DNA from: Hymenobacter rigui | Lineage (GTDB): Bacteria > Bacteroidota > Bacteroidia > Cytophagales > Hymenobacteraceae | Reading direction: 5' to 3' | DNA: 64,000 nt | NCBI RefSeq assembly: GCF_003944715.1 | Contig: NZ_RWIT01000005.1 | Location: forward strand, 310,001 to 374,000 | In this document: positions 1-64,000 of the stretch, piece after piece | Position numbering within the stretch: position 1 is the stretch's first letter | Layout: the number at the start of each line of letters is the position of its first letter | Notes under the pieces: generated by a model | What the model was told of the DNA's origin: nothing | Database searches by the model: none | What the model saw: only the letters and a program-made list of their open reading frames with translations | Program-made: the position numbers and the translations under genes

Positions 1-1644
1 AGGTTTGGCCTGTTTTTTCAACACCCAATCAAACCACTGCAGCATTTGGCGGTACACGGGCACCTGAGCGGCCCGCTCAATGGGCAACCCCGCCTGGGCG
101 GCGCGCGGTGCCCACTGGGCTCCTCCGTGGTCGTATGGCCCAATCAGCAGTTGGTGTTTGCCCCGGTTGGCGGCCGTGGCGTGCTGCATGTACTGGCGGT
201 AATAGTACAGCGCGCCGTTCTGGTCGTCGTCGTAATAGCCTGTGATGGTGAGCACCGGTAGGTCGAGGGCGGCGTAATCGGCGGGTTTGGGCAGAATGCC
301 CTGCCAGTACGCATCAAAATCCGGGTGGCTCACCCATTTCTGAAAGAACGGGTTGGGCAGCTTCGCCACCGAATCGAGCTTGACGAAAGGCAGACGGTTT
401 TTGTAGAGCTGCCAAAACGTCCCATTCCAAAACGGCGCATCATTGAACACGGCGGAGTTCAGCTCCCGCCCGCTCACGTAAGTGGCCCATTGTAGAATAT
501 AGGAGTAGAACATATTTGACTCCCGCGGGAAATCAACCCCAAACCCAACGGCTACCATCGGGTTGATGGCCTTCAGCGCCGGGTGCCGGTACTCCTGCCG
601 AATTGCCTGCCACTGCGCGAATCCCAGGTAGGAGCCGCCCGTGGTAGCCACCTGCCCATCGGACCACGGCTGCTTGCTGGCCCAGTCGATGATATCATAC
701 AAATCCTGCGCGTCCTGCTCATAGGGGAAGAAGGAACCGCCCGATTTGCGCCGCCCCCGCGTGTCTACGTACACATACACGTAGCCATTGGTGGCAAACA
801 CGTTACCCTGGGTAGCCTCGCTCCCGCCCGGATATGGGCTCAACGACACAATAACGGGTACCCGCCCGCTGGTCGCCCCATTACGGTACACCAAGCCATG
901 CAGCTTTACTCCGTCGCGCATCGGTATCTGTGCTTCCTCATCAACCAGCCGCGCAGGGTCCAGCTCATACAGCAGCTGCTCCACCGTAGCCCGGTGGCGC
1001 TGGTAGAATGGGCCACTGAAACCCATGCGCATAAACCCTGCGGCAGCACTATACGTCAGCTTATTACCCCGCATGGCGGCCACGCTCAGGATTTTTCGCA
1101 ATTCACCGCGCACCAGCGTTGTCATAGCTGGCAGGTAAGCCCCCTTCTGACTATTGAGCAGATCCAGCCGCGTAAGGGCGGGCAATGAATCCAGCTGCTG
1201 CCGCAGCGCCAGCCGCAAAGCCGGCCGGAAAGCAGCCGAGGCTTCGTCGGGTACGCGCTGCTTCGCCACCGACCAGGCCATGGGAACCAGCGTGGGCGGT
1301 AAGATATAGATGGGAGATGGTTGCAAACGCATGGCCATCCGCCGGTAGCGGTGATAGTCTGTAAACCGGTTTTGCACCAACGCGGCCAACGCCCGCATCA
1401 TGTAGCTGCTTGCCAGCTGCGTGGTATCCGAAATCCGGTAGCGCGTTTGGGCCTCCCCTTCTAGCTTCTCCACTGCGTCGGCCACCGTCTGCAGGGCCCG
1501 GGCCACGCCCACCGAATCGGTAGGCTGCAACCCCACTGGTAGCTGCACCTGAAATTTTTCGTAGTAATCAGCCGGCAAAGGTGGTCGGCTCTGGCTTACT
1601 GCCAGCGAGGGTAGCAGCAGGGCCAGCCATAGAAACATGCGCAT
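1..1644 (-). CDS. CocE/NonD-family serine hydrolase (S15 peptidase-like), C-terminal end cut by window edge
   Basis: The frame is open from the start codon at 1644 to the left window edge, so the C-terminal part is missing; 548 codons are visible. An N-terminal signal peptide is seen (hydrophobic LALLLPSLAVSQS), so the enzyme is probably exported. The alpha/beta-hydrolase triad of the X-Pro dipeptidyl-peptidase/CocE family can be read in order: nucleophile Ser338 in GGSYLG, an Asp near 471 in GYYDDDQ, and a His near 505 in IGPYDHGG. The motif VYVDTRGRRKSGG upstream of the Ser is also typical of the family. Members hydrolyse acyl or peptide bonds of small substrates; the substrate here is unknown. 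A second Met lies two codons inside (1638). The gene is separated from atpC upstream by a strong terminator, so it has its own promoter. Confidence 0.88.
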   Translation of the reverse strand, partial: MRMFLWLALLLPSLAVSQSRPPLPADYYEKFQVQLPVGLQPTDSVGVARALQTVADAVEKLEGEAQTRYRISDTTQLASSYMMRALAALVQNRFTDYHRYRRMAMRLQPSPIYILPPTLVPMAWSVAKQRVPDEASAAFRPALRLALRQQLDSLPALTRLDLLNSQKGAYLPAMTTLVRGELRKILSVAAMRGNKLTYSAAAGFMRMGFSGPFYQRHRATVEQLLYELDPARLVDEEAQIPMRDGVKLHGLVYRNGATSGRVPVIVSLSPYPGGSEATQGNVFATNGYVYVYVDTRGRRKSGGSFFPYEQDAQDLYDIIDWASKQPWSDGQVATTGGSYLGFAQWQAIRQEYRHPALKAINPMVAVGFGVDFPRESNMFYSYILQWATYVSGRELNSAVFNDAPFWNGTFWQLYKNRLPFVKLDSVAKLPNPFFQKWVSHPDFDAYWQGILPKPADYAALDLPVLTITGYYDDDQNGALYYYRQYMQHATAANRGKHQLLIGPYDHGGAQWAPRAAQAGLPIERAAQVPVYRQMLQWFDWVLKKQAKP

Positions 1645-1740
1645 ACAGTGGAGAGGATAGAGTGAGAGCTTAAACATCGCTCTTTTCTAAATAATTACGC
1701 CGCCACTCCCAAGCAAATTTCCCCCTCCCGCCACACGCAA

Positions 1741-1777
1741 AAAGCCCCGCGCCTGGCTAGCAGACGCGGGGCTTTTC
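1741..1777 (-). terminator. Rho-independent terminator after atpDC
   Basis: A GC-rich stem (AAAAGCCCCGCG paired with CGCGGGGCTTTT) with a 13-nt loop lies 20 bp past the atpC stop. Read on the minus strand it ends in a T run. It should end the atpD-atpC transcript before the S15-like gene. Confidence 0.85.
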
Positions 1778-1796
1778 GGGAGTATACTTGGCCAAT

Positions 1797-2036
1797 TTAC
1801 GCCGAAGCCCCTTCTGCCAGTACAATTACATTGTTGCGCAGTACTTCTACCACACCGCCTTCGATGGCGAAGCGGGTAGAGCCACCGTTCAGCACCACTT
1901 CACCGGCTTTCAAAGCCGAAATCAGTGGGGCGTGGTTGTTCAATACTTCAAATAGGCCATCTACACCCGGAAACTGGGCCGATGCAACCTCCCCTTCAAA
2001 TACCTTACGGTCGGGCGTGATGATTTCCAGATGCAT
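1797..2036 (-). CDS. atpC: F0F1 ATP synthase epsilon subunit
   Basis: This 79-residue protein matches the N-terminal beta-sandwich domain of ATP synthase epsilon (MHLEIITPDRKVFEGEV, then GLFEVLNNHAPLISAL and EGGVVEVLRNNVIVLAEGA). It is the central-stalk subunit that couples F1 to F0 and can restrain ATP hydrolysis. The length is short, because the C-terminal helical domain of E. coli-type epsilon (about 50 residues) is absent, which is common in Bacteroidota. It follows atpD on the same strand with an 81-bp gap occupied by a palindromic repeat that ends a few bases before the atpC start. The other atp genes are not in the window. Confidence 0.96.
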   Translation of the reverse strand: MHLEIITPDRKVFEGEVASAQFPGVDGLFEVLNNHAPLISALKAGEVVLNGGSTRFAIEGGVVEVLRNNVIVLAEGASA

Positions 2037-2040
2037 ATCA

Positions 2041-2112
2041 GTTGTCAGTTTTTAGTTGTCAGTTGTCAGCGTCAGAACTTTCTGACAACTGACAACTGAT
2101 AACTGTCAACTA
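2041..2112. repeat. Palindromic AGTTGTCAGTT-type repeat between atpD and atpC
   Basis: Copies of AGTTGTCAG on one side are mirrored by CTGACAACT on the other, giving a stem-loop that fills almost the whole gap between atpD and atpC. Related sequence is found at 12915-13008 and 62971-63038. The element ends about 5 bp from the atpC start codon, so in mRNA the hairpin would sit directly upstream of the translation start. Confidence 0.8.
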
Positions 2113-2117
2113 AAAAA

Positions 2118-3647
<1,530 letters not shown>

Positions 3648-3663
3648 TCAACGTTTCAGGTCG

Positions 3664-3694
3664 CAAAAGTACGGCTTAATCCCGGCATTGCCAA
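3664..3694 (-). promoter_or_regulatory. Bacteroidota-type promoter of atpDC
   Basis: On the minus strand a TTG (3694-3692) is followed after 20 nt by TACTTTTG (3671-3664). This fits the Bacteroidota housekeeping sigma consensus TTTG-N19-21-TAnnTTTG. It lies about 40 bp upstream of the atpD start. Confidence 0.75.
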
Positions 3695-3817
3695 GAGGCC
3701 TCCGCAGCCCGCTTCACCAACTTTTTTTTCATTGGTTGACTCCCTGAAAATCAGCTCAAAAACCCCTTTTCACCCCCATTATGCTTTCCCCGCCCAGAAA
3801 AATTTTTGCCCGAAAAT

Positions 3818-3847
3818 TTGCCTGGAATAAAAGCCGCCGTACATTTG
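3818..3847 (+). promoter_or_regulatory. Bacteroidota-type promoter of tRNA-Gln
   Basis: TTG at 3818-3820 is followed after 19 nt by TACATTTG (3840-3847), matching TTTG-N19-21-TAnnTTTG. The tRNA begins 44 bp downstream. Confidence 0.75.
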
Positions 3848-3890
3848 CACAACCAAACGGCACGCTTACACCGGCAGCCGAGCGGGAAAT

Positions 3891-3963
3891 TGTCCGATGG
3901 TGTAACTGGCAACACGCTTGATTTTGATTCAAGAAAGTCCAGGTTCGAGCCCTGGTCGGACAA
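3891..3963 (+). tRNA. tRNA-Gln (anticodon TTG)
   Basis: The acceptor stem TGTCCGA pairs with TCGGACA. The anticodon stem CTTGA/TCAAG encloses the loop TTTTGAT, whose positions 34-36 read TTG (Gln). The T arm CCAGG-TTCGAGC-CCTGG is perfect. The CCA end is not encoded. It has its own upstream promoter and a strong terminator 12 bp downstream, so it is a single-gene unit. Confidence 0.97.
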
Positions 3964-3974
3964 CTTCACACAAC

Positions 3975-4028
3975 GCGAAAGGCGCTGATTCTTCCTCATA
4001 CCGGAAGAGTCGGCGCCTTTCGCTTTTT
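3975..4028 (+). terminator. Terminator after tRNA-Gln
   Basis: A long hairpin with outer arms GCGAAAGGCGC / GCGCCTTTCGC and a further inner pairing around CTTCC/GGAAG is followed by a TTTTT run. Confidence 0.9.
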
Positions 4029-4030
4029 CA

Positions 4031-4126
4031 ATTACAGATTTTTCCGATTGAAAAGGGATTTCGCAGATGGACCGGCCAGTTCTGTCGTCTGCGAAATCCC
4101 TTTTTCTATTCTGTAAAATCTGTGAT
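4031..4126. repeat. Nested inverted repeat upstream of prs
   Basis: Outer arms at 4031-4042 and 4115-4126 (ATTACAGATTTT / AAAATCTGTGAT) enclose perfect 17-bp inner arms at 4051-4067 and 4088-4104 (AAAAGGGATTTCGCAGA and its complement). It comes directly after the tRNA terminator and ends 24 bp before the prs start. The wording (ATTTCGCAGA, AAATCTGTGA) resembles the repeat at 6933-7147. Confidence 0.8.
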
Positions 4127-4149
4127 TCACTTTTCTACCACCCCTTTTC

Positions 4150-5079
<930 letters not shown>

Positions 5080-5114
5080 CCAGATCCGGTAACACCGTTT
5101 TTGGCATGGTATTG

Positions 5115-5150
5115 AAGAGAGGGGGCTGTAAAAGGTTCCCTCTCTTTGTA
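5115..5150 (+). terminator. Probable terminator after prs
   Basis: AAGAGAGGG pairs with CCCTCTCTT around an 18-nt loop and is followed by a T-rich stretch (TTGTATTTTATTTTC). It lies between prs and the lipoprotein gene start at 5167. Confidence 0.6.
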
Positions 5151-5166
5151 TTTTATTTTCTCCGTT

Positions 5167-6228
5167 ATGAAACGTCCTCTACTCCGTTCAATATCCTCCT
5201 GCCTGGGCCTGCTGCTGGTTGCCAGCAGCTGTACTACTACGGTACACATGCAGGCCCTTGCTCCTGCCGCCGTGCACATGCCTCGCGATATGCAGCGCAT
5301 TGCCACGGCCAGCCGGGTGCTGCCGGATAGCCGCCGCGACAAGTTCTTTGATGTGCTGGAAGGCGTGTTCACGGGCGAAGGCCCCATGGTGGACCGGGCC
5401 GGCACCGAAGCCTGCATCATGAGTGTGGGCGAATCGTTGGTGCGCAACAGTCCCCGTTTCCGGGTAACGCCGGCCAACCTGCAGCTGCAGGGCCGCACCC
5501 GCGAGTTTTTCCTGCCCCCACTGGCCCCAGCCTACGTGCAGCAGCTGTGCCGCACCTCGCAGGTAGAAGGTCTGGTAGTGCTGGAGGCCTTCGACTCGGA
5601 TATGCTGCTGGAGCAGAAAAAGGAAGAGCGCACCATTAAGGAGAAAGACAAGCCCGACCGCAAGGTGCAGGTAACCGTGGTGAACATGGCCATGCGCGTG
5701 GTAACCGGCTTCCGTACCTACGGTCCTCAGGGCACGGTAGTAGACCAGGCCAAGCAGGAGGACCGCCTCAACTGGACCAGTGAGGGTGCCACTTACCAGG
5801 CTGCCCTGGCCGGCCTTCCCGCCCCCGGCGAGTGTATCCGGCAGGTATCGTTGCGGGTGGGCGACCAGTATGCCCGCCGCATTGCGCCCTCCTACGTGGC
5901 CGTATCCCGCGACCTGTACACCCGGGCCCGAAAGGACGATTTCATGCGGCAGGCCCAGCAGCGGGTAGCCGCCACCGACTGGACCCAGGCTGCCACCATG
6001 TGGCAGCAGGCCGCCCGCAACCCTGATGCCCGCGTGGCAGGCCGCGCTTTCTATAACCTGGCCGTGGCACAGGAAATGAACGGCGACCTGCCCGGTGCCA
6101 TTGATTACGCCCGCAAAGCCGCCTACGACTATCACCTCCGCGCCGCCGTGGCGTATCTGCGGGAGTTACAGGCCCGTCAGCAGGCGGAGCAGGTAGTGGA
6201 GCAGCAGATGGGAGGCACCGCCAACTAA
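5167..6228 (+). CDS. Lipoprotein of unknown function (DUF6340-like)
   Basis: A 353-residue predicted lipoprotein. The signal peptide runs MKRPLLRSISSCLGLLLVAS and the lipobox ends at SSCTTT. An upstream Met at 5146 would only add a non-signal-like extension, so 5167 is preferred. The middle part (PRFRVTPANLQLQ, SQVEGLVVLEAFDSDM) recalls the Bacteroidota DUF6340 family, a name I give with caution. The C-terminal third is helical and TPR-like: it reads AATMWQQAARNPDARVAGRA, then FYNLAVAQEMNGDLPGAIDYA. It is likely anchored in the outer membrane; no catalytic residues are seen. Confidence 0.85.
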   Translation: MKRPLLRSISSCLGLLLVASSCTTTVHMQALAPAAVHMPRDMQRIATASRVLPDSRRDKFFDVLEGVFTGEGPMVDRAGTEACIMSVGESLVRNSPRFRVTPANLQLQGRTREFFLPPLAPAYVQQLCRTSQVEGLVVLEAFDSDMLLEQKKEERTIKEKDKPDRKVQVTVVNMAMRVVTGFRTYGPQGTVVDQAKQEDRLNWTSEGATYQAALAGLPAPGECIRQVSLRVGDQYARRIAPSYVAVSRDLYTRARKDDFMRQAQQRVAATDWTQAATMWQQAARNPDARVAGRAFYNLAVAQEMNGDLPGAIDYARKAAYDYHLRAAVAYLRELQARQQAEQVVEQQMGGTAN

Positions 6229-6300
6229 CCAACAGATGAGGTTTAGGCTATTGTTTAAGGTCATTTTAGGTGACGTCTTTTAACTACCGCCCCTTATGTC

Positions 6301-6308
6301 TATCTTTG
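6301..6308 (+). promoter_or_regulatory. -7 promoter element of rplY
   Basis: TATCTTTG matches TAnnTTTG and lies 50 bp before the rplY start at 6359. It overlaps the upstream in-frame ATG at 6296, which shows that the longer frame is not the true start. A clear -33 TTG at the right distance was not seen. Confidence 0.6.
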
Positions 6309-6358
6309 CGGCCCGTTTACCTGCTGTGGGTAAGCGTTTTCCTCAAAAGCACACTTTT

Positions 6359-6931
6359 ATGAAAAGCCTCGAGATTGTAGGGTTTAAAAGAGCGAATCTC
6401 GGTAAGAAGGACGCCAAGGCGCTCCGCCTCGACTCGTACGTACCATGCGTACTGTACGGTGGCGAAGACCAGGTTCACTTCTCCGTTCCGGCCATCCTGT
6501 TCCGCGAGTTGCTGTACACCCCTGAGGTGCACGTAGTTGAACTGAACATCGAAGGTGACATCCGTCGCGCTATCGTGCAGGACGCCCAGTTCCACCCCGT
6601 GAACGAAATGCTGCTGCACGTTGACTTCCTGGAACTGCAGGAAGGCAAAGAAGTGAAGATGGAAGTTCCCGTGAAGTACGTAGGCGTTTCGCCGGGCGTA
6701 CTGGCCGGTGGCAAGCTGGTAAGCAAGCTGCGTAAGATCAAAGTAAAAGCTACCCCCGAAAACCTGCCTGATTCCGTGGAAGTGGACATTTCGGACCTGG
6801 GCCTGGGCAAGTCGATCAAAGTGAACAAAGTGGAGCCCAAAGGCTACACCATCCTCACCAACTCGCTGGCTCCCATTGCCACCGTTACCATCCCGCGTGC
6901 CCTCAAAGGCCAGCTGCAGGCTGACAAATAA
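6359..6931 (+). CDS. rplY: 50S ribosomal protein bL25 (Ctc form)
   Basis: The 190-residue protein has an N-terminal 5S-rRNA-binding L25 domain (KRANLGKKDAKALRLDSYVP, then HVDFLELQEGKEVKMEVPV) and a C-terminal TL5/Ctc beta domain (VSPGVLAGGKLVSKLRKIKV through ILTNSLAPIATVTIP). It is therefore the long Ctc form rather than the short E. coli L25. It binds 5S rRNA in the large ribosomal subunit. The in-frame ATG at 6296 is rejected because it overlaps the promoter -7 element and adds residues outside the family. pth follows downstream beyond a terminator and a repeat. Confidence 0.97.
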   Translation: MKSLEIVGFKRANLGKKDAKALRLDSYVPCVLYGGEDQVHFSVPAILFRELLYTPEVHVVELNIEGDIRRAIVQDAQFHPVNEMLLHVDFLELQEGKEVKMEVPVKYVGVSPGVLAGGKLVSKLRKIKVKATPENLPDSVEVDISDLGLGKSIKVNKVEPKGYTILTNSLAPIATVTIPRALKGQLQADK

Positions 6932-6932
6932 G

Positions 6933-7147
6933 GCTCACGGATTTTTTCGGATCAGCGTCGGACTTCTACGGATTTCGTGGACGATTTTCCGGAATAATCT
7001 TATCAAAAAGGCTGTCCTGTTCGCAGGGCAGCCTTTTTTTATAGGCACGGGGCATCCGTTACGTGCTGTTTGATTGCGGCGGGCTGAATATCTTTCGGCT
7101 ACCAAATCCGCGAAAATCCGACTCTAATCCGCTACAAATCCGTGAGC
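6933..7147. repeat. Large imperfect inverted repeat between rplY and pth
   Basis: The left part (6933 to about 6980) and the right part (about 7101 to 7147) are reverse complements with mismatches. The outermost 11 bp are perfect (GCTCACGGATT at 6933-6943 and AATCCGTGAGC at 7137-7147). Both parts consist of spaced AATCCG words. The rplY terminator lies in the middle. The right end contains the GTG start and second codon of pth. Confidence 0.75.
7005..7040 (+). terminator. Terminator after rplY
   Basis: AAGGCTGTCCTG and CAGGGCAGCCTT form a stem around a 4-nt loop, followed by seven T. It lies 73 bp after the rplY stop. Confidence 0.9.
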
Positions 7148-7711
7148 AAGTTTCTTGTGCTGTGCCTGGGCAACATCGGGCCGGAATATGCCGATACGCG
7201 CCACAATGTAGGCTTTATGGTGGGCGACTACCTGGCCCGCAAGCACGACGCCGCACCCTGGCAGCTGGGTCGCCACGCCTTCACCACCGAAATCAAGCAC
7301 AAAGGCCACACCTACGTGCTGGTGAAACCCACTACCTACATGAACCTGAGCGGCAAGGCGGCGGCCCACTGGCTGAGCACCCTCAAGCTTACGAAGGAGA
7401 ACATGGTAGTCGTTACCGACGACCTGGCCCTGCCCTTCGGTAAGCTGCGGCTGAAAGCCAAAGGCTCGGCCGGCGGCCAGAACGGCCTTAAGCACATCCA
7501 GGAAACCCTGGGCTCTGACGAGTACGCCCGCCTGCGCTTCGGCATCGACTCCAGCTTCTCGAAGGGCCGCCAAGTGGATTATGTGCTCAGCCCGTTTTCA
7601 GCGGATGAGAAGATTGACCTGGAAAGTCGATTGGAAAAGGCCGCCGAAGCCGTGCTGGCCTTTGGGTCAATGGGCGTGGAGCGGGCTATGAACGTGGTAA
7701 ACGTGAAGTAG
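7142..7711 (+). CDS. pth: Peptidyl-tRNA hydrolase
   Basis: Pth releases tRNA from peptidyl-tRNA that drops off the ribosome. The 189-residue protein carries the catalytic His in DTRHNVGFMV, the conserved GNIG near the N-terminus, KPTTYMNLSG, DDLALPFGKLRLKAKGSAGG and GQNGLKHI. The start is GTG at 7142, required by the family N-terminus MSKFLVLCLGN; no in-frame ATG exists before the core. That GTG lies in the right arm of the inverted repeat at 6933-7147. A bidirectional-looking terminator follows. Confidence 0.97.
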   Translation: MSKFLVLCLGNIGPEYADTRHNVGFMVGDYLARKHDAAPWQLGRHAFTTEIKHKGHTYVLVKPTTYMNLSGKAAAHWLSTLKLTKENMVVVTDDLALPFGKLRLKAKGSAGGQNGLKHIQETLGSDEYARLRFGIDSSFSKGRQVDYVLSPFSADEKIDLESRLEKAAEAVLAFGSMGVERAMNVVNVK

Positions 7712-7733
7712 GGAAGCCTGAGACGGTAAGAAC

Positions 7734-7768
7734 AAAGCCGCTACCATATACACGGTAGCGGCTTTTTA
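7734..7768. terminator. Terminator between convergent pth and the orphan gene
   Basis: AAAGCCGCTACC and GGTAGCGGCTTT pair around a short loop and are followed by T residues. The stop codon of the minus-strand gene (7766-7768) overlaps its end, so it could serve both convergent genes. Confidence 0.85.
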
Positions 7769-8419
7769 TTTACCCTGGATAAGATGAGTTGAGAGTTTCT
7801 GCACACCAAAATGGCTGGACAGCCTATCCACCTTTTCACATAAACCTGTCAATGTCCTTTCGGCTGTAGAAATGGCAGAAGCTAGTGCATCTATTCCTAC
7901 TGAGAATTCCGGTAAGGTTGGTGGATCAAACCCTTCGTCTTCATCATGACAGGTAATATGCAGTACAGGTCCTTGCCGGGTAGCTTTTGGGCATGGATGA
8001 CCTTCCATGCAGAAGTAGCCTGATTGAAACTGTGGTTTCACTAATACCTGCCAACTGTACAGATCAGCCAGCGTACCGCAGCACTGCGGAACTAGTACGG
8101 GAGTACCATCCAGGAACAGTATACCGCCGCCGAATAAGGCACACGAGTCTGCTGCCTCTACTACTTCATCTCCGGGGTGTAAGTGAGCATCTATAAGCTT
8201 CTGTAAATCTGATAAAGTCCAGTCATCTACCGCTATAAAACTGCTACCCAGTAGCACACGTCTATAATTGTTGAATCCGGCTATCTGTAATATGCGGGCC
8301 TCATACTGCTCCCATTGCAGCGGATTTTGCATAAAATTTGACTCAGGGCGCGGACCTACCAGTTGCCAGTCGACAGCGGACGACGAAATTTCCAACACGG
8401 GGACTAGCTCTACTTTCAT
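7766..8419 (-). CDS. Orphan protein of unknown function
   Basis: A 217-residue protein starting MKVELVPVLEIS (8419); an upstream Met at 8443 adds eight residues that do not look conserved. No signal peptide or membrane segment is seen. It has several Cys and His (SGYFCMEGHPCPKA, LHITCHDEDEGF) and a helical C-terminus (ALASAISTAERTLTGL). Codon use is more AT-rich than the neighbours, which suggests a recently acquired gene. The N-terminus resembles that of another orphan at 60320-60634 (MKLVPLSEI), perhaps the same loose family. Immunity proteins of polymorphic toxins often look like this, but there is no toxin nearby, so no function is claimed. Confidence 0.7.
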   Translation of the reverse strand: MKVELVPVLEISSSAVDWQLVGPRPESNFMQNPLQWEQYEARILQIAGFNNYRRVLLGSSFIAVDDWTLSDLQKLIDAHLHPGDEVVEAADSCALFGGGILFLDGTPVLVPQCCGTLADLYSWQVLVKPQFQSGYFCMEGHPCPKATRQGPVLHITCHDEDEGFDPPTLPEFSVGIDALASAISTAERTLTGLCEKVDRLSSHFGVQKLSTHLIQGK

Positions 8420-8521
8420 TGACAGATTTATTATCCTATTCACTAGTTTTACGCAGTTGCTTTGCTTTGGTATCCCGAACAGAATACCAAATGAGCTTTC
8501 ACTAAACTACCTATTACTCAC

Positions 8522-8567
8522 AAAAAAGGGAGCTACGACTGGCAGTTGCCAGTCATAGCTCCCTTTT
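8522..8567 (-). terminator. Terminator after metG
   Basis: A long hairpin (AAAAGGGAGCTA with TAGCTCCCTTTT, and an inner GACTGGCA/TGCCAGTC) lies 16 bp beyond the metG stop. On the minus strand it ends in a T run. Confidence 0.9.
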
Positions 8568-8582
8568 GCTCAGTTTCAAAAA

Positions 8583-10628
8583 TTACGCTACGCCCGAACC
8601 CGGCCGCACGGGGCTGCTGGGCTGCATGAGGCTGAGGACACCGTCGGCGTTTTCGGCCATCAGGAGCATGCCCTGGCTTTGGATACCTTTGATTTCGCGG
8701 GGGGCGAGGTTGAGCAGCACCTGCACCTGCTGGCCGATGAGGGCCTCGGGCAGGAAGTGCTCGGCAATGCCCGACACGATGGTGCGGGGCTCGTCGAAAC
8801 CGAGGTCTACGCTGAGTTTGAGCAGCTTTTTGGTTTTGGCGACCTTCTCGGCGGCCACGATGGTGCCGATGCGCAGATCCATCTGCTGGAACTGCTCGAA
8901 GCTCACGTCCTCTTTCGCGGGGGCGGCTACGGCGGCGGCCAACTCGTTGGCTTTCTTAGTGTCGAGCAGCTTCTGCACCTGGGCTTCCACGGTGGCGTCC
9001 TCGATTTTGGTGAACAGCAGCGCGGCTTCGGCCAGCTGGTGGCCGGCGGGCAGGGCATCGGGGCGGCCGGCTTGGGACCAGGGGCCTTTCTCGGTGTTCA
9101 GCATCCGGCCCAGGCGGGCGGCGGCTTCGGGCAGGAAGGGCTCCAGCAGCGTGACCAGCGCGGCAGCCAGCTGCAACGATACGTGTAGCACGGTGCCGGT
9201 GCGGGCCTCATCGGTTTTGATGAGCTTCCAAGGCTCCTGATCGGCCAGGTACTTGTTGCCGAGGCGCGAGAGGTTCATCAGCTCGTTCAGGGCGTCGCGG
9301 AAGCGGTAGTTGTCAATCAGCTCCCCGATGCGGGCCGGGAACTCCTGCAGCTGGCGCAGCACGTCCTCGTCCTCGGTGGTGAAGCCCACGGCGGCGGGTA
9401 CTTTACCTTCGAAGAACTTGTGAGTGAGCACCACGGCCCGGTTCACGAAGTTGCCGAGGTTGGCTACCAGTTCGTTGTTGTTGCGGGCCTGGAAGTCTTT
9501 CCAAGTGAAGTCGTTGTCCTTGGTTTCGGGGGCGTTGGCGCAGAGTACGTAGCGCAGCACGTCGGCCTGGCCGGGGAAATCCTGCAGGTACTCGTGCAGC
9601 CACACGGCCCAGTTGCGGCTCGTGCTGATTTTGTCGCCTTCCAGGTTCAGGAACTCGTTGGCAGGCACGTTATCGGGCAGGATGTAGTCGCCGTGGGCCT
9701 TGAGCATCGTGGGGAAGATGATGCAGTGGAACACGATGTTGTCCTTGCCGATGAAGTGCACCAGCTTGGTTTCGGGGTCTTTCCAGTAGGTTTCCCAGGT
9801 GTCGGGCAGCAGGTCCTTGGTGGCCGAAATGTAGCCGATGGGCGCATCAAACCACACGTACAGCACCTTGCCCTCAGCCCCGGCCACCGGCACGGGCACG
9901 CCCCAGTCCAGGTCGCGGGTTACGGCGCGCGGGTGCAGGCCCTGGTCAATCCAGGATTTGCACTGGCCGTACACGTTGGCTTTCCAGTCCTGTTTGTGGC
10001 CTTCCACAATCCACTCGCGCAGCCAGGGCTCGTACTGATCCAGGGGCAAATACCAGTGCTTGGTTTCGCGCAGCACGGGGTGGTTGCCGCTCAGCATGGA
10101 GCGGGGGTTGATCAGCTCGGTGGGGCTGAGGGAGGTGCCGCACTTCTCGCACTGATCGCCGTAGGCGTTTTCGTTGCCGCAGTTGGGGCAGGTACCCACG
10201 ATGTAGCGGTCGGCCAGAAACTGGTCGGCCTTCTCATCATAGTACTGCTCGGAGGTCTGCTCAATGAACTTGCCTTCCTCGTAGAGCTTCCTGAAAAAGC
10301 CGCTGGCTACCTCGGCGTGCGTTTTAGAGGACGTGCGCGAGTAGATATCGAACGACACGCCGAACTCCTGGAACGAGTCGCGGATGATGGCGTGGTACTT
10401 ATCGACTACTTGCTGGGGCGTGACGCCCTCCTTCTGGGCCCGGATGGTGATGGGTACGCCGTGCTCATCGGAGCCGCAGATGAATTTCACGTCGCGCTGC
10501 TGGGCGCGCAGGTAGCGCACGTAGATGTCGGCGGGCAGGTACACGCCAGCCAGGTGGCCGATGTGCACGGGGCCGTTGGCGTAGGGCAGCGCGGCCGTTA
10601 CGGTGAAGCGCTTGGGAAGAGAGGACAT
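8583..10628 (-). CDS. metG: Methionyl-tRNA synthetase
   Basis: It charges tRNA-Met. The 681-residue protein is the long form. It has the class I HIGH signature ([20 protein letters not shown]), a zinc knuckle pair ([18 protein letters not shown]), the KMSKS-equivalent loop as [13 protein letters not shown], and a C-terminal tRNA-binding EMAP/Trbp111 domain ([20 protein letters not shown] and [14 protein letters not shown]). The start is set at 10628 ([19 protein letters not shown]); the upstream Met at 10673 adds 15 residues before the conserved core. A near-consensus -7 element (TTCCTTTG on the minus strand, about 10688) lies about 55 bp upstream. Confidence 0.98.
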
Positions 10629-10889
10629 ATAATCAGGCAAAAAAACCGGGGTAAACGTCGCCGCAACCGGCAACGGGAGTGCAAAGGAACAAGGAATAAA
10701 GAGGAATTAGGCAGCCGGCCTATGCTAAACCGGTTACGGATGGCTGGTTGTTTCCCAGGACGAAGCCCGCCGGCCGTAAATCATAACATAGCTATCCTAA
10801 ATTTCATCTAGTAATCCTTCTATATTTCGCCCACCTACCGCTGAGTTCTGCGTAGTACAGCTTACACCTCCCCTCCCATCTTCCTACCT

Positions 10890-11522
10890 ATGAAAAAGAC
10901 AGACCAAGAAAAGCAGGATAAAAAGGCCAGTAAGCAGCAGAACGCCGCCGCCAAAGCCCAACGCAAAGCCGCCAAAGCCGCGCAATCCACCACTACGGCC
11001 ATCAAGGATTCGAAGGCCAGCAAGAAGTCAACGCAGAAAAAGGCGCTGAAAACAGCCGCCAAGCAGCTGCAGAAAGAGCTGGATGGCCGCATCAATGAAG
11101 TGGTAAAACGCATCCGGCAGGAAACAAAAGCCAAGCTCAAGGAAGTAGTAAAAGACGCCACCCGCCGTCTGGATACCGACATGGAACACCTGTTCGAGCA
11201 GGCCCTGCACACCATCGTCGGCCGCCATGAAGCCGGTACCCCCGCCGCCTCCGACAGCATCTCAACGGATTCTGCATCTGTATCATCGGCCGACAGCGGG
11301 GGTAGCGAAGTATCCCGGAGCGTAGCGGCACCTCGCAGCCGTGCAGCTGCCAAGCCCGCCCCGGTCCGGCCGGTAGCCACCAAACCGGCCGGCAAGCCTG
11401 CTGCGGCTGCCGCTAAGCCCGCTGCCCGCCCGGTCGCAAAGTCGCCGGCTCGCTCGGGGGTTAAGACGGTGGCACCCGCCACTACCTCAGCTTCCGGTAC
11501 CGCATCAGAAGCTGCTCAATAG
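10890..11522 (+). CDS. Lys/Ala-rich histone H1-like basic protein
   Basis: A 210-residue low-complexity protein in three parts. Residues 1-55 are Lys/Ala/Gln-rich (KKASKQQNAAAKAQRKAAKA). Residues 56-110 form a predicted long helix or coiled coil (KQLQKELDGRINEVVKRIRQ, EVVKDATRRLDTDMEHLFEQ). After a Ser/Asp-rich linker, residues 145-195 are rich in Ala/Pro/Lys with repeated AAKPA and PVA words like the tail of histone H1. Such proteins often bind DNA or polyphosphate, but this is inference; phasin-like coiled-coil proteins are an alternative. It starts at ATG 10890 after a weak -7-like TATATTTC. Confidence 0.8.
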   Translation: MKKTDQEKQDKKASKQQNAAAKAQRKAAKAAQSTTTAIKDSKASKKSTQKKALKTAAKQLQKELDGRINEVVKRIRQETKAKLKEVVKDATRRLDTDMEHLFEQALHTIVGRHEAGTPAASDSISTDSASVSSADSGGSEVSRSVAAPRSRAAAKPAPVRPVATKPAGKPAAAAAKPAARPVAKSPARSGVKTVAPATTSASGTASEAAQ

Positions 11523-11542
11523 GCTTCGCTCTTACATACACC

Positions 11543-11580
11543 AACGCCCGGTTTCCGTCTAGAAACCGGGCGTTGTGCTT
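11543..11580 (+). terminator. Terminator after the H1-like gene
   Basis: AACGCCCGGTTTC and GAAACCGGGCGTT form a 13-bp stem followed by TGTGCTTTT. It lies 21 bp past the stop at 11522. Confidence 0.85.
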
Positions 11581-11602
11581 TTCGTCCTGGACCTAGCTTG
11601 AT

Positions 11603-11935
11603 CTAACGCGGCAGCCGCAGGGTATCGGCGGGAGCACCGTTCACGCGACGCATGCGGGTTTCGGGCGTAGTGGTATTGTTGTCGTTGGTGTTGAGGGATT
11701 CGGGGCGCTTGCGGGAGTTGATGCCGCTGGCCTGCTCCCGGATGGGCACCCGGCCGGGCGTGGCATCGGGCACGGAGCCGCCGTAGCCGGCGTTGCTGTT
11801 GTAAGCCGCCTGCCGGTCGGCGTCGGTGACGATGCGGGTGGGCGGGCGCTGCACGGCAGCCTCCTCCCCTATCGTTTCGGAGGTAGTGCACGCGCCTAGC
11901 AGCAGCAGGGCCGGAATAACAAGCAACCGTTTCAT
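11603..11935 (-). CDS. Small lipoprotein of unknown function
   Basis: A 110-residue predicted lipoprotein: MKRLLVIPALLLLGACTTSE carries a clear signal peptide and a lipobox LGAC with the lipidated Cys at 16. The mature part is low complexity and rich in Arg, Pro and Asn (PPTRIVTDADRQAAYNSNAG, then NTNDNNTTTPETRMRR). No domain is recognised. It lies downstream of DUF3050 on the same strand, behind a strong terminator, so it is probably a separate unit. Confidence 0.8.
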   Translation of the reverse strand: MKRLLVIPALLLLGACTTSETIGEEAAVQRPPTRIVTDADRQAAYNSNAGYGGSVPDATPGRVPIREQASGINSRKRPESLNTNDNNTTTPETRMRRVNGAPADTLRLPR

Positions 11936-11942
11936 AGCAAAA

Positions 11943-11982
11943 AACCAGGCAGCCCGTCCGGAGCGGACGGGCTGCCTGGTTT
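11943..11982 (-). terminator. Terminator after the DUF3050 gene
   Basis: Near-perfect 18-bp arms (AACCAGGCAGCCCGTCCG and complement) enclose a very short loop, and on the minus strand the stem is followed by T residues (TTTTTTGC). Confidence 0.9.
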
Positions 11983-12011
11983 AACGAAAACCGGCAGCCG
12001 GAGTTGGCCCG

Positions 12012-12806
12012 CTACCCGTGAATCAGGTGTAAATCGGCCTGGATACCGTTCCAGAGGCCTACGCGGGCCTGCATACACTGAGCGGCCACCTCCAGGCTTT
12101 CCTGCCAGCGTTGCGCATCCTGGCCGCACAGGTCGCGTACCATTTGCTGAGCCAGGGGCGTGTGCACTTCCTCGTCCAGCTCAATGTGGCGGTTGAGGTA
12201 GTAGCTGAACGTATCCAGCTGGCCGGGAAAGCGGAAGTTGAGGTCGGCTACCAAGTGGCGGAACATATCGGGAATGACATCCTCGCGGCCGAAAGTGAAG
12301 GCAGCAGCTACGGCGTGGGGCTTGCCCGACTCAATAATGGCAAACGTACCCCGCACAAATTCCTGCACCGAAACCGGCGCATTGGCCTCTACCAGGGCAT
12401 CAGCCACGGTGTGGCCGGCCGCCAGGGCCTCCAGCAGCCGCTCGATGGGGCCGGTATCGGCACCGCACTCCCGCATGGCGCGCAGGTACAGCTCGAAATG
12501 GCTGGCGGGACGGCCTTCGGGGTCCACGTCGGTTTCCTCTTCCAGCACAATATCGTTGATGAGACGGCGGGTGGCGGCGTTGCCGCGCGGCACCCACGGA
12601 ATTTCCACGCAGGTAAGCTCCCGCTGCAGGGCCTTCAAGAGCGACATAAAATCCCACACGGCAAACACGTGGTGCTGCATAAATACGCGCAGATCATCAA
12701 GCGAGTGGAGCGACTGATACACGCTGTGCGCCACCAGCTGTTCCCGCACCGGGGCCAGGGCCTGCTGCAACTCGGCAATGGAATCTGAATGAACCTGGGT
12801 TGACAT
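12012..12806 (-). CDS. DUF3050 family protein (heme-oxygenase-like fold)
   Basis: A 264-residue soluble all-helical protein matching the DUF3050 family by its signature words: HHVFAVWDFMSLLKALQREL, LINDIVLEEETD, SHFELYLRAMRECG, and a C-terminal RHIELDEEVHTPLAQQM. The His/Glu pairs on these helices are what a metal-binding heme-oxygenase-like protein would show, but the activity of the family is not known to me. The start is set at 12806 (MSTQVHSDSIAEL), because the upstream frame to 12896 has no conserved look and covers a hairpin. Confidence 0.87.
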   Translation of the reverse strand: MSTQVHSDSIAELQQALAPVREQLVAHSVYQSLHSLDDLRVFMQHHVFAVWDFMSLLKALQRELTCVEIPWVPRGNAATRRLINDIVLEEETDVDPEGRPASHFELYLRAMRECGADTGPIERLLEALAAGHTVADALVEANAPVSVQEFVRGTFAIIESGKPHAVAAAFTFGREDVIPDMFRHLVADLNFRFPGQLDTFSYYLNRHIELDEEVHTPLAQQMVRDLCGQDAQRWQESLEVAAQCMQARVGLWNGIQADLHLIHG

Positions 12807-12865
12807 AAGCAAAGAGGGTAAAATGTACTGTGGAGCTTGCGCTCTGTTGCCACAACAAACGAAAC

Positions 12866-12894
12866 GGCCCATTGGCTTGGATTGCCAATGGGCC
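12866..12894 (-). terminator. Hairpin between msrB and the DUF3050 gene
   Basis: A perfect 11-bp inverted repeat (GGCCCATTGGC / GCCAATGGGCC) with a 7-nt loop. It lacks a proper T run on the minus strand, so it may be a weak msrB terminator or a 5'-leader structure of the DUF3050 gene. Confidence 0.4.
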
Positions 12895-12914
12895 ATAATG
12901 CAAAATTAGGTATC

Positions 12915-13008
12915 AGTTAGTAGTTGTTAGTTGCTGGTTAGTAGTTGTCCGTTATTAGGCTATACTGACAACGGACAACTACTAACCAGCAACTAACAAC
13001 TACTAACT
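12915..13008. repeat. Perfect 39-bp inverted repeat abutting the msrB stop
   Basis: Arms at 12915-12953 and 12970-13008 are exact reverse complements over 39 bp with a 16-bp loop. Each arm is built of TTAGTAGTTGTTAG-like words. The right arm runs into the msrB stop codon (13008-13010). It belongs with the repeats at 2041-2112 and 62971-63038. Confidence 0.95.
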
Positions 13009-13577
13009 TATTTCGCCTTTTCGAATATCATGCCGTCGGAGTCCATGCAGTAGCGCTGGCCGGTAGGCTTGGGGCCATCATCGAACACGTGGCCGAGGTG
13101 GCCGCCACATTTGGCGCAGACCAGCTCGTCGCGGCTCATGCCCAGACTGTTGTCGGCGGTTACTTTCAGGCTGTTTTCAGTAGCCGGAGCCCAGAAACTG
13201 GGCCAGCCGGTGCCCGATTCAAATTTGGTTTCCGAGGAAAAGAGCAGATTGTGGTCGGCGGCGCAGTAGTAGTTGCCCTTCTGATGATTGTCAAAATACT
13301 TATTGGCAAACGGCCGCTCAGTGCCCTGCTGCCGCAGAATAAAGTACTGCGCGGGCGTCAGCTGCGCCTTCCACTGGGCATCCGTCTTGCGCACCGGAAA
13401 CTCGTCGGGCTTGCCGATTACTACTTTGGGTTTCGGGTAAGCCTTTGCCGCTGCCGACGGGCTGGTTACTGGCCGGGGCGAATCGGCCAGATCCATCTTG
13501 GCATCAGTTTTCTTTTGGGAGCAGGCGGAGTTCAGCGTCAGGGCCGAAAGCAGCACGATCAGAAGCGAGGAACGCAT
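13008..13577 (-). CDS. msrB: Peptide-methionine (R)-S-oxide reductase, exported lipoprotein form
   Basis: It repairs methionine R-sulfoxide in proteins. The N-terminus is a signal peptide with a lipobox ([11 protein letters not shown]), so the enzyme acts outside the cytoplasm, and a Pro/Ala-rich linker of about 35 residues follows. The catalytic domain shows [31 protein letters not shown] and the catalytic Cys in QRYCMDSDG. One oddity is the zinc site: the second CxxC is intact (CAKC), but the first reads YYCAAD with Asp where the second Cys is expected. The 189-residue length includes the linker. Confidence 0.93.
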
Positions 13578-13786
13578 GAAACGGGACGGGATAAAGGAGG
13601 TTAAAAGAGGACGCTGGCCTATCGGTAGCAGCTGTTATCAGAACATACGCAACTCACGCACAGTTCGGTCTTACTGACTTAAATAGCCCATTACCTATAC
13701 TGCCGGGAACCACAGCAGGCCAATAAGTTGTCTGATTTCTCACCCACCGTTTCTTCTTCATTCAGTAACAAGTATTTACTGCGCGC

Positions 13787-13813
13787 TTTTGCGCTAAACA
13801 TTCCGTACCTTTG
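13787..13813 (+). promoter_or_regulatory. Probable typA promoter
   Basis: TACCTTTG at 13806-13813 fits the TAnnTTTG -7 element 20 bp before the start codon. A TTTTG at 13787-13791 is the nearest -33 candidate, but the 14-nt spacer is shorter than usual. Confidence 0.55.
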
Positions 13814-13832
13814 CGCCCGGAAAACCCTTTGT

Positions 13833-15641
13833 ATGCAGAACATTCGCAATATCGCCATCATCGCCCACGTTGACCACGGCAAGACGACGCTCGTGGACAA
13901 GATCATTCACGCTTCCAAGCTGTTCGACGAGCACCAGCAGTTCGACGACCTGATTCTGGACAACAATGACCTGGAACGTGAGCGGGGCATCACCATCGTC
14001 TCCAAAAACGTATCGGTACGGTACAAAGACGTTAAAATCAACATCATCGACACCCCTGGTCACGCCGACTTCGGCGGTGAGGTAGAGCGGGTTCTGAAGA
14101 TGGCCGACGGCGTACTGCTGCTCGTCGATGCTTTCGAAGGCGCCATGCCCCAGACGCGTTTCGTGCTGGGCAAAGCCATTGACCTGGGCCTGAAGCCCAT
14201 CGTGGTGGTGAACAAGGTGGACAAGGAAAACTGCCGCCCCGACGAGGTGCACGAGCAGGTATTCGACCTGATGTTCAACCTGGGGGCTACCGAAGACCAG
14301 CTGGACTTCGTGACCCTGTACGGCTCCTCAAAGCAGGGCTGGATGAGCACCGACTGGAAAGTAAAAACCGACAGCATCATTCCGCTGCTCGACGCCGTGG
14401 TGGCTTCTATCCCGGCGGCTCCCCAGCTGGAAGGCACGCCCCAGATGCAGGTTACCTCGCTCGACTACTCGTCGTTCGTGGGCCGTATCGCCATTGGCCG
14501 TGTACACCGCGGTACGCTGAAAGAAGGCGCCAACATGAGCCTGATCAAGCGTGACGGCACCATCAAAAAAGTAAAAATCAAAGAGCTGCAGGTATTCGAA
14601 GGCCTGGGCCGCAACAAGGTTTCGGAGGTTAGCTCCGGCGAAATCTGCGCGGTAACCGGCATCGAAGGCTTCGACATCGGCGATACGCTGGCCGACGCTG
14701 AAAACCCCGAGGCACTGGCGGTAATCAGCATCGACGAGCCGACGATGAACATGCTGTTCACCATCAACAACTCGCCCTTCTTCGGTAAGGAAGGCAAGTT
14801 TGTGACCTCGCGTCACCTGCGTGACCGTCTGTTCAAGGAAACCGAGAAAAACCTGGCCCTGCGCGTGAAGGAAACCGACCGTGAGGACACCTTCCTGGTG
14901 TACGGCCGCGGTATTCTGCACTTGTCGGTACTCATCGAGACCATGCGTCGCGAAGGGTTCGAGCTGCAGGTAGGCCAGCCCCAGGTATTGTTCCGCGAGG
15001 ACGAAGACGGCAACCGTCTGGAGCCCATCGAGCACCTGGTGGTAGACGTACCGGAGGAAACTGCCGGTAAGGTGATTGAGCTGGTGACGATGCGTAAAGG
15101 CGAGCTGACCATCATGGAGCCCAAGGGCGACCTGCAGCACCTGGAGTTCAACATTCCGGCCCGTGGCCTGATTGGCCTGCGTAACAACGTGCTGACCGCC
15201 ACCGCTGGTGAGGCCATCATGAACCACCGCTTCTCAGCTTATGAGCCCTACAAAGGCGTAATCCCCGGCCGTATCTCCGGTTCGCTGATTTCGATGGACA
15301 CCGGTGCCGGCACCGCATACACCATCGACAAGATGCAGGACCGTGGTGAGTTCTTCGTTGATCCGGGCGAAGAAGTGTACGCTGGCCAGGTTATCGGTGA
15401 GCACACCCGCCCCAACGACCTGACCATCAACATCCAGAAAGGCAAGAAACTCACCAACATGCGTGCCTCGGGTACGGATGACAACGTGAAAATCGTGCCC
15501 AAGCGTCAGTTCTCGCTGGAGGAAGCCATGGAATACATCCAGAAGGATGAGTACCTGGAAGTAACTCCGAAATCGGTGCGGATGCGCAAGATCTTGCTCG
15601 ACGAGAACGAGCGTCTGCGTTCGGCCAAGAAGGCTGACTAA
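13833..15641 (+). CDS. typA: Translational GTPase TypA/BipA
   Basis: A ribosome-associated GTPase of the EF-G/LepA class, involved in ribosome assembly and stress adaptation. At 602 residues it is full length. G motifs are AHVDHGKTTLVDKI (G1), RGITI (G2), DTPGHADFGGEVERVL (G3) and VVVNKVDK (G4). The BipA C-terminal region is visible (IPARGLIGLRNNVLTATAGE, RASGTDDNVKIVPKRQFSLE). The start is ATG 13833 (MQNIRNIAIIAHVDHG). The upstream Met at 13728 would put the promoter inside the coding region, so it is rejected. Confidence 0.98.
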   Translation: MQNIRNIAIIAHVDHGKTTLVDKIIHASKLFDEHQQFDDLILDNNDLERERGITIVSKNVSVRYKDVKINIIDTPGHADFGGEVERVLKMADGVLLLVDAFEGAMPQTRFVLGKAIDLGLKPIVVVNKVDKENCRPDEVHEQVFDLMFNLGATEDQLDFVTLYGSSKQGWMSTDWKVKTDSIIPLLDAVVASIPAAPQLEGTPQMQVTSLDYSSFVGRIAIGRVHRGTLKEGANMSLIKRDGTIKKVKIKELQVFEGLGRNKVSEVSSGEICAVTGIEGFDIGDTLADAENPEALAVISIDEPTMNMLFTINNSPFFGKEGKFVTSRHLRDRLFKETEKNLALRVKETDREDTFLVYGRGILHLSVLIETMRREGFELQVGQPQVLFREDEDGNRLEPIEHLVVDVPEETAGKVIELVTMRKGELTIMEPKGDLQHLEFNIPARGLIGLRNNVLTATAGEAIMNHRFSAYEPYKGVIPGRISGSLISMDTGAGTAYTIDKMQDRGEFFVDPGEEVYAGQVIGEHTRPNDLTINIQKGKKLTNMRASGTDDNVKIVPKRQFSLEEAMEYIQKDEYLEVTPKSVRMRKILLDENERLRSAKKAD

Positions 15642-15661
15642 CTCGCAGCAGATAGTTTTGT

Positions 15662-15697
15662 AAAAAAGGGAGCGGCCGGTGGCTGCTCCCTTTTTTT
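15662..15697 (+). terminator. Terminator after typA
   Basis: AAAAAGGGAGC and GCTCCCTTTTTTT form the stem, ending in seven T, 20 bp past the stop. Confidence 0.85.
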
Positions 15698-15770
15698 GTT
15701 TTAGTCATGGTTAGCACAGATGTGGGCTTTTACGGTTATGTATGACGCAACAGCTTTTCTCTGCCCGCTT

Positions 15771-16526
15771 ATGCCCGAATCACCAATCTATTCGCCCGCC
15801 AGCATTCCACCCCGTTGGTCATTGATGCGCCAACGCTGGAGCAACCTGCTGTTTGCGCACTGGGCTGTGGAGCCGGCCATGCTGCGGCCCTATCTGCCGG
15901 AGCGGCTGGAGCTGGATTTGTTTGCGGGGCAGGCGTGGCTGGGCGTGGTACCGTTTACCATGAGCCATATCCGGCCGCTGGGGCTGCCGGCGGTGCCGGG
16001 CCTGAGCGCGCTGCACGAGCTGAACGTGCGCACCTATGCCCGCCTTGATGGAATACCGGGCGTATGGTTTTTGTCGCTGGATGCTACGCAGCCGCTGGGC
16101 GTATGGGCGGCCCGCACATTATTTCACCTGCCCTACCTGCACGCCCGCATGCAGCTTACCCGCCAGGGTAATGCATTGCACGCCACGGCTACACGCACGC
16201 ACCGCGGCGAGGCCCCGGCTACGTTTGCCGCCACCTGGACGCCGGGCGCGGCATTGCCATTGGCGCAGCCTGGCTCATTAGCCTATTTCCTGACCGAGCG
16301 GTATCATCTGTACACGGCCGGCCACACGGTGCGGCCCGGTCAGCACGATGTGTCGCTCTGGCGGGGCCGGCTCTGGCACGAGCCGTGGCAACTGCGAGAA
16401 GCTACCCTGCAGCACTGGGAATCCACCCTAGTAGAAAGTCACGGCCTGCCCACGCCACAGGGCCCGCCGCTGCTGCACGCTGCCGACACGCTGGGCGTGT
16501 GGGTGGAAGAATTGCGGCGCGTTTGA
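15771..16526 (+). CDS. DUF2071 family protein (YqjF-like)
   Basis: A 251-residue soluble protein that matches DUF2071 by its ordered words: WSNLLFAHWAVEPAMLRPYL near the start, LELDLFAGQAWLGVVPFTMS, HELNVRTYARLDGIPGVWFL, and FLTERYHLYTAG further on. These are the characteristic positions of the YqjF-type single-domain proteins. Their biochemical function is not known to me. The start is ambiguous: Met at 15720, 15771 or 15825 are in frame, and 15771 is preferred because the family usually has a short N-terminal extension. It is convergent with acyP. Confidence 0.85.
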   Translation: MPESPIYSPASIPPRWSLMRQRWSNLLFAHWAVEPAMLRPYLPERLELDLFAGQAWLGVVPFTMSHIRPLGLPAVPGLSALHELNVRTYARLDGIPGVWFLSLDATQPLGVWAARTLFHLPYLHARMQLTRQGNALHATATRTHRGEAPATFAATWTPGAALPLAQPGSLAYFLTERYHLYTAGHTVRPGQHDVSLWRGRLWHEPWQLREATLQHWESTLVESHGLPTPQGPPLLHAADTLGVWVEELRRV

Positions 16527-16530
16527 GCGG

Positions 16531-16812
16531 TTACCGCTCTACCCGAAAATCAGCGTAACGCTGCACTGCTCCCGCGGCAACCTCTACCCTATCCACCCGG
16601 GCGGCGGGCGGGCCATGGTGGCACCACGCTTCCAGCTGCTGCAGGGCTTCCAGAGGGCCTTCTGCCTCAATGGTTACGGTATCGTCGGGGTTGTTGCGCA
16701 CGGTGCCGGTAAGGCCAAGGCGGTAGGCTTCCTGCTGGGTGCTTTGGCGAAAGAAAACGCCTTGCACGCGGCCATGGACGCGGATGGTGCGGTGTTCAAC
16801 GGGAGAGTTCAT
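16531..16812 (-). CDS. acyP: Acylphosphatase
   Basis: The 93-residue protein has the acylphosphatase fold signature: HGRVQGVFFRQSTQQEA with the catalytic Arg in VFFRQ, and the catalytic Asn in GTVRNNPDDTVTIEAEG. It hydrolyses acyl phosphates in the cytoplasm. Its start overlaps the stop of the upstream lipoprotein gene by 4 bp (ATGA), so the two are translationally coupled on the minus strand. Confidence 0.96.
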   Translation of the reverse strand: MNSPVEHRTIRVHGRVQGVFFRQSTQQEAYRLGLTGTVRNNPDDTVTIEAEGPLEALQQLEAWCHHGPPAARVDRVEVAAGAVQRYADFRVER

Positions 16813-17666
16813 CGGATGATTTGCAGATGCCAGCGGCGCAGGGAGTCCGGCTGCCAGCGGGTGTTCCGGAACGGATTATCAGCGGAAAGCATACGCCCGG
16901 GCAAGCGTCGCCGTTGCAGCTGGTGGGTGGCGGCGTTATACTCATCAAGGTAAAGAGCGGGCGACGGGGCATCGGTGCGCTGACGCATGCTGTCCTGAAT
17001 GATAATTCGGGTAGTGGTATCGGGGCTGAACAGGCGGGCCAAAGTGCGGCGGTCGGGGGCCAAGAAATAGGCCTCTACGGGGCCGCCATAAACGCTGCGT
17101 ATTGAATCAGGCAGAGCAGGAAACACCATCGAAAAGCTGCGGAGTAGCTCAAGGTCGAAAAGGGTACCGGAAGTATCCGTACGCGGCACCCACACGGCCC
17201 GGTCGTCCGCCAGCAGGTGGAAAGTGGCCGTGTGGTCGACTTTCCCTTCAGTGCCGACCAGGTGAAACCGGGTACCGGCCGGGGTGAGTTGCAGCAGGTA
17301 CACGGCCTGGGCACTGCCACCGTACGGAAAACAACGAAACCGCAGCAGCCACCGGGCCTGGTAGTGCCGCAGCGGCTGAATATCCTCCGCGCCGGGCTCT
17401 ACCGAATCGGGGGAGCATAGGTTGCGCGGCGCCAGCAGCTTCCCCCGGTACCGCACCTCGAAGCCCAGCGTATCATAGGAGGTGAAAATAAACAGGTTGG
17501 TGGTTTTGCGCACGCGGTACCGCAGAACCAGCGGAGCATACTTGGACGCGTTTTCGGCCGTGAAATCGGAAGTAGAACACGCCCCGAACACCAGCACTAC
17601 CAGCAGGCCACCCAGCAGCAGGCGGGCACGCCACGAGGCCGGGCGGAGAAAAACAGGCTTCAGCAT
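16809..17666 (-). CDS. Lipoprotein of unknown function
   Basis: A 285-residue predicted lipoprotein. After a basic stretch the hydrophobic core LLLGGLLVVLVFGACST ends in the lipobox FGAC. The mature part is beta-rich with no recognised domain (TSYDTLGFEVRYRGKLLAPR, FLAPDRRTLARLFSPDTTTR). The start at 17666 (MLKPVF) is preferred over 17681. It is the first gene of a two-gene unit with acyP (4-bp overlap) and lies back to back with nagA; the gap between the divergent starts is about 125 bp. Confidence 0.82.
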   Translation of the reverse strand: MLKPVFLRPASWRARLLLGGLLVVLVFGACSTSDFTAENASKYAPLVLRYRVRKTTNLFIFTSYDTLGFEVRYRGKLLAPRNLCSPDSVEPGAEDIQPLRHYQARWLLRFRCFPYGGSAQAVYLLQLTPAGTRFHLVGTEGKVDHTATFHLLADDRAVWVPRTDTSGTLFDLELLRSFSMVFPALPDSIRSVYGGPVEAYFLAPDRRTLARLFSPDTTTRIIIQDSMRQRTDAPSPALYLDEYNAATHQLQRRRLPGRMLSADNPFRNTRWQPDSLRRWHLQIIR

Positions 17667-17791
17667 AGCAATAGAATACAATGTGCCGGCAGACGGAGGC
17701 CAAGATACGCGGTAGCCGCCAGGCTACGCCGTTCTCAACCACCCCACCGAACCACCGGTTACCTTCGCCCCACCTTTCCCTTTCTCCGCCC

Positions 17792-18910
17792 ATGCGCTAT
17801 CTGCTCCGCAACTGCACTATCTACACCGGCTCAACTGTGCTGCCTCACCACACCTTGCTGGTGAAAGATGGTCTGATTGAAGCCGTACTGCCCGAAGTAG
17901 CCGCCCCTGCCGATATACCCACCGTGGATGCCCGGGGCCTGAACGTAGCGCCCGGCCTGCTGGATTTGCAGGTGTATGGGGCCGCAGGGCAGCTATTTTC
18001 GGTAACCCCCACATCGGAGGCATTGATCACCCTCACGCAGCATGCGTTCCGGCAGGGTACCACGGGCGTGCTGGCCACCATGCCCACTAACTCCCGGGAC
18101 ATGATGCGGCGGGCGCTGGAAGCCGGCCGGGAGTTTTGCCGGGAACAGCCGGGCCTGCTGGGCATTCACCTGGAGGGGCCATACATCAACCCGCTCAAGA
18201 AAGGCGCGCACCAGGCTGAGTTTATCCGAGAGCCCACGGTGGCCGAAGTGGAGGAGCTGCTGCAGCTGGGTGGCAGCATCCTGAAAATGATAACGCTGGC
18301 CCCCGAAATGGCCCCGGCGGCCGTGGTAACGCGTTTGCGGGAGGCCGATGTGGTACTGTCGGCGGGGCACTCCAACGCTACATACCAGCAGGCCACGGCA
18401 GGTTTCCGACAGGGTTTTTCGGCGGCCACGCACCTGTTCAATGCTATGTCGGCGCTACAGGGGCGGGAGCCGGGCCTGGTGGGGGCCGTGTACGATTCGG
18501 CCACGGCCTACGCCAGTATTATCGTGGATGGGGTACACTGCAGCTACGATGCCGTGCGCATCAGCCAGAAACTGCTGGGGGAGCGGCTGTTTCTGATTAC
18601 CGATGCCGTGACCGACAGTGAGCAGGGCGCGTACCGGTTCCGGCGCGAGGGCAACCATTTTGTGGATGCCCAGGGCACGCTGGCCGGCTCGGCCCTGACG
18701 CTGCCGGACTCCATCCGCAACTGTGTGCAGCACGTGGGGCTACCGCTGGAAGAAGCCCTGCGTATGGCCTCCCTGTACCCGGCCCAGGTGCTGGGCCTCG
18801 ACCACGAGCTTGGTTACCTCAACAGCTCGTACCGCGCCGATTTCTGGCTGTTTGACAACGACCTGACGCCTCGCGCCACGGCCCGTTCCGGAGAGTTGGT
18901 GTGGTGGTAG
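17792..18910 (+). CDS. nagA: N-acetylglucosamine-6-phosphate deacetylase
   Basis: It converts GlcNAc-6-P to GlcN-6-P plus acetate in amino-sugar recycling. The 372-residue amidohydrolase shows the metal Glu in GIHLEGPYINPLKKGAH, His in LSAGHSNATY, His in AATHLFNAMSAL, and the catalytic Asp in LITDAVTDSE. The first strand reads LLDLQVYGAAG rather than a D-H-x-H, as in the single-metal E. coli-type NagA. The start is ATG 17792 (MRYLLRNCTIYTG); the upstream frame to 17681 lacks family similarity. No nagB or nagK is adjacent in the window. Confidence 0.95.
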   Translation: MRYLLRNCTIYTGSTVLPHHTLLVKDGLIEAVLPEVAAPADIPTVDARGLNVAPGLLDLQVYGAAGQLFSVTPTSEALITLTQHAFRQGTTGVLATMPTNSRDMMRRALEAGREFCREQPGLLGIHLEGPYINPLKKGAHQAEFIREPTVAEVEELLQLGGSILKMITLAPEMAPAAVVTRLREADVVLSAGHSNATYQQATAGFRQGFSAATHLFNAMSALQGREPGLVGAVYDSATAYASIIVDGVHCSYDAVRISQKLLGERLFLITDAVTDSEQGAYRFRREGNHFVDAQGTLAGSALTLPDSIRNCVQHVGLPLEEALRMASLYPAQVLGLDHELGYLNSSYRADFWLFDNDLTPRATARSGELVWW

Positions 18911-18920
18911 CTGCAGCAGC

Positions 18921-18951
18921 TTGACAAAGGAGCGGGTTCAGGTTATTTTTG
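18921..18951 (+). promoter_or_regulatory. Promoter of the first histidine kinase
   Basis: TTG at 18921-18923 and TATTTTTG at 18944-18951 with a 20-nt spacer match TTTG-N19-21-TAnnTTTG. The kinase starts 97 bp downstream. Confidence 0.7.
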
Positions 18952-19048
18952 CTGGTAGCCGGACCTGCGGCATCCTTTTTTTCGTTGCCGCTGCGCGTGC
19001 CGGGCTGCTTTCGGTGGCGGGTGCCGTATTGCCTAGTTATTGATTGCT

Positions 19049-20761
19049 ATGGAATTCCCCCCTCCTGCCCCGCAGGCCGTTCACCCGACAGCCGATGCGC
19101 TGTTTTCTACCCTGTTTTCGATTTCGGTGGCGGGAGTGGTTATACTGCAGCCCATGTACGCCGCTGACCAGCGTACCATCACCGACTTTGCGTATGTCCG
19201 ACTGAACCCGGCAGCCCAACAGTTGCTGAATTTGCCGGAGGCCCCGGCGGGCCTTACCCTGCGCCAGCGCTACCCTCACCCCGACCACACAGGCATATAC
19301 CAGTTTTGCCACGATGCGTTTGTATCTGGCCAGTATCGTCAACGGGATGTACACTTCCAGCACAACGACCTAAGCACCTACCTCTGGGTGGCAGCGCAGC
19401 GCAGCGGCCCGTATCTGCTGGTCAGCATTGCCGACTCCGCCGACCTCAACGGACTGAGTACCTCCACGCCCCTGCGCCGGGCAATGGCACAGGAAATGCA
19501 GCGCCTGCAGTACAGCCCCGAGCAGCCGCATCAAAGCTACGAGGCCTTCATGCAGCAGCTGGCCGTTATCATCGTATTCAGCGGACCAAACCACATTTGC
19601 CGCTTCACCAACAACCAGTACAAAACTCTGGTAGGCGACCGGGTGCTGCTGGGCCACCCGGCGCGGGAAGTAGTGCCCGAAGCTGTAGCGCCTGCCTTTC
19701 TGGAATGGCTGGACGCCGTGTACACCAGCGGGCAACCGTTGGTAGTACCCGAAACCCTGGCTTGGCCAGCCACGGCGGCACCGGCTGCCGCAACGCCGTC
19801 GACATATTTTACGCTGTCATTGCAGCCTATGCGCAACCAGCAGGGCCAGGTAGATGGCGTTGCCGTATTCGCCTACGACATCACCCAGCAGCGCAATAGC
19901 CGCCTGCACCTGCACAATCTCAACTCGGAGCTGGCATCCCTGAATGTGGAGCTCTCGGCAGCGGGGCGGGAACTGGCCAACAGCCAACGGGAAATTCACC
20001 AGCTCAGCGCTTCGTTTGAGGAATGGCTGCAGCAGCGCACGCAGGGCCTGGAGGCGCGTAACTCCCTGCTCACCCACATGAATCAGGAGCTGGACTCCTT
20101 CGTGTACTCTGCCTCCCACGACCTACGTGCCCCTATTGCCAATCTGGAAGGGCTGCTGAACGAGGTAGACCGCACCGTTCCGGCCGACCACCCGCTCCGC
20201 CCCGAAATGCAACCCCTGCTCCGCATGATGCACGGGGCCGTGCAGCGCTTTCAGCAAACCATTGGTCACCTGACCGAGCTGTCAAGGGTACCACAGGAGG
20301 GCGAACTACCGAAAACACCCGTTGACCTTCATGCCGTGCTGGCTGACGTACAACTGGACCTGACCACTTTGCTGGCCGAAACCAACGCCCGCCTGATTGT
20401 GCAGGTAGATGACTGTGGTCCTATTCCGCTTTCACTGAAGCACCTGCGCAGCATTGTGTACAACCTGCTCAGCAATGCCCTCAAGTACCGTCACCCGGAC
20501 CGCCCACCCGTTATCCGCGTTACCTGCGGGCAGATGGATGCAGCCGTTGAAATTCGAGTGCAGGATAACGGCCTGGGCCTGACAGCAGAGCAGCAGCAGC
20601 AGCTGTTCCGGCTGTTCCGGCGGCTGCACCATCACGTGGAAGGCTCGGGCGTAGGCTTGTTTCTGATTAAGCGGATGGTGGAGAATGCCGGCGGCCAGCT
20701 TACCGTGCAGAGCGAGGCCGGCGTGGGCTCTACTTTCAGCGTTATCCTTCCGACAGAGTAA
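19049..20761 (+). CDS. Cytoplasmic PAS-domain sensor histidine kinase
   Basis: A 570-residue kinase without membrane segments. Two PAS-like sensor regions occupy roughly residues 15-130 and 170-290 (the second includes LQPMRNQQGQVDGVAVFAYD). They are followed by a coiled coil (ELASLNVELSAAGRELANSQ). The HisKA H-box carries His357 (YSASHDLRAPIANL). The HATPase domain shows the N box (LLSNALKY), G1 (DNGLGL) and G2 (GSGVGLFLIKRM). The signal sensed is unknown. It is followed 21 bp downstream by a stand-alone receiver gene, its likely phosphoacceptor. Start ATG 19049. Confidence 0.93.
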   Translation: MEFPPPAPQAVHPTADALFSTLFSISVAGVVILQPMYAADQRTITDFAYVRLNPAAQQLLNLPEAPAGLTLRQRYPHPDHTGIYQFCHDAFVSGQYRQRDVHFQHNDLSTYLWVAAQRSGPYLLVSIADSADLNGLSTSTPLRRAMAQEMQRLQYSPEQPHQSYEAFMQQLAVIIVFSGPNHICRFTNNQYKTLVGDRVLLGHPAREVVPEAVAPAFLEWLDAVYTSGQPLVVPETLAWPATAAPAAATPSTYFTLSLQPMRNQQGQVDGVAVFAYDITQQRNSRLHLHNLNSELASLNVELSAAGRELANSQREIHQLSASFEEWLQQRTQGLEARNSLLTHMNQELDSFVYSASHDLRAPIANLEGLLNEVDRTVPADHPLRPEMQPLLRMMHGAVQRFQQTIGHLTELSRVPQEGELPKTPVDLHAVLADVQLDLTTLLAETNARLIVQVDDCGPIPLSLKHLRSIVYNLLSNALKYRHPDRPPVIRVTCGQMDAAVEIRVQDNGLGLTAEQQQQLFRLFRRLHHHVEGSGVGLFLIKRMVENAGGQLTVQSEAGVGSTFSVILPTE

Positions 20762-20782
20762 TTTCTCTGCTACCTTTAGGCT

Positions 20783-21205
20783 ATGGAAAAATTATCCTGC
20801 GTCATTCTGGTCGACGACGACGATACCACTAACCACATCAACGAGTCGCTGATTCGGAGTCTGGGTATCACGGATTATATTTTTACGGCCAATGACGGGG
20901 TGCAGGCACTGGCGCTACTGGAGCAGCAGGTAGTGGTGCCTTCTGCCGCTCACCCGGTCCTGCTTCTGCTGGATATCACCATGCCCACTATGGATGGCAT
21001 GGCCTTTCTGGAAGCGTATCAGCATCTGCCGGCCACTTCCCGCGACGCTATCCGGATTGTGGTACTGACCGTGAACATGACCTCGGCCAACCTGGCCCGG
21101 GTAGATGATTTGCCCGTAGCGGGCCTGGCCAGCAAACCCCTCACGGTCGAAAAAATGGATACCATTCTGCAACTCCATTTCCAGCGCAAGCTCGCCGACG
21201 GCTAA
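20783..21205 (+). CDS. Single-domain response regulator (CheY-like)
   Basis: A 140-residue receiver domain without an output domain. Visible are the acidic pocket (LVDDDD), phosphoacceptor Asp64 in LLLLDITMPTMDGMAFL, Thr in VVLTVN, and Lys in ASKPLT. It is translated right after the PAS kinase (21-bp gap) and must act through protein partners rather than DNA binding. A near -7 word TACCTTTA lies just upstream, so some separate transcription is possible. Confidence 0.94.
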   Translation: MEKLSCVILVDDDDTTNHINESLIRSLGITDYIFTANDGVQALALLEQQVVVPSAAHPVLLLLDITMPTMDGMAFLEAYQHLPATSRDAIRIVVLTVNMTSANLARVDDLPVAGLASKPLTVEKMDTILQLHFQRKLADG

Positions 21206-21217
21206 CCGGCAGCTGCG

Positions 21218-22030
21218 TTACGCTTCGCGCTGCCGTACGGCTTCAAACGTGAGAATAGCCGTAGCGGTGCTCACGTTCAGAGAGTCGATAGCGCCGCGCA
21301 TGGGAATGATGATGGTCTGGTCGCAGGCCTGCCGCAGCTCCGGCGTGAGGCCATCGGCTTCAGTGCCCATTACCAGCGCCGTAGGTCCCCGAAAATTGCA
21401 GGTGGTGTACGGAACAGCCAACTCTGTAAGCGCTGCCGCATAGGTCCGGATGCCGTGCTTGCGGCACCAGGCCAGCAGCTCCGCGCGGGTAGTGGCAATG
21501 GTAGGTACCGTGAATGAGCAGCCAATGCTGCTCCGGATGGCATTGGGGTTAAACAAATCGGTGCGGGGGTCGCACACAATTACGGCCGTGGCCTGGGCCG
21601 CATCAGCAGTGCGCAGAATGGCTCCCAGGTTACCGGGTTTTTCCACGGCCTCCAGCACCAGCAGCAGCGGCGCGGCGGGCAGCGGCAGTTGCTCCAGCGT
21701 CAGTACGGGCGGCTTCACCAGGGCCAGTACACCATCGGAGCCTTCCCGGTAGGCTACCTTTTCAAACACGGCCTTCGATACCTCGAACCACTCGGTGGCA
21801 CTACCGGCCACCAGCTGCCGCAGCTCCTGCTGCCGCGCGGCACCGGCCAGATCAGGGCACACAAACAGGGCCGTAACCTCAATACCTGCGCCCCGGGCAA
21901 TGGTCAGCTCACGCAGCCCTTCAATAATGGTGAGCCCCTGTGCCCGGCGCTCCGCTGACTTCTGCTGCAGTTTGAGCAGGTTTTTGATGCGTGGGTTCTG
22001 GGGCGAGGTAATGGGGTCGAAGAGAGGCAT
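21218..22030 (-). CDS. TrmH/SpoU-family RNA 2'-O-methyltransferase
   Basis: A SPOUT methyltransferase that uses S-adenosylmethionine to methylate the ribose of tRNA or rRNA. The 270-residue protein has an N-terminal substrate-binding domain (NPRIKNLLKLQQKSAERRAQ) and the three SpoU motifs: EKPGNLGAILRTADA, ALVMGTEADGL and IPMRGAIDSLNVSTATAI. The exact RNA target cannot be read from the sequence. It lies on the opposite strand between two kinase/receiver pairs and shares no obvious function with them. Confidence 0.95.
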   Translation of the reverse strand: MPLFDPITSPQNPRIKNLLKLQQKSAERRAQGLTIIEGLRELTIARGAGIEVTALFVCPDLAGAARQQELRQLVAGSATEWFEVSKAVFEKVAYREGSDGVLALVKPPVLTLEQLPLPAAPLLLVLEAVEKPGNLGAILRTADAAQATAVIVCDPRTDLFNPNAIRSSIGCSFTVPTIATTRAELLAWCRKHGIRTYAAALTELAVPYTTCNFRGPTALVMGTEADGLTPELRQACDQTIIIPMRGAIDSLNVSTATAILTFEAVRQREA

Positions 22031-22180
22031 AACGGTAGCGGGCAGCCCGCTTGTATGGGTCGATTTGCGGGCAAAGATACAGAAGCCAACCCGCCGCCCC
22101 GGCTACCCGTTGTAGAGCCAGCCAACCCGTCGGCCGTACCTTGCGGCCAGTTTTCGCGCCTTTTTTCCGTTTCCTTGCCT

Positions 22181-23665
22181 ATGGGCCTCAAGCTCAACAC
22201 CAAAATTGTTCTGGGTTTTGTAATTGCCGTGGGCGTTCTGCTGCTCACTTCGGCCGTTGCCTGGTATAGTATTCAGCAGCTGGGGTATTACACCCGGCAG
22301 GTTGAGCACACCTATCGGGTTCTGGAAAGCGCCTCCAGCCTGCGCGGCCACCTCCGCGACGCCCAAAGCCAGGTGCGGGGTTACCTGCTGCTCAACGATA
22401 GTACCTATCTGCCCGGCTTCTACCAGAGCCAGCCCCTGATTGACGAGGATTTTGACGCTCTGCAGCTGCTCACGCTGGATAATCCGCAGCAGCAAACCCG
22501 GCTGGATACCCTGCAGCGAGGCCTGCGTGAAGAAATAACCTTTCTGGAGCGCTGGGCCAAGATGCCACCATCTACGGAGGTGGTGCGCCGGCTGGTGCGC
22601 GAAGACCGTGCCCGGCAGATGGCACTGCGGGAACTGATTACGCGCATTCAGGTTAATGAGAAAGTGCTGCTGAAGGAGCGCCAGCGTCGGCAGGACTTCT
22701 TTGAGAATACCACCCCGGCGGCCATCGTTATTTCGGCCATTCTGGCTACCATTATTGTATTCTGGCTGTTCACCAAAATCACCCGGGAGCTGCGCGCCAA
22801 CGAGGAGCTACAAGCGGAGCTCACGCGCACCAATGCCGATGTAGCCCGCCGCATCAGCATTATCGAGGCCCTGGCCAACCGCGTAGTAGCGGGCGACTAC
22901 ACCGTAAAAATTTCCGACCAGGAGCAGGATAGCCTGGGCAATCTGGCTACCTCGCTCAACCACATGACGCAGGCCCTGGATACCAGCTTCACGGCCCTGG
23001 AAAACCGCAACCGGGAGCTAGACCAGTTTGCTTACGTGGCCTCCCACGACCTGAAAGCTCCCCTGCGCGGAGTGGTAACCGTGGTGAAGTGGATTGAGGA
23101 TGAATTGCCCCACGAACTCAGCCCCCAGATGCGCCAGTATCTGGATATGATGAAGGGCCGGCTGCACCGCCTGGAAGACCTGATTAACGGACTGTTGGCC
23201 TACGCCCGCGCCGGCCGCACGGAGCGCAAGCTGGAAGAAGTGAGCGTGCAGCAGCTGGTGGAGGAAGTAACGGAGCTGGTGGTGCCGCCTACGTTTCGGG
23301 TGGAAACGCCGGCGCCGCTGCCCGTGCTGACCACCGACCGGCTTAGCTTACAGCAGGTATTCACTAACCTCATCGGCAACGCCGCCAAGTACCACAACCG
23401 CCCCGATGGCCTTATTACCGTAACGGCCCGCGACCTGGGCGAGTGTTTCGAGTTCCGGGTGCAGGATGACGGCCCCGGCATTGCGCCCCAGTTTCACCAG
23501 AAGGTATTTCTGATGTTCCAGACGCTGCGTGACCGGAATACTGCTGAAAGCACCGGCATAGGGCTTAGCATTGTCAAGCGGATTATAGAAGAGCAGAAAG
23601 GCTCGATTCATATCGAGTCGGAAGAAGGCCAAGGCGCGGCGTTTATTTTCACCTGGCATAAATAA
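22181..23665 (+). CDS. Membrane-bound sensor histidine kinase with CHASE3-like sensor and HAMP
   Basis: A 494-residue kinase. TM1 is at residues 8-28 (IVLGFVIAVGVLLLTSAVAW). A helical extracytoplasmic domain of about 145 residues follows, with the CHASE3-like words HLRDAQSQVRGYLLLNDSTY. TM2 lies near 178-196 (AAIVISAILATIIVFWLF), then HAMP (VVAGDYTVKISDQEQDSLGN), HisKA with His289 (YVASHDLKAPLRGV) and HATPase (IGNAAKYHN, DDGPGI, STGIGLSIVKRI). The start is ATG 22181; the upstream frame from 22055 contains no signal-like sequence. A receiver gene follows after 150 bp. Confidence 0.93.
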   Translation: MGLKLNTKIVLGFVIAVGVLLLTSAVAWYSIQQLGYYTRQVEHTYRVLESASSLRGHLRDAQSQVRGYLLLNDSTYLPGFYQSQPLIDEDFDALQLLTLDNPQQQTRLDTLQRGLREEITFLERWAKMPPSTEVVRRLVREDRARQMALRELITRIQVNEKVLLKERQRRQDFFENTTPAAIVISAILATIIVFWLFTKITRELRANEELQAELTRTNADVARRISIIEALANRVVAGDYTVKISDQEQDSLGNLATSLNHMTQALDTSFTALENRNRELDQFAYVASHDLKAPLRGVVTVVKWIEDELPHELSPQMRQYLDMMKGRLHRLEDLINGLLAYARAGRTERKLEEVSVQQLVEEVTELVVPPTFRVETPAPLPVLTTDRLSLQQVFTNLIGNAAKYHNRPDGLITVTARDLGECFEFRVQDDGPGIAPQFHQKVFLMFQTLRDRNTAESTGIGLSIVKRIIEEQKGSIHIESEEGQGAAFIFTWHK

Positions 23666-23815
23666 CCGCCCCAAACCTCATCTGAAAAGCCGCAATGCAA
23701 GTATGCGTCACTGCCTGGGCAAACTCACTTTCTGGCACAACGGCCTGCCTGGCTGCAAAATTCTTCCCGCCCTTGCCCCCTGGTTCACCTTCTCACCACC
23801 TTACCATTTCATCAC

Positions 23816-24226
23816 ATGCGTTCCGTATTGCTCGTTGAAGACGACTTTTTTGATACTATGACGGCCCAGAAGGCCTTCGAGAAATTCAGTGTGCCGCATA
23901 AGCTGTACACGGCATTCAATGGCCTGGAAGCCCTGGACCTGCTGCTGGGCACCAACGGGGCCGAAGCCATCCGGCCGTTACCAGAAGTGATTCTGCTGGA
24001 CCTGAACATGCCTAAAATGAACGGGCACGAATTTCTGGCCGAAATCCGCTCCAATCCGGAGCTGGCTCAGATACCGGTCTTCATCACCACCACTTCTGGT
24101 ATGGATGTGGACCGGTTGAATGCCCAGAACCTGGGCGTATCCGGCTACATTCTGAAGCCACTGGATTTTGAGTCCAGCACGGATATGGTGGATAGCATAA
24201 ACCTGCTGGAAAAGCTGCTACGGTAA
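23816..24226 (+). CDS. Single-domain response regulator (Rcp1-like)
   Basis: A 136-residue stand-alone receiver. It has the acidic pair in LLVEDDFFD, phosphoacceptor Asp62 in ILLDLNMPKMNGHEFL, Thr in FITTTSGMD and Lys in YILKPLDF. The arrangement resembles the Rcp1-type regulators that pair with phytochrome-like kinases. It lies downstream of the CHASE3-like kinase, its probable partner. Confidence 0.94.
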   Translation: MRSVLLVEDDFFDTMTAQKAFEKFSVPHKLYTAFNGLEALDLLLGTNGAEAIRPLPEVILLDLNMPKMNGHEFLAEIRSNPELAQIPVFITTTSGMDVDRLNAQNLGVSGYILKPLDFESSTDMVDSINLLEKLLR

Positions 24227-24256
24227 GCGGCGGCTTTTCCGAATATTATCCGGCTT

Positions 24257-24655
24257 ATGCAGCAACTGTTTGAAAATCCGTATTGCACTATCTTCCTCGA
24301 TGAAAGTGTTCCGGCGCTCTACCAGGAGTGGCAGGGATTTGTGTCGGGAGAGCCATTGCGCGAGGCGCACAATGCCACCGTGCAGCTATTGCGCGCGCAC
24401 CGCCTGAACCGCGTGCTGGCCGATACCCGGCACATGCGCGTCATTTCCCAGGCCGACCAGCAGTGGATTACGGAAAGCTACTTCCCCAGAGCCATTGCGG
24501 CCGGGCTGCGGCGGGTGGCCATTTTGCAGTCTGAGGACATGTTTAATCAGACCTCCGTGCAGGCCATTATGGCTACCGTTATCCGCAATACCCTGGTGCA
24601 GGCCGAGCATTTCCAGGACCTGGAATCGGCCAGAAACTGGCTGCGGGCCGACTAG
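24257..24655 (+). CDS. SpoIIAA/STAS-like protein of unknown role
   Basis: A 132-residue soluble protein with no signal. The pattern resembles the SpoIIAA-like (STAS fold) family seen near kinases in Hymenobacter-type genomes: YCTIFLDESVPALYQEWQGF, VLADTRHMRVISQADQQWI, and an end helix FQDLESARNWL. It follows the receiver gene after 30 bp and may be part of the same signalling unit. No phosphoacceptor Ser of anti-sigma antagonists can be assigned with confidence. Confidence 0.75.
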   Translation: MQQLFENPYCTIFLDESVPALYQEWQGFVSGEPLREAHNATVQLLRAHRLNRVLADTRHMRVISQADQQWITESYFPRAIAAGLRRVAILQSEDMFNQTSVQAIMATVIRNTLVQAEHFQDLESARNWLRAD

Positions 24656-24765
24656 TTACCCACCTACATGCAACACTGCTTTGCGCCGGGCTCGATGGTC
24701 GGGCCGGTGTAGCCCCGGAAGTCCAGATGTTACCCACCTACATGCAACGCTGCTTTGCGCCGGGC
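24655..24765. repeat. Two direct 37-bp repeats
   Basis: The 37-bp segments at 24655-24691 and 24729-24765 (GTTACCCACCTACATGCAAC, then a stretch that ends in TTTGCGCCGGGC) differ at one base and have a period of 74 bp. The first copy starts at the stop codon of the STAS-like gene. There are only two copies, so this is not a CRISPR array. The rest of the gap to 24990 shows no gene or other structure. Confidence 0.9.
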
Positions 24766-24990
24766 ACTCTCACACAATCAGGGGCCCGGCGCTGGCGTTT
24801 ACAAGCCAGGCAGCACTCTTACTCCTGCCGAAGAAGCAACTGCCAGTACTGCCGCCACAACCGGGCACCTTTGGACGGATGTAGCTGTTCATCGGGCAGT
24901 TGAGCCGCAGCTCGGTAAATGAGGCTGAAACTCATTGCTTCCTCACGCTGCGGACCCGTTATTTCGTTCTTTCTGCCTTTATTTAGCCCT

Positions 24991-25929
24991 ATGTTGCTCC
25001 GCTCTCTCCCTGTTCTGGCCCTGCTTGCGCTGACGGCTCCAGTCTTTGCCCAGCAAACTCCCCGTGAGCTGAATACGCTGCCTGGTACTCCGGCCCCAAC
25101 ACCAGCTGCTCCGGCGGCTCCCGTAACCACCGCTCCGCCCGACACCGCCCGCCGGGCACCGGCTCCCCGTACGCTGGCCTCCCCGCCAGTCGTGCCGGAC
25201 TCAGCCCGCACTCAGCGGCAGGCGCCGCTGCCACCCGCCAACACTACCCGCTACGCCGTGGGCCTCAAATCGGGGCAGGTGCTACGTGGCTACGATGTGG
25301 AGATAAAGCAGCCTGTATTCGGCCGTTCCTTTCTGCTGGTGGATGGGCAGCAGCGCTTCGAGCTCAACGACGTACGCTATTACGAAGACGAAACTGGCTT
25401 TTATGTGCGCACCACGCTGCCAGGCCGCTCCAAGCGCGAAACGACTCTGCGCCGTGACCGGGTGGGCCGCATCAGTCTGTATTCTATTACCACGCAGCAG
25501 TACATGAGTAATCCCGGCGGGTTCGGCCCGTACGGCTACGGGCGCTACGGTGGCTTTGGGTACCCGTACGGCGGATACGGGGGATACGGCGGCTACCGTA
25601 CCGTTCGCACCGAGTACTTCAGCAAGGACAACGGCCCCATCGAAGACCTGAGCGTGCGGAATCTGCAATTGGCTACCATCGACAACCCCGGCTCGCAGAA
25701 GCTGCTGGCCGATGCCCGGCGCTACCAGCGCATTACCACCCTCAGCTACATTGGCGCGGGCGGGCTGTTGCTGGCCGGTACGCTCTCCAGCTTCGGCAGC
25801 AGCAACGGGTTTTCCGTTTCGCCGCTGATGTACGCAGCCATTCCGCTGGCCATTGTGCCGCTGGTTATTGGTGGCAAGTCGCAGAACAGCGTGAAACAGG
25901 CCATTTTGCTGTATAACCGCGGGCAGTAG
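24991..25929 (+). CDS. Secreted or membrane protein of unknown function, Pro/Ala and Gly/Tyr-rich
   Basis: A 312-residue protein with a signal peptide (MLLRSLPVLALLALTAPVFA). Residues 25-90 are a Pro/Ala/Thr-rich linker. A small beta domain follows (YAVGLKSGQVLRGYDVEIKQ, RFELNDVRYYEDETGFYVRT), and then a Gly/Tyr-rich stretch (GYGRYGGFGYPYGGYGGYGG). Near the C-terminus two hydrophobic helices are seen (YIGAGGLLLAGTLSSF and MYAAIPLAIVPLVIGG). No family is recognised. The start is set at 24991, where the signal peptide begins. Confidence 0.82.
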   Translation: MLLRSLPVLALLALTAPVFAQQTPRELNTLPGTPAPTPAAPAAPVTTAPPDTARRAPAPRTLASPPVVPDSARTQRQAPLPPANTTRYAVGLKSGQVLRGYDVEIKQPVFGRSFLLVDGQQRFELNDVRYYEDETGFYVRTTLPGRSKRETTLRRDRVGRISLYSITTQQYMSNPGGFGPYGYGRYGGFGYPYGGYGGYGGYRTVRTEYFSKDNGPIEDLSVRNLQLATIDNPGSQKLLADARRYQRITTLSYIGAGGLLLAGTLSSFGSSNGFSVSPLMYAAIPLAIVPLVIGGKSQNSVKQAILLYNRGQ

Positions 25930-25950
25930 CAACGTAACCGTTTTGTAGAA

Positions 25951-25987
25951 TGTGAAGTCCCGGTCGGTTTCGGCCGGGGCTTTTTTG
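25951..25987 (+). terminator. Terminator after the Gly/Tyr-rich protein gene
   Basis: AGTCCCGG and CCGGGGCT (with inner TCGG/CCGA-like pairs) form the stem, followed by a run of six T. Confidence 0.75.
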
Positions 25988-25989
25988 TT

Positions 25990-26751
25990 GTGCGGAAATC
26001 AACCCTGCGCCCCAGGCCTCCCGTAGGCAGCAGGGTGACTACCTCTCTACTTTCTTTACCTCTAGCCGAGCGGCAGGAGCTGGCGTTGTGGGTGCATGCC
26101 CGGCTGTGCGCCGAATACGGGGCGCCGTTTGCCTTTTTCAGCACCAAAGACCCCTTGAGTGAGCTGATCAGTTCCCTGCTCTCCCACCGTACCCGCAACC
26201 AGGATTCGCACCGGGCTTATCAGGAGTTACGGGCCCGCTTCCCAACCTGGGATGCGGTGCGCGACGCGTCCACGGCCGAAGTGGAAGATGCCATCAGGGC
26301 CTGTACCTGGCCCGAGCAGAAAGCCCCGCGCCTGCAACAGGTGCTACGCGAGGTAAGCCACCGCTGCGACGGGCCGTGCCACCTGGAGTTTCTGGCCGAC
26401 CTTCCCATTCCGGAGGCGCGCGCGTGGCTGGAGCAGTTGCCCGGCGTAGGCCCCAAAACCAGCGCGGCAGTGCTGCTGTTCAGCACCCTGCGCCGGCCCG
26501 CTATGCCCGTCGATAGTCACCATCATCGGGTGGCACAGCGGCTGGGCCTCATTGGCCCGAAAGTGGGCGAAGCCGCCGCCCACGCCCAACTGGCCGCTCT
26601 GCTGCCCCCCGACTGGGATGCCCAGCAGGTGTACGACCACCATGAGGCGCTGATGTTTCATGGGCAGAAATGCTGCTACTTTCACACCCCTGCCTGTGGC
26701 CGGTGCGTAGTGCTGGCCCGCTGCCCGTTTGGGCAGGCGCGGGTTCGGTAA
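25990..26751 (+). CDS. EndoIII/HhH-GPD family DNA glycosylase with iron-sulfur cluster
   Basis: A base-excision-repair enzyme of the Nth/MutY superfamily. The helix-hairpin-helix LEQLPGVGPKTSAAVLL carries the catalytic Lys position (GPKT), and PVDSHHHRVAQRLGL carries the catalytic Asp. The four Cys of the [4Fe-4S] loop are spaced C-x6-C-x2-C-x5-C (CYFHTPACGRCVVLARC). The Nth substrate specificity is likely but not proven. The start is uncertain: GTG at 25990 touches the upstream terminator, while GTG at 26035 (VTTSLLSLPLAERQEL) would also fit. Confidence 0.9.
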   Translation: MRKSTLRPRPPVGSRVTTSLLSLPLAERQELALWVHARLCAEYGAPFAFFSTKDPLSELISSLLSHRTRNQDSHRAYQELRARFPTWDAVRDASTAEVEDAIRACTWPEQKAPRLQQVLREVSHRCDGPCHLEFLADLPIPEARAWLEQLPGVGPKTSAAVLLFSTLRRPAMPVDSHHHRVAQRLGLIGPKVGEAAAHAQLAALLPPDWDAQQVYDHHEALMFHGQKCCYFHTPACGRCVVLARCPFGQARVR

Positions 26752-26787
26752 TTTTCCGCAACTTTCGCTCCCATTACTCTCACTACC

Positions 26788-26988
26788 ATGAAACCGACTT
26801 ACGGCCTTCCCGCTCTGCTGTCCATCTTCGTACCGGGCCTCGGCCAGCTCATCAAAGGGCAAATTCTGAAGGCTTTTCTGATCTGGGCTGTGGGCGGGGT
26901 CATCGGATTTCTACTGGCCTGGACTATTGTGGTGCCCTTCGTTATCTGGGCCTGGAATGTGTACGATGCCTACAACGCGCCGGCCTGA
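26788..26988 (+). CDS. Small two-helix membrane protein
   Basis: A 66-residue protein with two hydrophobic segments (YGLPALLSIFVPGLGQLIKG with LKAFLIWAVGGVIGFLLAW, and TIVVPFVIWAWNVYDAYN). The FVPGLGQLIKG turn resembles TM2-domain small membrane proteins. Only 3 bp separate it from the next gene (DUF167), so the two are co-transcribed. Confidence 0.85.
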   Translation: MKPTYGLPALLSIFVPGLGQLIKGQILKAFLIWAVGGVIGFLLAWTIVVPFVIWAWNVYDAYNAPA

Positions 26989-26991
26989 GTT

Positions 26992-27264
26992 GTGCCCATC
27001 CTGCATCTGAAGGCCAAACCCAACGCCCGGCGTAATCAGCTGGAAGTTGCCGCTGATGGTCACGTAACGGTACGCCTGCACGCACCAGCTCAGGATGGCA
27101 AAGCCAATGCGTGTCTGCTGGGCTATCTGGCGGAAGTGTTCGGCGTGAGCAAATCCAGCATTACGCTCCTGAGCGGCCATACGGCCCCCTTCAAGAAAGT
27201 GGAAATTGCCAGTGTAACGGAGGCTGATTTTCAGGCTGTGCTCCAGCGGTTTCAGGTAGAATAG
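26992..27264 (+). CDS. DUF167 family protein (YggU-like)
   Basis: A 90-residue soluble protein of the UPF0235/YggU family: HLKAKPNARRNQLEVAADGH, HAPAQDGKANACLLGYLAE, VSKSSITLLSGHTAPFKKVE. The start is GTG at 26992, 3 bp after the previous stop; no ATG is available before the conserved core. The function of the family is not established. Confidence 0.93.
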   Translation: MPILHLKAKPNARRNQLEVAADGHVTVRLHAPAQDGKANACLLGYLAEVFGVSKSSITLLSGHTAPFKKVEIASVTEADFQAVLQRFQVE

Positions 27265-27354
27265 CATCCTTTGAGGGGTATCCGGCGTTGAACGGGCAAC
27301 CGCCGCCGCTGATACGGCAGTGCGGTCAGGCTTCCCACTCTCTCCCCTCTTCGT

Positions 27355-28155
27355 ATGTTTTCTTTTCCTACCTGGGCTTTAGCGGGCTTCTGGGGCTTGG
27401 TTTCGGGCTCGGCGCTGCTCCTGGGCGCGGCCATTGGCTACTTTTTGCAGGTACCGCAGCGGCTGATTGCGGCCGTTATGGCTTTCGGCAGCGGCGTGCT
27501 GATTTCCACCCTTTCGCTGGAGCTGATGGAAGAGGCCTACAAAAAGGGCGGCTTCGACTCGACGGGGCTGGGGTTTGTGGGCGGCGCGGCGGCTTATACG
27601 GCAGCCAACTGGCTGCTGGCCCGCTACGGGGCTAAACACCGCAAACGCTCTGGTGAGCACCAGAGTAAGGAGCGGGAGGCCGTACAACAAGGCAAAACCG
27701 AAGGCAGCGACGCCGGCGACGATAACGGCATGGCCCTGGCCGTGGGGGCGCTGCTGGATGGCATTCCGGAAAGCATTGTGATTGGCCTGAGTATGCTGGC
27801 CGGTGGCAGCGTGAGTATGGTGGCGGTAGTGGCCATTTTCCTGAGCAACCTGCCCGAGGGCCTCAGCAGCGCCGCCGGTATGCGCAAAGCCGGCCGGCGG
27901 CCCGCCTACGTACTGAGCCTGTGGGCCGGCATTGCCATTATTTCGGGTATTTCGTCGCTGCTGGGCTATTCCGTATTCAGCGGCTTCTCGGCGGAGGTGG
28001 TAGCTGCTACTACCGCTGTTTCGGCCGGAGCGGTGCTGGCCATGATTGCCGATACGATGATTCCGGAAGCCTTCGAGGTGGCCCACAATTTTACGGGCCT
28101 TATCACGGTACTGGGGTTTCTGGTTTCCTTCGTGCTCAGTAAGCTGGGCGAGTAA
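27355..28155 (+). CDS. ZIP family metal transporter
   Basis: A 266-residue membrane protein with about eight helices that should import zinc or related divalent cations. The two metal-site helices are typical: VGALLDGIPESIVIGLSML (helix with D-G-I-P-E) and FLSNLPEGLSSAAGM (S-N-L-P-E-G). A charged cytoplasmic loop (residues 97-123, KHRKRSGEHQSKEREAV) lies between helices, as usual. The last helices read FTGLITVLGFLVSFVLSKLG. Start ATG 27355. Confidence 0.94.
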   Translation: MFSFPTWALAGFWGLVSGSALLLGAAIGYFLQVPQRLIAAVMAFGSGVLISTLSLELMEEAYKKGGFDSTGLGFVGGAAAYTAANWLLARYGAKHRKRSGEHQSKEREAVQQGKTEGSDAGDDNGMALAVGALLDGIPESIVIGLSMLAGGSVSMVAVVAIFLSNLPEGLSSAAGMRKAGRRPAYVLSLWAGIAIISGISSLLGYSVFSGFSAEVVAATTAVSAGAVLAMIADTMIPEAFEVAHNFTGLITVLGFLVSFVLSKLGE

Positions 28156-28186
28156 CTGCCCTTGTTCTCTGCCCTGTTACACAAAA

Positions 28187-28218
28187 GAAGGCCACCGGAT
28201 TCCCCGCCGGTGGCCTTC
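28187..28218. terminator. Terminator between zip and amt genes
   Basis: GAAGGCCACCGG and CCGGTGGCCTTC form a perfect 12-bp stem with an 8-nt loop. It lies between the two convergent genes; the flanks hold A and T runs on either side, weak on the plus strand. Confidence 0.75.
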
Positions 28219-28321
28219 CACTTAAAATAATATACCCCTCATTCCTTCTCTAACCCACCTGCTGCCAGAGGGGTACCCCAGCTTTTCCGGAGGCTGGGGC
28301 TAGGTGCAGCAGGTGTTGCTG

Positions 28322-29704
28322 TTACGCGTTTTCCGGCGCCAGTTCGCGACGGTACATGCGTTCAAATTCTTCGTCGATGTGGTAGGTGGATTCCTCATGC
28401 TGGCTTAGGTCGAGACCTAATTCCTCCTCCTGTAGCTTTACGCGCAATCCGAAAATACGATCTGTAATTTTCAAAAGCACCCACGCCCCGACGAACGAGT
28501 AGGTTATGACGATGAACAGCCCCAAAACATGGTACCCAAAGGTGGTAAAGGTACCGTGAATGAGGCCTACTTTATCAGCAAACACGCCGGTAAGCAACAT
28601 TCCGACAATACCACCCAGGCCGTGGCACGGAAATACGTCTAGCGTATCATCAATGGTAGTGCGGGAGTTCTGCCAGTGTACGGCTGCGTGGCTGATGATG
28701 GCAGCTAGGACGCCAAACAGAATACTCTGCCCGTAATCGACGTAGCCGGCCGCGGGCGTAATGGCCACCAACCCCACTACAGCCCCCGTGCAGGCACCTA
28801 CGGCCGTAGGTTTGCCCCCGCGCACCACTTCAATGAGTACCCAGGCCATAAGGGCGGCGGCTGAGGCCAGGTTGGTATTCACAAACGACAGGGCCGCCAG
28901 CTCATTGGCGCCCAGCGCCGAGCCGGCGTTGAACCCAAACCAGCCAAACCATAGCAGGCCGGTGCCCAGCAGCACGTACGGCACATTGGGGGTTGAGAAA
29001 GACGAAGGCCGCAGATTAGCCGAGCGGCGGCCCAGCACCATAGCTCCGGCCAGCGCCGCTACGCCCGCCGAAATGTGCACCACGGTGCCGCCCGCAAAAT
29101 CGAGTACGCCCCACTTGCGCAGGAAGCCCTCAGGATGCCACGTCCAGTGGGCCAGCGGGCAGTAAATGAACAGGCTGAACAGCACCATGAAGGCCAGATA
29201 GCCTTTGAAGCGCACCCGCTCAGCGAAGGAACCGGTAATGAGGGCCGGCGTGATGATGGCAAACTTCAGCTGAAAGGCGAAGTAGAGAATGAAAGGAATA
29301 GTAGCGGCAAATGCCGGATTAGGGGCCGTACCCACGTTGCGCAGCAAGGCAAACGTGAAAGGGTTACCAATGAGGCCATGCCAGGAGTCGCCGTAGCACA
29401 GGGAGAAACCCACGAAGTAGAATAGGACCGAAATAACACCCAGCGCCACAAAGCTCTGCAGCATGGTGCTGATGACGTTCTTGGGGCGCACCATGCCGCC
29501 GTAGAAAAACGACAGCCCGGGCGTCATAATCAATACGAAGGCTGTGGCCGTGAGCATCCAGGCTACATCGGCCCCATTGAGGGAGCCGGGAGCAGCGGCC
29601 GGGTGCGGCAACTGTACCAATGCGGCCATTAAAGCCAGTAGAAGCAGGGTACCCAGCATGAATAAGCTAAAGCCCGGACGGACAGCAGAAGTTCTAGGGG
29701 TCAT
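28322..29704 (-). CDS. amt: Ammonium transporter Amt
   Basis: A 460-residue, eleven-helix ammonium channel of the inner membrane. The pore twin His are seen in GGTVVHISAGVAALAGA and PCHGLGGIVGMLL. Other family words are FFYGGMVRPKNVISTMLQS, FAERVRFKGYLAF and WFGWFGFNAGSAL. A cytoplasmic C-terminal tail of about 40 residues (VKLQEEELGLDLSQHEES) ends the protein. No glnK/glnB gene is next to it in the window. An inverted repeat lies about 90-130 bp upstream. Confidence 0.97.
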   Translation of the reverse strand: MTPRTSAVRPGFSLFMLGTLLLLALMAALVQLPHPAAAPGSLNGADVAWMLTATAFVLIMTPGLSFFYGGMVRPKNVISTMLQSFVALGVISVLFYFVGFSLCYGDSWHGLIGNPFTFALLRNVGTAPNPAFAATIPFILYFAFQLKFAIITPALITGSFAERVRFKGYLAFMVLFSLFIYCPLAHWTWHPEGFLRKWGVLDFAGGTVVHISAGVAALAGAMVLGRRSANLRPSSFSTPNVPYVLLGTGLLWFGWFGFNAGSALGANELAALSFVNTNLASAAALMAWVLIEVVRGGKPTAVGACTGAVVGLVAITPAAGYVDYGQSILFGVLAAIISHAAVHWQNSRTTIDDTLDVFPCHGLGGIVGMLLTGVFADKVGLIHGTFTTFGYHVLGLFIVITYSFVGAWVLLKITDRIFGLRVKLQEEELGLDLSQHEESTYHIDEEFERMYRRELAPENA

Positions 29705-30095
29705 ATTGTCTTCAAAAGAAAAAACTCCTTACTATTTTATGTCAATATAGAATAATCAACCCAATTTTTCACTTACATACCTCTATTAACAGGGTGTATT
29801 ATCATTATAGCATCAATTTTAGATAATACACACCCTAAAACTAACACCTACTTTATCCCAAGATCATAGTACCGTACCAAAAGCCAGCAAAAAGCTTATT
29901 GGTTTCCATTCACCCTGTATTTGTATAAAATTTTGTCATTTTTATTGTGATTATATTCCGAACATCTGGTATGTTTCCGGTCCAGAGTTATGGTGGCTTT
30001 TCGGAGGACGCTGCGAGTCGTGCGCCCCGGACCACAGTGTTATGAGCCGTTTGCCGACGGCTGCTTTGTGTCGTATATCTTTTCCTGAACGCCCT
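29705..30095. other. AT-rich divergent intergenic region (amt / DUF2339 gene)
   Basis: This 391-bp stretch has no plausible gene. Most of 29720-29960 is much more AT-rich than the surroundings. It contains an inverted repeat at 29791-29836 and must hold the promoters of both divergent genes. No perfect TAnnTTTG element was found at a sensible distance. Confidence 0.7.
29791..29836. promoter_or_regulatory. Inverted repeat upstream of amt
   Basis: AGGGTGTATTATC (29791-29803) is mirrored by GATAATACACACCCT (29822-29836) with a two-base insertion. It could be an operator or an mRNA leader hairpin for amt; the sequence alone does not decide. Confidence 0.45.
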
Positions 30096-33000
30096 ATGAG
30101 TACCATGTTGCTGCTACTGGCAGCTATTGTTGTTGCGTTGCTCTATCAGGACCTTGTAAAGCAGCTACGCCAGTTATCAGAGCGGCTGCAGCAGCGCGAA
30201 AAAGCCCACGCCGATTTACTGGTAACGGTAGAGCAGTTGCGCCGGGAACTGCGTTTGCAGCCTGCAGCCTCCCCCGCCCCGAGTGAGAAACCAACGGTTG
30301 CCGTCCCACCGCTAGCCGCCGAAAGCCAACGGACTCCAGTTGTTTCGGTGACTCCCCCCACGCTACCACCAGTCGCCGCGGCAGTTGTCACCCCACCTGT
30401 CGCGCCAAAAGCACCGGCTCCTTTGGTTTCGGGGCCGCCTGTTCCGCCGGTTGCACCTACGCCGCAGCAACCGATACCCGTTGCTGAGCCAGTTGCTGCC
30501 CCGCCGCCACCCGTAGCACAGCCGGTACCGCCTGCTCCTGCCCCTCGGCCAACGCCAGCTCCAACACCCGTTCCGCAAGTGCCGTCCGAGCCAACCTGGT
30601 GGGACCGAGCTGAAAAGATGCTACTGGATAACTGGACTGGTATTCTGGGGGCCGTAGTGCTGGTAATTGGCATTGGGTTTCTGGGCATTTACACCGCGCT
30701 GCGCGTGCAGGCACCGGTCCGCTTCAGCATGATTGTGGGCTTTGCGGCTGCTTTGCTGGGCCTGCACCTGTACCTGCGGCCGAAACCCTTTGCAGCCAAG
30801 CTGCATGTGTGGCTGCAAAGCAGTGCCGCTGCCGTGTTCCTGTTTGCCTGCGTGGGGGCCGTAAGTGTACCGGGTCTGCAGTGGGTGGAGGCCCCATTGA
30901 GCTACCTGCTGCTGCTGGCCGGGGTGGCAGCCAATCTGTGGCTGGCCTGGGTTGCCAGCCGCGAAGCCGTGGCAACGCTGCACGGAGTGCTGAGCCTGGT
31001 AGCCCTGGCGGTACTGCCGCATGAGCTGCTGAGCCTCGGGGCAGCAGCAGGCGTTACCATCTTCAGCATTGGCATCACCTACCGGCAGCGCTGGAAATAC
31101 CAGCTGCTGCTCAGTATCGGCAGCTTCTTTGCGTTTCATCAGTACTGGCATTACTCACTGGCCAGTATGCGCGGGGAACTGCCCACGGGCATACGACTGG
31201 CGGCCATGGGTATTGTGCTGGCCGTGGGCGTGGCAGCGGCGGTGGTGCAGTACCGAAGGGTGTATGCCAATGTGCGCTTCGACGCCCTATTGTTTGCGGC
31301 TCACATTCTCAACTGGACCTGCCTGGGCATCAACCTGTACCTTTACAGCACCGGCTCGCCCTGGAAAACGGTGCCGCTGGCGCTGGGGGCCTTGTTCACG
31401 TTCTGGGTGGCGCGGCAGGCCCGGCAGCTGGGTATCCGGTGGCTATTCCGCACGGACAGCATCATTTCGCTGATGCTGGCTTTGTTTGCCGCGTTTTCTT
31501 TGCAGGGCTGGCACGCATCGGGCACGCTTATCCTGCTGTTTATGCTACTTGAAACCTTACTGGTCGCCTTTATTATGGCCCGGGAGCGGGAAACGCTGGT
31601 GTTTCAAGTGGCACTGGTGGGGGCAGTTGTGACGGGCCTGGGTCTGGTGCTGCTTAACCTGGCGTACCTCACGGCTTACTCGCCCGCTGAGCTGTACCGC
31701 AATGCCTTCATGCTGTTGCTGGCGGGTCTGCTGGGAGCCGGCTACTACCAGCTGCTCCAGCGTCAGGCCTTCTGGCCGGCCGAAGCCGGCACCCGCAGCC
31801 AGGAGATGGTGCGCACGTTTGGCAGCGTGGTGGGGCTGCTATACCTGGGCGCTGCCGCCGTGCTGGCCCGGGCTGTGTTTGGCTTTGCTACTGCTCCGGT
31901 GTCTGGTTTGCTGGCTGGTACGCTGGCCGCCGCCGGGGCCGTATTTGGCGTGGCGTGGTATCTGCGGCGCGCGGACGGCTGGTTCCGGACGCTGCATCTG
32001 CTGTGCGGACAGGCACTGCTGCTGGTTGTCATTCCGGGCCTGCATGAGGTAGGACTGAGCTGGCCGGGCACTTTCACTGTGCTGTACCTGGAAACCCTGC
32101 TGCTGGCCGGAGCATGCGGCGCAGCCACCGAAAAAGTGGCTTACCGTAGTCTGTTGGCCCTGGCGTTGGGCAGCGGCGTAGTACTGCTGCTGGCCAGTGT
32201 GGGCTCGGTGCGGGAGTTGGCGGCTGCGGTGCTGTACCAGCGGCTGGCACTGCTGTTTCTGGCGGGAGGCAGTACCTCGGGGCTGCTGCTGGCCGCAACG
32301 ATGGAGCCGCTACGTCAGCGGCTGGAGCCTATTGCTTCGGCGTGGCTCTGGCAGGCTCTGCAGCTGCTTACCATTCTGTTGCTGCTGAGCGGCAGCGCCC
32401 TGCTGGCGCAGACAGTTTTCGGGCTACCGTACCCGCCCATCGGAGCATTGCTGAGTGCTTCGGCGGCCCTGGCCGGGGTGGTGTTTGGGCTGGCATACCT
32501 GTGGCAGCGGGCACCGGGCTGGTTCCGACCGGCTCATCTGGTGGCGGGGCAGCTGCTCTTGGCCCTGGGTATTCTGGGGCTGCACGAAGCCGGGCTGGCG
32601 TGGCCGGCCGCCACTACTCTGCTGTATGCCCAGGTGCTGCTATTGATGCTGGCACTGGCCTGGAAGGAAGAAACTGGATTGTACCGGGCGTGGCTGGTGG
32701 GCAGCGTGGTGCTGGCCGGGGTGCTGCCGTTTGTAGTGTGCCGCGTGGGCCTGCTGCCCGACCCGCAACGCGCAGCCCTGCTCACCGGAGCAGCGCTGGT
32801 TACCGTGGGTGTTCAGCTGCTGTTGCACCGGCGGCAGGTACTGGTGCTGGATGCGGTGCCGCTTTCCGATAACCCGCTGTACCGGGTGCGGCTACTGGGG
32901 CTGCTGCCGGCCGTACACCTGGTAGCGGCGGGCGGACTGGTATATGAATACACCTGGGCCGGCTGGGCTATGGCCGGCTTGCTGGTGGCCCTGTTGCTGC

Positions 33001-34364
33001 TGCGGCGCTGGGTGCGGGTGCCTGGGCTGTGGCTGGGCGTGGTGGTGACCACCGTAGCTTACCAGCTGCTGCAATGGAACCACGCGCTACCGGCCAGGGC
33101 CGCTTTCCAGCCGTTTGCGGTGCTCGGGTATCTGCTGCCGCTGGTGGCGGTGTCGGGGGTTGGTATGGCCGCATCCTGGTGGACGGCCGCCAGTCGGCAC
33201 CTGCGCTGGCCTTGGCTGTACCTACTGGGTCTGCAGGCGGCGCTGTTGTGTTGGGCGGTATTTGCTCCTTTCTCTCACGCACTGCCGGTGCTGTTGTGGC
33301 TTACCCTGGCTGCCATAGCGGCCGGCACCGCCCGGCTACTCCGGCACCACCTGCCCGGCGCAACCGAGCTGCTCCGCGCCGGCTTCCCCGACCGTTTCCT
33401 GCTGCACCTGACGTATGCGCTGCTCACGGTGGCCTTCATCGGGCATTTCCATGTAGTGCTTCATCACACCGTGAGTCTGCTTGCCGGTATTCCGGCCCGC
33501 CGGCTCACGGCCGGGGCACTGCTGTTGCTGCTGGGCGCTCTGGCCTGGCAGCGCCCGCCGGCCACCGGGCCGCAGTACCGCAGTTGGCGCTATCTGCAGC
33601 CACTGCTGCCGGAGGTTGCGCTGGTGTTCGGGGGCTTTACCGTGTGGTATGAAGTCCAGACGCAGTGGCTGGCGCTGCTGTGGATAGCTGCGGCCTTTGA
33701 ACTCACGCTGGGCGCGCGCCGGCTGCCGTGGCACCTGCGACGAATCCAGGCTTACGGGCTGCTGTTTTTCGGGGCGGCAGTTATCTGGAGCTGCGTTGTA
33801 TCGTTGCGGTATATCGAGGCCGGACAGTTGCTCACCCTGCGCTGGGGTAGTACTGCTGCGGCTGTGGCGCTGCTCTTCGGGTATGCAGCCGTGCGGTTGC
33901 AGCAGCATACCCGACACCCGGCTTTCTGGCCGCCGGTGCTGGCACCGCTGGCGGCCCTGGGCCAGCTCCCGCCCGCCGTTCTGATTCCGGTGCTGCTATA
34001 CCCGGCCTTCGTGGCGCTTACCGTGCTGCTGGTGCAGTCGTTTGATAAATCGGTGCTGACGGTGCTGCTGATGCTGGAGGTGGTAGCTGCCTTCGTGAGT
34101 AGCCTGATGCTTCGGCGGCAGGATTTGCGCTACGTGGCCCTGGCCGGTATGGCCCTGAGCCTGGCCCGCCTGTTCTTCTTCGATTTGCGCCAGACCGGTA
34201 CCATTACCCGGGCCGTGGTATTTATCCTGATGGGCTTGCTGCTGCTGGGCATGAACGGGCTCTACGCGCGCTTCAAAAACCGGTTTGAGCCCCAGCCCGC
34301 GCCCGAAGAGCCGGACCCCGGGCTGCCACCAGAGCCCTCGGCGTCCGTAGAAACAATAGAATAG
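30096..34364 (+). CDS. Very large DUF2339-like polytopic membrane protein
   Basis: A 1422-residue protein. After one N-terminal hydrophobic segment (TMLLLLAAIVVALLYQDLVK) comes a coiled coil (LRQLSERLQQREKAHADLL), then a Pro/Ala/Val-rich linker at residues 60-165. DUF2339-like helices start with WWDRAEKMLLDNWTGILGAV and LVIGIGFLGIYTALRVQAPV. More than 30 hydrophobic segments fill the rest. Two tandem homologous segments of about 180 residues lie near 595-770 and 775-930. Both have GWFR..HL..GQ.LL...GLHE.GL.WP. The function of DUF2339 proteins is unknown; they are probably inner-membrane. Start set at 30096 (MSTMLLLL). Confidence 0.85.
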   Translation: MSTMLLLLAAIVVALLYQDLVKQLRQLSERLQQREKAHADLLVTVEQLRRELRLQPAASPAPSEKPTVAVPPLAAESQRTPVVSVTPPTLPPVAAAVVTPPVAPKAPAPLVSGPPVPPVAPTPQQPIPVAEPVAAPPPPVAQPVPPAPAPRPTPAPTPVPQVPSEPTWWDRAEKMLLDNWTGILGAVVLVIGIGFLGIYTALRVQAPVRFSMIVGFAAALLGLHLYLRPKPFAAKLHVWLQSSAAAVFLFACVGAVSVPGLQWVEAPLSYLLLLAGVAANLWLAWVASREAVATLHGVLSLVALAVLPHELLSLGAAAGVTIFSIGITYRQRWKYQLLLSIGSFFAFHQYWHYSLASMRGELPTGIRLAAMGIVLAVGVAAAVVQYRRVYANVRFDALLFAAHILNWTCLGINLYLYSTGSPWKTVPLALGALFTFWVARQARQLGIRWLFRTDSIISLMLALFAAFSLQGWHASGTLILLFMLLETLLVAFIMARERETLVFQVALVGAVVTGLGLVLLNLAYLTAYSPAELYRNAFMLLLAGLLGAGYYQLLQRQAFWPAEAGTRSQEMVRTFGSVVGLLYLGAAAVLARAVFGFATAPVSGLLAGTLAAAGAVFGVAWYLRRADGWFRTLHLLCGQALLLVVIPGLHEVGLSWPGTFTVLYLETLLLAGACGAATEKVAYRSLLALALGSGVVLLLASVGSVRELAAAVLYQRLALLFLAGGSTSGLLLAATMEPLRQRLEPIASAWLWQALQLLTILLLLSGSALLAQTVFGLPYPPIGALLSASAALAGVVFGLAYLWQRAPGWFRPAHLVAGQLLLALGILGLHEAGLAWPAATTLLYAQVLLLMLALAWKEETGLYRAWLVGSVVLAGVLPFVVCRVGLLPDPQRAALLTGAALVTVGVQLLLHRRQVLVLDAVPLSDNPLYRVRLLGLLPAVHLVAAGGLVYEYTWAGWAMAGLLVALLLLRRWVRVPGLWLGVVVTTVAYQLLQWNHALPARAAFQPFAVLGYLLPLVAVSGVGMAASWWTAASRHLRWPWLYLLGLQAALLCWAVFAPFSHALPVLLWLTLAAIAAGTARLLRHHLPGATELLRAGFPDRFLLHLTYALLTVAFIGHFHVVLHHTVSLLAGIPARRLTAGALLLLLGALAWQRPPATGPQYRSWRYLQPLLPEVALVFGGFTVWYEVQTQWLALLWIAAAFELTLGARRLPWHLRRIQAYGLLFFGAAVIWSCVVSLRYIEAGQLLTLRWGSTAAAVALLFGYAAVRLQQHTRHPAFWPPVLAPLAALGQLPPAVLIPVLLYPAFVALTVLLVQSFDKSVLTVLLMLEVVAAFVSSLMLRRQDLRYVALAGMALSLARLFFFDLRQTGTITRAVVFILMGLLLLGMNGLYARFKNRFEPQPAPEEPDPGLPPEPSASVETIE

Positions 34365-34378
34365 ACAGGCCTATACGC

Positions 34379-34421
34379 AACTGGCTCCAGATACAGCATC
34401 TGAAGCCAGTTGTGTTTTTTT
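34379..34421. terminator. Terminator after the DUF2339 gene
   Basis: AACTGGCT(C)CAGAT and ATCTG(A)AGCCAGTT pair, and a TGTGTTTTTTT tract follows. It is placed between convergent genes. Confidence 0.85.
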
Positions 34422-34442
34422 GGTGCTAGTTGCTCGCTGTTG

Positions 34443-35408
34443 TTAAAGTCCCACAATGGCCGCGTATGCCCCGTTCACCACTTCGGCCATACGTCGGAAA
34501 TCCAGCGTATCGATGGTGTCGGAGGCTTCGTGATAGTTGTCGTTGCGCAGAAAGGACGTGTCGGTGAGCATCAGGGCCTCGTAGCCGAAGTGCCAATAGT
34601 TGCGGTGGTCAGAGAGGCTGGCCAGGGCAGTACCAACAGGCAGGTTGATACGCTGCACGTCAATATCGGCGTTGGCCTGCATCAGGCCGTGCACCTTTTC
34701 GATGAGAGGCTCCTGGCCGGTGCACCCTACCACGGTGATGAAGTTGCCGGTGCTGGGATACAGAGCGGCCAGCTGCTGGTTGGGGAAGCGCTGCGAGCCG
34801 GGCTCGTCGCGGAAGTAGCCAATCATTTCGTAGCAGAGCATGGCCCGTACCGGCGTACCCGCATCGTGCAGCGACTTGGCATGCACGTAGCTGCCCATGC
34901 TTTCGGTGGCAAAGTAGGGCGGCTCCTCGTTGGGGTAAGACACCAGCTCCACGCAGTAGCGCAACGGGGGCCGGCGGGCATGCAGTAGCCGGGCCGTTTC
35001 CAGCAGCCCCGCCACGGCGCTGGCGTTATCGTCGGCCCCGGCATGGTCGCCGAACACGTCGTAGTGCGCGCCAACCACCAGGCGCGGGGCATCGGCCGGG
35101 CCCAGGCGCAGGATGATGTTGCGGTAGCGGCGGCCATCGGCCTCGAAGGGCTGCTCCACTACCTCGCCCCCGAGCTTGCTGAACTCGGCTTTGATGTAGT
35201 CAGCGGCCTGATTCAGCGACGCCAGATTTTCGTAGTTGCGGGCGGGGCGCAGCGAAGTCAGAAACTCCACATCAGCGTAGAGGCGCTGGGGGTTGGCTTT
35301 CGTGGTGGGCATAACAGATGAAGAACGGACAGGACGCAGCATATAAAAAGTCATCCCCACCACCAGTAAAAACGAAGCAAATAGCCAATAGAAAGCCGGA
35401 CGGGGCAT
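34443..35408 (-). CDS. M28 family zinc peptidase, membrane-anchored
   Basis: A 321-residue enzyme with an N-terminal anchor or signal (FYWLFASFLLVVGMTFYML). The M28 aminopeptidase metal ligands can be followed: His and Asp in VVGAHYDVFGDHAGADDNASA, the catalytic/metal Glu pair in YPNEEPPYF, and the last His in NDNYHEASDTID. It should remove N-terminal residues from peptides outside the cytoplasm. The start at 35408 (MPRPAFYW) is preferred over 35486, which adds a charged stretch before the signal. The orphan lipoprotein gene upstream is on the same strand with a 146-bp gap. Confidence 0.92.
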   Translation of the reverse strand: MPRPAFYWLFASFLLVVGMTFYMLRPVRSSSVMPTTKANPQRLYADVEFLTSLRPARNYENLASLNQAADYIKAEFSKLGGEVVEQPFEADGRRYRNIILRLGPADAPRLVVGAHYDVFGDHAGADDNASAVAGLLETARLLHARRPPLRYCVELVSYPNEEPPYFATESMGSYVHAKSLHDAGTPVRAMLCYEMIGYFRDEPGSQRFPNQQLAALYPSTGNFITVVGCTGQEPLIEKVHGLMQANADIDVQRINLPVGTALASLSDHRNYWHFGYEALMLTDTSFLRNDNYHEASDTIDTLDFRRMAEVVNGAYAAIVGL

Positions 35409-35554
35409 GTAGGAAATGTAATTATGGGGCTGGATTACGGAAGTATTTTGCCTACGCCCGGCTTCATTCCGGTACACACGCTGCACGGATTCAGAATTGA
35501 GTGAGCGGAGGTGTTTGAGGGGGTGTATAGAGTATAATTATCAGAAGCTTCGAC

Positions 35555-36166
35555 TTATTTCTTCACTCTGGAAAACAGCCCATCAAATCCTTCCCACAGA
35601 GCGATAAAGGAAGCAGCCTGCCTATTATCGGACCTATGGAGTGCACCTGCATCAATTTGAATATTTCCATATTTACTATCAATACTCATAATCCCGCTTG
35701 CATCATCGGTCCAAAAGGTAGTCATTTTAGGGTCGGTGTAAATGGTATCAATGTTAGATACAGAAACAGATTCAAATACATCTTTGGCCAAATTGAATAG
35801 GCTATCAGCCTGTGGAGCCGTAACTGCAACTTCTATTGTATCACCGGAAACCACCACTGATTTATTCAACTTTTCGTCATACTCTGACTTACTAGTCAGC
35901 CGATAAGCATACATTATTGCGTCCGGTTTTTCGGGTAGACGGTAAAACTTCATTCTTCTTCGATGCTTAGGCCTCAACTCAAGATAAGTGGGACCATCAC
36001 CGCTAAAGATATTCCCACTAATTGAAGCCCTGATAGTGTAGGAGTAATCACGCTTGACTGTAAACTGCTCATTAGACTTAGACTCGCACCCAAAAAGCAA
36101 CAGAGCGGTTATTACACTCAGCAACAATGCGTAAGAGTTATAGCGGTTATTATTGTCGAGCAACAT
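35555..36166 (-). CDS. AT-rich orphan lipoprotein
   Basis: A 203-residue predicted lipoprotein with the signal YALLLSVITALLLFGCES and lipobox LFGC. The mature part is beta-rich with no domain recognised (RDYSYTIRASISGNIFSGDG, TIEVAVTAPQADSLF). Codon use is clearly more AT-rich than in the flanking M28 and A2M genes (many AAT, ATA, TTA codons), consistent with a recent arrival. Confidence 0.8.
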   Translation of the reverse strand: MLLDNNNRYNSYALLLSVITALLLFGCESKSNEQFTVKRDYSYTIRASISGNIFSGDGPTYLELRPKHRRRMKFYRLPEKPDAIMYAYRLTSKSEYDEKLNKSVVVSGDTIEVAVTAPQADSLFNLAKDVFESVSVSNIDTIYTDPKMTTFWTDDASGIMSIDSKYGNIQIDAGALHRSDNRQAASFIALWEGFDGLFSRVKK

Positions 36167-36264
36167 GGATGTTTATTAATTATTCCCATTCAAACCTATA
36201 CAAAACCTAGCAGAAACGCCGTTTCTCACTACCTTCCGGCGTCCCTTTAAGCTCCTCCCCTTTC

Positions 36265-39200
36265 ATGCTATCGAAAACACTTTCCCGCCTGCCGCTGCTG
36301 GTGTTGCTGGCGGTGCTGTGCGCCTGCTCCAAGTCTGGTTCCGATGCCGGCCAGGACCCCAATGGCGAGGAAATCGACCCGTACCAGAACCTCGTATTCC
36401 AGTTTGCCGATGCCGTGGTGACGCCCGAGTTGCAGGACCGCTGGGATACGGTGCAGGTGGTGAGCTTCGAGCCAGCCTTGCGCGGCAAGTTCAAGTGGAC
36501 GTCGGACCGGGAGCTGATTTTCTCGCCCAGCACGCCGTTTAAGCCCAGCACCAACTTCACGGCCACGCTGCGCAAGGAGGCTCTGCCCGAAGCCAAGCGC
36601 AACGCCGAGCTGCCCGAGAACCGCCAGAAATTCCACACGCCTTACCTGGAGCTGCAGGAGCCGCAGGCGTTCTGGGGCCGCTCCAGCCGGGCCGCCGGCA
36701 CCGCCGAAATGCGCGTGGAGCTGCCCTTCAACTACGCCGTGAAGCCCGCCGACGTGAAGCCCCTGCTGCGCGTGACCCAGGACGGCCAGCCCGTAGCCTT
36801 TGAGGTGAGCGGGGAGCCCGGCGAGGTGGTGCGCGTGCGCCTCAACCAGCAGGTGCGCCCCGGCACGCCCCTCACGGTGGCCCTGGCCCAGGGCCTGCAC
36901 GCCGTGGGCAGCGACCAGCCCAGCACCGCCGAGTACGAAACCCAGGTAACGGTGCCCGACCCCGAGGCCCTGCAGGTAATCACCATCGAAGGCTCGCTGA
37001 AAAACGCCGACCCGATGGTGCTCATCACCACCAACCAGCCCGTCACGGCTGCCGATTTGCAGAGCTACCTCAGCGTGTCGCCGCAGGTGGCGTACGAGGT
37101 GGAGGAAACGGAAAACGGCGTGCGGCTGAAAGGCGGCTTTGAGGTGGGCCGCACCTACCAGATTGGCGTGAACCAGGGCCTGCGCGGGGCGCTGGGCGGG
37201 ATGCTCGGTGAAGGCGTGTCGCAGTCGGTGAGCTTCTCCGACGAACGGCCCACCATCAGCTTCGGCAGCGCCGAGAAGGCCATGTACCTCGATGCTTTGG
37301 GCTCGCGCAACCTGGGCGTGCGCATCAACGAGGTAAACCAGGTGAAGGTGACTATTGCTAAGGTGTACGCCAACAACATTCAGCAGCTGCTGCGCGGCGG
37401 CACCCAATATGGCTACCCCGAGTACGACGGCGAGGAAAGCAATGAGGAAGAAGGTGACGGCGGAGAATACGTGGACCGCTCCTTCCAGTACTACGACGTG
37501 GAGAACCTCGGCAATGTTCTCACCGAGCGCACCTACACCGTGTCGGGCCTGCCGAAGGCGCAGGGGCTGCGGCTGCTGAACCTGAACCTGAAGGATCTGG
37601 AGTTTTCGGGCGGGCTGAAGGGCCTGTACGTGATACGCGTGCAGGATACCGAGCGGCAGTGGCTACAGGTGAGCAAGCTGGTGGCCGTGTCGGATATCGG
37701 GCTGATTGTGAAGCAGGGCAAGGCCGGCAGTACGCTGGTGTTTGCCAATTCCATCCGCAACGCCAAGCCGCTTTCCGGGGTGGAGCTGCGTTACATCAGC
37801 ACCAATAACCAGGTGATGGGCACCGGCCTCAGCAACCACGAGGGCGTGGCCCGCTTCGACAGCACGGCTGCCAACGGCCGCTTTAAGCTGGGCATGGTGA
37901 TGGCCCAGCAGGGCAACGACTTCACCTTCCTCGACCTGAGCCGCAGCCGCGTGGAAACCTCCCGCTTCGAAGTGGGCGGCCTGCAAACCAACGCCGCACG
38001 CTACCAGGCCTTCCTCTACGGCGACCGGGACCTGTACCGCCCCGGTGACACCATCCAGACCAACACTGTACTGCGCACCGACGCCTGGCAAGCCCCGCCC
38101 AAGGGACTGCCGGTGAAAATCCGGCTGCTGCTGCCCACCGGCAAGGAGTACGCCAGCCTGCAGAAAACCCTTAATGCGGCCGGCTCCTTCGAGGCCCGCT
38201 TCATCCTGCCCCCGGCCGTGATGACCGGCCTCTACACCCTGGAAGTGCTGACTGGCAACGACGTGCTGCTGACTTCGCGCCAGCTGTCGGTGGAGGAGTT
38301 TATTCCGGACCGCATGAAGGTGACGGTGAAGGCCGACCGCGCCGTGGTGAAGCCCAGCCAGTCGGTTTCGGCCCTGATTACGGCCCAGAACCTGTTTGGC
38401 CCCCCGGCCGCCGACCGCAAGTTTGAAGTGGAGTTTTCCTTGAAGGAAAAAGCCTTCAACCCCAAAGGCTACGAGCAGTACACCTTCGCCATCAACAGCG
38501 GCGAGCGGCGGCGCGGCAACTACGGCGACCTGGAATCGACGCCCATTGCCGACCGGTTCGAGAAAACCACCCGCGAAAGCACCACCGACGCCGCCGGGCG
38601 CGGCACCGCCACCTACCAGGTACCCGACTACACCGACCTGGGCACGCTGGAAGGCGCGGCCTTCACCACGGTATTCGACGAAACCGGCCGCCCCGTGAAC
38701 CGCCTGGCTACGTTTGAAGTGCAGACTCAGCCGGTGCTGTTCGGTATCAGGAGCGCCGATGATCTGGTGAGCACCGGCCAGCCGCTGGCCGTGCAGCTGG
38801 TGGCCCTCACGCCGGCCGGCAAGCCTACCCAGGCCCAGGCGCAGGTGCAAATCGTGCGTTTGCTCTGGGAAACGGTGATTGAGCGCCAGGGCGGCCGCTA
38901 CGTGTACAACTCGCAGAAGCGCGAGGAAGTGGTGCTCAACCGCACCATTCCGGTGTACGGCAGCAGTACCTCCGATGCCAACCTGGGCTTCTCGCCCACC
39001 TACTCCGGCGAGTACGAAATCCGGGTGGCGCGGCCCGGGGCCAGCACCTACGTGGCCCGGCGCGTGTACGCCTACGGCTACGGCGACACCCAGAGTAACT
39101 CCTTCGAGGTGAACAACGAGGGCGAGGTGACCATTGAGGCCGACAAGCCCAAGTACCAGCCCGGCGACGTGGCCCACCTGCTGCTGAAAACGCCCTTCCC

Positions 39201-41880
39201 CGGCCGCGTGCTCGTGACGGTGGAGCGGGACTTGGTGCTCGACCACTTCTACGTGACCACCGACGAGAAATCGGCCAAGGTGGACGTACCCATCCGGGGC
39301 AACCACGTGCCCAACATCTACGTGACGGCCACCGCCATCCGCGAAATCAAGGACAACCGCCTGCCGCTCACGGTGGCCCGGGGCTTCGTGCCGCTGACGG
39401 TGGAGAAGCCCGGTGCCCGCCTGCAAGTCGCCATCAAAGCGCCCGCCCAAAGCCGCTCCCAGACGGCCCAGACCATTGAAGTCACCACCGCCCCCGGCGC
39501 GCAGGTGACGCTGGCCATGGTGGACGAGGGCATTCTGCAGATGAAGGACTACCGCACGCCCGACCCCTACGGCTACTTCTACCAGAAGCGCGCCCTGGAA
39601 GTGCAGGCCTACGACGTGTACCCCTTCCTGCTGCCCGAGCTGAGCACCAGCAGCACTGGCGGCGACGGCTACGACCTCTCGCGCCGCACCACGCCCGTGC
39701 CCAACCGCCGCGTGCGCCTGCTGGCCAAATGGAGCGGCGTGCTCACCGCCGACGCCAGCGGCAAGGTGCGCTACAAACTGCAAATCCCCCAATTCAGCGG
39801 CGCCATCCGCATCATGGCCGTAGCCTACAAAGGAGACGCTTTCGGCTCGGCGGAACACACCATGCGCGTGGCCGACCCGGTGGTTATTTCCACGGCCCTC
39901 CCCCGCTTCCTCAGCCCCGGTGACACGATTGACGTGCCCGTAACGCTGACGAATACGACGAAGTATCGGATAATAGGTGGCGTAAGGATATCCACTTCCA
40001 TGCATCATTCTGAAGATCCTCTGATTCGGATTCAAACTAAAGACGACCTAGACCCTAAGAAGAATGATGGTGGTATATATGAGGAAGAATTGCGTGGCCT
40101 TCGGATTGATCTAGCGCCTAACAGAGAGCAACGTGTTGTTTTTCGAGTGGCAGCAGCACACATAGGAAATTCTCGAATAAGTATGAGTGCTCGGGTTAGA
40201 CAAATAGGAGCTCCACAGCTTAATAAATCAAAACAACCATCTGATCCTTATCAATTTTTCCACGAAACCATCGAGTTACCCATCCGCCCCGCTTCGCCGC
40301 TGCAGAAGCGCACGGGGGCGGGCGTGGTGGCGGGCGGCGCGGCCCAGCAGCTGAACCTGAAAACCGACTTCCTGCCTTCCTCCCTGCGGAGCCAGCTGGT
40401 GGTGAGCCGCTCGCCGATGACGGAGTTTGCGAAGGACCTGCGCTACCTGCTGCAATACCCCTACGGCTGCCTGGAGCAAACCGTGTCGGCCGCCTTCCCG
40501 CAGCTGTACTACGGCGACCTAGCCGCCACCCTGGGCCAGAAGAACGACCTAAGCACTAAGCCCAAAGCACTAAGCACTAAATACAACCCCAACTACCACG
40601 TGCAGGAAGCCATCCGCAAGGTAGAAGCCCAGCAGATGTACAACGGCAGCCTCAGCTACTGGCCCGGCGGCGACTACGACAACTGGTGGGCCACGGCCTA
40701 CGCCGCCCACTTCCTGTTGGAAGCCCAGCAAGCCGGCTTCGACGTGAACAAGAACGTGCTGGACCGGGTACTCCGCTACCTGCAGGCCCGCGTCCGCAAG
40801 CGCGAAACCGACACCTACAACATCATCCAGACCGGCGGCGTGATTCAGCCCGTGACGCTGGCCAAAAAGGAAATTGCCTACTCGCTCTACGTGCTGGCCC
40901 TGGCCGGCCGCCCCGATGCCGTGGGCCTGAACTACTACAAAGCCAACCGCAAGCTGCTGCCCGAGGATTCGCGCTGGGTGCTGGCCTGCGCCTTCGCCCT
41001 GAGCGGCAACCAGCGCAGCTACCGGGAAGCCCTGCCCACCCGCTTCGGGGTGCAGTCCATAGCCGGCCGCCAGCTCGGCGACGCCTTCTCCTCCCCCATC
41101 CGCGACGAGGCCCTGGTGCTCAACGCCCTGCTCGCCGCCGACCCCGCCAACGCCCAGGTGAACGTGCTGGCCCGCCAGCTCAGCCGCCAGGTGAAGCAGG
41201 CCGGCTGGCTCAGCACCCAGGAACGCGCCTTCGCGCTGCTGGCCCTGGGCAAGCTGGCCCGCAAAAACGCCGGCAGCACCGTCACGGCCAGTCTGCTGGC
41301 CGACGGCAAGGCCATCGGCAACTTCTCGGGCAAGGACCTCACGGTAAGCAACGTGGCTAACCGCCAGCTGGCCCTGCGCACCAGCGGCAAAGGCAGCCTC
41401 TACTACTTCTGGGAAACCGAGGGCATCTCGCCCACCGGCCAAGTGCGCGAGGAAGATGTCTACCTGCAGGTGCGCCGCCAGTTCCTGAGCCGTACCGGCC
41501 AGCCCGTAGGCAGCACCAGTTTCCGCCAGAACGATTTGGTAGTGGTGAAAATCACCATCCAGTCGGCCGAGTCGGCCGGGGAAGTCAAGAACGTAGCCAT
41601 CACCGACCTGCTCCCCGCCGGCCTGGAAATCGAAAACCCACGCATCGGCGCCGTGCGCGACATCACCTGGGCCACCGACGCCGCCCAACCCGACTACCTC
41701 GACGTGCGCGACGACCGGATCAACCTTTTCACCACCGTCACGCCCGCCTCCAAGGCGTTCTACTACCTCTGCCGCGCCGTTTCCAAAGGCACATTCAAGC
41801 TGGGGCCAGTGAGTGCCGACGCTATGTACAACGCTGAGTACCACAGCTACGCCGGCAGCGGCGTGGTGCGGGTGCGGTAA
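36265..41880 (+). CDS. Alpha-2-macroglobulin family lipoprotein (thioester type)
   Basis: A 1871-residue bacterial alpha-2-macroglobulin that should trap or inhibit foreign proteases in the periplasm. The lipobox is at residues 18-21 (LCAC; Cys21), anchoring the protein to a membrane. MG-type beta domains fill most of the first 1300 residues (FLYGDRDLYRPGDTIQTNTV, QLSVEEFIPDRMKV, MVDEGILQMKDY). The thioester CLEQ is at 1402-1405 (YPYGCLEQTVSAAFPQLYYG), followed by alpha/alpha helices and a C-terminal DUF11-like end. Residues about 1233-1335 are encoded by a strikingly AT-rich tract. A short STK-repeat insertion follows near 1429-1441. PBP1C lies downstream, as in the E. coli yfhM-pbpC pair. 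Confidence 0.95.
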   Translation: MLSKTLSRLPLLVLLAVLCACSKSGSDAGQDPNGEEIDPYQNLVFQFADAVVTPELQDRWDTVQVVSFEPALRGKFKWTSDRELIFSPSTPFKPSTNFTATLRKEALPEAKRNAELPENRQKFHTPYLELQEPQAFWGRSSRAAGTAEMRVELPFNYAVKPADVKPLLRVTQDGQPVAFEVSGEPGEVVRVRLNQQVRPGTPLTVALAQGLHAVGSDQPSTAEYETQVTVPDPEALQVITIEGSLKNADPMVLITTNQPVTAADLQSYLSVSPQVAYEVEETENGVRLKGGFEVGRTYQIGVNQGLRGALGGMLGEGVSQSVSFSDERPTISFGSAEKAMYLDALGSRNLGVRINEVNQVKVTIAKVYANNIQQLLRGGTQYGYPEYDGEESNEEEGDGGEYVDRSFQYYDVENLGNVLTERTYTVSGLPKAQGLRLLNLNLKDLEFSGGLKGLYVIRVQDTERQWLQVSKLVAVSDIGLIVKQGKAGSTLVFANSIRNAKPLSGVELRYISTNNQVMGTGLSNHEGVARFDSTAANGRFKLGMVMAQQGNDFTFLDLSRSRVETSRFEVGGLQTNAARYQAFLYGDRDLYRPGDTIQTNTVLRTDAWQAPPKGLPVKIRLLLPTGKEYASLQKTLNAAGSFEARFILPPAVMTGLYTLEVLTGNDVLLTSRQLSVEEFIPDRMKVTVKADRAVVKPSQSVSALITAQNLFGPPAADRKFEVEFSLKEKAFNPKGYEQYTFAINSGERRRGNYGDLESTPIADRFEKTTRESTTDAAGRGTATYQVPDYTDLGTLEGAAFTTVFDETGRPVNRLATFEVQTQPVLFGIRSADDLVSTGQPLAVQLVALTPAGKPTQAQAQVQIVRLLWETVIERQGGRYVYNSQKREEVVLNRTIPVYGSSTSDANLGFSPTYSGEYEIRVARPGASTYVARRVYAYGYGDTQSNSFEVNNEGEVTIEADKPKYQPGDVAHLLLKTPFPGRVLVTVERDLVLDHFYVTTDEKSAKVDVPIRGNHVPNIYVTATAIREIKDNRLPLTVARGFVPLTVEKPGARLQVAIKAPAQSRSQTAQTIEVTTAPGAQVTLAMVDEGILQMKDYRTPDPYGYFYQKRALEVQAYDVYPFLLPELSTSSTGGDGYDLSRRTTPVPNRRVRLLAKWSGVLTADASGKVRYKLQIPQFSGAIRIMAVAYKGDAFGSAEHTMRVADPVVISTALPRFLSPGDTIDVPVTLTNTTKYRIIGGVRISTSMHHSEDPLIRIQTKDDLDPKKNDGGIYEEELRGLRIDLAPNREQRVVFRVAAAHIGNSRISMSARVRQIGAPQLNKSKQPSDPYQFFHETIELPIRPASPLQKRTGAGVVAGGAAQQLNLKTDFLPSSLRSQLVVSRSPMTEFAKDLRYLLQYPYGCLEQTVSAAFPQLYYGDLAATLGQKNDLSTKPKALSTKYNPNYHVQEAIRKVEAQQMYNGSLSYWPGGDYDNWWATAYAAHFLLEAQQAGFDVNKNVLDRVLRYLQARVRKRETDTYNIIQTGGVIQPVTLAKKEIAYSLYVLALAGRPDAVGLNYYKANRKLLPEDSRWVLACAFALSGNQRSYREALPTRFGVQSIAGRQLGDAFSSPIRDEALVLNALLAADPANAQVNVLARQLSRQVKQAGWLSTQERAFALLALGKLARKNAGSTVTASLLADGKAIGNFSGKDLTVSNVANRQLALRTSGKGSLYYFWETEGISPTGQVREEDVYLQVRRQFLSRTGQPVGSTSFRQNDLVVVKITIQSAESAGEVKNVAITDLLPAGLEIENPRIGAVRDITWATDAAQPDYLDVRDDRINLFTTVTPASKAFYYLCRAVSKGTFKLGPVSADAMYNAEYHSYAGSGVVRVR

Positions 41881-41887
41881 ACAACAA

Positions 41888-41974
41888 CCTGTCATCCTGA
41901 GCGGAGCGAAGGACCTTATCACATGGGTAAGACTCCTGCGTAATAAGGTCCTTCGCTCCGCTCAGGATGACAGG
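41888..41974. repeat. Perfect 32-bp inverted repeat (GTCAT-ended family)
   Basis: Arms at 41888-41919 and 41943-41974 are exact reverse complements over 32 bp with a 23-bp loop. They contain GTCATCCTGAGCGGAGCGAA. It fills the gap between the convergent A2M and Uma2 genes and may act as a terminator for both. Related words occur at 58837-58995. Confidence 0.95.
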
Positions 41975-41983
41975 ATAGTTTTG

Positions 41984-42565
41984 CTATACCCCCTTAAACA
42001 CCTCTGCCCATTCTACCGCTAACCCAGTCATGGTTGCTACTGGAATAGGGCCCGGCTCAAAAAATTCGCCGCGCAACTCATAGTGTCCTCCTTCGAGCGT
42101 ATAAACCACTATGTTCTTCAACCCATAATTCACCATCCAGTATTCCGGCACGCCATTTTCTTCATACAGGTCAAACTTGGTTTTGCTGTCATGCGTGGTA
42201 TTACCGGGGCTCAGGATTTCGATTATCCAGTCAGGGGCACCTACACAGCCGTATTCGTCCAGCTTATTCTCGTCGCAGACCACACAGATATCGGGCTGTA
42301 CTACGGTTGAAATCTGCGCATCACCATTGGGCGTTGAGGTAGTAAGGCGCACATCAAACGGAGCGAAGAAAACCTCACACGACGTGTTGTCAAGGCGCTG
42401 ATCAATGGCCCGTACTAGTTGGTGGCGCACACGAGGTGCAGGACTCATCAGACGCACCTTCCCCCGAATCAACTCCACAAACTCATCCAACCGCCACGAG
42501 AGATAATCGGCTGAAGTGTAGGTTTTGGTGAGGTCGAGCTGGGAAATATCGGTGATGACGGGCAT
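41984..42565 (-). CDS. Uma2 family protein (DUF820, PD-(D/E)xK nuclease fold)
   Basis: A 193-residue protein of the large Uma2/DUF820 family. Visible core: TSADYLSWRLDEFVELIRGK, then ISTVVQPDICVVCDENKLDE with the catalytic Asp, APDWIIEILSPGNTTHDSKT with Glu, and KFDLYEENGVPEYWMVNYGL with Lys. The nuclease fold is predicted for the family, but the role is not established. The start is ATG 42565; the open frame that runs further up to 43471 is the antisense of PBP1C. It lies between the A2M and PBP1C genes on the opposite strand, probably inserted there. Confidence 0.92.
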   Translation of the reverse strand: MPVITDISQLDLTKTYTSADYLSWRLDEFVELIRGKVRLMSPAPRVRHQLVRAIDQRLDNTSCEVFFAPFDVRLTTSTPNGDAQISTVVQPDICVVCDENKLDEYGCVGAPDWIIEILSPGNTTHDSKTKFDLYEENGVPEYWMVNYGLKNIVVYTLEGGHYELRGEFFEPGPIPVATMTGLAVEWAEVFKGV

Positions 42566-42643
42566 GGTAGCAGCAGCGGAGAACCAAACGAATATACGAC
42601 GCAAATCAACCCGCGCGGGATGCGCATCCGCTAACTTGCTCCA

Positions 42644-45043
42644 ATGAAACGCCGCCCTCTTTACCGTCTGCTGGCGGGCCTTGGCCTGTTGCTGCTGCTT
42701 TTGCTGGGGCTGGATTGGGCGTTTCCGGTGCCCCCGGCCCCGCAGTACTCGCCCCTGGTGCTGGCCGCCGACGGCTCGGTGCTGCACGCCTACCTCAACC
42801 CCACCCAGAAGTGGCGGATGAAAACCGAGCTGCGCGAGATTACGCCGGTGCTGCGGGCCGCCATCATTGAGAAAGAGGACCGGTGGTTTCGGTGGCATTT
42901 CGGCGTGAATCCCGTGGCCCTGGTGCAGGCGGCCGGGCGCAATCTGTTCGGCACGGGGCGCACCACCGGGGCCAGCACCATTACCATGCAGGTGGCCCGG
43001 CTGCTGGAACCCAAGGAGCGCACGTTGCCCAATAAGCTGCTGGAAATGGTCCGGGCGGTGCAGCTGGAGGCCCACTACAACAAGGACGAGATTCTGCAGC
43101 TGTACCTGAACCTGGTACCCTACGGCGGCAACGTGGAAGGCGTGAAATCGGCCGCTTTGCTCTATTTCCAGCAAACGCCCGACTACCTCTCCCTGGCCCA
43201 GACGGTAACGCTGGCCATCATCCCGAACCGGCCGCGGGGGCTGGTGCTGGGCAAGAACAACGCGGCCGTGCTCCGGGAGCGGAACCGGTGGCTGCGGCGC
43301 TTCGGGGCGGCCGGGCTGTTTCCGGCGCAGGACGTGGCCGATGCCCTGCTGGAACCCCTGAACGTGCAGCGCCACCCCGCCCCCACCCTGGCCCCGCACC
43401 TTTCGCGGCGGCTGGTGCGGCAGTTTCCGCACACAGCCATCATCCGCAGCAGCCTGCAGCGCAGCAAGCAAAGCAAGGCCGAAGACCTCACGCTGGGCTA
43501 CGTGCGCCGCCTGCGCGAGCTGGGCATCACGCAGGCGGCCGTGCTGGTGGTCAACAACCGCACCCGGCAGGTGGAAGCCTACGTGGGCTCAGCCGATTTC
43601 CGGGACTTCGGGAGCCAGGGCCAGAACGACGGCGTGGTGGCGGTCCGCTCGCCGGGCAGCACGCTCAAGCCGTTTCTCTATGCGCTGGCTATGGACCAAG
43701 GCCTCGTTACGCCTAAGCTGCTGCTGCCCGACGTACCCACTAACTTCCAGGGCTACCGCCCCGAGAACTTCGACAAGCACTGCAACGGCGAAGTAACGCT
43801 GGAGCGCGCCTTGGCCTACTCGCTCAACATCCCGGCCGTGCGCGTGCTCAACCAGCTCGGCGTGCCCGCCTTCACCGAGAAGCTGCAGCAGGCCGGCTTC
43901 CAGAATGTGAAGCGCAACCGCCCCCAGTTGGGCCTGAGCAGTATTCTGGGTGGTTGCGGGGCATCGTTGGAGGAACTAACAAATCTGTATGTGACGCTGG
44001 CTGATGCCGGGCAGTACGCGCCGCTGCGCTACCGGGCACCCCACCCCCCGGTCCCCTCCCCTCCGGGAGAGGCGGAGCCTGACGAAGACGTTGAACGAAA
44101 TTATTCGGCTCCCCCTCTCCCGGAGGGGGGTGGGGTGCTCCGGCAGAACGGCAACCAGCTCATCTCCCCCGCCGCCGCCTTTCTCACCACCGACATCCTC
44201 AGCCAGCTCACCCGGCCCGATTTGCCATTGGGCGCGGCCAGCAGCATGCGCCTGCCCAAAGTGGCCTGGAAAACCGGCACCAGCTACGGCCGCCGCGACG
44301 CCTGGAGCATTGGCTACAACCGGCAGTACACCATCGGCGTGTGGCTGGGCAACTTCAGCGGCCAGGGCAGCCCGGCTCTGACTGGAGCCGACGTAGCCAC
44401 GCCTCTGCTGTTCGACCTCTTCAACGCCTTGGCCTACAACTCGCCCAACGACTGGTTTGCGCCCCCGGTGGCGCTGGATTTCCGGCTGGTGTGTACCGAA
44501 AGCGGGCTGGTGCCGGGTGAAAACTGCCCCCATCAGGTAATCGACTACTTCTTGCCCAACGTGAGCAGCGGGCAGCGCTGCCAGCACCAGCGTGAGGTGC
44601 TGGTATCGGCCGATGGCGGGTTTGCCTACTGCCGGGCATGCGCACCAGCGGCCGGCTACCGGCGCGAGCTATACCCCAACCTGCTGCCCGAGGTGGCGGC
44701 CTACAAGGAGGCCCAGGGCATTCCGTACCGCCGGCTGCCGCCCCACAACCCGCAGTGCCAGCTGGTGCGCGGCGGTCCGGAAAAGGCCCCCAGCATCACC
44801 TCGCCCACCGCCAACACCGAGTACGTGCTCAACGCCCACGAGCAGCAGCAGCTCCTGCTGAGCTGCACCACCGACAACGAGGTACGCCAAGTGCACTGGT
44901 ACGTGAACGACCAATTTCTGCGCACGGCCCGGGCCACCGAGCGGGTCTTTTTCCGGCCCCAGCCCGGCCCCCTCAAAATCTCCTGCGCCGACGACCACGG
45001 CCGCAACACCGACGTGCTGGTGACGGTGACGGAGCTGGAATAA
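42644..45043 (+). CDS. pbpC: Penicillin-binding protein 1C
   Basis: A bifunctional peptidoglycan glycosyltransferase/transpeptidase, 799 residues. One TM segment (LLAGLGLLLLLLLGLDWAF) is followed by the GT51 domain with catalytic Glu78 (EKEDRWFRWHFGVNP) and TTGASTITMQVARLLEP. The transpeptidase has Ser339 in RSPGSTLKPFLYAL, SLN (AYSLNIPAVRVLNQLG) and KTG (VAWKTGTSYGRRDAW). The C-terminal PBP1C domain starts near GENCPHQVIDYFLP and ends in a beta domain. Between SxN and KTG, residues about 465-500 are encoded by a palindromic repeat and read Pro/Gly/Glu-rich, an insertion not in the family. Upstream lie Uma2 (divergent) and A2M. Confidence 0.96.
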   Translation: MKRRPLYRLLAGLGLLLLLLLGLDWAFPVPPAPQYSPLVLAADGSVLHAYLNPTQKWRMKTELREITPVLRAAIIEKEDRWFRWHFGVNPVALVQAAGRNLFGTGRTTGASTITMQVARLLEPKERTLPNKLLEMVRAVQLEAHYNKDEILQLYLNLVPYGGNVEGVKSAALLYFQQTPDYLSLAQTVTLAIIPNRPRGLVLGKNNAAVLRERNRWLRRFGAAGLFPAQDVADALLEPLNVQRHPAPTLAPHLSRRLVRQFPHTAIIRSSLQRSKQSKAEDLTLGYVRRLRELGITQAAVLVVNNRTRQVEAYVGSADFRDFGSQGQNDGVVAVRSPGSTLKPFLYALAMDQGLVTPKLLLPDVPTNFQGYRPENFDKHCNGEVTLERALAYSLNIPAVRVLNQLGVPAFTEKLQQAGFQNVKRNRPQLGLSSILGGCGASLEELTNLYVTLADAGQYAPLRYRAPHPPVPSPPGEAEPDEDVERNYSAPPLPEGGGVLRQNGNQLISPAAAFLTTDILSQLTRPDLPLGAASSMRLPKVAWKTGTSYGRRDAWSIGYNRQYTIGVWLGNFSGQGSPALTGADVATPLLFDLFNALAYNSPNDWFAPPVALDFRLVCTESGLVPGENCPHQVIDYFLPNVSSGQRCQHQREVLVSADGGFAYCRACAPAAGYRRELYPNLLPEVAAYKEAQGIPYRRLPPHNPQCQLVRGGPEKAPSITSPTANTEYVLNAHEQQQLLLSCTTDNEVRQVHWYVNDQFLRTARATERVFFRPQPGPLKISCADDHGRNTDVLVTVTELE
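44036..44141. repeat. In-frame palindromic repeat inside pbpC
   Basis: GCACCCCACCCCCC and CTCCGGGAGAGGCGGAGCC on the left are mirrored by GGCTCCCCCTCTCCCGGAG and GGGGGGTGGGGTGC on the right; the left arm has an extra 11 bp. The reverse complement of the left arm is nearly identical to the right end of the intergenic repeat at 48745-48915 (both contain TCGTCAGGCTCC and a GGGGGGTG run). The reading frame stays open through it. Confidence 0.88.
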
Positions 45044-45170
45044 GGCACTCACAGAGTAGTGTGTGTTGCGTAGTTCGCACCCTCGAGTTTGAAGCCGCTG
45101 ATCAGGCCGGTAGATTCCCGCATGGAATAACGCTCAACTACCTTTTCTCTACTTCTAGCACTACGGTTCA

Positions 45171-45680
45171 ATGAGTGTCAAAGAGCTTTTCGTAAAAACC
45201 GGCTTGTTCATTTTAGCACCGGCATTTCTTGTATATGGGTGTTTGCGCCTGAATGAGGGTGTAGCGCTTCAGCGAGCGGCTGATCGAATGTGCCTAAAGT
45301 CACTCAGCAGCCCGGCTCTAACCTCACTAACCCTAGTGGGCCAGGCAGATAATGGGCGTTTAATTTATAAAAGCACCACCGACACATCTACCCTTCAACG
45401 CTTACGGCAACTGGCCAGAAAGCTGCGCCCGATACGCGTGAAGCCCGGTGATTATCGTCCCTCAGTACGTCACTATACCATGCTACTTGGCAAGGGCACT
45501 GACACTTGTGAAGTGACACTCTACAAGATGCCAGCAGGTCAGGCCGATTTGCTCAACGGAGTGCAGGACACTGCTTATACAGCACCACAGCTTACGCCTT
45601 TTCTAGACAGCGTATTCCGCTCTCTACCTCACAGTTCCGGTGAAAACGCTACACCAATAGAGCACTGGCTAAGCAAGTAA
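45171..45680 (+). CDS. Orphan single-pass membrane or secreted protein
   Basis: A 169-residue protein with an N-terminal hydrophobic segment (TGLFILAPAFLVYGCLRLNE) that could be a signal anchor. A mixed alpha/beta part follows (LTLVGQADNGRLIYKSTTDT, RHYTMLLGKGTDTCEVTLYK). No domain is recognised. Codon use is a little more AT-rich than in pbpC, which lies upstream on the same strand after 127 bp. Confidence 0.7.
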   Translation: MSVKELFVKTGLFILAPAFLVYGCLRLNEGVALQRAADRMCLKSLSSPALTSLTLVGQADNGRLIYKSTTDTSTLQRLRQLARKLRPIRVKPGDYRPSVRHYTMLLGKGTDTCEVTLYKMPAGQADLLNGVQDTAYTAPQLTPFLDSVFRSLPHSSGENATPIEHWLSK

Positions 45681-46159
45681 AGCCGGCAAGCGGAGAAGTT
45701 TTTACACCATTGTGCCTGTAGCCAAGGCCTCGCAGAATGTAGTCGGGATGTACCATGCGTGGTTGAGCCTGATGGCCGCTATGTTGTTATACGCACAAAA
45801 ACCACGCGGCTTCTTCATCTGGAGCCCACCTATCCGCAACTCTTGGTTGCGCGTGTCACATACCTGAACATAGTGATGTAATGGCCTGGAATTTTCCTCG
45901 TAAGCTGAGCAGTATCAACTCGTTTCTGAGAAGTGCCATAACCTTTCCATAACTGATGGGTTTACTAGGCTTCCGCTCCTTTCGTCTACCGGAACGGGGC
46001 CGGCCTTTCGGGGCTGGCCAGTCGTTTCCAGGCCCCCGGGCCGCGTGCAGCCTCCCCCCGGCTGCCGTGTCCATCGGGGCATCCGCCCTTCTGCTTCCAG
46101 TGGGTTCCCCAGCCCTGAACCGTTCAGTTACGTATCGGAGTAACTGCTTTTCCTTTCGT
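45681..46159. other. 479-bp region before the efflux operon with no clear gene
   Basis: No convincing gene is seen. A frame at 45759-45881 (GTG start, 40 residues, containing EPDGRYVVIRTKTT and LLHLEPTYPQLLVARV) looks protein-like but is short and has no partner. The frame from 45956 only extends tolC upstream and lacks a signal peptide. The tolC promoter should lie here, but no perfect TAnnTTTG was found. A small hairpin AGTTAC/GTAACT is at about 46127-46145. Confidence 0.5.
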
Positions 46160-47518
46160 ATGAAACACGTACACCAGGCGCTTCGGCTTCTGCTGGGCAT
46201 TTTGTGGCTGGCCCCCGCCGGGGTGCTGGCACAGCCCACCTCCCCTGTTCTGCCCGCCGACACGGCGCTCAGCCTTCAACAGTGCCTTAATGTGGCGTTG
46301 GTAAACCAGCCGCTGGTGCGCCAGGCCCGCATCGACCAGGAGATTACCCGCTCTACCAACCAGATTGCCTTGGCGGGCTGGTTGCCGCAGGTGGGCTTGC
46401 AGGGCACGGCCCAGCATTATTTCCAGCTACCCTTCACCATCTTCCCCGACCCCACTACCGGCACGCTCACGCCCCGCCAGATTGGGGTGCGCAACGTGAC
46501 CACCGTGGGCCTGAGCGGCACCCAGGCCATCTACAACAACGACGTGCTGCTGGCAGCCCGCAGCAAGCGGTTCAACAACCAGGCCGCTGAGCAGAGCACG
46601 GTGAACGTGAAGATTTCTACTGTGTCGGATGTGAGCAAGAGCTTTTACGACGTGCTGCTGGCCCAACGTCAGCTGGACGTGTTCAGCCAGGATATTGCCC
46701 GCCTGCAGCGCAACTACCGCGACGCCCGGGCCCGCTACGATACCGGCATTGCTGATAAAACCGAGTACCTGCAGGCCGAAGTGTCGCTGAATAACTCCCT
46801 GGCCGGCCGCAAGCAGGCCCAGGAGGCTATTAAGGCCCGCTTGGCGTATCTGAAACAGCTGATGGGCCTGCCGCCCGAGCGCCGCCTGGCTGTGCAGTAC
46901 GACACCCTGCAGCTGGAGCTGGAAGCCTCCGCCGACACGGCCGCCGCCCTGAACACCGGCAACCGGATTGAGCTCCAGCAGCTGCAAACCCAGAAATCCT
47001 TACAGAGCCTGACGGTGGACTACTACCGCTTTGGGTTCCTGCCGTCGTTGTCGGCGTTTGCCAACTACAACTCGGTGTTTCAGAATAACTCGGCCAGCGA
47101 GCTGTACCGCACCCGCTTCCCCAACTCCTACGCGGGACTGCAGCTGGGTCTGCCCATTTTCACCGGCTTCCGGCGCACCCAGAACATCCGCCGGGCCCGC
47201 CTGCAAACCAACCGCCTCGACGAGGACATCACCAACACCCGCAACCAGATCAACACGGAGTACGCCACGGCGCTGGCCAACTACAAGGGCTACTACACGC
47301 AATACGTGCTGGGTAAGCGCAACCTGGAAGCTTCCAAGGAGGTGTACAACGTCATCAACCTGCAATACCGGGAGGGCATCCGGGCCTACATCGACCTGAT
47401 TGTGGCACAGACCACCCTGCGTACTTCCCAGCTTAACTACTACACCGCCCTGTTTCAGCTGCTGAGCAGCAAAGTAGACTTGCTGCGCGCCCGTGGCGAA
47501 CTACCTACGGAGTATTAA
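46160..47518 (+). CDS. TolC-family outer membrane efflux protein
   Basis: A 452-residue outer membrane channel protein. The signal peptide is MKHVHQALRLLLGILWLAPA ending near VLAQP. The two OEP repeats are seen by their helical patterns: LSLQQCLNVALVNQPLVRQA with YDVLLAQRQLDVFSQDIARL in the first half, and RLQTNRLDEDITNTRNQINT with YIDLIVAQTTLRTSQLNYYT in the second. It is the first gene of a three-gene efflux unit with the adaptor (62 bp downstream) and the RND pump. The start is set at 46160 where the signal peptide begins. Confidence 0.95.
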   Translation: MKHVHQALRLLLGILWLAPAGVLAQPTSPVLPADTALSLQQCLNVALVNQPLVRQARIDQEITRSTNQIALAGWLPQVGLQGTAQHYFQLPFTIFPDPTTGTLTPRQIGVRNVTTVGLSGTQAIYNNDVLLAARSKRFNNQAAEQSTVNVKISTVSDVSKSFYDVLLAQRQLDVFSQDIARLQRNYRDARARYDTGIADKTEYLQAEVSLNNSLAGRKQAQEAIKARLAYLKQLMGLPPERRLAVQYDTLQLELEASADTAAALNTGNRIELQQLQTQKSLQSLTVDYYRFGFLPSLSAFANYNSVFQNNSASELYRTRFPNSYAGLQLGLPIFTGFRRTQNIRRARLQTNRLDEDITNTRNQINTEYATALANYKGYYTQYVLGKRNLEASKEVYNVINLQYREGIRAYIDLIVAQTTLRTSQLNYYTALFQLLSSKVDLLRARGELPTEY

Positions 47519-47580
47519 GCACGATGTCCTAATCCGTTGAAACCTCTCCCCCTTCCTTTCCGCTGCTCCTGCTTTCTGAT

Positions 47581-48732
47581 ATGAACCATACCCTCCTTCG
47601 CCCCCTCGCCTTTGCCACCAGCCTGTTGGCCCTGGCCAGCTGTGGCAAAAAAGAAGACGAAAAAGCCGCCGGCCCACCGCCAGCCACGCCCGTTACGCTG
47701 GTAGATGCCCGTACCACCGAGGCCGTGTATTACGACGAGTACCCCGCCACCGTGGTAGCCCTCAATAACGTGGAGCTGCGCAGCCAGGTAGCTGGGTTTA
47801 TTACCCGTATCTACTTCAAGGATGGCGACGTGGTGCAGAAAGGCCAGCCTCTGTACGAAATTGACCGGCGCAAATACCAGGCAGCTTATCAGCAGGCCCT
47901 GGCTGGCCTCCGCAGCACCCAGGCTACTGTGCAGAACGCCAAAGTAAACCTGGACCGTTATCAGCGCCTGGCCCAGCAGGACGCCATTGCCAAGCAGATC
48001 GTAGATAACGCCTCTACCAGCTACGCCACGGCCCAGGCCCAGGTAGCCGAAGCCCAGGCCAACGTAGCGCTGGCCCGCACCGACCTTGACTACTCCATTA
48101 TCAACGCGCCTTTCACGGGGCGGATTGGTATTTCGCAGGTACGGCTGGGAGCCCAGGTAAGCCCCGGCACCACGCTGCTGAACACCATCAGCGCCGAAGA
48201 CCCCATGGGCGTGGACTTCGTGATTCCGGATACTGACCTGAGCCGCTTTGCCGACCTGCAACGCCAAAGCGGCGGCCGCGGCGACTCTACCTTCCGGCTG
48301 GAACTACCCGGCGGCAGCCGTTACAACCTGCCCGGCAAGATTCTGGCCATTGACCGGGGCGTGGACCAGCAGACGGCTACCATCACCATCCGGGTGCAGT
48401 TTGCCAACCCCGAGCGTAAGCTGAAAGACGGGATGAGCACCGTGCTGCACGTGCTCAACCGCCAATCGGGCCGCCGCCTCGTAATTCCCTACAAAGCCGT
48501 GGTGGAGCAGATGGGCGAGAACTTCGTGTTCGTGGCCGGCGACAGCAGCAAGGCTATGCAGCGCAAAGTGCAGCTCGGCCCCCGCCTCCGCGACCAGATC
48601 GTCATCATGAACGGCATCAAGGAAGGCGACAAAGTGGTAACCGAAGGCCTGAACCGCCTGCGCGACGGAGGTAAAATCACCACCGGCACCCCGGCCCCGG
48701 CCGGCGCTCCGGCCGCCGGTGCGGCCAAGTAA
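47581..48732 (+). CDS. RND efflux periplasmic adaptor (membrane fusion protein)
   Basis: A 383-residue lipoprotein: signal peptide LRPLAFATSLLALASCGKKE with lipobox ALASC. The lipoyl/barrel-sandwich halves are NNVELRSQVAGFITRIYFKD with GDVVQKGQPLYEID and DYSIINAPFTGRIGISQVRL. They enclose the hairpin (ATVQNAKVNLDRYQRLAQQD). A C-terminal beta-barrel and membrane-proximal domain follow. A Pro/Ala tail ends the protein. It joins the RND pump to TolC in the periplasm. The pump gene follows after a 189-bp gap that is filled by a repeat. Confidence 0.96.
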   Translation: MNHTLLRPLAFATSLLALASCGKKEDEKAAGPPPATPVTLVDARTTEAVYYDEYPATVVALNNVELRSQVAGFITRIYFKDGDVVQKGQPLYEIDRRKYQAAYQQALAGLRSTQATVQNAKVNLDRYQRLAQQDAIAKQIVDNASTSYATAQAQVAEAQANVALARTDLDYSIINAPFTGRIGISQVRLGAQVSPGTTLLNTISAEDPMGVDFVIPDTDLSRFADLQRQSGGRGDSTFRLELPGGSRYNLPGKILAIDRGVDQQTATITIRVQFANPERKLKDGMSTVLHVLNRQSGRRLVIPYKAVVEQMGENFVFVAGDSSKAMQRKVQLGPRLRDQIVIMNGIKEGDKVVTEGLNRLRDGGKITTGTPAPAGAPAAGAAK

Positions 48733-48744
48733 CCTCACGCTCCG

Positions 48745-48915
48745 GCCCCCTCTCCTCAATAGAGGGGATGCGTTCAACGATTTCTCGTTGGCCGTTGCTT
48801 TTCGGCTTAGCTGAACTAGCAAAATCAAGTTCAAAACATCCATCGACGAAATACCCTCCTGCCAATCGTCAGGCTCCCCCTCTCCCCGAGGAGAGGGGGC
48901 TGGGGGGTGAGGTCC
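48745..48915. repeat. CCCTCTCC/GGAGAGGG palindromic repeat within the RND operon
   Basis: CCCCCTCTCCTC on the left and GAGGAGAGGGGGC on the right are inverted, about 130 bp apart, with GTTCAACGATTTC in between. The right end (TCGTCAGGCTCC...GGGGGGTGAGG) is almost the same as the reverse complement of the repeat inside pbpC at 44036-44141. It separates adaptor and pump genes that are otherwise expected to be tightly linked. Confidence 0.85.
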
Positions 48916-48921
48916 ACCGCT

Positions 48922-51900
48922 ATGATTGCAGAAACCTTTATCCGGCGCCCCGTCACGGCCATTGTTACCTCTTTGGTAATTGTGCTGGTGGGGGTGCTGG
49001 CCATCCTGAACCTGCCCGTGGGGCAGTATCCGGAAATTACGCCCCCAACCGTGTCGGTGAGCGGCACTTACACCGGGGCCGACGCCCAGACCGTGGAGCA
49101 GACCGTAGCCACGCCCGTGGAGGTGCAGGTGAACGGTACGCCCGGCATGACCTACCTGCAGAGCAACAGCACCAGCAACGGGCAGATGAGCATGACGGTG
49201 AACTTCGAGGTGGGCACCGACATCAACATTGCGGCTCTCGATGTGCAGAACCGCGTGGGCATTGCCTTGCCCACCCTGCCCCAGGAAGTGCAGCGCCTGG
49301 GCCTCACGGTGCGCAAACGGAACCCCAGCATTCTGATGCTGGTGGCCCTGTATGCTCCCAAAGGCACCCACAATACCACCTTCCTCGACAACTACGCCAA
49401 CGTGTTTGTGAAGGACGCGCTGCTGCGTACCAAAGGTGTGGGCGACATTGTAAGCCGCGCCGACGACTTCTCGATGCGCGTGTGGCTCAACCCCGATAAA
49501 CTCTCGCAGCTGGGCGTAACGGCCCAGGAGGTATCGGCCGCCATTCAGGAGCAGAATGCCCAGATTGCTGCCGGCTCCATTGGGGCCCCGCCCGCCCAAA
49601 CCGGCCAGACGTTCGAGTACATCGTGTTTGTGAAGGGCCGCCTCACCAACACCGAGGAGTTCGGCAACATCATCGTCAAAACCCGCCCGACCGATGGCTC
49701 GGTGGTGTACCTCAAGGACGTGGCCCGGCTGGAGCTGGGCAAGTTCAACTACGCCAACAACTCCTTCGTGGACGGTAAGCGGGCCGCCTACCTGCTGGTA
49801 TACCAGGCGCCCGGGGCCAACGCCCTGGAAACCTTCGAGAACGTAAACAAAACCATGGAACAGCTGAAAAAGCAGTTCCCCACCGACCTGGATTACGTGG
49901 TGCCGTTTGAGTCGGCCACCGTGGTGAAGGTGTCCATTGAGGAAGTGCTGCACACGCTGGTGGAAGCCCTAGTGCTGGTAATTATTGTGGTGTTCCTGTT
50001 CCTACAGAGCTGGCGCTCCACGCTCATTCCGGTGCTGGCTATTCCGGTGTCCATCATCGGTACGTTCATCATGTTTATTCCGCTGGGCTTCACCATCAAC
50101 ACGCTCACCATGTTCGGCTTCGTGCTGGCCATTGGTATTGTGGTAGATGACGCCATTGTGGTGGTAGAAGCCGTGGAGCACAACATGAACGAGCGGGGCA
50201 TGAGCCCGCTGGATGCCACGCTGGCCGCCATGCGCGAAATTTCGGCTCCGGTTATTGCCATTGCCCTCATTCTGGCGGCGGTATTCGTGCCGGTGGGCTT
50301 CATCCCCGGCATCACCGGCCGCCTGTACCAGCAGTTTGCCATCACCATTGCCATTTCGGTGATTATTTCGGCCTTCGTGGCCCTGTCGCTCACGCCGGCG
50401 CTGTGCGTGCTGCTGCTCAAGCCCCACAAACGCGACGATAACTCGCGCGGCCTCGACCGGTTCTTCTATAAGTTCAATACTTGGTTCGACCGGGTGACGA
50501 GCAAGTATGGCAACGGGGTGCAGCGCGGCATCAAGCACTCCCGCTTCGTCGTTATCCTGCTGATCTGCATCATTGTGGCTACCGGCCTGCTGTTCCGCAG
50601 CAAGCCCTCGGGCTTTATCCCGACGGAAGACGAAGGCCGTCTGTTCGTGACCTTCACCCTACCGGAGGCTTCTTCCACGGAGCGCACCGTGAATACGCTG
50701 AAGGAAGTGATGAAGGAGCTGGGCCAGATCAAGGGCATCAAGCACTACGCCGGTCTGGGTGGTCTGAACGTGGTCAACTTCTCGTCCAAATCGAACAGCG
50801 GCACCGTGTTTTGCCAGCTGGAGCCCTGGGACGACCGGAAGGAGAAGGAGCAGCAGCTCCAGGGGCTGATTGAAACGGTGCAGAAGCGCCTGAGCCGCCT
50901 GAAGGAAGCCAACATCGTGGTGATTTCGCCGCCCGCTATTCCGGGTCTGGGTAACTCGGGTGGCTTCAGCTTCATTTTGCAGGAGCGCGAGGCCGGTGGC
51001 GACATCAAGAACTTCGATGCCAACCTCCAGGCCTTCGTGGGTGCGCTGCGCAAGCGGCCCGAAATCGTGAACCCCTTCTCGTTCTTCACCGCCAATACGC
51101 CCGGCTACCAGCTCACGATTGACCGGGAGAAGGCCAAGAAGCTCGGCGTTTCCATCTCCGATATCGGTACGGCCCTGCGCACCTACCTGGGCTCATCTTA
51201 CGTGAACGACTTCACGGTGTACGGCCGTAATTTCCGGGTAGTAACCCAGGCCGACAGCTCCTACCGTGCCGACATCAGCAACCTGGGCCAATATTACGTG
51301 CGCAACACCGCCGGCGGCATGGTGCCCCTGAGCGCCGTAACCAGCTACAAGCGCACGGAGTCGGCCCCGCTGATTTCGCACTACAACCTGTTCCGCTCGG
51401 CCGAAATCAACGGTAACGCCGCCCCCGGCTACAGCTCCGGCGACGCGCTGAAGGCCCTGCAGGAAACGGCTGCCCAAAGCCTGCCCGCCGGGTATGGCTT
51501 CGAGTTTTCGGGCCTGAGCCGTGAGGAACAGCTGGCCGGCGGGCAGACGGTGTACATTTTTGCGCTGTCCATCGTCTTCGTATTTCTGTTTCTGGCGGCG
51601 TTGTATGAGAGCTGGTCGGTGCCCTTCTCGGTACTGCTGGCCGTGCCGCTGGGTGCATTCGGGGCTATTCTGGCGCTGTTCTTCCTGCCCAAGCTCACCA
51701 ACAACGTGTACGCCCAGATTGGTCTGATCACGCTGATTGGTTTATCGGCCAAAAACGCCATTCTGATTATTGAGTTTGCTAAGGAGCGGGTAGATAAGGG
51801 CATGCCCTTGGTGGATGCTACCCTGGAAGCCGTGCGCCTGCGTCTGCGGCCCATCGTTATGACTTCGCTGGCCTTTATCCTGGGCGTGCTGCCGCTGGTG

Positions 51901-52149
51901 TTTGCCTCTGGAGCCGGGGCCCAAAGCCGCCAGACGATTGGCTGGACGGTGCTGGGCGGGATGCTCTCGGCCACGCTGCTGGCTATTTTCATTGTGCCGG
52001 TGCTGTACGTGCTGATTACGCGCTTTGCGTATGGCAAGGAAAAGCTGGCCGAGTTGGAAGCCAACTACAAGCCCGATGAGGAACACGGTGGCCCCAAAGA
52101 AGAAGGCTCCGGCGAAGGAGACCATTCGGCCCAGCCGCAGCCGGCATAG
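48922..52149 (+). CDS. RND multidrug efflux pump, HAE1 family
   Basis: The inner-membrane proton-driven pump, 1075 residues, 12 helices. It begins MIAETFIRRPVTAIVTSLVI. The proton-relay Asp pair is visible in AIGIVVDDAIVVVEAVEHNM. Family words include PVGQYPEITPPTVSVSGTYT, QEVQRLGLTVRKRNPSILML and GLSAKNAILIIEFAKERVDK. The tail is hydrophilic (EEHGGPKEEGSGEGDHS). The start at 48922 is chosen because the upstream GTG at 48907 lies in the palindromic repeat. With the upstream TolC and adaptor genes it forms a complete tripartite exporter for drugs or other amphiphiles. Confidence 0.97.
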   Translation: MIAETFIRRPVTAIVTSLVIVLVGVLAILNLPVGQYPEITPPTVSVSGTYTGADAQTVEQTVATPVEVQVNGTPGMTYLQSNSTSNGQMSMTVNFEVGTDINIAALDVQNRVGIALPTLPQEVQRLGLTVRKRNPSILMLVALYAPKGTHNTTFLDNYANVFVKDALLRTKGVGDIVSRADDFSMRVWLNPDKLSQLGVTAQEVSAAIQEQNAQIAAGSIGAPPAQTGQTFEYIVFVKGRLTNTEEFGNIIVKTRPTDGSVVYLKDVARLELGKFNYANNSFVDGKRAAYLLVYQAPGANALETFENVNKTMEQLKKQFPTDLDYVVPFESATVVKVSIEEVLHTLVEALVLVIIVVFLFLQSWRSTLIPVLAIPVSIIGTFIMFIPLGFTINTLTMFGFVLAIGIVVDDAIVVVEAVEHNMNERGMSPLDATLAAMREISAPVIAIALILAAVFVPVGFIPGITGRLYQQFAITIAISVIISAFVALSLTPALCVLLLKPHKRDDNSRGLDRFFYKFNTWFDRVTSKYGNGVQRGIKHSRFVVILLICIIVATGLLFRSKPSGFIPTEDEGRLFVTFTLPEASSTERTVNTLKEVMKELGQIKGIKHYAGLGGLNVVNFSSKSNSGTVFCQLEPWDDRKEKEQQLQGLIETVQKRLSRLKEANIVVISPPAIPGLGNSGGFSFILQEREAGGDIKNFDANLQAFVGALRKRPEIVNPFSFFTANTPGYQLTIDREKAKKLGVSISDIGTALRTYLGSSYVNDFTVYGRNFRVVTQADSSYRADISNLGQYYVRNTAGGMVPLSAVTSYKRTESAPLISHYNLFRSAEINGNAAPGYSSGDALKALQETAAQSLPAGYGFEFSGLSREEQLAGGQTVYIFALSIVFVFLFLAALYESWSVPFSVLLAVPLGAFGAILALFFLPKLTNNVYAQIGLITLIGLSAKNAILIIEFAKERVDKGMPLVDATLEAVRLRLRPIVMTSLAFILGVLPLVFASGAGAQSRQTIGWTVLGGMLSATLLAIFIVPVLYVLITRFAYGKEKLAELEANYKPDEEHGGPKEEGSGEGDHSAQPQPA

Positions 52150-52169
52150 TTCACTTTAAACTTCTTTTC

Positions 52170-52213
52170 AACCGCCCGCCCTGCCGTGATTTTGCACAGC
52201 ATGGCGGGCGGTT
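52170..52213 (+). terminator. Hairpin after the RND operon
   Basis: AACCGCCCGCC and GGCGGGCGGTT form an 11-bp GC-rich stem 20 bp past the stop. The T tract after it is poor (GTATGTT), so termination is likely but not certain. Confidence 0.6.
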
Positions 52214-52254
52214 GTATGTTGGGATGCCTGAAAATTGATGAAAACGATGCTTCT

Positions 52255-52367
52255 GTCATGCTTCATCTATCGTCCGCTTGTCGAAGCATCTTTACCGCTT
52301 CGTTATAACGAGTGAGTTAGCCAGCAGTAGAGATGCTTCGACAAGCGGACGATAGATGAAGCATGAC
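52255..52367. repeat. Perfect 37-bp inverted repeat (GTCAT-ended family)
   Basis: Arms at 52255-52291 and 52331-52367 are exact reverse complements over 37 bp with a 39-bp loop. Each arm has GTCATGCTTCATC at the outer end and TCGAAGCATCT at the inner end. The inner end and the following TTTACCG are shared with the repeat at 55981-56077. Confidence 0.95.
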
Positions 52368-52413
52368 GTTTTTCTCAGATTTTTGAACAGCTTCCCCCTT
52401 CCAATATTCCACT

Positions 52414-53340
52414 ATGCATTGTCGCTGTCTATTCCTTCTGATTTGTACGCTCCTTATGCATGTTGCTACCGCTCAAAACCAGCCCATTTTGCCGCTGTAC
52501 GACGGCCCGGCGCCCAACTCCAGACCCAGCAAAGTGCGGGAAGTGGTGGAGAAACAGCCAAGTGGCAGCATCCGCGTTTCCAACGTCACGGAGCCCACAT
52601 TCACGGTATTCCGGCCCGCGCAGCCCAACGGTACGGCCATCATCATCTGCCCCGGCGGAGGTTACGCCCGCCTTGCCATGGACCACGAGGGCTACGACGT
52701 GGCCCGCCGCCTCAACGACTGGGGCATTACTGCCTTCGTGCTGAAATACCGCCTGCCCAACGCCGAAAGCCAGCTGGATAAAGCCACTGCCCCGCTGCTG
52801 GATGCCCAACAGGCCCTGCGGCTGGTACGCCAGCGCAGTCGGGAATACGGCCTGAATCCCGCCCGCATTGGGTTTATGGGCTTCTCGGCGGGCGGGCACC
52901 TGGCCGCCACGGCCGGCACTGCCCACCGCATGGTGCCGGGCAATCCGGCCGGCACATTCAGCGCCCCTTCCGCCGTCCCCGACTTTCTGGTGCTGCTCTA
53001 TCCGGTCATCAGCTTCTCCGATAGTCTAGCGCACCTGGGCTCCCGCACCAATCTGCTGGGCGAGCATCCCACGGTCGCGCAAATTCGCCTCTACTCCGCC
53101 GATGAGCAGGTGACGACCCAGACGCCACCCGTTTTTCTGGTGCACGCCCAGGACGACGAGGTGGTGAAAGTGCAGAACAGTCTGCGGTTCTATGAAGCCT
53201 GTCTGCACCACCGCGTACCCGCCGAAATGCACCTGTACCCCAAGGGTGGCCACGGCTTCGGTATGCACAATGCCACCACCCAGGATGTGTGGATGGACCG
53301 CCTGCACAACTGGCTGACGGCCGGTGGCTGGCTGCGCTAG
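52414..53340 (+). CDS. Secreted alpha/beta-hydrolase (acetyl-esterase/xylanase-type)
   Basis: A 308-residue exported esterase. Signal peptide: MHCRCLFLLICTLLMHVATA. The oxyanion region reads IIICPGGGYARLAMDHEGYD, the nucleophile Ser is in IGFMGFSAGGHLAA, the acid Asp in VHAQDDEVVKVQN, and the His in YPKGGHGFGMH. This set is typical of BD-FAE/acetyl xylan esterase-like enzymes that deacetylate plant polysaccharides; the exact substrate is not shown by sequence. Its 3' end overlaps the stop of the convergent orphan gene by 4 bp. Confidence 0.93.
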   Translation: MHCRCLFLLICTLLMHVATAQNQPILPLYDGPAPNSRPSKVREVVEKQPSGSIRVSNVTEPTFTVFRPAQPNGTAIIICPGGGYARLAMDHEGYDVARRLNDWGITAFVLKYRLPNAESQLDKATAPLLDAQQALRLVRQRSREYGLNPARIGFMGFSAGGHLAATAGTAHRMVPGNPAGTFSAPSAVPDFLVLLYPVISFSDSLAHLGSRTNLLGEHPTVAQIRLYSADEQVTTQTPPVFLVHAQDDEVVKVQNSLRFYEACLHHRVPAEMHLYPKGGHGFGMHNATTQDVWMDRLHNWLTAGGWLR

Positions 53341-53642
53341 AATAAGTCGTCCCAGGTAGCCTCCTGCCCGCTCCACCACACTTCGGCCCCTGCCGGCACT
53401 GGCTCAGCGTCTTCCTGCGTGAGCAATAATGCCCGGATTTCGGGCACATCCGGACGGGATATTTCTTCCACGCTGGCTATGGCCGCAATCTGGTGGCCAG
53501 TGGGCAACCGTAACTGCACTTTCAGGGCGGTATGCAGGGCCAGATGCTGTAACTCTGGAGCGGCATTGGCGGGCAACAACAGAATTCCCAGCCCCGTCAG
53601 TGAAAAACTTTCTACCACCTCAAAAAGCAGTTTCTCGTGCAT
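53337..53642 (-). CDS. Small conserved-looking orphan protein
   Basis: A 101-residue soluble protein beginning MHEKLLFEVVESFSLTGLGI (start at 53642 preferred over 53708). It continues with LLLPANAAPELQHLALHTAL, KVQLRLPTGHQIAAIASVEE and ends in TWDDLF. The SLTGLGILLLP beginning and the beta-rich pattern resemble the EF-Tu domain-2-like small proteins of Bacteroidota, but this is only an impression. It ends inside the last codons of the esterase gene. Confidence 0.7.
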   Translation of the reverse strand: MHEKLLFEVVESFSLTGLGILLLPANAAPELQHLALHTALKVQLRLPTGHQIAAIASVEEISRPDVPEIRALLLTQEDAEPVPAGAEVWWSGQEATWDDLF

Positions 53643-53841
53643 CTCTGGCAATACGCAAAACCGGCTTTTACGGCTATTCAACGCAGATTTCACGCCAACA
53701 AAAGTCAATATTCAACTCCCGTAGTTTTTAGCAGTGTTGAGGTAAACCCGCGGTTGATTCTGGCCGTATTGGCATGGTGCTTGTAAAACCAGGTTCAGGG
53801 TCACCACACAACCGACCCGCTGAACCTAAATTTCTCTCGAC

Positions 53842-54360
53842 ATGAAAAAGGTAAGTTTGCTTCTCGCCCTGGTTATGTTCTTCACCACCATTGCCAATAG
53901 CTTTGCCCAGGACCGCAAGGTTAGCTCCAGTGCCAAAGGCGCCATCATTGGCGGTCTGGGTGGTGCTGCCGCTGGTGCCCTCATCAACAAGAAAAACCGC
54001 GTAGTAGGTGGAGCCGTGGGTGGTGCCGCCGGTGGTGGCCTAGGCTACGTAATTGGCCGCAACGCCGATAACAAGCGCCGCGCCGAAGCCGCCCGCGTAG
54101 CCGCCGCCCGTCAGGCTGAAGCCCGCCGTGCTGCCGCTTACCGCCAGGGCATTGCCCAGGGCCGTAGCCAGGCCGCTGCCCGCGCTGCTGCCGTAGCCGC
54201 CGCCCCTGCTGCTACTACCCCGGCCATGATGAGCAGCTTCTCGGCTCCCGGTGCCGCTCCTGCCACGCTGGCTATGAGCTCGGCCTACCTGCCTAACACC
54301 GCTTACGGTGCCCGCGACGCCGCTTATCCTACTTCGGAAGTTCGTCGTAAGAGCTGGTAA
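53842..54360 (+). CDS. Glycine-zipper secreted protein
   Basis: A 172-residue protein with a signal peptide (LLLALVMFFTTIANSFAQDR). Residues 30-75 contain a glycine-zipper hairpin (GAIIGGLGGAAAGALINKKN, then VVGGAVGGAAGGGLGYVIGR), which usually inserts in membranes. The rest is Ala/Arg-rich (RRAEAARVAAARQAEARRAA), then Ala/Thr/Ser-rich. No enzyme motif is seen. It resembles the YMGG/glycine-zipper proteins of the envelope. Confidence 0.88.
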   Translation: MKKVSLLLALVMFFTTIANSFAQDRKVSSSAKGAIIGGLGGAAAGALINKKNRVVGGAVGGAAGGGLGYVIGRNADNKRRAEAARVAAARQAEARRAAAYRQGIAQGRSQAAARAAAVAAAPAATTPAMMSSFSAPGAAPATLAMSSAYLPNTAYGARDAAYPTSEVRRKSW

Positions 54361-54382
54361 TCCAGCCCTATCTTAAGCTCAC

Positions 54383-54412
54383 AAAGCCCAGGCCCCCGGG
54401 CCTGGGTTTTCT
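54383..54412 (+). terminator. Terminator after the glycine-zipper gene
   Basis: AAAGCCCAGG and CCTGGGTTTT form a stem with a GC-rich loop and a T-rich tail (TTTTCTG). Confidence 0.85.
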
Positions 54413-54460
54413 GTTCCCTTTACCTCTCTCCCGTTCCGCCTTCACCTAACCTCTGTTCCC

Positions 54461-54931
54461 ATGAAACCCGTTTTTGGTTTTCTGCTGGCTGGCACCCTGC
54501 TGGCCTCCTGCTCCGCTCCCAAGGCCGATGATACCGCTGCTGCCGTAAATGTGCAGAGCCTCAACCAGCAGTTCATTGGCGCCTGGAATGCAAAAAACAC
54601 CGCGCAGCTGGATACCCTGCTCGCCGATGATGTGCAATATGCCCAGGGCGCCACGCGCTTCAACGGCAAATCGGAAGTGTCGGATAAATGGGTACGGGCT
54701 ACGCTCGGCACCATTTCCAACCTGAAAACCTACACTACTTCCACCGGCTCGGATGCCAACACGGCCTATGAGGCCGGCACTTTTTCCACCGATGTAGAGC
54801 CCGAAGGCCCCGGCCAGCCCCGCGGCGAAGGCGAAGGCAACTTCATCCTGCTCTGGAAAAAGAACAAGAAAAATGCCTGGAAGCTCAGCTACGTGCAGCT
54901 CGAAGGTCTGCCCGTGAAGGTGGCCAACTAA
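54461..54931 (+). CDS. NTF2-like (SnoaL/DUF4440-type) lipoprotein
   Basis: A 156-residue predicted lipoprotein: GFLLAGTLLASCSAPKAD carries the lipobox LASC. The mature part has the NTF2-like fold pattern: an N-terminal helix (NVQSLNQQFIGAWNAKNTAQ), LDTLLADDVQYAQGATRFNG, YEAGTFSTDVEPEG and FILLWKKNKKNAWKLSYVQL. This fold can bind small molecules or act as an enzyme; the role here is unknown. Confidence 0.87.
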   Translation: MKPVFGFLLAGTLLASCSAPKADDTAAAVNVQSLNQQFIGAWNAKNTAQLDTLLADDVQYAQGATRFNGKSEVSDKWVRATLGTISNLKTYTTSTGSDANTAYEAGTFSTDVEPEGPGQPRGEGEGNFILLWKKNKKNAWKLSYVQLEGLPVKVAN

Positions 54932-54946
54932 ATGTCTTATTAGTTA

Positions 54947-54992
54947 ACAGAAAGTCCCGCTAACTTAGAGCTAGCGGGACTTTCTGTTTTTA
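54947..54992 (+). terminator. Terminator after the NTF2-like gene
   Basis: ACAGAAAGTCCCGCTA and TAGCGGGACTTTCTGT form a perfect 16-bp stem followed by a T run. Confidence 0.93.
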
Positions 54993-55000
54993 CACTCTAT

Positions 55001-55545
55001 ATGATATACACTGCCATAGCTGCATATACACTGCCATAGCTGCCAAATTTAATACGGCAGAAGAGGCCTGCTCATTTGCGGAGGCGGTGCAAGAGATTTG
55101 TCGCCCTTTTGACTATGAAGTTGTAGTTAATAATCCAGATCTTGATGAAGAGACAAGTCCGGGTGTACGCTTGTTTCAAACCAAAATGTCTATCAACTTA
55201 TTACTTGTTCTAAATTATCCCTCGCACCGAAGAATCAAGGTTTCGTCTGATTTAATCTACCTCGAGTTGGGAGAAGCTACTCTACCTAAATACGGAGGGA
55301 AAGAGAGAAACTTCATCGATTGTATTCTTAGTGTGAGTCAATTATCTACACCGATAAGTTTGTATTGGCTATTTGCCCTCGAATGGCCTAAAGACCGATA
55401 TGTGAGATTCAAAACTGGCTCAGCAGAGGTATTGATTAGATAATTGGAGAATAACGGCTGGAACTGGGCGGAGAGCTTACGTGATATTTCGTACGGCTCC
55501 TACCATCTTGACTTAGACACGCCGCTGATCTTTCAGATTATTTAA
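55001..55545 (+). pseudogene. Orphan gene broken by a 20-bp duplication and an in-frame stop
   Basis: An AT-rich coding region reads in one frame from about 55024 to 55542 (AKFNTAEEACSFAEAVQEIC, KMSINLLLVLNYPSHRR, YWLFALEWPKDRYVRFKTG). It is interrupted only by TAA at 55441-55443, after which the same frame continues with ENNGWNWAESLRDISYGSYH and DLDTPLIFQII to a stop at 55543-55545. The natural start ATG at 55001 is out of frame because of the 20-bp tandem duplication at 55004-55043. With one copy removed, ATG joins the frame exactly (MIYTAIAAKFN). The restored product would be about 174 residues with one stop read through. No family is recognised. A shorter product from GTG 55087 to 55443 (118 residues) could still be made. 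Confidence 0.75.
55004..55043 (+). repeat. Perfect 20-bp tandem duplication
   Basis: The unit ATATACACTGCCATAGCTGC is present twice in direct contact (55004-55023 and 55024-55043). It lies directly after ATG 55001, and because 20 is not a multiple of three it shifts the frame of the gene. Confidence 0.98.
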
Positions 55546-55556
55546 TATCATAGGTT

Positions 55557-55955
55557 CTATCTAGTCAGATACTCCTCCCCATCATATACCGGGGCCATGT
55601 GTTCCTCTTCCTCTTTGGTGAACAGCCGGGAGCGAATCAGAAACCGGACGCCCAGCGGGATTTCCAGCGAGAAGCTGGCCCCGCGGCCTTTCACCACATC
55701 CACGGTGAGTTGGGTATGTTTCCAGTATTCAAACTGCGAGGCACTCATGAAAAAGTCGCAGCCGTGAATCTGGCCCAGCCACACGTCGTTTGTGCCCACG
55801 CGGAACTCGCCCTTGGCAAAGCACATGGGCGAGGAACCGTCGCAGCAGCCGCCGCTCTGGTGGAACATCAGCGGCCCGTGCTCGTCGCGCAGCAGGTCGA
55901 TGGTGGCTTCGGCGGCGGGCGTTACCAGTACGCGTGGGGTGGGTTCAGTAGGCAT
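55557..55955 (-). CDS. DUF779 family protein
   Basis: A 132-residue protein of the DUF779 family: VTPAAEATIDLLRDEHGPLM, then FHQSGGCCDGSSPMCF with the characteristic Cys cluster, and EYWKHTQLTVDVVKGRG. Proteins of this family are commonly encoded next to aldehyde dehydrogenases of the AldB type. Here it follows the ALDH gene on the same strand (a repeat fills the 141-bp gap). It may be an accessory or redox/metal protein for that enzyme, but the role is not proven. Confidence 0.94.
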   Translation of the reverse strand: MPTEPTPRVLVTPAAEATIDLLRDEHGPLMFHQSGGCCDGSSPMCFAKGEFRVGTNDVWLGQIHGCDFFMSASQFEYWKHTQLTVDVVKGRGASFSLEIPLGVRFLIRSRLFTKEEEEHMAPVYDGEEYLTR

Positions 55956-55980
55956 TATGGAAGGAATTTTGGAATTAACA

Positions 55981-56077
55981 GAACGTCATGCTGAGCTTGC
56001 CGAAGCATCTTTACCGTGCAACTAACTGAGATATAGCATTGCGGTAGAGATGCTTCGGCAAGCTCAGCATGACGTTC
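55981..56077. repeat. Perfect 30-bp inverted repeat (GTCAT-ended family)
   Basis: Arms at 55981-56010 and 56048-56077 are exact complements over 30 bp with a 37-bp loop. They contain CGTCATGCTGAGCTTGCCGA and GAAGCATCT. It lies between the co-directional ALDH and DUF779 genes, probably inside one transcript. Confidence 0.95.
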
Positions 56078-56096
56078 CTATTTCAGCGCAGTTTGC

Positions 56097-57623
56097 TTAA
56101 AAGAAGCCCAGTTTCTGCTGGCTATAGCTGATGAGCATGTTCTTGTTCTGACGGTAGTGGGCCAGCATCATCTTGTGATTCTCGCGGCCGAAACCGGAGG
56201 CTTTGTAGCCGCCGAAGGGCGCGCCGGCGGGGTAGTCATGGTAGCAGTTCACCCACACGCGGCCGGCCTGAATGGCGCGGGGCACCTCGTACAGTTCGTG
56301 GGCGTCGCGCGTCCAGACGCCGGCCCCGAGGCCGTAGAGCGTATCGTTGGCAATTTCCAGGGCTTCCTCCACGGTTTTGAAGGTGGTTACCGATACCACC
56401 GGCCCGAAGATTTCCTCCTGGAAGATGCGCATTTTGTTGTGTCCCCGGAACATGGTGGGCTGGATGTAGTAGCCCTCAGCCAGGGCTCCATCTTCCTGCT
56501 GGTAAGCGTCGCCGCCGCAGAGCACCTCGGCCCCTTCGGCCTTGCCAATTTCCAGGTAGCTCAGGATTTTCTCGAACTGGTCGTTGCTGGCCTGGGCCCC
56601 CATCATGGTTTCCATATCCAGCGGGTTGCCCAGCTTAATGGCCTTCACGCGCTGAATCACCCGCTCGATAAACTCGTCGTAGATGTCCTCCTGAATGAGC
56701 ATGCGCGAGGGGCAGGTGCAGATTTCGCCTTGGTTCAGGGCAAACATCACGGCCCCTTCAATGGCTTTGTCGAGGAAGTCGTCGTCGGCGTCCATCACGC
56801 TCTTGAAGAAGATGTTCGGCGACTTACCGCCCAGCTCCATCGTCACCGGAATCAGGTTTTCGGCGGCGTACTGCATAATGAGGCGGCCCGTGGTGGTTTC
56901 GCCCGTAAAGGAGGCCTTCTGGATGCGCGGCGACGAGGCCAGCGGCTTGCCGGCCTCCAGCCCGAAGCCATTGACTACGTTCACTACGCCGGCCGGAATA
57001 ACATCCTGCAGCAGTTCCATCAGCACCATAATGGAGGCCGGCGTCTGCTCGGCGGGCTTCATCACCACGCAGCAGCCGGCGGCCAAAGCCGGGGCCAGCT
57101 TCCAGGTAGCCATCAGCAGCGGAAAGTTCCAGGGAATAATCTGGCCAACCACGCCCAGCGGTTCATGAATGTTCAGCGACAGGGTGGTCGAATTCAGCTC
57201 CGTAGCCGAGCCTTCCTCGGCCCGGATTACGCTGGCGAAGTACCGGAAGTGGTCCACGCACAGGGGCAGGTCGGCCAGGGTGGTTTCCCGGATGGGTTTG
57301 CCGTTCTCCACGCACTCCACGGCGGCCAGGTGCGGGAGGTTTTTCTCCATGATATCGGCAATTTTGATGAGCATATTGCTCCGCTCGGTGGCCGAGGTTT
57401 TACCCCAGGTTTTGAAGGCTTCGTGGGCGGCATCCAGCGCCAGCTCAATGTCCTCTTTTGAGCTGCGGGCCACTTTAGTAAAGGCCTGCCCGTCAATGGG
57501 CGAAATATTCTCGAAGTACTGGCCTTTCACCGGCGTTACCCACTTGCCCCCAATGAAGTTGTCGTAGTGGGATTTGAACTTGGGCCGATCAACCAGCGTG
57601 GTGGGTTTTTCCAGGGTTTCCAT
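56097..57623 (-). CDS. NAD(P)-dependent aldehyde dehydrogenase (AldB/ExaC-type)
   Basis: It oxidises aldehydes (probably acetaldehyde or similar) to acids in the cytoplasm. The 508-residue protein has the cofactor-binding region [20 protein letters not shown], the catalytic Glu in [13 protein letters not shown], and the catalytic Cys302 in [13 protein letters not shown]. The C-terminal [20 protein letters not shown] is typical of this branch. A DUF779 gene follows on the same strand and a divergent AraC regulator lies upstream, an arrangement known for inducible aldehyde dehydrogenases. Confidence 0.97.
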
Positions 57624-57726
57624 TCGAAGTAGAATTGGTGGGTTATTGGATAAGCCAAGCTAGGCCCCGATACTCCCGAAACAACTCACCTATTCTCTCA
57701 ATAAACCATACCTATCGTCGCAACTT

Positions 57727-57742
57727 GTAAGTACTCACTTAC
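57727..57742. promoter_or_regulatory. Candidate operator between ALDH and araC-type genes
   Basis: GTAAGT-ACTC-ACTTAC is a perfect palindrome in the middle of the 274-bp divergent promoter region. A further inverted pair, TATTGGATA (57644-57652) and TATCCAATA (57756-57764), surrounds it. Such sites fit a binding region for the adjacent AraC-type regulator; no experiment supports this. Confidence 0.5.
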
Positions 57743-57897
57743 CTTACAGTGCAACTATCCAATACCGAACCGGGTTTGCAGATAAACGTAGGAAAGGCGG
57801 AGCTATTGGTTTCTGCCAGAACTGTTTCTAGCTTTAGCTGCCGCCAGGTAGCTGGCCGCTTGCTCAGTGTCCGGATGCTTCACCTTACGTTAGCCGT

Positions 57898-58818
57898 ATG
57901 ACTTTTGTGCCCGCTCCCATTGCCCTGCGTCAGCCCGAGCAGCTTACCACGCTGGTCGAAAACCGGACGGTGTACACCTTGGAGGCCTTCGAGCTGAACG
58001 TGTTTGAGACGCACCGCACGGCCCACCAGGTACCGCTCAGCATGGGCCACGTGGTGCTGACCACCATGCTGCAGGGAAAAAAAGTGATGCACCTGCCCGG
58101 CCAGCCGTCGTTCGACTATTTGCCGGGTGAGTCGGTGGTGGTGGGCGAGAATGAAACGATGGTCATCGACTTTCCGGAGGCCGATGAGCAGCACCCCACC
58201 CAGTGCCTGGCCGTGGCCATTCCCACCGATACTATCCGCCAGACGGTGGACCTGCTCAACGAGGAACACCCGCGCGCCGAAGCGCACCTGCCCTGGCACC
58301 TCGACACGCTGGACCACGCGCATTTTCAGAACACCCCCGAACTCACCGGCACGCTAGAGCGCCTCGTGCAGCTCTCCCGCGACACGGGCCGCGTGAAGGA
58401 TGTACTGGCGGGTTTCACCATCCAGGAAATGCTCATCCGCCTGATGCAGACGCAGGCCCGGCAGCTGCTGTTTCATAACTACCAGCAGCACGCCACCTCC
58501 CACCGGTTTGCGGCGGTAGTCCAGTACATCAAGCAGCACCTCACCGAGCAGATTACGGTGGAGAAGCTGGCCGAGCTGGCCTGCATGAGCAAGGCCACTT
58601 TCTTCCGGGTATTTAAGCGCGAGCTGGGCCTCACCCCTGTCGAGTACATCATTCAGGAGCGCTTGCAGGAAGCCAAACGGCTGCTGCGCAACCCGCTCAC
58701 GAAGGTAGCCGACGTCTGTTTCCGGGCCGGCTTCAACAACACGGCGTATTTCCAGAAGCTCTTTAAGCAGTACGAAGGTGTAACGCCCGGTGCCTACAAG
58801 CGTCAGGCATTGGGGTGA
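57898..58818 (+). CDS. AraC-family transcriptional regulator
   Basis: A 306-residue regulator with an N-terminal AraC_N-type sensor domain (VLTTMLQGKKVMHLPGQPSF, DYLPGESVVVGENETMVIDF) and a C-terminal double HTH. The helices read HRFAAVVQYIKQHLTEQITV, EKLAELACMSKATFFRVFKR and VADVCFRAGFNNTAYFQKLF. It is transcribed divergently from the aldehyde dehydrogenase gene, so it probably activates the ALDH-DUF779 unit in response to an aldehyde or alcohol; that is inference from context. The stop codon lies at the start of a (GTGA)5 tract. Confidence 0.95.
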   Translation: MTFVPAPIALRQPEQLTTLVENRTVYTLEAFELNVFETHRTAHQVPLSMGHVVLTTMLQGKKVMHLPGQPSFDYLPGESVVVGENETMVIDFPEADEQHPTQCLAVAIPTDTIRQTVDLLNEEHPRAEAHLPWHLDTLDHAHFQNTPELTGTLERLVQLSRDTGRVKDVLAGFTIQEMLIRLMQTQARQLLFHNYQQHATSHRFAAVVQYIKQHLTEQITVEKLAELACMSKATFFRVFKRELGLTPVEYIIQERLQEAKRLLRNPLTKVADVCFRAGFNNTAYFQKLFKQYEGVTPGAYKRQALG

Positions 58819-58834
58819 GTGAGTGAGTGAGTGA
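58815..58834 (+). repeat. (GTGA)5 tetranucleotide repeat
   Basis: Five perfect GTGA units begin at the araC-type stop codon (TGA at 58816-58818). Because the stop is in the first unit, length changes would not alter the protein. Confidence 0.95.
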
Positions 58835-58836
58835 CC

Positions 58837-58995
58837 GTCATTGCGAGCGGAGCGAAGCAATCCTTCCTATTCGAAGCGCAAACCCTTGATTTACTCAAAA
58901 GTCCCTTGCGTCTGCACGAACGCCAGGGGCTTTTCGTTAGGTCAGCGTTGAGCACCCTGAATAGGAAGGATTGCTTCGGCTGCGCTTCGCAATGA
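58837..58995. repeat. GTCAT-ended inverted repeat around a hairpin
   Basis: Arms at 58837-58872 and 58959-58995 (GTCATTGCGAGCGGAGCGAA type, ending in CAATCCTTCCTATTC) are inverted with a few differences. The 86-bp loop contains a separate terminator-like hairpin. The outer words are shared with the repeat at 41888-41974. The right arm continues into the upstream open frame of the MFS gene, which is why that longer frame is rejected. Confidence 0.9.
58897..58935 (+). terminator. Probable terminator of the araC-type gene
   Basis: AAAAGTCCC, GCGT and ACGC, GGGGCTTTT pair and a TTTTCGTT tail follows, between the two arms of the repeat at 58837-58995. Confidence 0.6.
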
Positions 58996-59093
58996 CGCTC
59001 ATTCCCCTCCGCTGCAACCTTCCAGGGTGGTTAGCAGTTTGTGCTACTCGTACTTACGCCGCCGCACGCTACGTCCGGCGGTTTTTGCTTTTC

Positions 59094-60305
59094 ATGAGAG
59101 ATTCAATTGCTGAGGTGCAGCCCGCCGCCGAAACGACTGCACCGGCACGCATGGCCCCCGGCTTGGTGTGGCTGATGGCCATAACCTGTGGGTTAGTGGT
59201 AGCCAATATTTACTACAATCAGCCCTTATTGGCCGAAATAGGCCGGGCGTTTGGCCTGTCCGAAAGCTCCGCCAGCCTGATTGCCACCGTCACGCAGGTG
59301 GGCTACACGGTGGGGCTGCTGTTTGTAGTACCGTTGGGCGACAAGCGGGAGCGAAAGAGCCTGACGCTGGGGCTGCTGCTTTGCTCAGCGGTGTGTATGG
59401 CCGGAGCGGCCTTTGCCCCATCCTTTGCGGCCCTGGCAGCGGCCAGCCTCCTGATTGGCATTTTCTCCTCGGTACCCCAATTGCTGATTCCGATGGCCGC
59501 CTCCCTGGCCTCCGACGAGCAGCGCGGGCAGGTAGTCGGCAAAGTGATGAGCGGGCTCCTGATTGGGATTCTGCTTTCCCGCACCGTGAGCGGCTATGTG
59601 GGGGCGCATTTTGGGTGGCGAACCATGTTTTGGGTAGGTGCCATCCTGATGGTATTGCTCACCGCCATCCTGGCCCGGATGCTGCCGCGCAACCAGCCCC
59701 AGTTTGCGGGCAGCTACGGCAGCCTGCTTCGCTCCCTGGGCACGCTGGTGCGGGAACTGCCGGTGCTGCGCCGCTCGGCGCTGGTGGGCGCGTGCATGTT
59801 CGGGGGCTTCAGTGCGTTCTGGACTACGCTGGTGTTCTTTCTGGAAAGCCCCGCCTACCGCTACGGGGCCGAGGTGGCCGGCCTGTTTGGCCTGATTGGG
59901 GCCAGTGGGGCCTTTGCCGCCTCCTTCGCCGGTAAATCCGCCGACCGCAAAGGCGCCGATTACGCCCTGAACCTAGGAATTCTGCTGTTTCTGGTGGCCT
60001 ACGTACTGCTGGGTTTTGGCGGAACTTACCTGCTGGGCCTTATTGCGGGCGTGGTAATCTTGGACGTAGGCCAGCAGATGACCCACATTTCCAACCAGAC
60101 GCGCATCTTCGGCCTCCGCCCCGAAGCCCGCAGCCGCCTCAACACCGTGTACATGACGGCCTGCTTCATCGGAGCCTCCGCCGGCTCCTTCCTCGGCGGC
60201 CTCGCCTGGACTCATTTCCAATGGCCCGGCGTGTGTGCCGTGGGCCTGAGCTTGGTGGCACTGGCGTATCTGGCGAATCGGTTTTATGGGCGGCCTGTGG
60301 CTTAA
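59094..60305 (+). CDS. MFS transporter
   Basis: A 403-residue major facilitator with 12 predicted helices. The loop 2-3 signature appears as PLGDKRERKSLTLG, and the second half has FAGKSADRKGADYALNLGIL. The first helix is LVWLMAITCGLVVANIYYNQ. The pattern GLLFVVPLGDKRERK and the YYNQPLL word are common in the Bcr/ProP-like or sugar-efflux branches, but the substrate cannot be given. The start is set at 59094 (MRDSIAEVQP), because the frame upstream runs through the palindromic repeat. Confidence 0.93.
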   Translation: MRDSIAEVQPAAETTAPARMAPGLVWLMAITCGLVVANIYYNQPLLAEIGRAFGLSESSASLIATVTQVGYTVGLLFVVPLGDKRERKSLTLGLLLCSAVCMAGAAFAPSFAALAAASLLIGIFSSVPQLLIPMAASLASDEQRGQVVGKVMSGLLIGILLSRTVSGYVGAHFGWRTMFWVGAILMVLLTAILARMLPRNQPQFAGSYGSLLRSLGTLVRELPVLRRSALVGACMFGGFSAFWTTLVFFLESPAYRYGAEVAGLFGLIGASGAFAASFAGKSADRKGADYALNLGILLFLVAYVLLGFGGTYLLGLIAGVVILDVGQQMTHISNQTRIFGLRPEARSRLNTVYMTACFIGASAGSFLGGLAWTHFQWPGVCAVGLSLVALAYLANRFYGRPVA

Positions 60306-60319
60306 CTCAGCAACCGCGC

Positions 60320-60634
60320 CTAAGGGTATTGCTCTATGTAATGGATTTTATCATCACCTATGGCCTGGCGAATAGTTTGCGCGTCAACACAATTACCATT
60401 TATTGAAGCACGATCAACGGAGCAAATCGTATGTCCTGCCTTCATGTTGCCAATTGTTACGTTGACGACGACCATTGGCTCATTATCAAAAGCTAGACTC
60501 ACCAACATATAATCGTAGAAGTCCCGCTCTGGTGGTACACCATTCATCCCTACACCTGCTCTACGAAAAGTAGCCCCAGGCCAAAACAGATATTCATCTG
60601 CTATTTCAGATAGGGGAACTAGCTTCATTTCCAA
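60320..60634 (-). CDS. Small AT-rich orphan protein
   Basis: A 104-residue soluble protein starting MEMKLVPLSEIADEY; Met3 (60628) is an alternative start. It continues with FWPGATFRRAGVGMNGVPPE, LVSLAFDNEPMVVVNVTIGN and ends in KIHYIEQYP. Codon use is more AT-rich than in its neighbours. It follows rfbD by only 12 bp on the same strand, so it may be co-transcribed. The N-terminal word resembles that of the orphan at 7766-8419. No function is recognised. Confidence 0.7.
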   Translation of the reverse strand: MEMKLVPLSEIADEYLFWPGATFRRAGVGMNGVPPERDFYDYMLVSLAFDNEPMVVVNVTIGNMKAGHTICSVDRASINGNCVDAQTIRQAIGDDKIHYIEQYP

Positions 60635-60646
60635 TTCACATGATTG

Positions 60647-61504
60647 CTACTCCGCCAGCCGAGCCATGCACACCTTCAGGCTCTCGCGCCAATGCGGGAT
60701 GGCGAGGCCCAAAGTAGTTTTCGCTTTGGTTTTGTCCATTACTGAGAAGGACGGGCGGGTGGCTTTGGTAGGGTACTCGGCGGTGCGGATGGGCACGGTG
60801 CGGGTGGGCAGGCCGCCCAGCTCGAAAATGGCCACTGCGAAATCGTACCACGAGGTAACGCCTTCGTTGCTATAGTTGTAGATGCCGTATGCCGTGCTGC
60901 CCGTCTGGATGATGTGGAGCAGGGCCCCAGCCAGGTCAATAGCGTATGTGGGCGTGCCGAGCTGGTCCCAAATCACGCGCATTTCTTCCCGCTCCTTGCC
61001 GAAGCGCAGCATCGTTTTCACGAAGTTGTTGGCATATTCAGAGTAAAGCCAGCTGGTGCGCAGAATGAAATACTGGCTGGTGTGCGGCGGAATTACCTGC
61101 TCGCCTTCTAGCTTGGTGAGGCCGTACACGCTGATGGGCTCGGCCGCGTCGGTTTCCGTGAGCGGCTGGTTGCCGGTGCCGGCAAACACAAAATCGGTGG
61201 AAACGTGCAGCAGCGTGGTGTTGAACTCCCCGCACAGGCGGGCCAGGTTCTCTACCCCGTCCCGGTTCACCTTGCGGGCAATATCTACCTCGTCTTCGGC
61301 CTTGTCCACGGCCGTGTAGGCGGCACAGTTGATGATATACGCGGGCCGATGCTGCTCGAAGGTGGTGCGCAGCACTTCCGGATTCAGGATGTTGGCCTGC
61401 TGCTCCGGCAGAAACACGATATCCGTGATACCGCGCTGTTGCGCTACGTGTTGCAGGCACTGGCCCAGCTGGCCGCTACCACCGAAAACGAGAATCGAAC
61501 CCAT
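60647..61504 (-). CDS. rfbD: dTDP-4-dehydrorhamnose reductase
   Basis: It makes dTDP-L-rhamnose, a precursor of surface polysaccharides, in the cytoplasm. The 285-residue SDR-type enzyme has the nucleotide-binding loop FGGSGQLGQCLQ, the conserved AAYTAVDKAEDE, LHVSTDFVFAG and the catalytic YxxxK (SVYGLTKLEGE), then ILRTSWLYSEYANNFVKTML. The start is ATG 61504; the longer frame to 61603 lacks family similarity. The other rfb genes are not in this window, so the pathway is split in the genome. Confidence 0.95.
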   Translation of the reverse strand: MGSILVFGGSGQLGQCLQHVAQQRGITDIVFLPEQQANILNPEVLRTTFEQHRPAYIINCAAYTAVDKAEDEVDIARKVNRDGVENLARLCGEFNTTLLHVSTDFVFAGTGNQPLTETDAAEPISVYGLTKLEGEQVIPPHTSQYFILRTSWLYSEYANNFVKTMLRFGKEREEMRVIWDQLGTPTYAIDLAGALLHIIQTGSTAYGIYNYSNEGVTSWYDFAVAIFELGGLPTRTVPIRTAEYPTKATRPSFSVMDKTKAKTTLGLAIPHWRESLKVCMARLAE

Positions 61505-61652
61505 AGAATAAAGAGAAGCCGAAATGGAAGAACGGCCGCAAATTACGAAGCGCAATACGAAGTCAGCAAAATAGACCGCCATGCAGCGCCGGAGGCGAAG
61601 CATAACGGTCAGCTAGTTTCAATGCAGTTTATACGCCTTTCCCGCTGCTCTC

Positions 61653-62597
61653 CTACTCCGCGTCGGCCACACCGGCGCCCAGGGCCGGGCCGCCGGGCTG
61701 TACGGGGCGCTTGTTCCGGATGGGCTCGAAGCGTTGCTCCCGGGGCTGTTTCTCGCTCAGGTATTTCCAGTAGCGCAGCGGCATGTGGCGGCGGTGCAGC
61801 TTCAGGTTTTTCCGCTCCGGAATGTTCACGTGGTCGAAATAGGCCTGCCAGAGCAGCTTATACAAAGGCTCCCGTTCATCCAGCACCGTGGCCGATACGG
61901 CCGTGCTGCGCTGGGGCGCAGTACCGGCGTCAAACTGCACAATGTCGGTGCGGTGCAAATCGTAATACAGGCCGTAGTGCCGACGCCGGTCATAGATCAG
62001 CCAGCGCTGGTCGGCGTAGCGCTTGGTGAAGTGGGCCGCAATCAGCGGCAGCACGTCGAAGTCCGGCTCAATGGTGGCGTGGAAAAGGCCGTCCTGGGTT
62101 TTCTCGAAGCGCACGAAAGCCTCCATACGGTGCTTCTCGCGGTACATCTGCTGGGCCAGACGCTGCACCCGGCGCACGTTGTCATCGGCGTAATGCTCCG
62201 ATATGTCACGGCCGGCGCGCATAGCCAGATCGGCGTAGCGGAAAATGACCAGTTCCCGGTCCGGCTGCTCACTCAGGAAAGTATGGAACAGCCGGGTGCG
62301 GGCCTCGGCATCCATGTACTGCAACAGGCCTTTCCACACGCGGGCAGCGGTGGCTTCATCGGTTACTACCTCCACCGGCTGCACAAACAAGCCACCCTGC
62401 ACCGCCCCCAGCGGCTGAATGCTGTTGGGTGCCGATTTCCGGTCATAAACACTGAACAGCACCGTCAGTAGACCTTCAAACGTGCCGTCGTAGGCGTAAT
62501 CGAGAGGCGCGTTCGTAAGCTGCGGGGCGGGGCGAGGCCGGGTTGGCGGGGCACTAGTAGCCGGCAGTGCTGACGCGGAAAAACGTGATACGGCCAT
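61653..62597 (-). CDS. DUF4130 (TIGR03915-type) putative DNA-metabolism protein
   Basis: A 314-residue protein recognised by its core: APLDYAYDGTFEGLLTVLFS is near to the family start (here PLDYAYDGTFEGLLTVLFSV), then GLFHATIEPDFDVLPLIAAH and RYADQRWLIYDRRRHYGLYY. The second half has KLLWQAYFDHVNIPERKNLK and LRYWKYLSEKQPREQRFEPI. The family is usually found beside a radical SAM protein of the TIGR03916 type, as here, and sometimes beside a uracil-DNA glycosylase. The reaction is unknown. A Pro/Ala-rich N-terminal tail of about 28 residues precedes the core. Confidence 0.9.
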   Translation of the reverse strand: MAVSRFSASALPATSAPPTRPRPAPQLTNAPLDYAYDGTFEGLLTVLFSVYDRKSAPNSIQPLGAVQGGLFVQPVEVVTDEATAARVWKGLLQYMDAEARTRLFHTFLSEQPDRELVIFRYADLAMRAGRDISEHYADDNVRRVQRLAQQMYREKHRMEAFVRFEKTQDGLFHATIEPDFDVLPLIAAHFTKRYADQRWLIYDRRRHYGLYYDLHRTDIVQFDAGTAPQRSTAVSATVLDEREPLYKLLWQAYFDHVNIPERKNLKLHRRHMPLRYWKYLSEKQPREQRFEPIRNKRPVQPGGPALGAGVADAE

Positions 62598-62768
62598 ACG
62601 TAAGGCAGCTATTGAAATGAATTGCGCCCCGGTCTGGCGGCAAGCCGTCGGAACGGAGCGCAGTTGACTCGTCAGTACGAAATCGTAGCAACATCAGCTT
62701 ACGTCAACCGGACCAACGGCTTGCAGTTGCCGGACCGGGACGTTCACATTACCGCCATGAGCTGCGCT

Positions 62769-62954
62769 TCAGGCCGCTTCCGAAGACTGCCCGCCAGCTT
62801 TAGCGCGGCTTTTCGCCGTTTCCTGGTGCATCTGCTGCACCAGCGGCAGCAAATCGGCCAGCTTGCAGCAGCAGGCTACCCGAGCCACTTTCATGGGTTT
62901 CGGGGCAGAGGCAGGGGCGGCCGGCGCGTCGGCGGCGCGATGAGAAACGGTCAT
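62769..62954 (-). CDS. Possible small Cys-rich protein
   Basis: A 61-residue frame: an Ala/Pro-rich start (HRAADAPAAPASAPKPMKVA), a CCC cluster (RVACCCKLADLLPLVQQMHQ) and a charged end (TAKSRAKAGGQSSEAA). Codons look like those of real genes here, and it lies between the radical SAM gene and the DUF4130 gene on the same strand. It could be a real member of the operon or chance. No family is recognised. The flanking gap (62598-62768) shows nothing further. Confidence 0.4.
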   Translation of the reverse strand: MTVSHRAADAPAAPASAPKPMKVARVACCCKLADLLPLVQQMHQETAKSRAKAGGQSSEAA

Positions 62955-62970
62955 GGCAGTTGAGTTTCTA

Positions 62971-63038
62971 GTTGCTGGTTGTCAGTTACTAGTTTTTAGC
63001 AGTTAGAAGCACCTTACTAACAACTGACAACCAGCAAC
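62971..63038. repeat. TAGTTGCTGGTTGTCAGTT-type inverted repeat
   Basis: Perfect 17-bp arms at 62971-62987 and 63022-63038 (GTTGCTGGTTGTCAGTT and complement), with partly matching flanks, fill the gap behind the radical SAM gene. It belongs to the family at 2041-2112 and 12915-13008. Confidence 0.88.
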
Positions 63039-63042
63039 TCGT

Positions 63043-64000
63043 TTATGAGGCTTGAGCGAACAAATCAAGTTGTTGAGTAACCAGGGCGGAGCGGACGGAG
63101 CCCGCACCGAAAAGAATCTGGCGGCGGATGGTTTGCTCGTCGTAGTCGCGCTTCTCCAGGGCCTGCCCGCGGCAGGTCAGGAAAAACTTGGCCCGTTTCA
63201 GCACTACCCCAAACTTATGCAGGTGGTCGAGGCTGAGCGGCCCGAAGCGGCGGGCGGCCACAATGCGCTTGGCAGAGCGCGCCCCTACCCCCGGAATCCG
63301 CAGAATCATCTCGTAGTCGGCCACGTTGATATCCACCGGAAACACGTGGCGGTTGCGCAGGGCCCAGGCCAGCTTGGGGTCAATTTCCAGGTCCAGGAAA
63401 GGATGCGCCGGATCCAGAATTTCATCGGCCTGAAAGCCGTAGAAGCGCATCAGCCAGTCCGTCTGGTACAGGCGGTGCTCCCGGATGAGGGGCGGCTGCG
63501 TCACCTGGGGCAGGCGGGCGTCGTCGGTAATGGGAATGTAGCCGGAATAGTACACCCGCTTCAGGCCGTAGCCTTTGTACAAAGAATCACTCAAATTGAT
63601 GATTTGTAGGTCGTTTTCCTGCGACGCGCCCACAATAAGCTGGGTGCTTTGGCCGGCGGTGGCAAACTGCGGCACCTTCTTGAACAGGGCTTTTTCTTCC
63701 TTATTCTGAATGATGCCGTCCCGAATCTGCGCCATCGGCGTCAGAATCTCCTCGTAATTTTTTTCGGGGGCCAGGTTTTGCAGAGCCATTTCCGAGGGCA
63801 GCTCGATGTTCACGCTCAGGCGGTCGGCGTACAGTCCTGCCTCCTGAATCAGCTCCTCCGAAGCTCCGGGAATGGCCTTCACGTGAATGTAGCCGTTGAA
63901 ACGGTGCTCGGTACGCAGCTTTTTGATGATGCGTACCAGCCGCTCCATCGTGTAGTCGGGCGAGGAGAAAATGCCGCTGCTCAGGAACAGCCCCTCGATG
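63043..64000 (-). CDS. Radical SAM protein with HhH domain (TIGR03916-type), N-terminal part cut off
   Basis: The frame is open to the right window edge, so the start and the CxxxCxxC cluster lie outside. Visible from the edge: IEGLFLSSGIFSSPDYTMER (radical SAM barrel), GYIHVKAIPGASEELIQEAG, then ADRLSVNIELPSEMALQNLA and QLIVGASQENDLQIINLSDS. Near the C-terminus a helix-hairpin-helix DNA-binding motif is seen (LRIPGVGARSAKRIVAARRF). The family is described as a putative DNA modification/repair radical SAM protein. It pairs with the DUF4130 protein downstream on the same strand. Confidence 0.93.
   Translation of the reverse strand, partial: IEGLFLSSGIFSSPDYTMERLVRIIKKLRTEHRFNGYIHVKAIPGASEELIQEAGLYADRLSVNIELPSEMALQNLAPEKNYEEILTPMAQIRDGIIQNKEEKALFKKVPQFATAGQSTQLIVGASQENDLQIINLSDSLYKGYGLKRVYYSGYIPITDDARLPQVTQPPLIREHRLYQTDWLMRFYGFQADEILDPAHPFLDLEIDPKLAWALRNRHVFPVDINVADYEMILRIPGVGARSAKRIVAARRFGPLSLDHLHKFGVVLKRAKFFLTCRGQALEKRDYDEQTIRRQILFGAGSVRSALVTQQLDLFAQAS

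Follow-up and report, generated by a model that had tools for sequence, protein, structure and literature searches.

An in-frame palindromic element in pbpC of Hymenobacter rigui and its probable link to DUF559 nuclease genes

The pbpC gene of Hymenobacter rigui, which encodes penicillin-binding protein 1C (PBP1C), holds a palindromic element within its reading frame that is related to an intergenic repeat in the same 64,000-nucleotide stretch of contig NZ_RWIT01000005.1 (positions 310,001 to 374,000, referred to as the window). Very probably, the insert belongs to a repeat that is linked to genes encoding a DUF559 domain. With some reserve, we read it as a non-autonomous, MITE-like copy of an element whose full-length copies would carry DUF559 between two inverted G/C-rich units.

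Results

Palindromic units in the window

A protein family scan of the pbpC frame matched Transgly, Transpeptidase, and BiPBP_C, and the insert lies between two conserved motifs that we take to be SxN and KTG (Table 1). The gene was open, and the two arms of the insert (44053-44079 and 44107-44133) were 89% complementary, as expected from an initial sequence-only reading that had placed an in-frame palindrome in the transpeptidase half of PBP1C. That reading had also matched the palindrome to the intergenic repeat as its reverse complement, and the match held, with 88% complementarity between 44038-44085 and 48866-48913. The insert was an imperfect dimer, two inverted units about a spacer, rather than one simple palindrome, and two of the three coding-strand frames were open across it.

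Table 1. Features of pbpC, its insert, and the intergenic copy, in window positions
Feature	Position	Strand	Remarks
pbpC, penicillin-binding protein 1C, ORF holding the insert	42644..45043	+	open, 799 aa; family matches
In-frame palindromic element in pbpC	44036..44138	.	two units in inverted orientation with a spacer between; about residues 465-499; bounds are the best by eye
Left triplex-type unit of PBP1C insert, imperfect	44042..44072	-	triplex finder; DUF559-flank profile, left arm E 3.7e-4
27-nt spacer of PBP1C insert	44080..44106	.	inverted relative to the element of G012 (L112)
Right triplex-type unit of PBP1C insert, shortened	44111..44138	+	triplex finder; unreported by the DUF559-flank profile
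Intergenic copy of the element, longer interior	48733..48915	.	occupies the whole gap between two ORFs
Left triplex-type unit, intergenic copy	48735..48768	-	triplex finder
Right triplex-type unit, intergenic copy	48876..48912	+	triplex finder; best preserved of the window's four units

Class II G/C-rich intrastrand triplex motifs are the repeats known as BoxC, PIT, or TM_ECO (Holder et al. 2015, PMC4666352). The window units have the class II layout, with stems in the order pyrimidine, purine, and G-rich third strand, separated by short loops. A triplex finder, in which the rules given in the available part of PMC4666352 were loosened (at most 1 and 2 mismatches, loops of at most 8 and 7 nt), returned four units in the 64-kb window; the PBP1C insert and the intergenic repeat accounted for two each. 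By eye, none of the window units matched the strict TM_ECO consensus CCCTCNCCCN3-6GGGNGAGGGN3GGGNGAGGG, and a search with a simple 18-base pattern, 3 mismatches being tolerated, gave 4 matches in the window versus 3.44 expected, which is not above chance.

The insert across PBP1C genes of the genus

A PBP1C match was found in 118 of 120 Hymenobacter genomes. From these, 110 genes were taken (eight were left out) together with two from Adhaeribacter, and three genes (L175 of G072, L176 of G118, and L177 of G071) were dropped because stops or frame shifts had made them short, which left a set of 109. A loop with an internal inverted repeat (score of at least 13) was present in 41/109 genes versus 0/593 windows of equal length elsewhere in the genes; together with the four finder units in 64 kb, this ruled out a chance palindrome. 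A unit profile built from the arms flanking DUF559 genes alone matched the PBP1C loop in 36/109 genes and nothing in the remainder of the genes. The loop measured 46 residues in the window gene versus 15 in the nearest relative searched (L141 of G074), which is 97% identical over 750 columns and lacks the insert. The two Adhaeribacter outgroups also had loops of 15 residues, and 40/109 genes had loops of at most 24 residues and no unit. An insertion would have been doubtful if all PBP1C orthologues carried the segment; the alignment showed that they do not.

On a quick tree of the 109 genes, from which the loop was left out, the G/C insert showed at least 24 state changes, always in the same loop; this tree does not distinguish gain from loss, and 37 of its 106 inner branches are weak. 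Both ends were found by the profile in 25 complete elements, the window element standing outside this set because its right unit was missed. The offset of the 25 from a conserved Leu ranged from 5 to 41 nt (eight started at offset 5), five were read in phase 1 and twenty in phase 2, and the spacers varied. Two or three coding-strand frames were open in 12 of them and one frame in 13. The notion of arms open in every frame was rejected, the consensus arm being open in 3/3 frames one way, 2/3 the other way, and 2/3 with a TGACG end. Compared with the spacer of L112 (G012), the window spacer agreed at 25/27 nt when inverted versus 12/27 when direct. As one spacer is the reverse complement of the other, the piece has either flipped or been inserted in the opposite orientation, and the frame is open in both. 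When the 25 junction pairs were inspected by eye, no target duplication could be made out. The element of L149 appeared longer and seemingly double, and the loops of L147 and L135 appeared remnant-like (both by eye). As a DNA query against a plasmid collection, the PBP1C insert matched one Hymenobacter record.

In 12 other PBP1C genes, assigned by eye, the loop was occupied by a second, AT-rich family of inverted-repeat inserts (L139, L189, L191-L193, L196, L197, L199, L203, L204, L211, and L213), with peptides such as NEELRMKNEE...NSSFLIPHSSLI and at least 10 state changes on the same quick tree. The loops of L205 and L215 had inverted repeats that resembled neither family, the peptide of L205 including NTQYPTPNTKNQ.

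An insert ancestral to the genus, lost many times or spread by ordinary gene recombination with no need for recent mobility, is very improbable in our judgment. The tree would not tell such losses from gains, and the remnants in L135 and L147 suggest that losses do occur, but the differences in offset, phase, and spacer among the 25 complete inserts, the unrelated AT-rich inserts in the same loop, and the short loops of both outgroups argue against a single inherited segment.

The loop in a protein model

PBP1C was modeled with AlphaFold2 from 56 sequences, the window gene and 55 of 80 loci. The mean pLDDT was 83.2; residues 469-500 fell below 50, and the only other segment to do so was 706-713. 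The insert, whose place in the fold the sequence-only reading had proposed to model, thus falls in a predicted disordered loop. The catalytic motif residues S339, K342, S393, N395, and K543-G545 were invariant in all 56 sequences, and the insert peptide would be a tolerated passenger. It is scarcely credible that the peptide has been selected for a role in PBP1C, with the DNA palindrome incidental to it. Inserts that preserve the frame in the genes counted, and that are widespread across the genus, would suit such a role; however, the peptide changes with phase and orientation, many genes do with a short loop that has no unit, and the pLDDT of the segment is low. An intein was also rejected, no Hint-type family being found in PBP1C or in the 10 DUF559-containing proteins scanned.

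Copies elsewhere in the genome

The H. rigui genome (G000) gave 45 matches to the intergenic copy, which were merged by hand into 18 loci. In-frame copies were present in a 1009-aa ORF resembling AAA-type ATPases and in an ORF resembling polynucleotide kinase-phosphatases; another copy lay close to where a PurN-like ORF ends, and a further one between a PurL-like C-terminus and DUF559 (all four likenesses by eye). The genome-wide search called for at the outset thus located several copies within ORFs. Taken with the absence of the insert from G074, its two reading phases, and the spacer inverted relative to G012, these copies support, from sequence comparison, the original suggestion of a mobile palindrome retained in frame in PBP1C.

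Three DUF559 genes were found in this genome. One was bracketed by a pair of the units described here, and the other two by palindromes of a second family, similar in layout and with 72 matches in the genome. This second dispersed family, CCCCTCCTTGGAAAGGAGGGG...GGGGTGG, lies on both sides of the DUF559 gene in L222 (G000:C31:273065, with 71 further matches). At two of the three Y1_Tnp loci of the same genome, other inverted repeats were present.

DUF559 flanks in Hymenobacter

DUF559 was detected in 103/120 Hymenobacter genomes. A bracketing inverted repeat (score of at least 15) was found at 31 of the first 32 DUF559 loci versus 0/520 random cores, the sole exception (L233) being cut by a contig end, and at 17/19 loci of a second batch; the loci sampled were the best-scoring ones and are not independent, both for that reason and because several share one site, at the PurL-like C-terminus. 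The triplex finder was run on 50 of these loci, with L233 left out. Units were present on both flanks of 47, on one flank of 2, and on neither flank of 1, compared with 0, 9, and 511 of the 520 random cores. The orientation of the nearest units at the 47 two-flank loci was mixed (-/+ in 26, +/- in 7, same strand in 14). An earlier hairpin detector gave a weaker but similar result, with both flanks positive at 38/50 loci and at least one flank at 11/16 loci of the set from other phyla described below.

Because the random cores came from around pbpC and were largely coding, gene-matched controls were added. No unit was found on any flank of 26 HNH loci (30 loci, 4 too short) or of 31 Y1_Tnp loci (32 loci, 1 too short). 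A bracketing inverted repeat of some kind was present at 22/31 Y1_Tnp loci versus 1/26 HNH loci; the Y1 transposase genes (L225, L226, and L359-L387) were often bracketed by inverted repeats of another kind. Each of the two enzyme families, DUF559 and Y1_Tnp, is thus associated with palindromes of its own in this genus.

Matches to a strict Hymenobacter pattern that included the third stem numbered 948, in 98/120 genomes, and the backwards pattern gave 0 in each. In the triplex finder, the third stem was set at G of at least 4 in the genus and plasmid-locus analyses and at least 3 or at least 4 for other Bacteroidota. Units occurred in 88/103 genomes with DUF559 versus 10/17 in which DUF559 was not detected (Fisher p 0.016), and a rank test of unit counts between the two groups gave p 0.078. 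A strict requirement of DUF559 for units was not supported, given those 10 genomes. The PBP1C insert of L117 likewise occurs in a genome (G026) in which no DUF559 was detected.

One alternative is that DUF559 genes are passengers, caught in or between pre-existing unit pairs, and that the palindromes owe their spread to a different enzyme or to host repair. We consider it unlikely, though it deserves serious weight. The units far outnumber DUF559 genes, both across the 120 genomes and in H. rigui (45 and 72 matches versus 3 genes), and they occur in genomes with no DUF559 found, as a passenger would predict; yet an excess of non-autonomous over autonomous copies is equally expected of a MITE-like family, and HNH and Y1_Tnp genes, with an equal chance of landing between units, have none on their flanks. 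The link between DUF559 and the units is drawn from sequence comparison.

DUF559 loci beyond the genus

A draw of Bacteroidota genomes contained DUF559 in 170/296. Twenty-eight new, best-scoring DUF559 loci were taken from other Bacteroidota, of which 24 were long enough; both flanks had units at 18 (17 at the stricter setting), one flank at 5 (6), and none at 1, compared with 11/240 one-sided control windows. A clean bracketing inverted pair was found at 11/24. From 42 DUF559 records in the plasmid collection, 16 were selected to cover a range of groups (alpha, beta, and gamma proteobacteria, Deinococcus, and cyanobacteria). At least one flank had a unit at 13/16 and both flanks at 5/16, compared with 8/144 one-sided control windows, and a bracketing inverted repeat with a score of at least 15 was found at 9/16.

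In E. coli K-12 strain RV308 (L299), ycjD, which encodes DUF559, ends at 1446, and a BoxC-type unit lies at 1614-1647; its 34 bases are identical to the opening of entries 9, 16, 19, and 22 in the available part of the table in PMC4666352. After sapF, the E. coli strains compared have either ycjD and the BoxC unit (L299) or efflux genes (L297, L298, and L300). A simple empty site was not found at ycjD; the three strains examined that lack ycjD carried the efflux genes after sapF.

Several DUF559 loci lay inside host genes. The arrangement palindrome-DUF559-palindrome was in frame in leucyl-tRNA synthetase (LeuRS; L303 and L306), with host sequence on both sides; in L303 the host parts next to it match 1h3n at residues 236 and 240. 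It was likewise in frame in MetH (L311), where the adjoining host parts match 9ssp at residues 754 and 765, as well as in HsdR (L308 and L310), HsdM (L321), a Type ISP enzyme (L301), and a UvrD-type helicase (L266), and it lay inside an AddB-like gene (L269, partly by eye). Among the best-scoring loci from other Bacteroidota, elements often lay in restriction-modification genes (L301, L302, L308, L310, and L321 by Pfam; L304, L314, and L322 by eye). Assembly errors are possible in single cases of this kind; such an error is disfavored for LeuRS because the same arrangement was found in two genera.

The DUF559 domain

DUF559 belongs to the PD-(D/E)XK superfamily, according to the available part of PMC12907096. 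An alignment of 44 rows had 11 invariant columns, E28, D57, E68, and D70 among them, and the sequence matched the solved structure PDB 3hrl with an E-value of 5.4e-20.

Discussion

The flanking of DUF559 genes by the units leads us to lean towards DUF559 as the enzyme that moves the repeat. In single-stranded DNA, the units would fold into hairpins or triplexes, and DUF559 would recognise and nick the unit or its target, with a cut at or near the folded unit. Repair or strand transfer may then insert, remove, or flip the piece. If the insertion point is a surface loop and the frame stays open, translation of the host protein would continue through the piece.

On a broader scale, the chances seem about even that these elements form a previously unrecognised, cross-phylum mobile class made of paired BoxC-type palindromes with a Vsr-like DUF559 as the mobility enzyme, carried now or formerly. 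Such elements would use no transposase and no splicing and would persist in essential genes by being translated through, the PBP1C insert representing the miniature and the LeuRS and MetH insertions of other Bacteroidota the complete form. If true, this would explain in-frame inserts in conserved enzymes, ranging from about 30 residues to a whole nuclease domain, as well as the repeated filling of one PBP1C loop. A nuclease family that is flanked by units in several phyla, when gene-matched controls from one genus have none, offers a testable candidate for the spread of BoxC/PIT repeats.

The available part of PMC12907096 describes VsrA, a DUF559 protein of Caulobacter crescentus needed for the SOS response of cells without a cytosine methyltransferase, a finding that we count in favor of the proposed reading. 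VsrA and PDB 3hrl share the DUF559 domain of the PD-(D/E)XK superfamily with the proteins studied here; VsrA is read there as a mismatch-repair enzyme, unlike the mobility role proposed here, and the string 'palindrom' is absent from the text of that paper. Legionella segments that contain both a transposase and DUF559 have been described as potential recombination hotspots, which the authors call unconfirmed (PMC12308824, available part).

Dispersed palindromes have been associated with enzymes before. In the REP-RAYT system, a dispersed palindrome brackets a tyrosine transposase (Y1_Tnp) gene. The present elements are alike in that a dispersed palindrome brackets an enzyme gene and unlike in the enzyme family, and the absence of triplex units from all 31 Y1_Tnp loci gives no support to RAYT as the partner of the PBP1C-type repeat. 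As in MITEs, the inverted ends of the insert are common to a longer, enzyme-carrying copy, given that the DUF559-flank profile matched 36/109 PBP1C loops; the role of the enzyme is putative.

Palindromes within genes are themselves known. Di Nocera et al. (2013, PMC3733652) reported palindromes inside genes and CGTC repeats that are not associated with transposase genes; DUF559 is not treated in the available part of that paper. As described there, a CGTC REP has a stem of 8-9 bp, A-T pairs in the first and second positions, a CGTC-type tag, and a CCA-like tail. Membership of our repeat in this family was rejected because the stem rule fails by eye; the inner end does have a CGTC run, and the outer end has CCTC. 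Like the Rickettsia palindromic elements and the intragenic REPs of the available part of PMC3733652, the present repeat consists of short palindromic dimers in frame in unrelated genes, including repair genes. The sequence-only reading had been reminded of the Rickettsia elements, and the resemblance stands for behavior, an in-frame palindrome that is missing from a close orthologue; it is claimed for that only, and the Rickettsia elements and intragenic REPs are taken to be other sequences.

In layout, the repeat resembles the BoxC/PIT repeats, which have been known since the 1990s, mark variable loci, and form triplexes in vitro in the case of the E. coli motif (PMC4666352, available part). 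The words 'endonuclease', 'Vsr', and 'DUF' are absent from the text of PMC4666352, and no report linking DUF559 to BoxC/PIT-type repeats was found in the open-licence literature searched. Both repeats are multicopy, often occur as inverted pairs, and are built of a pyrimidine stem, a loop, a purine stem, a loop, and a G-rich third stem. According to the available part of Holder et al., the E. coli copies are always intergenic and mobility genes were never found nearby, whereas the repeat described here also occupies coding positions and is linked to a nuclease gene. The repeat class is thus already known; here it stands in a coding position, and its nuclease partner is what is new.
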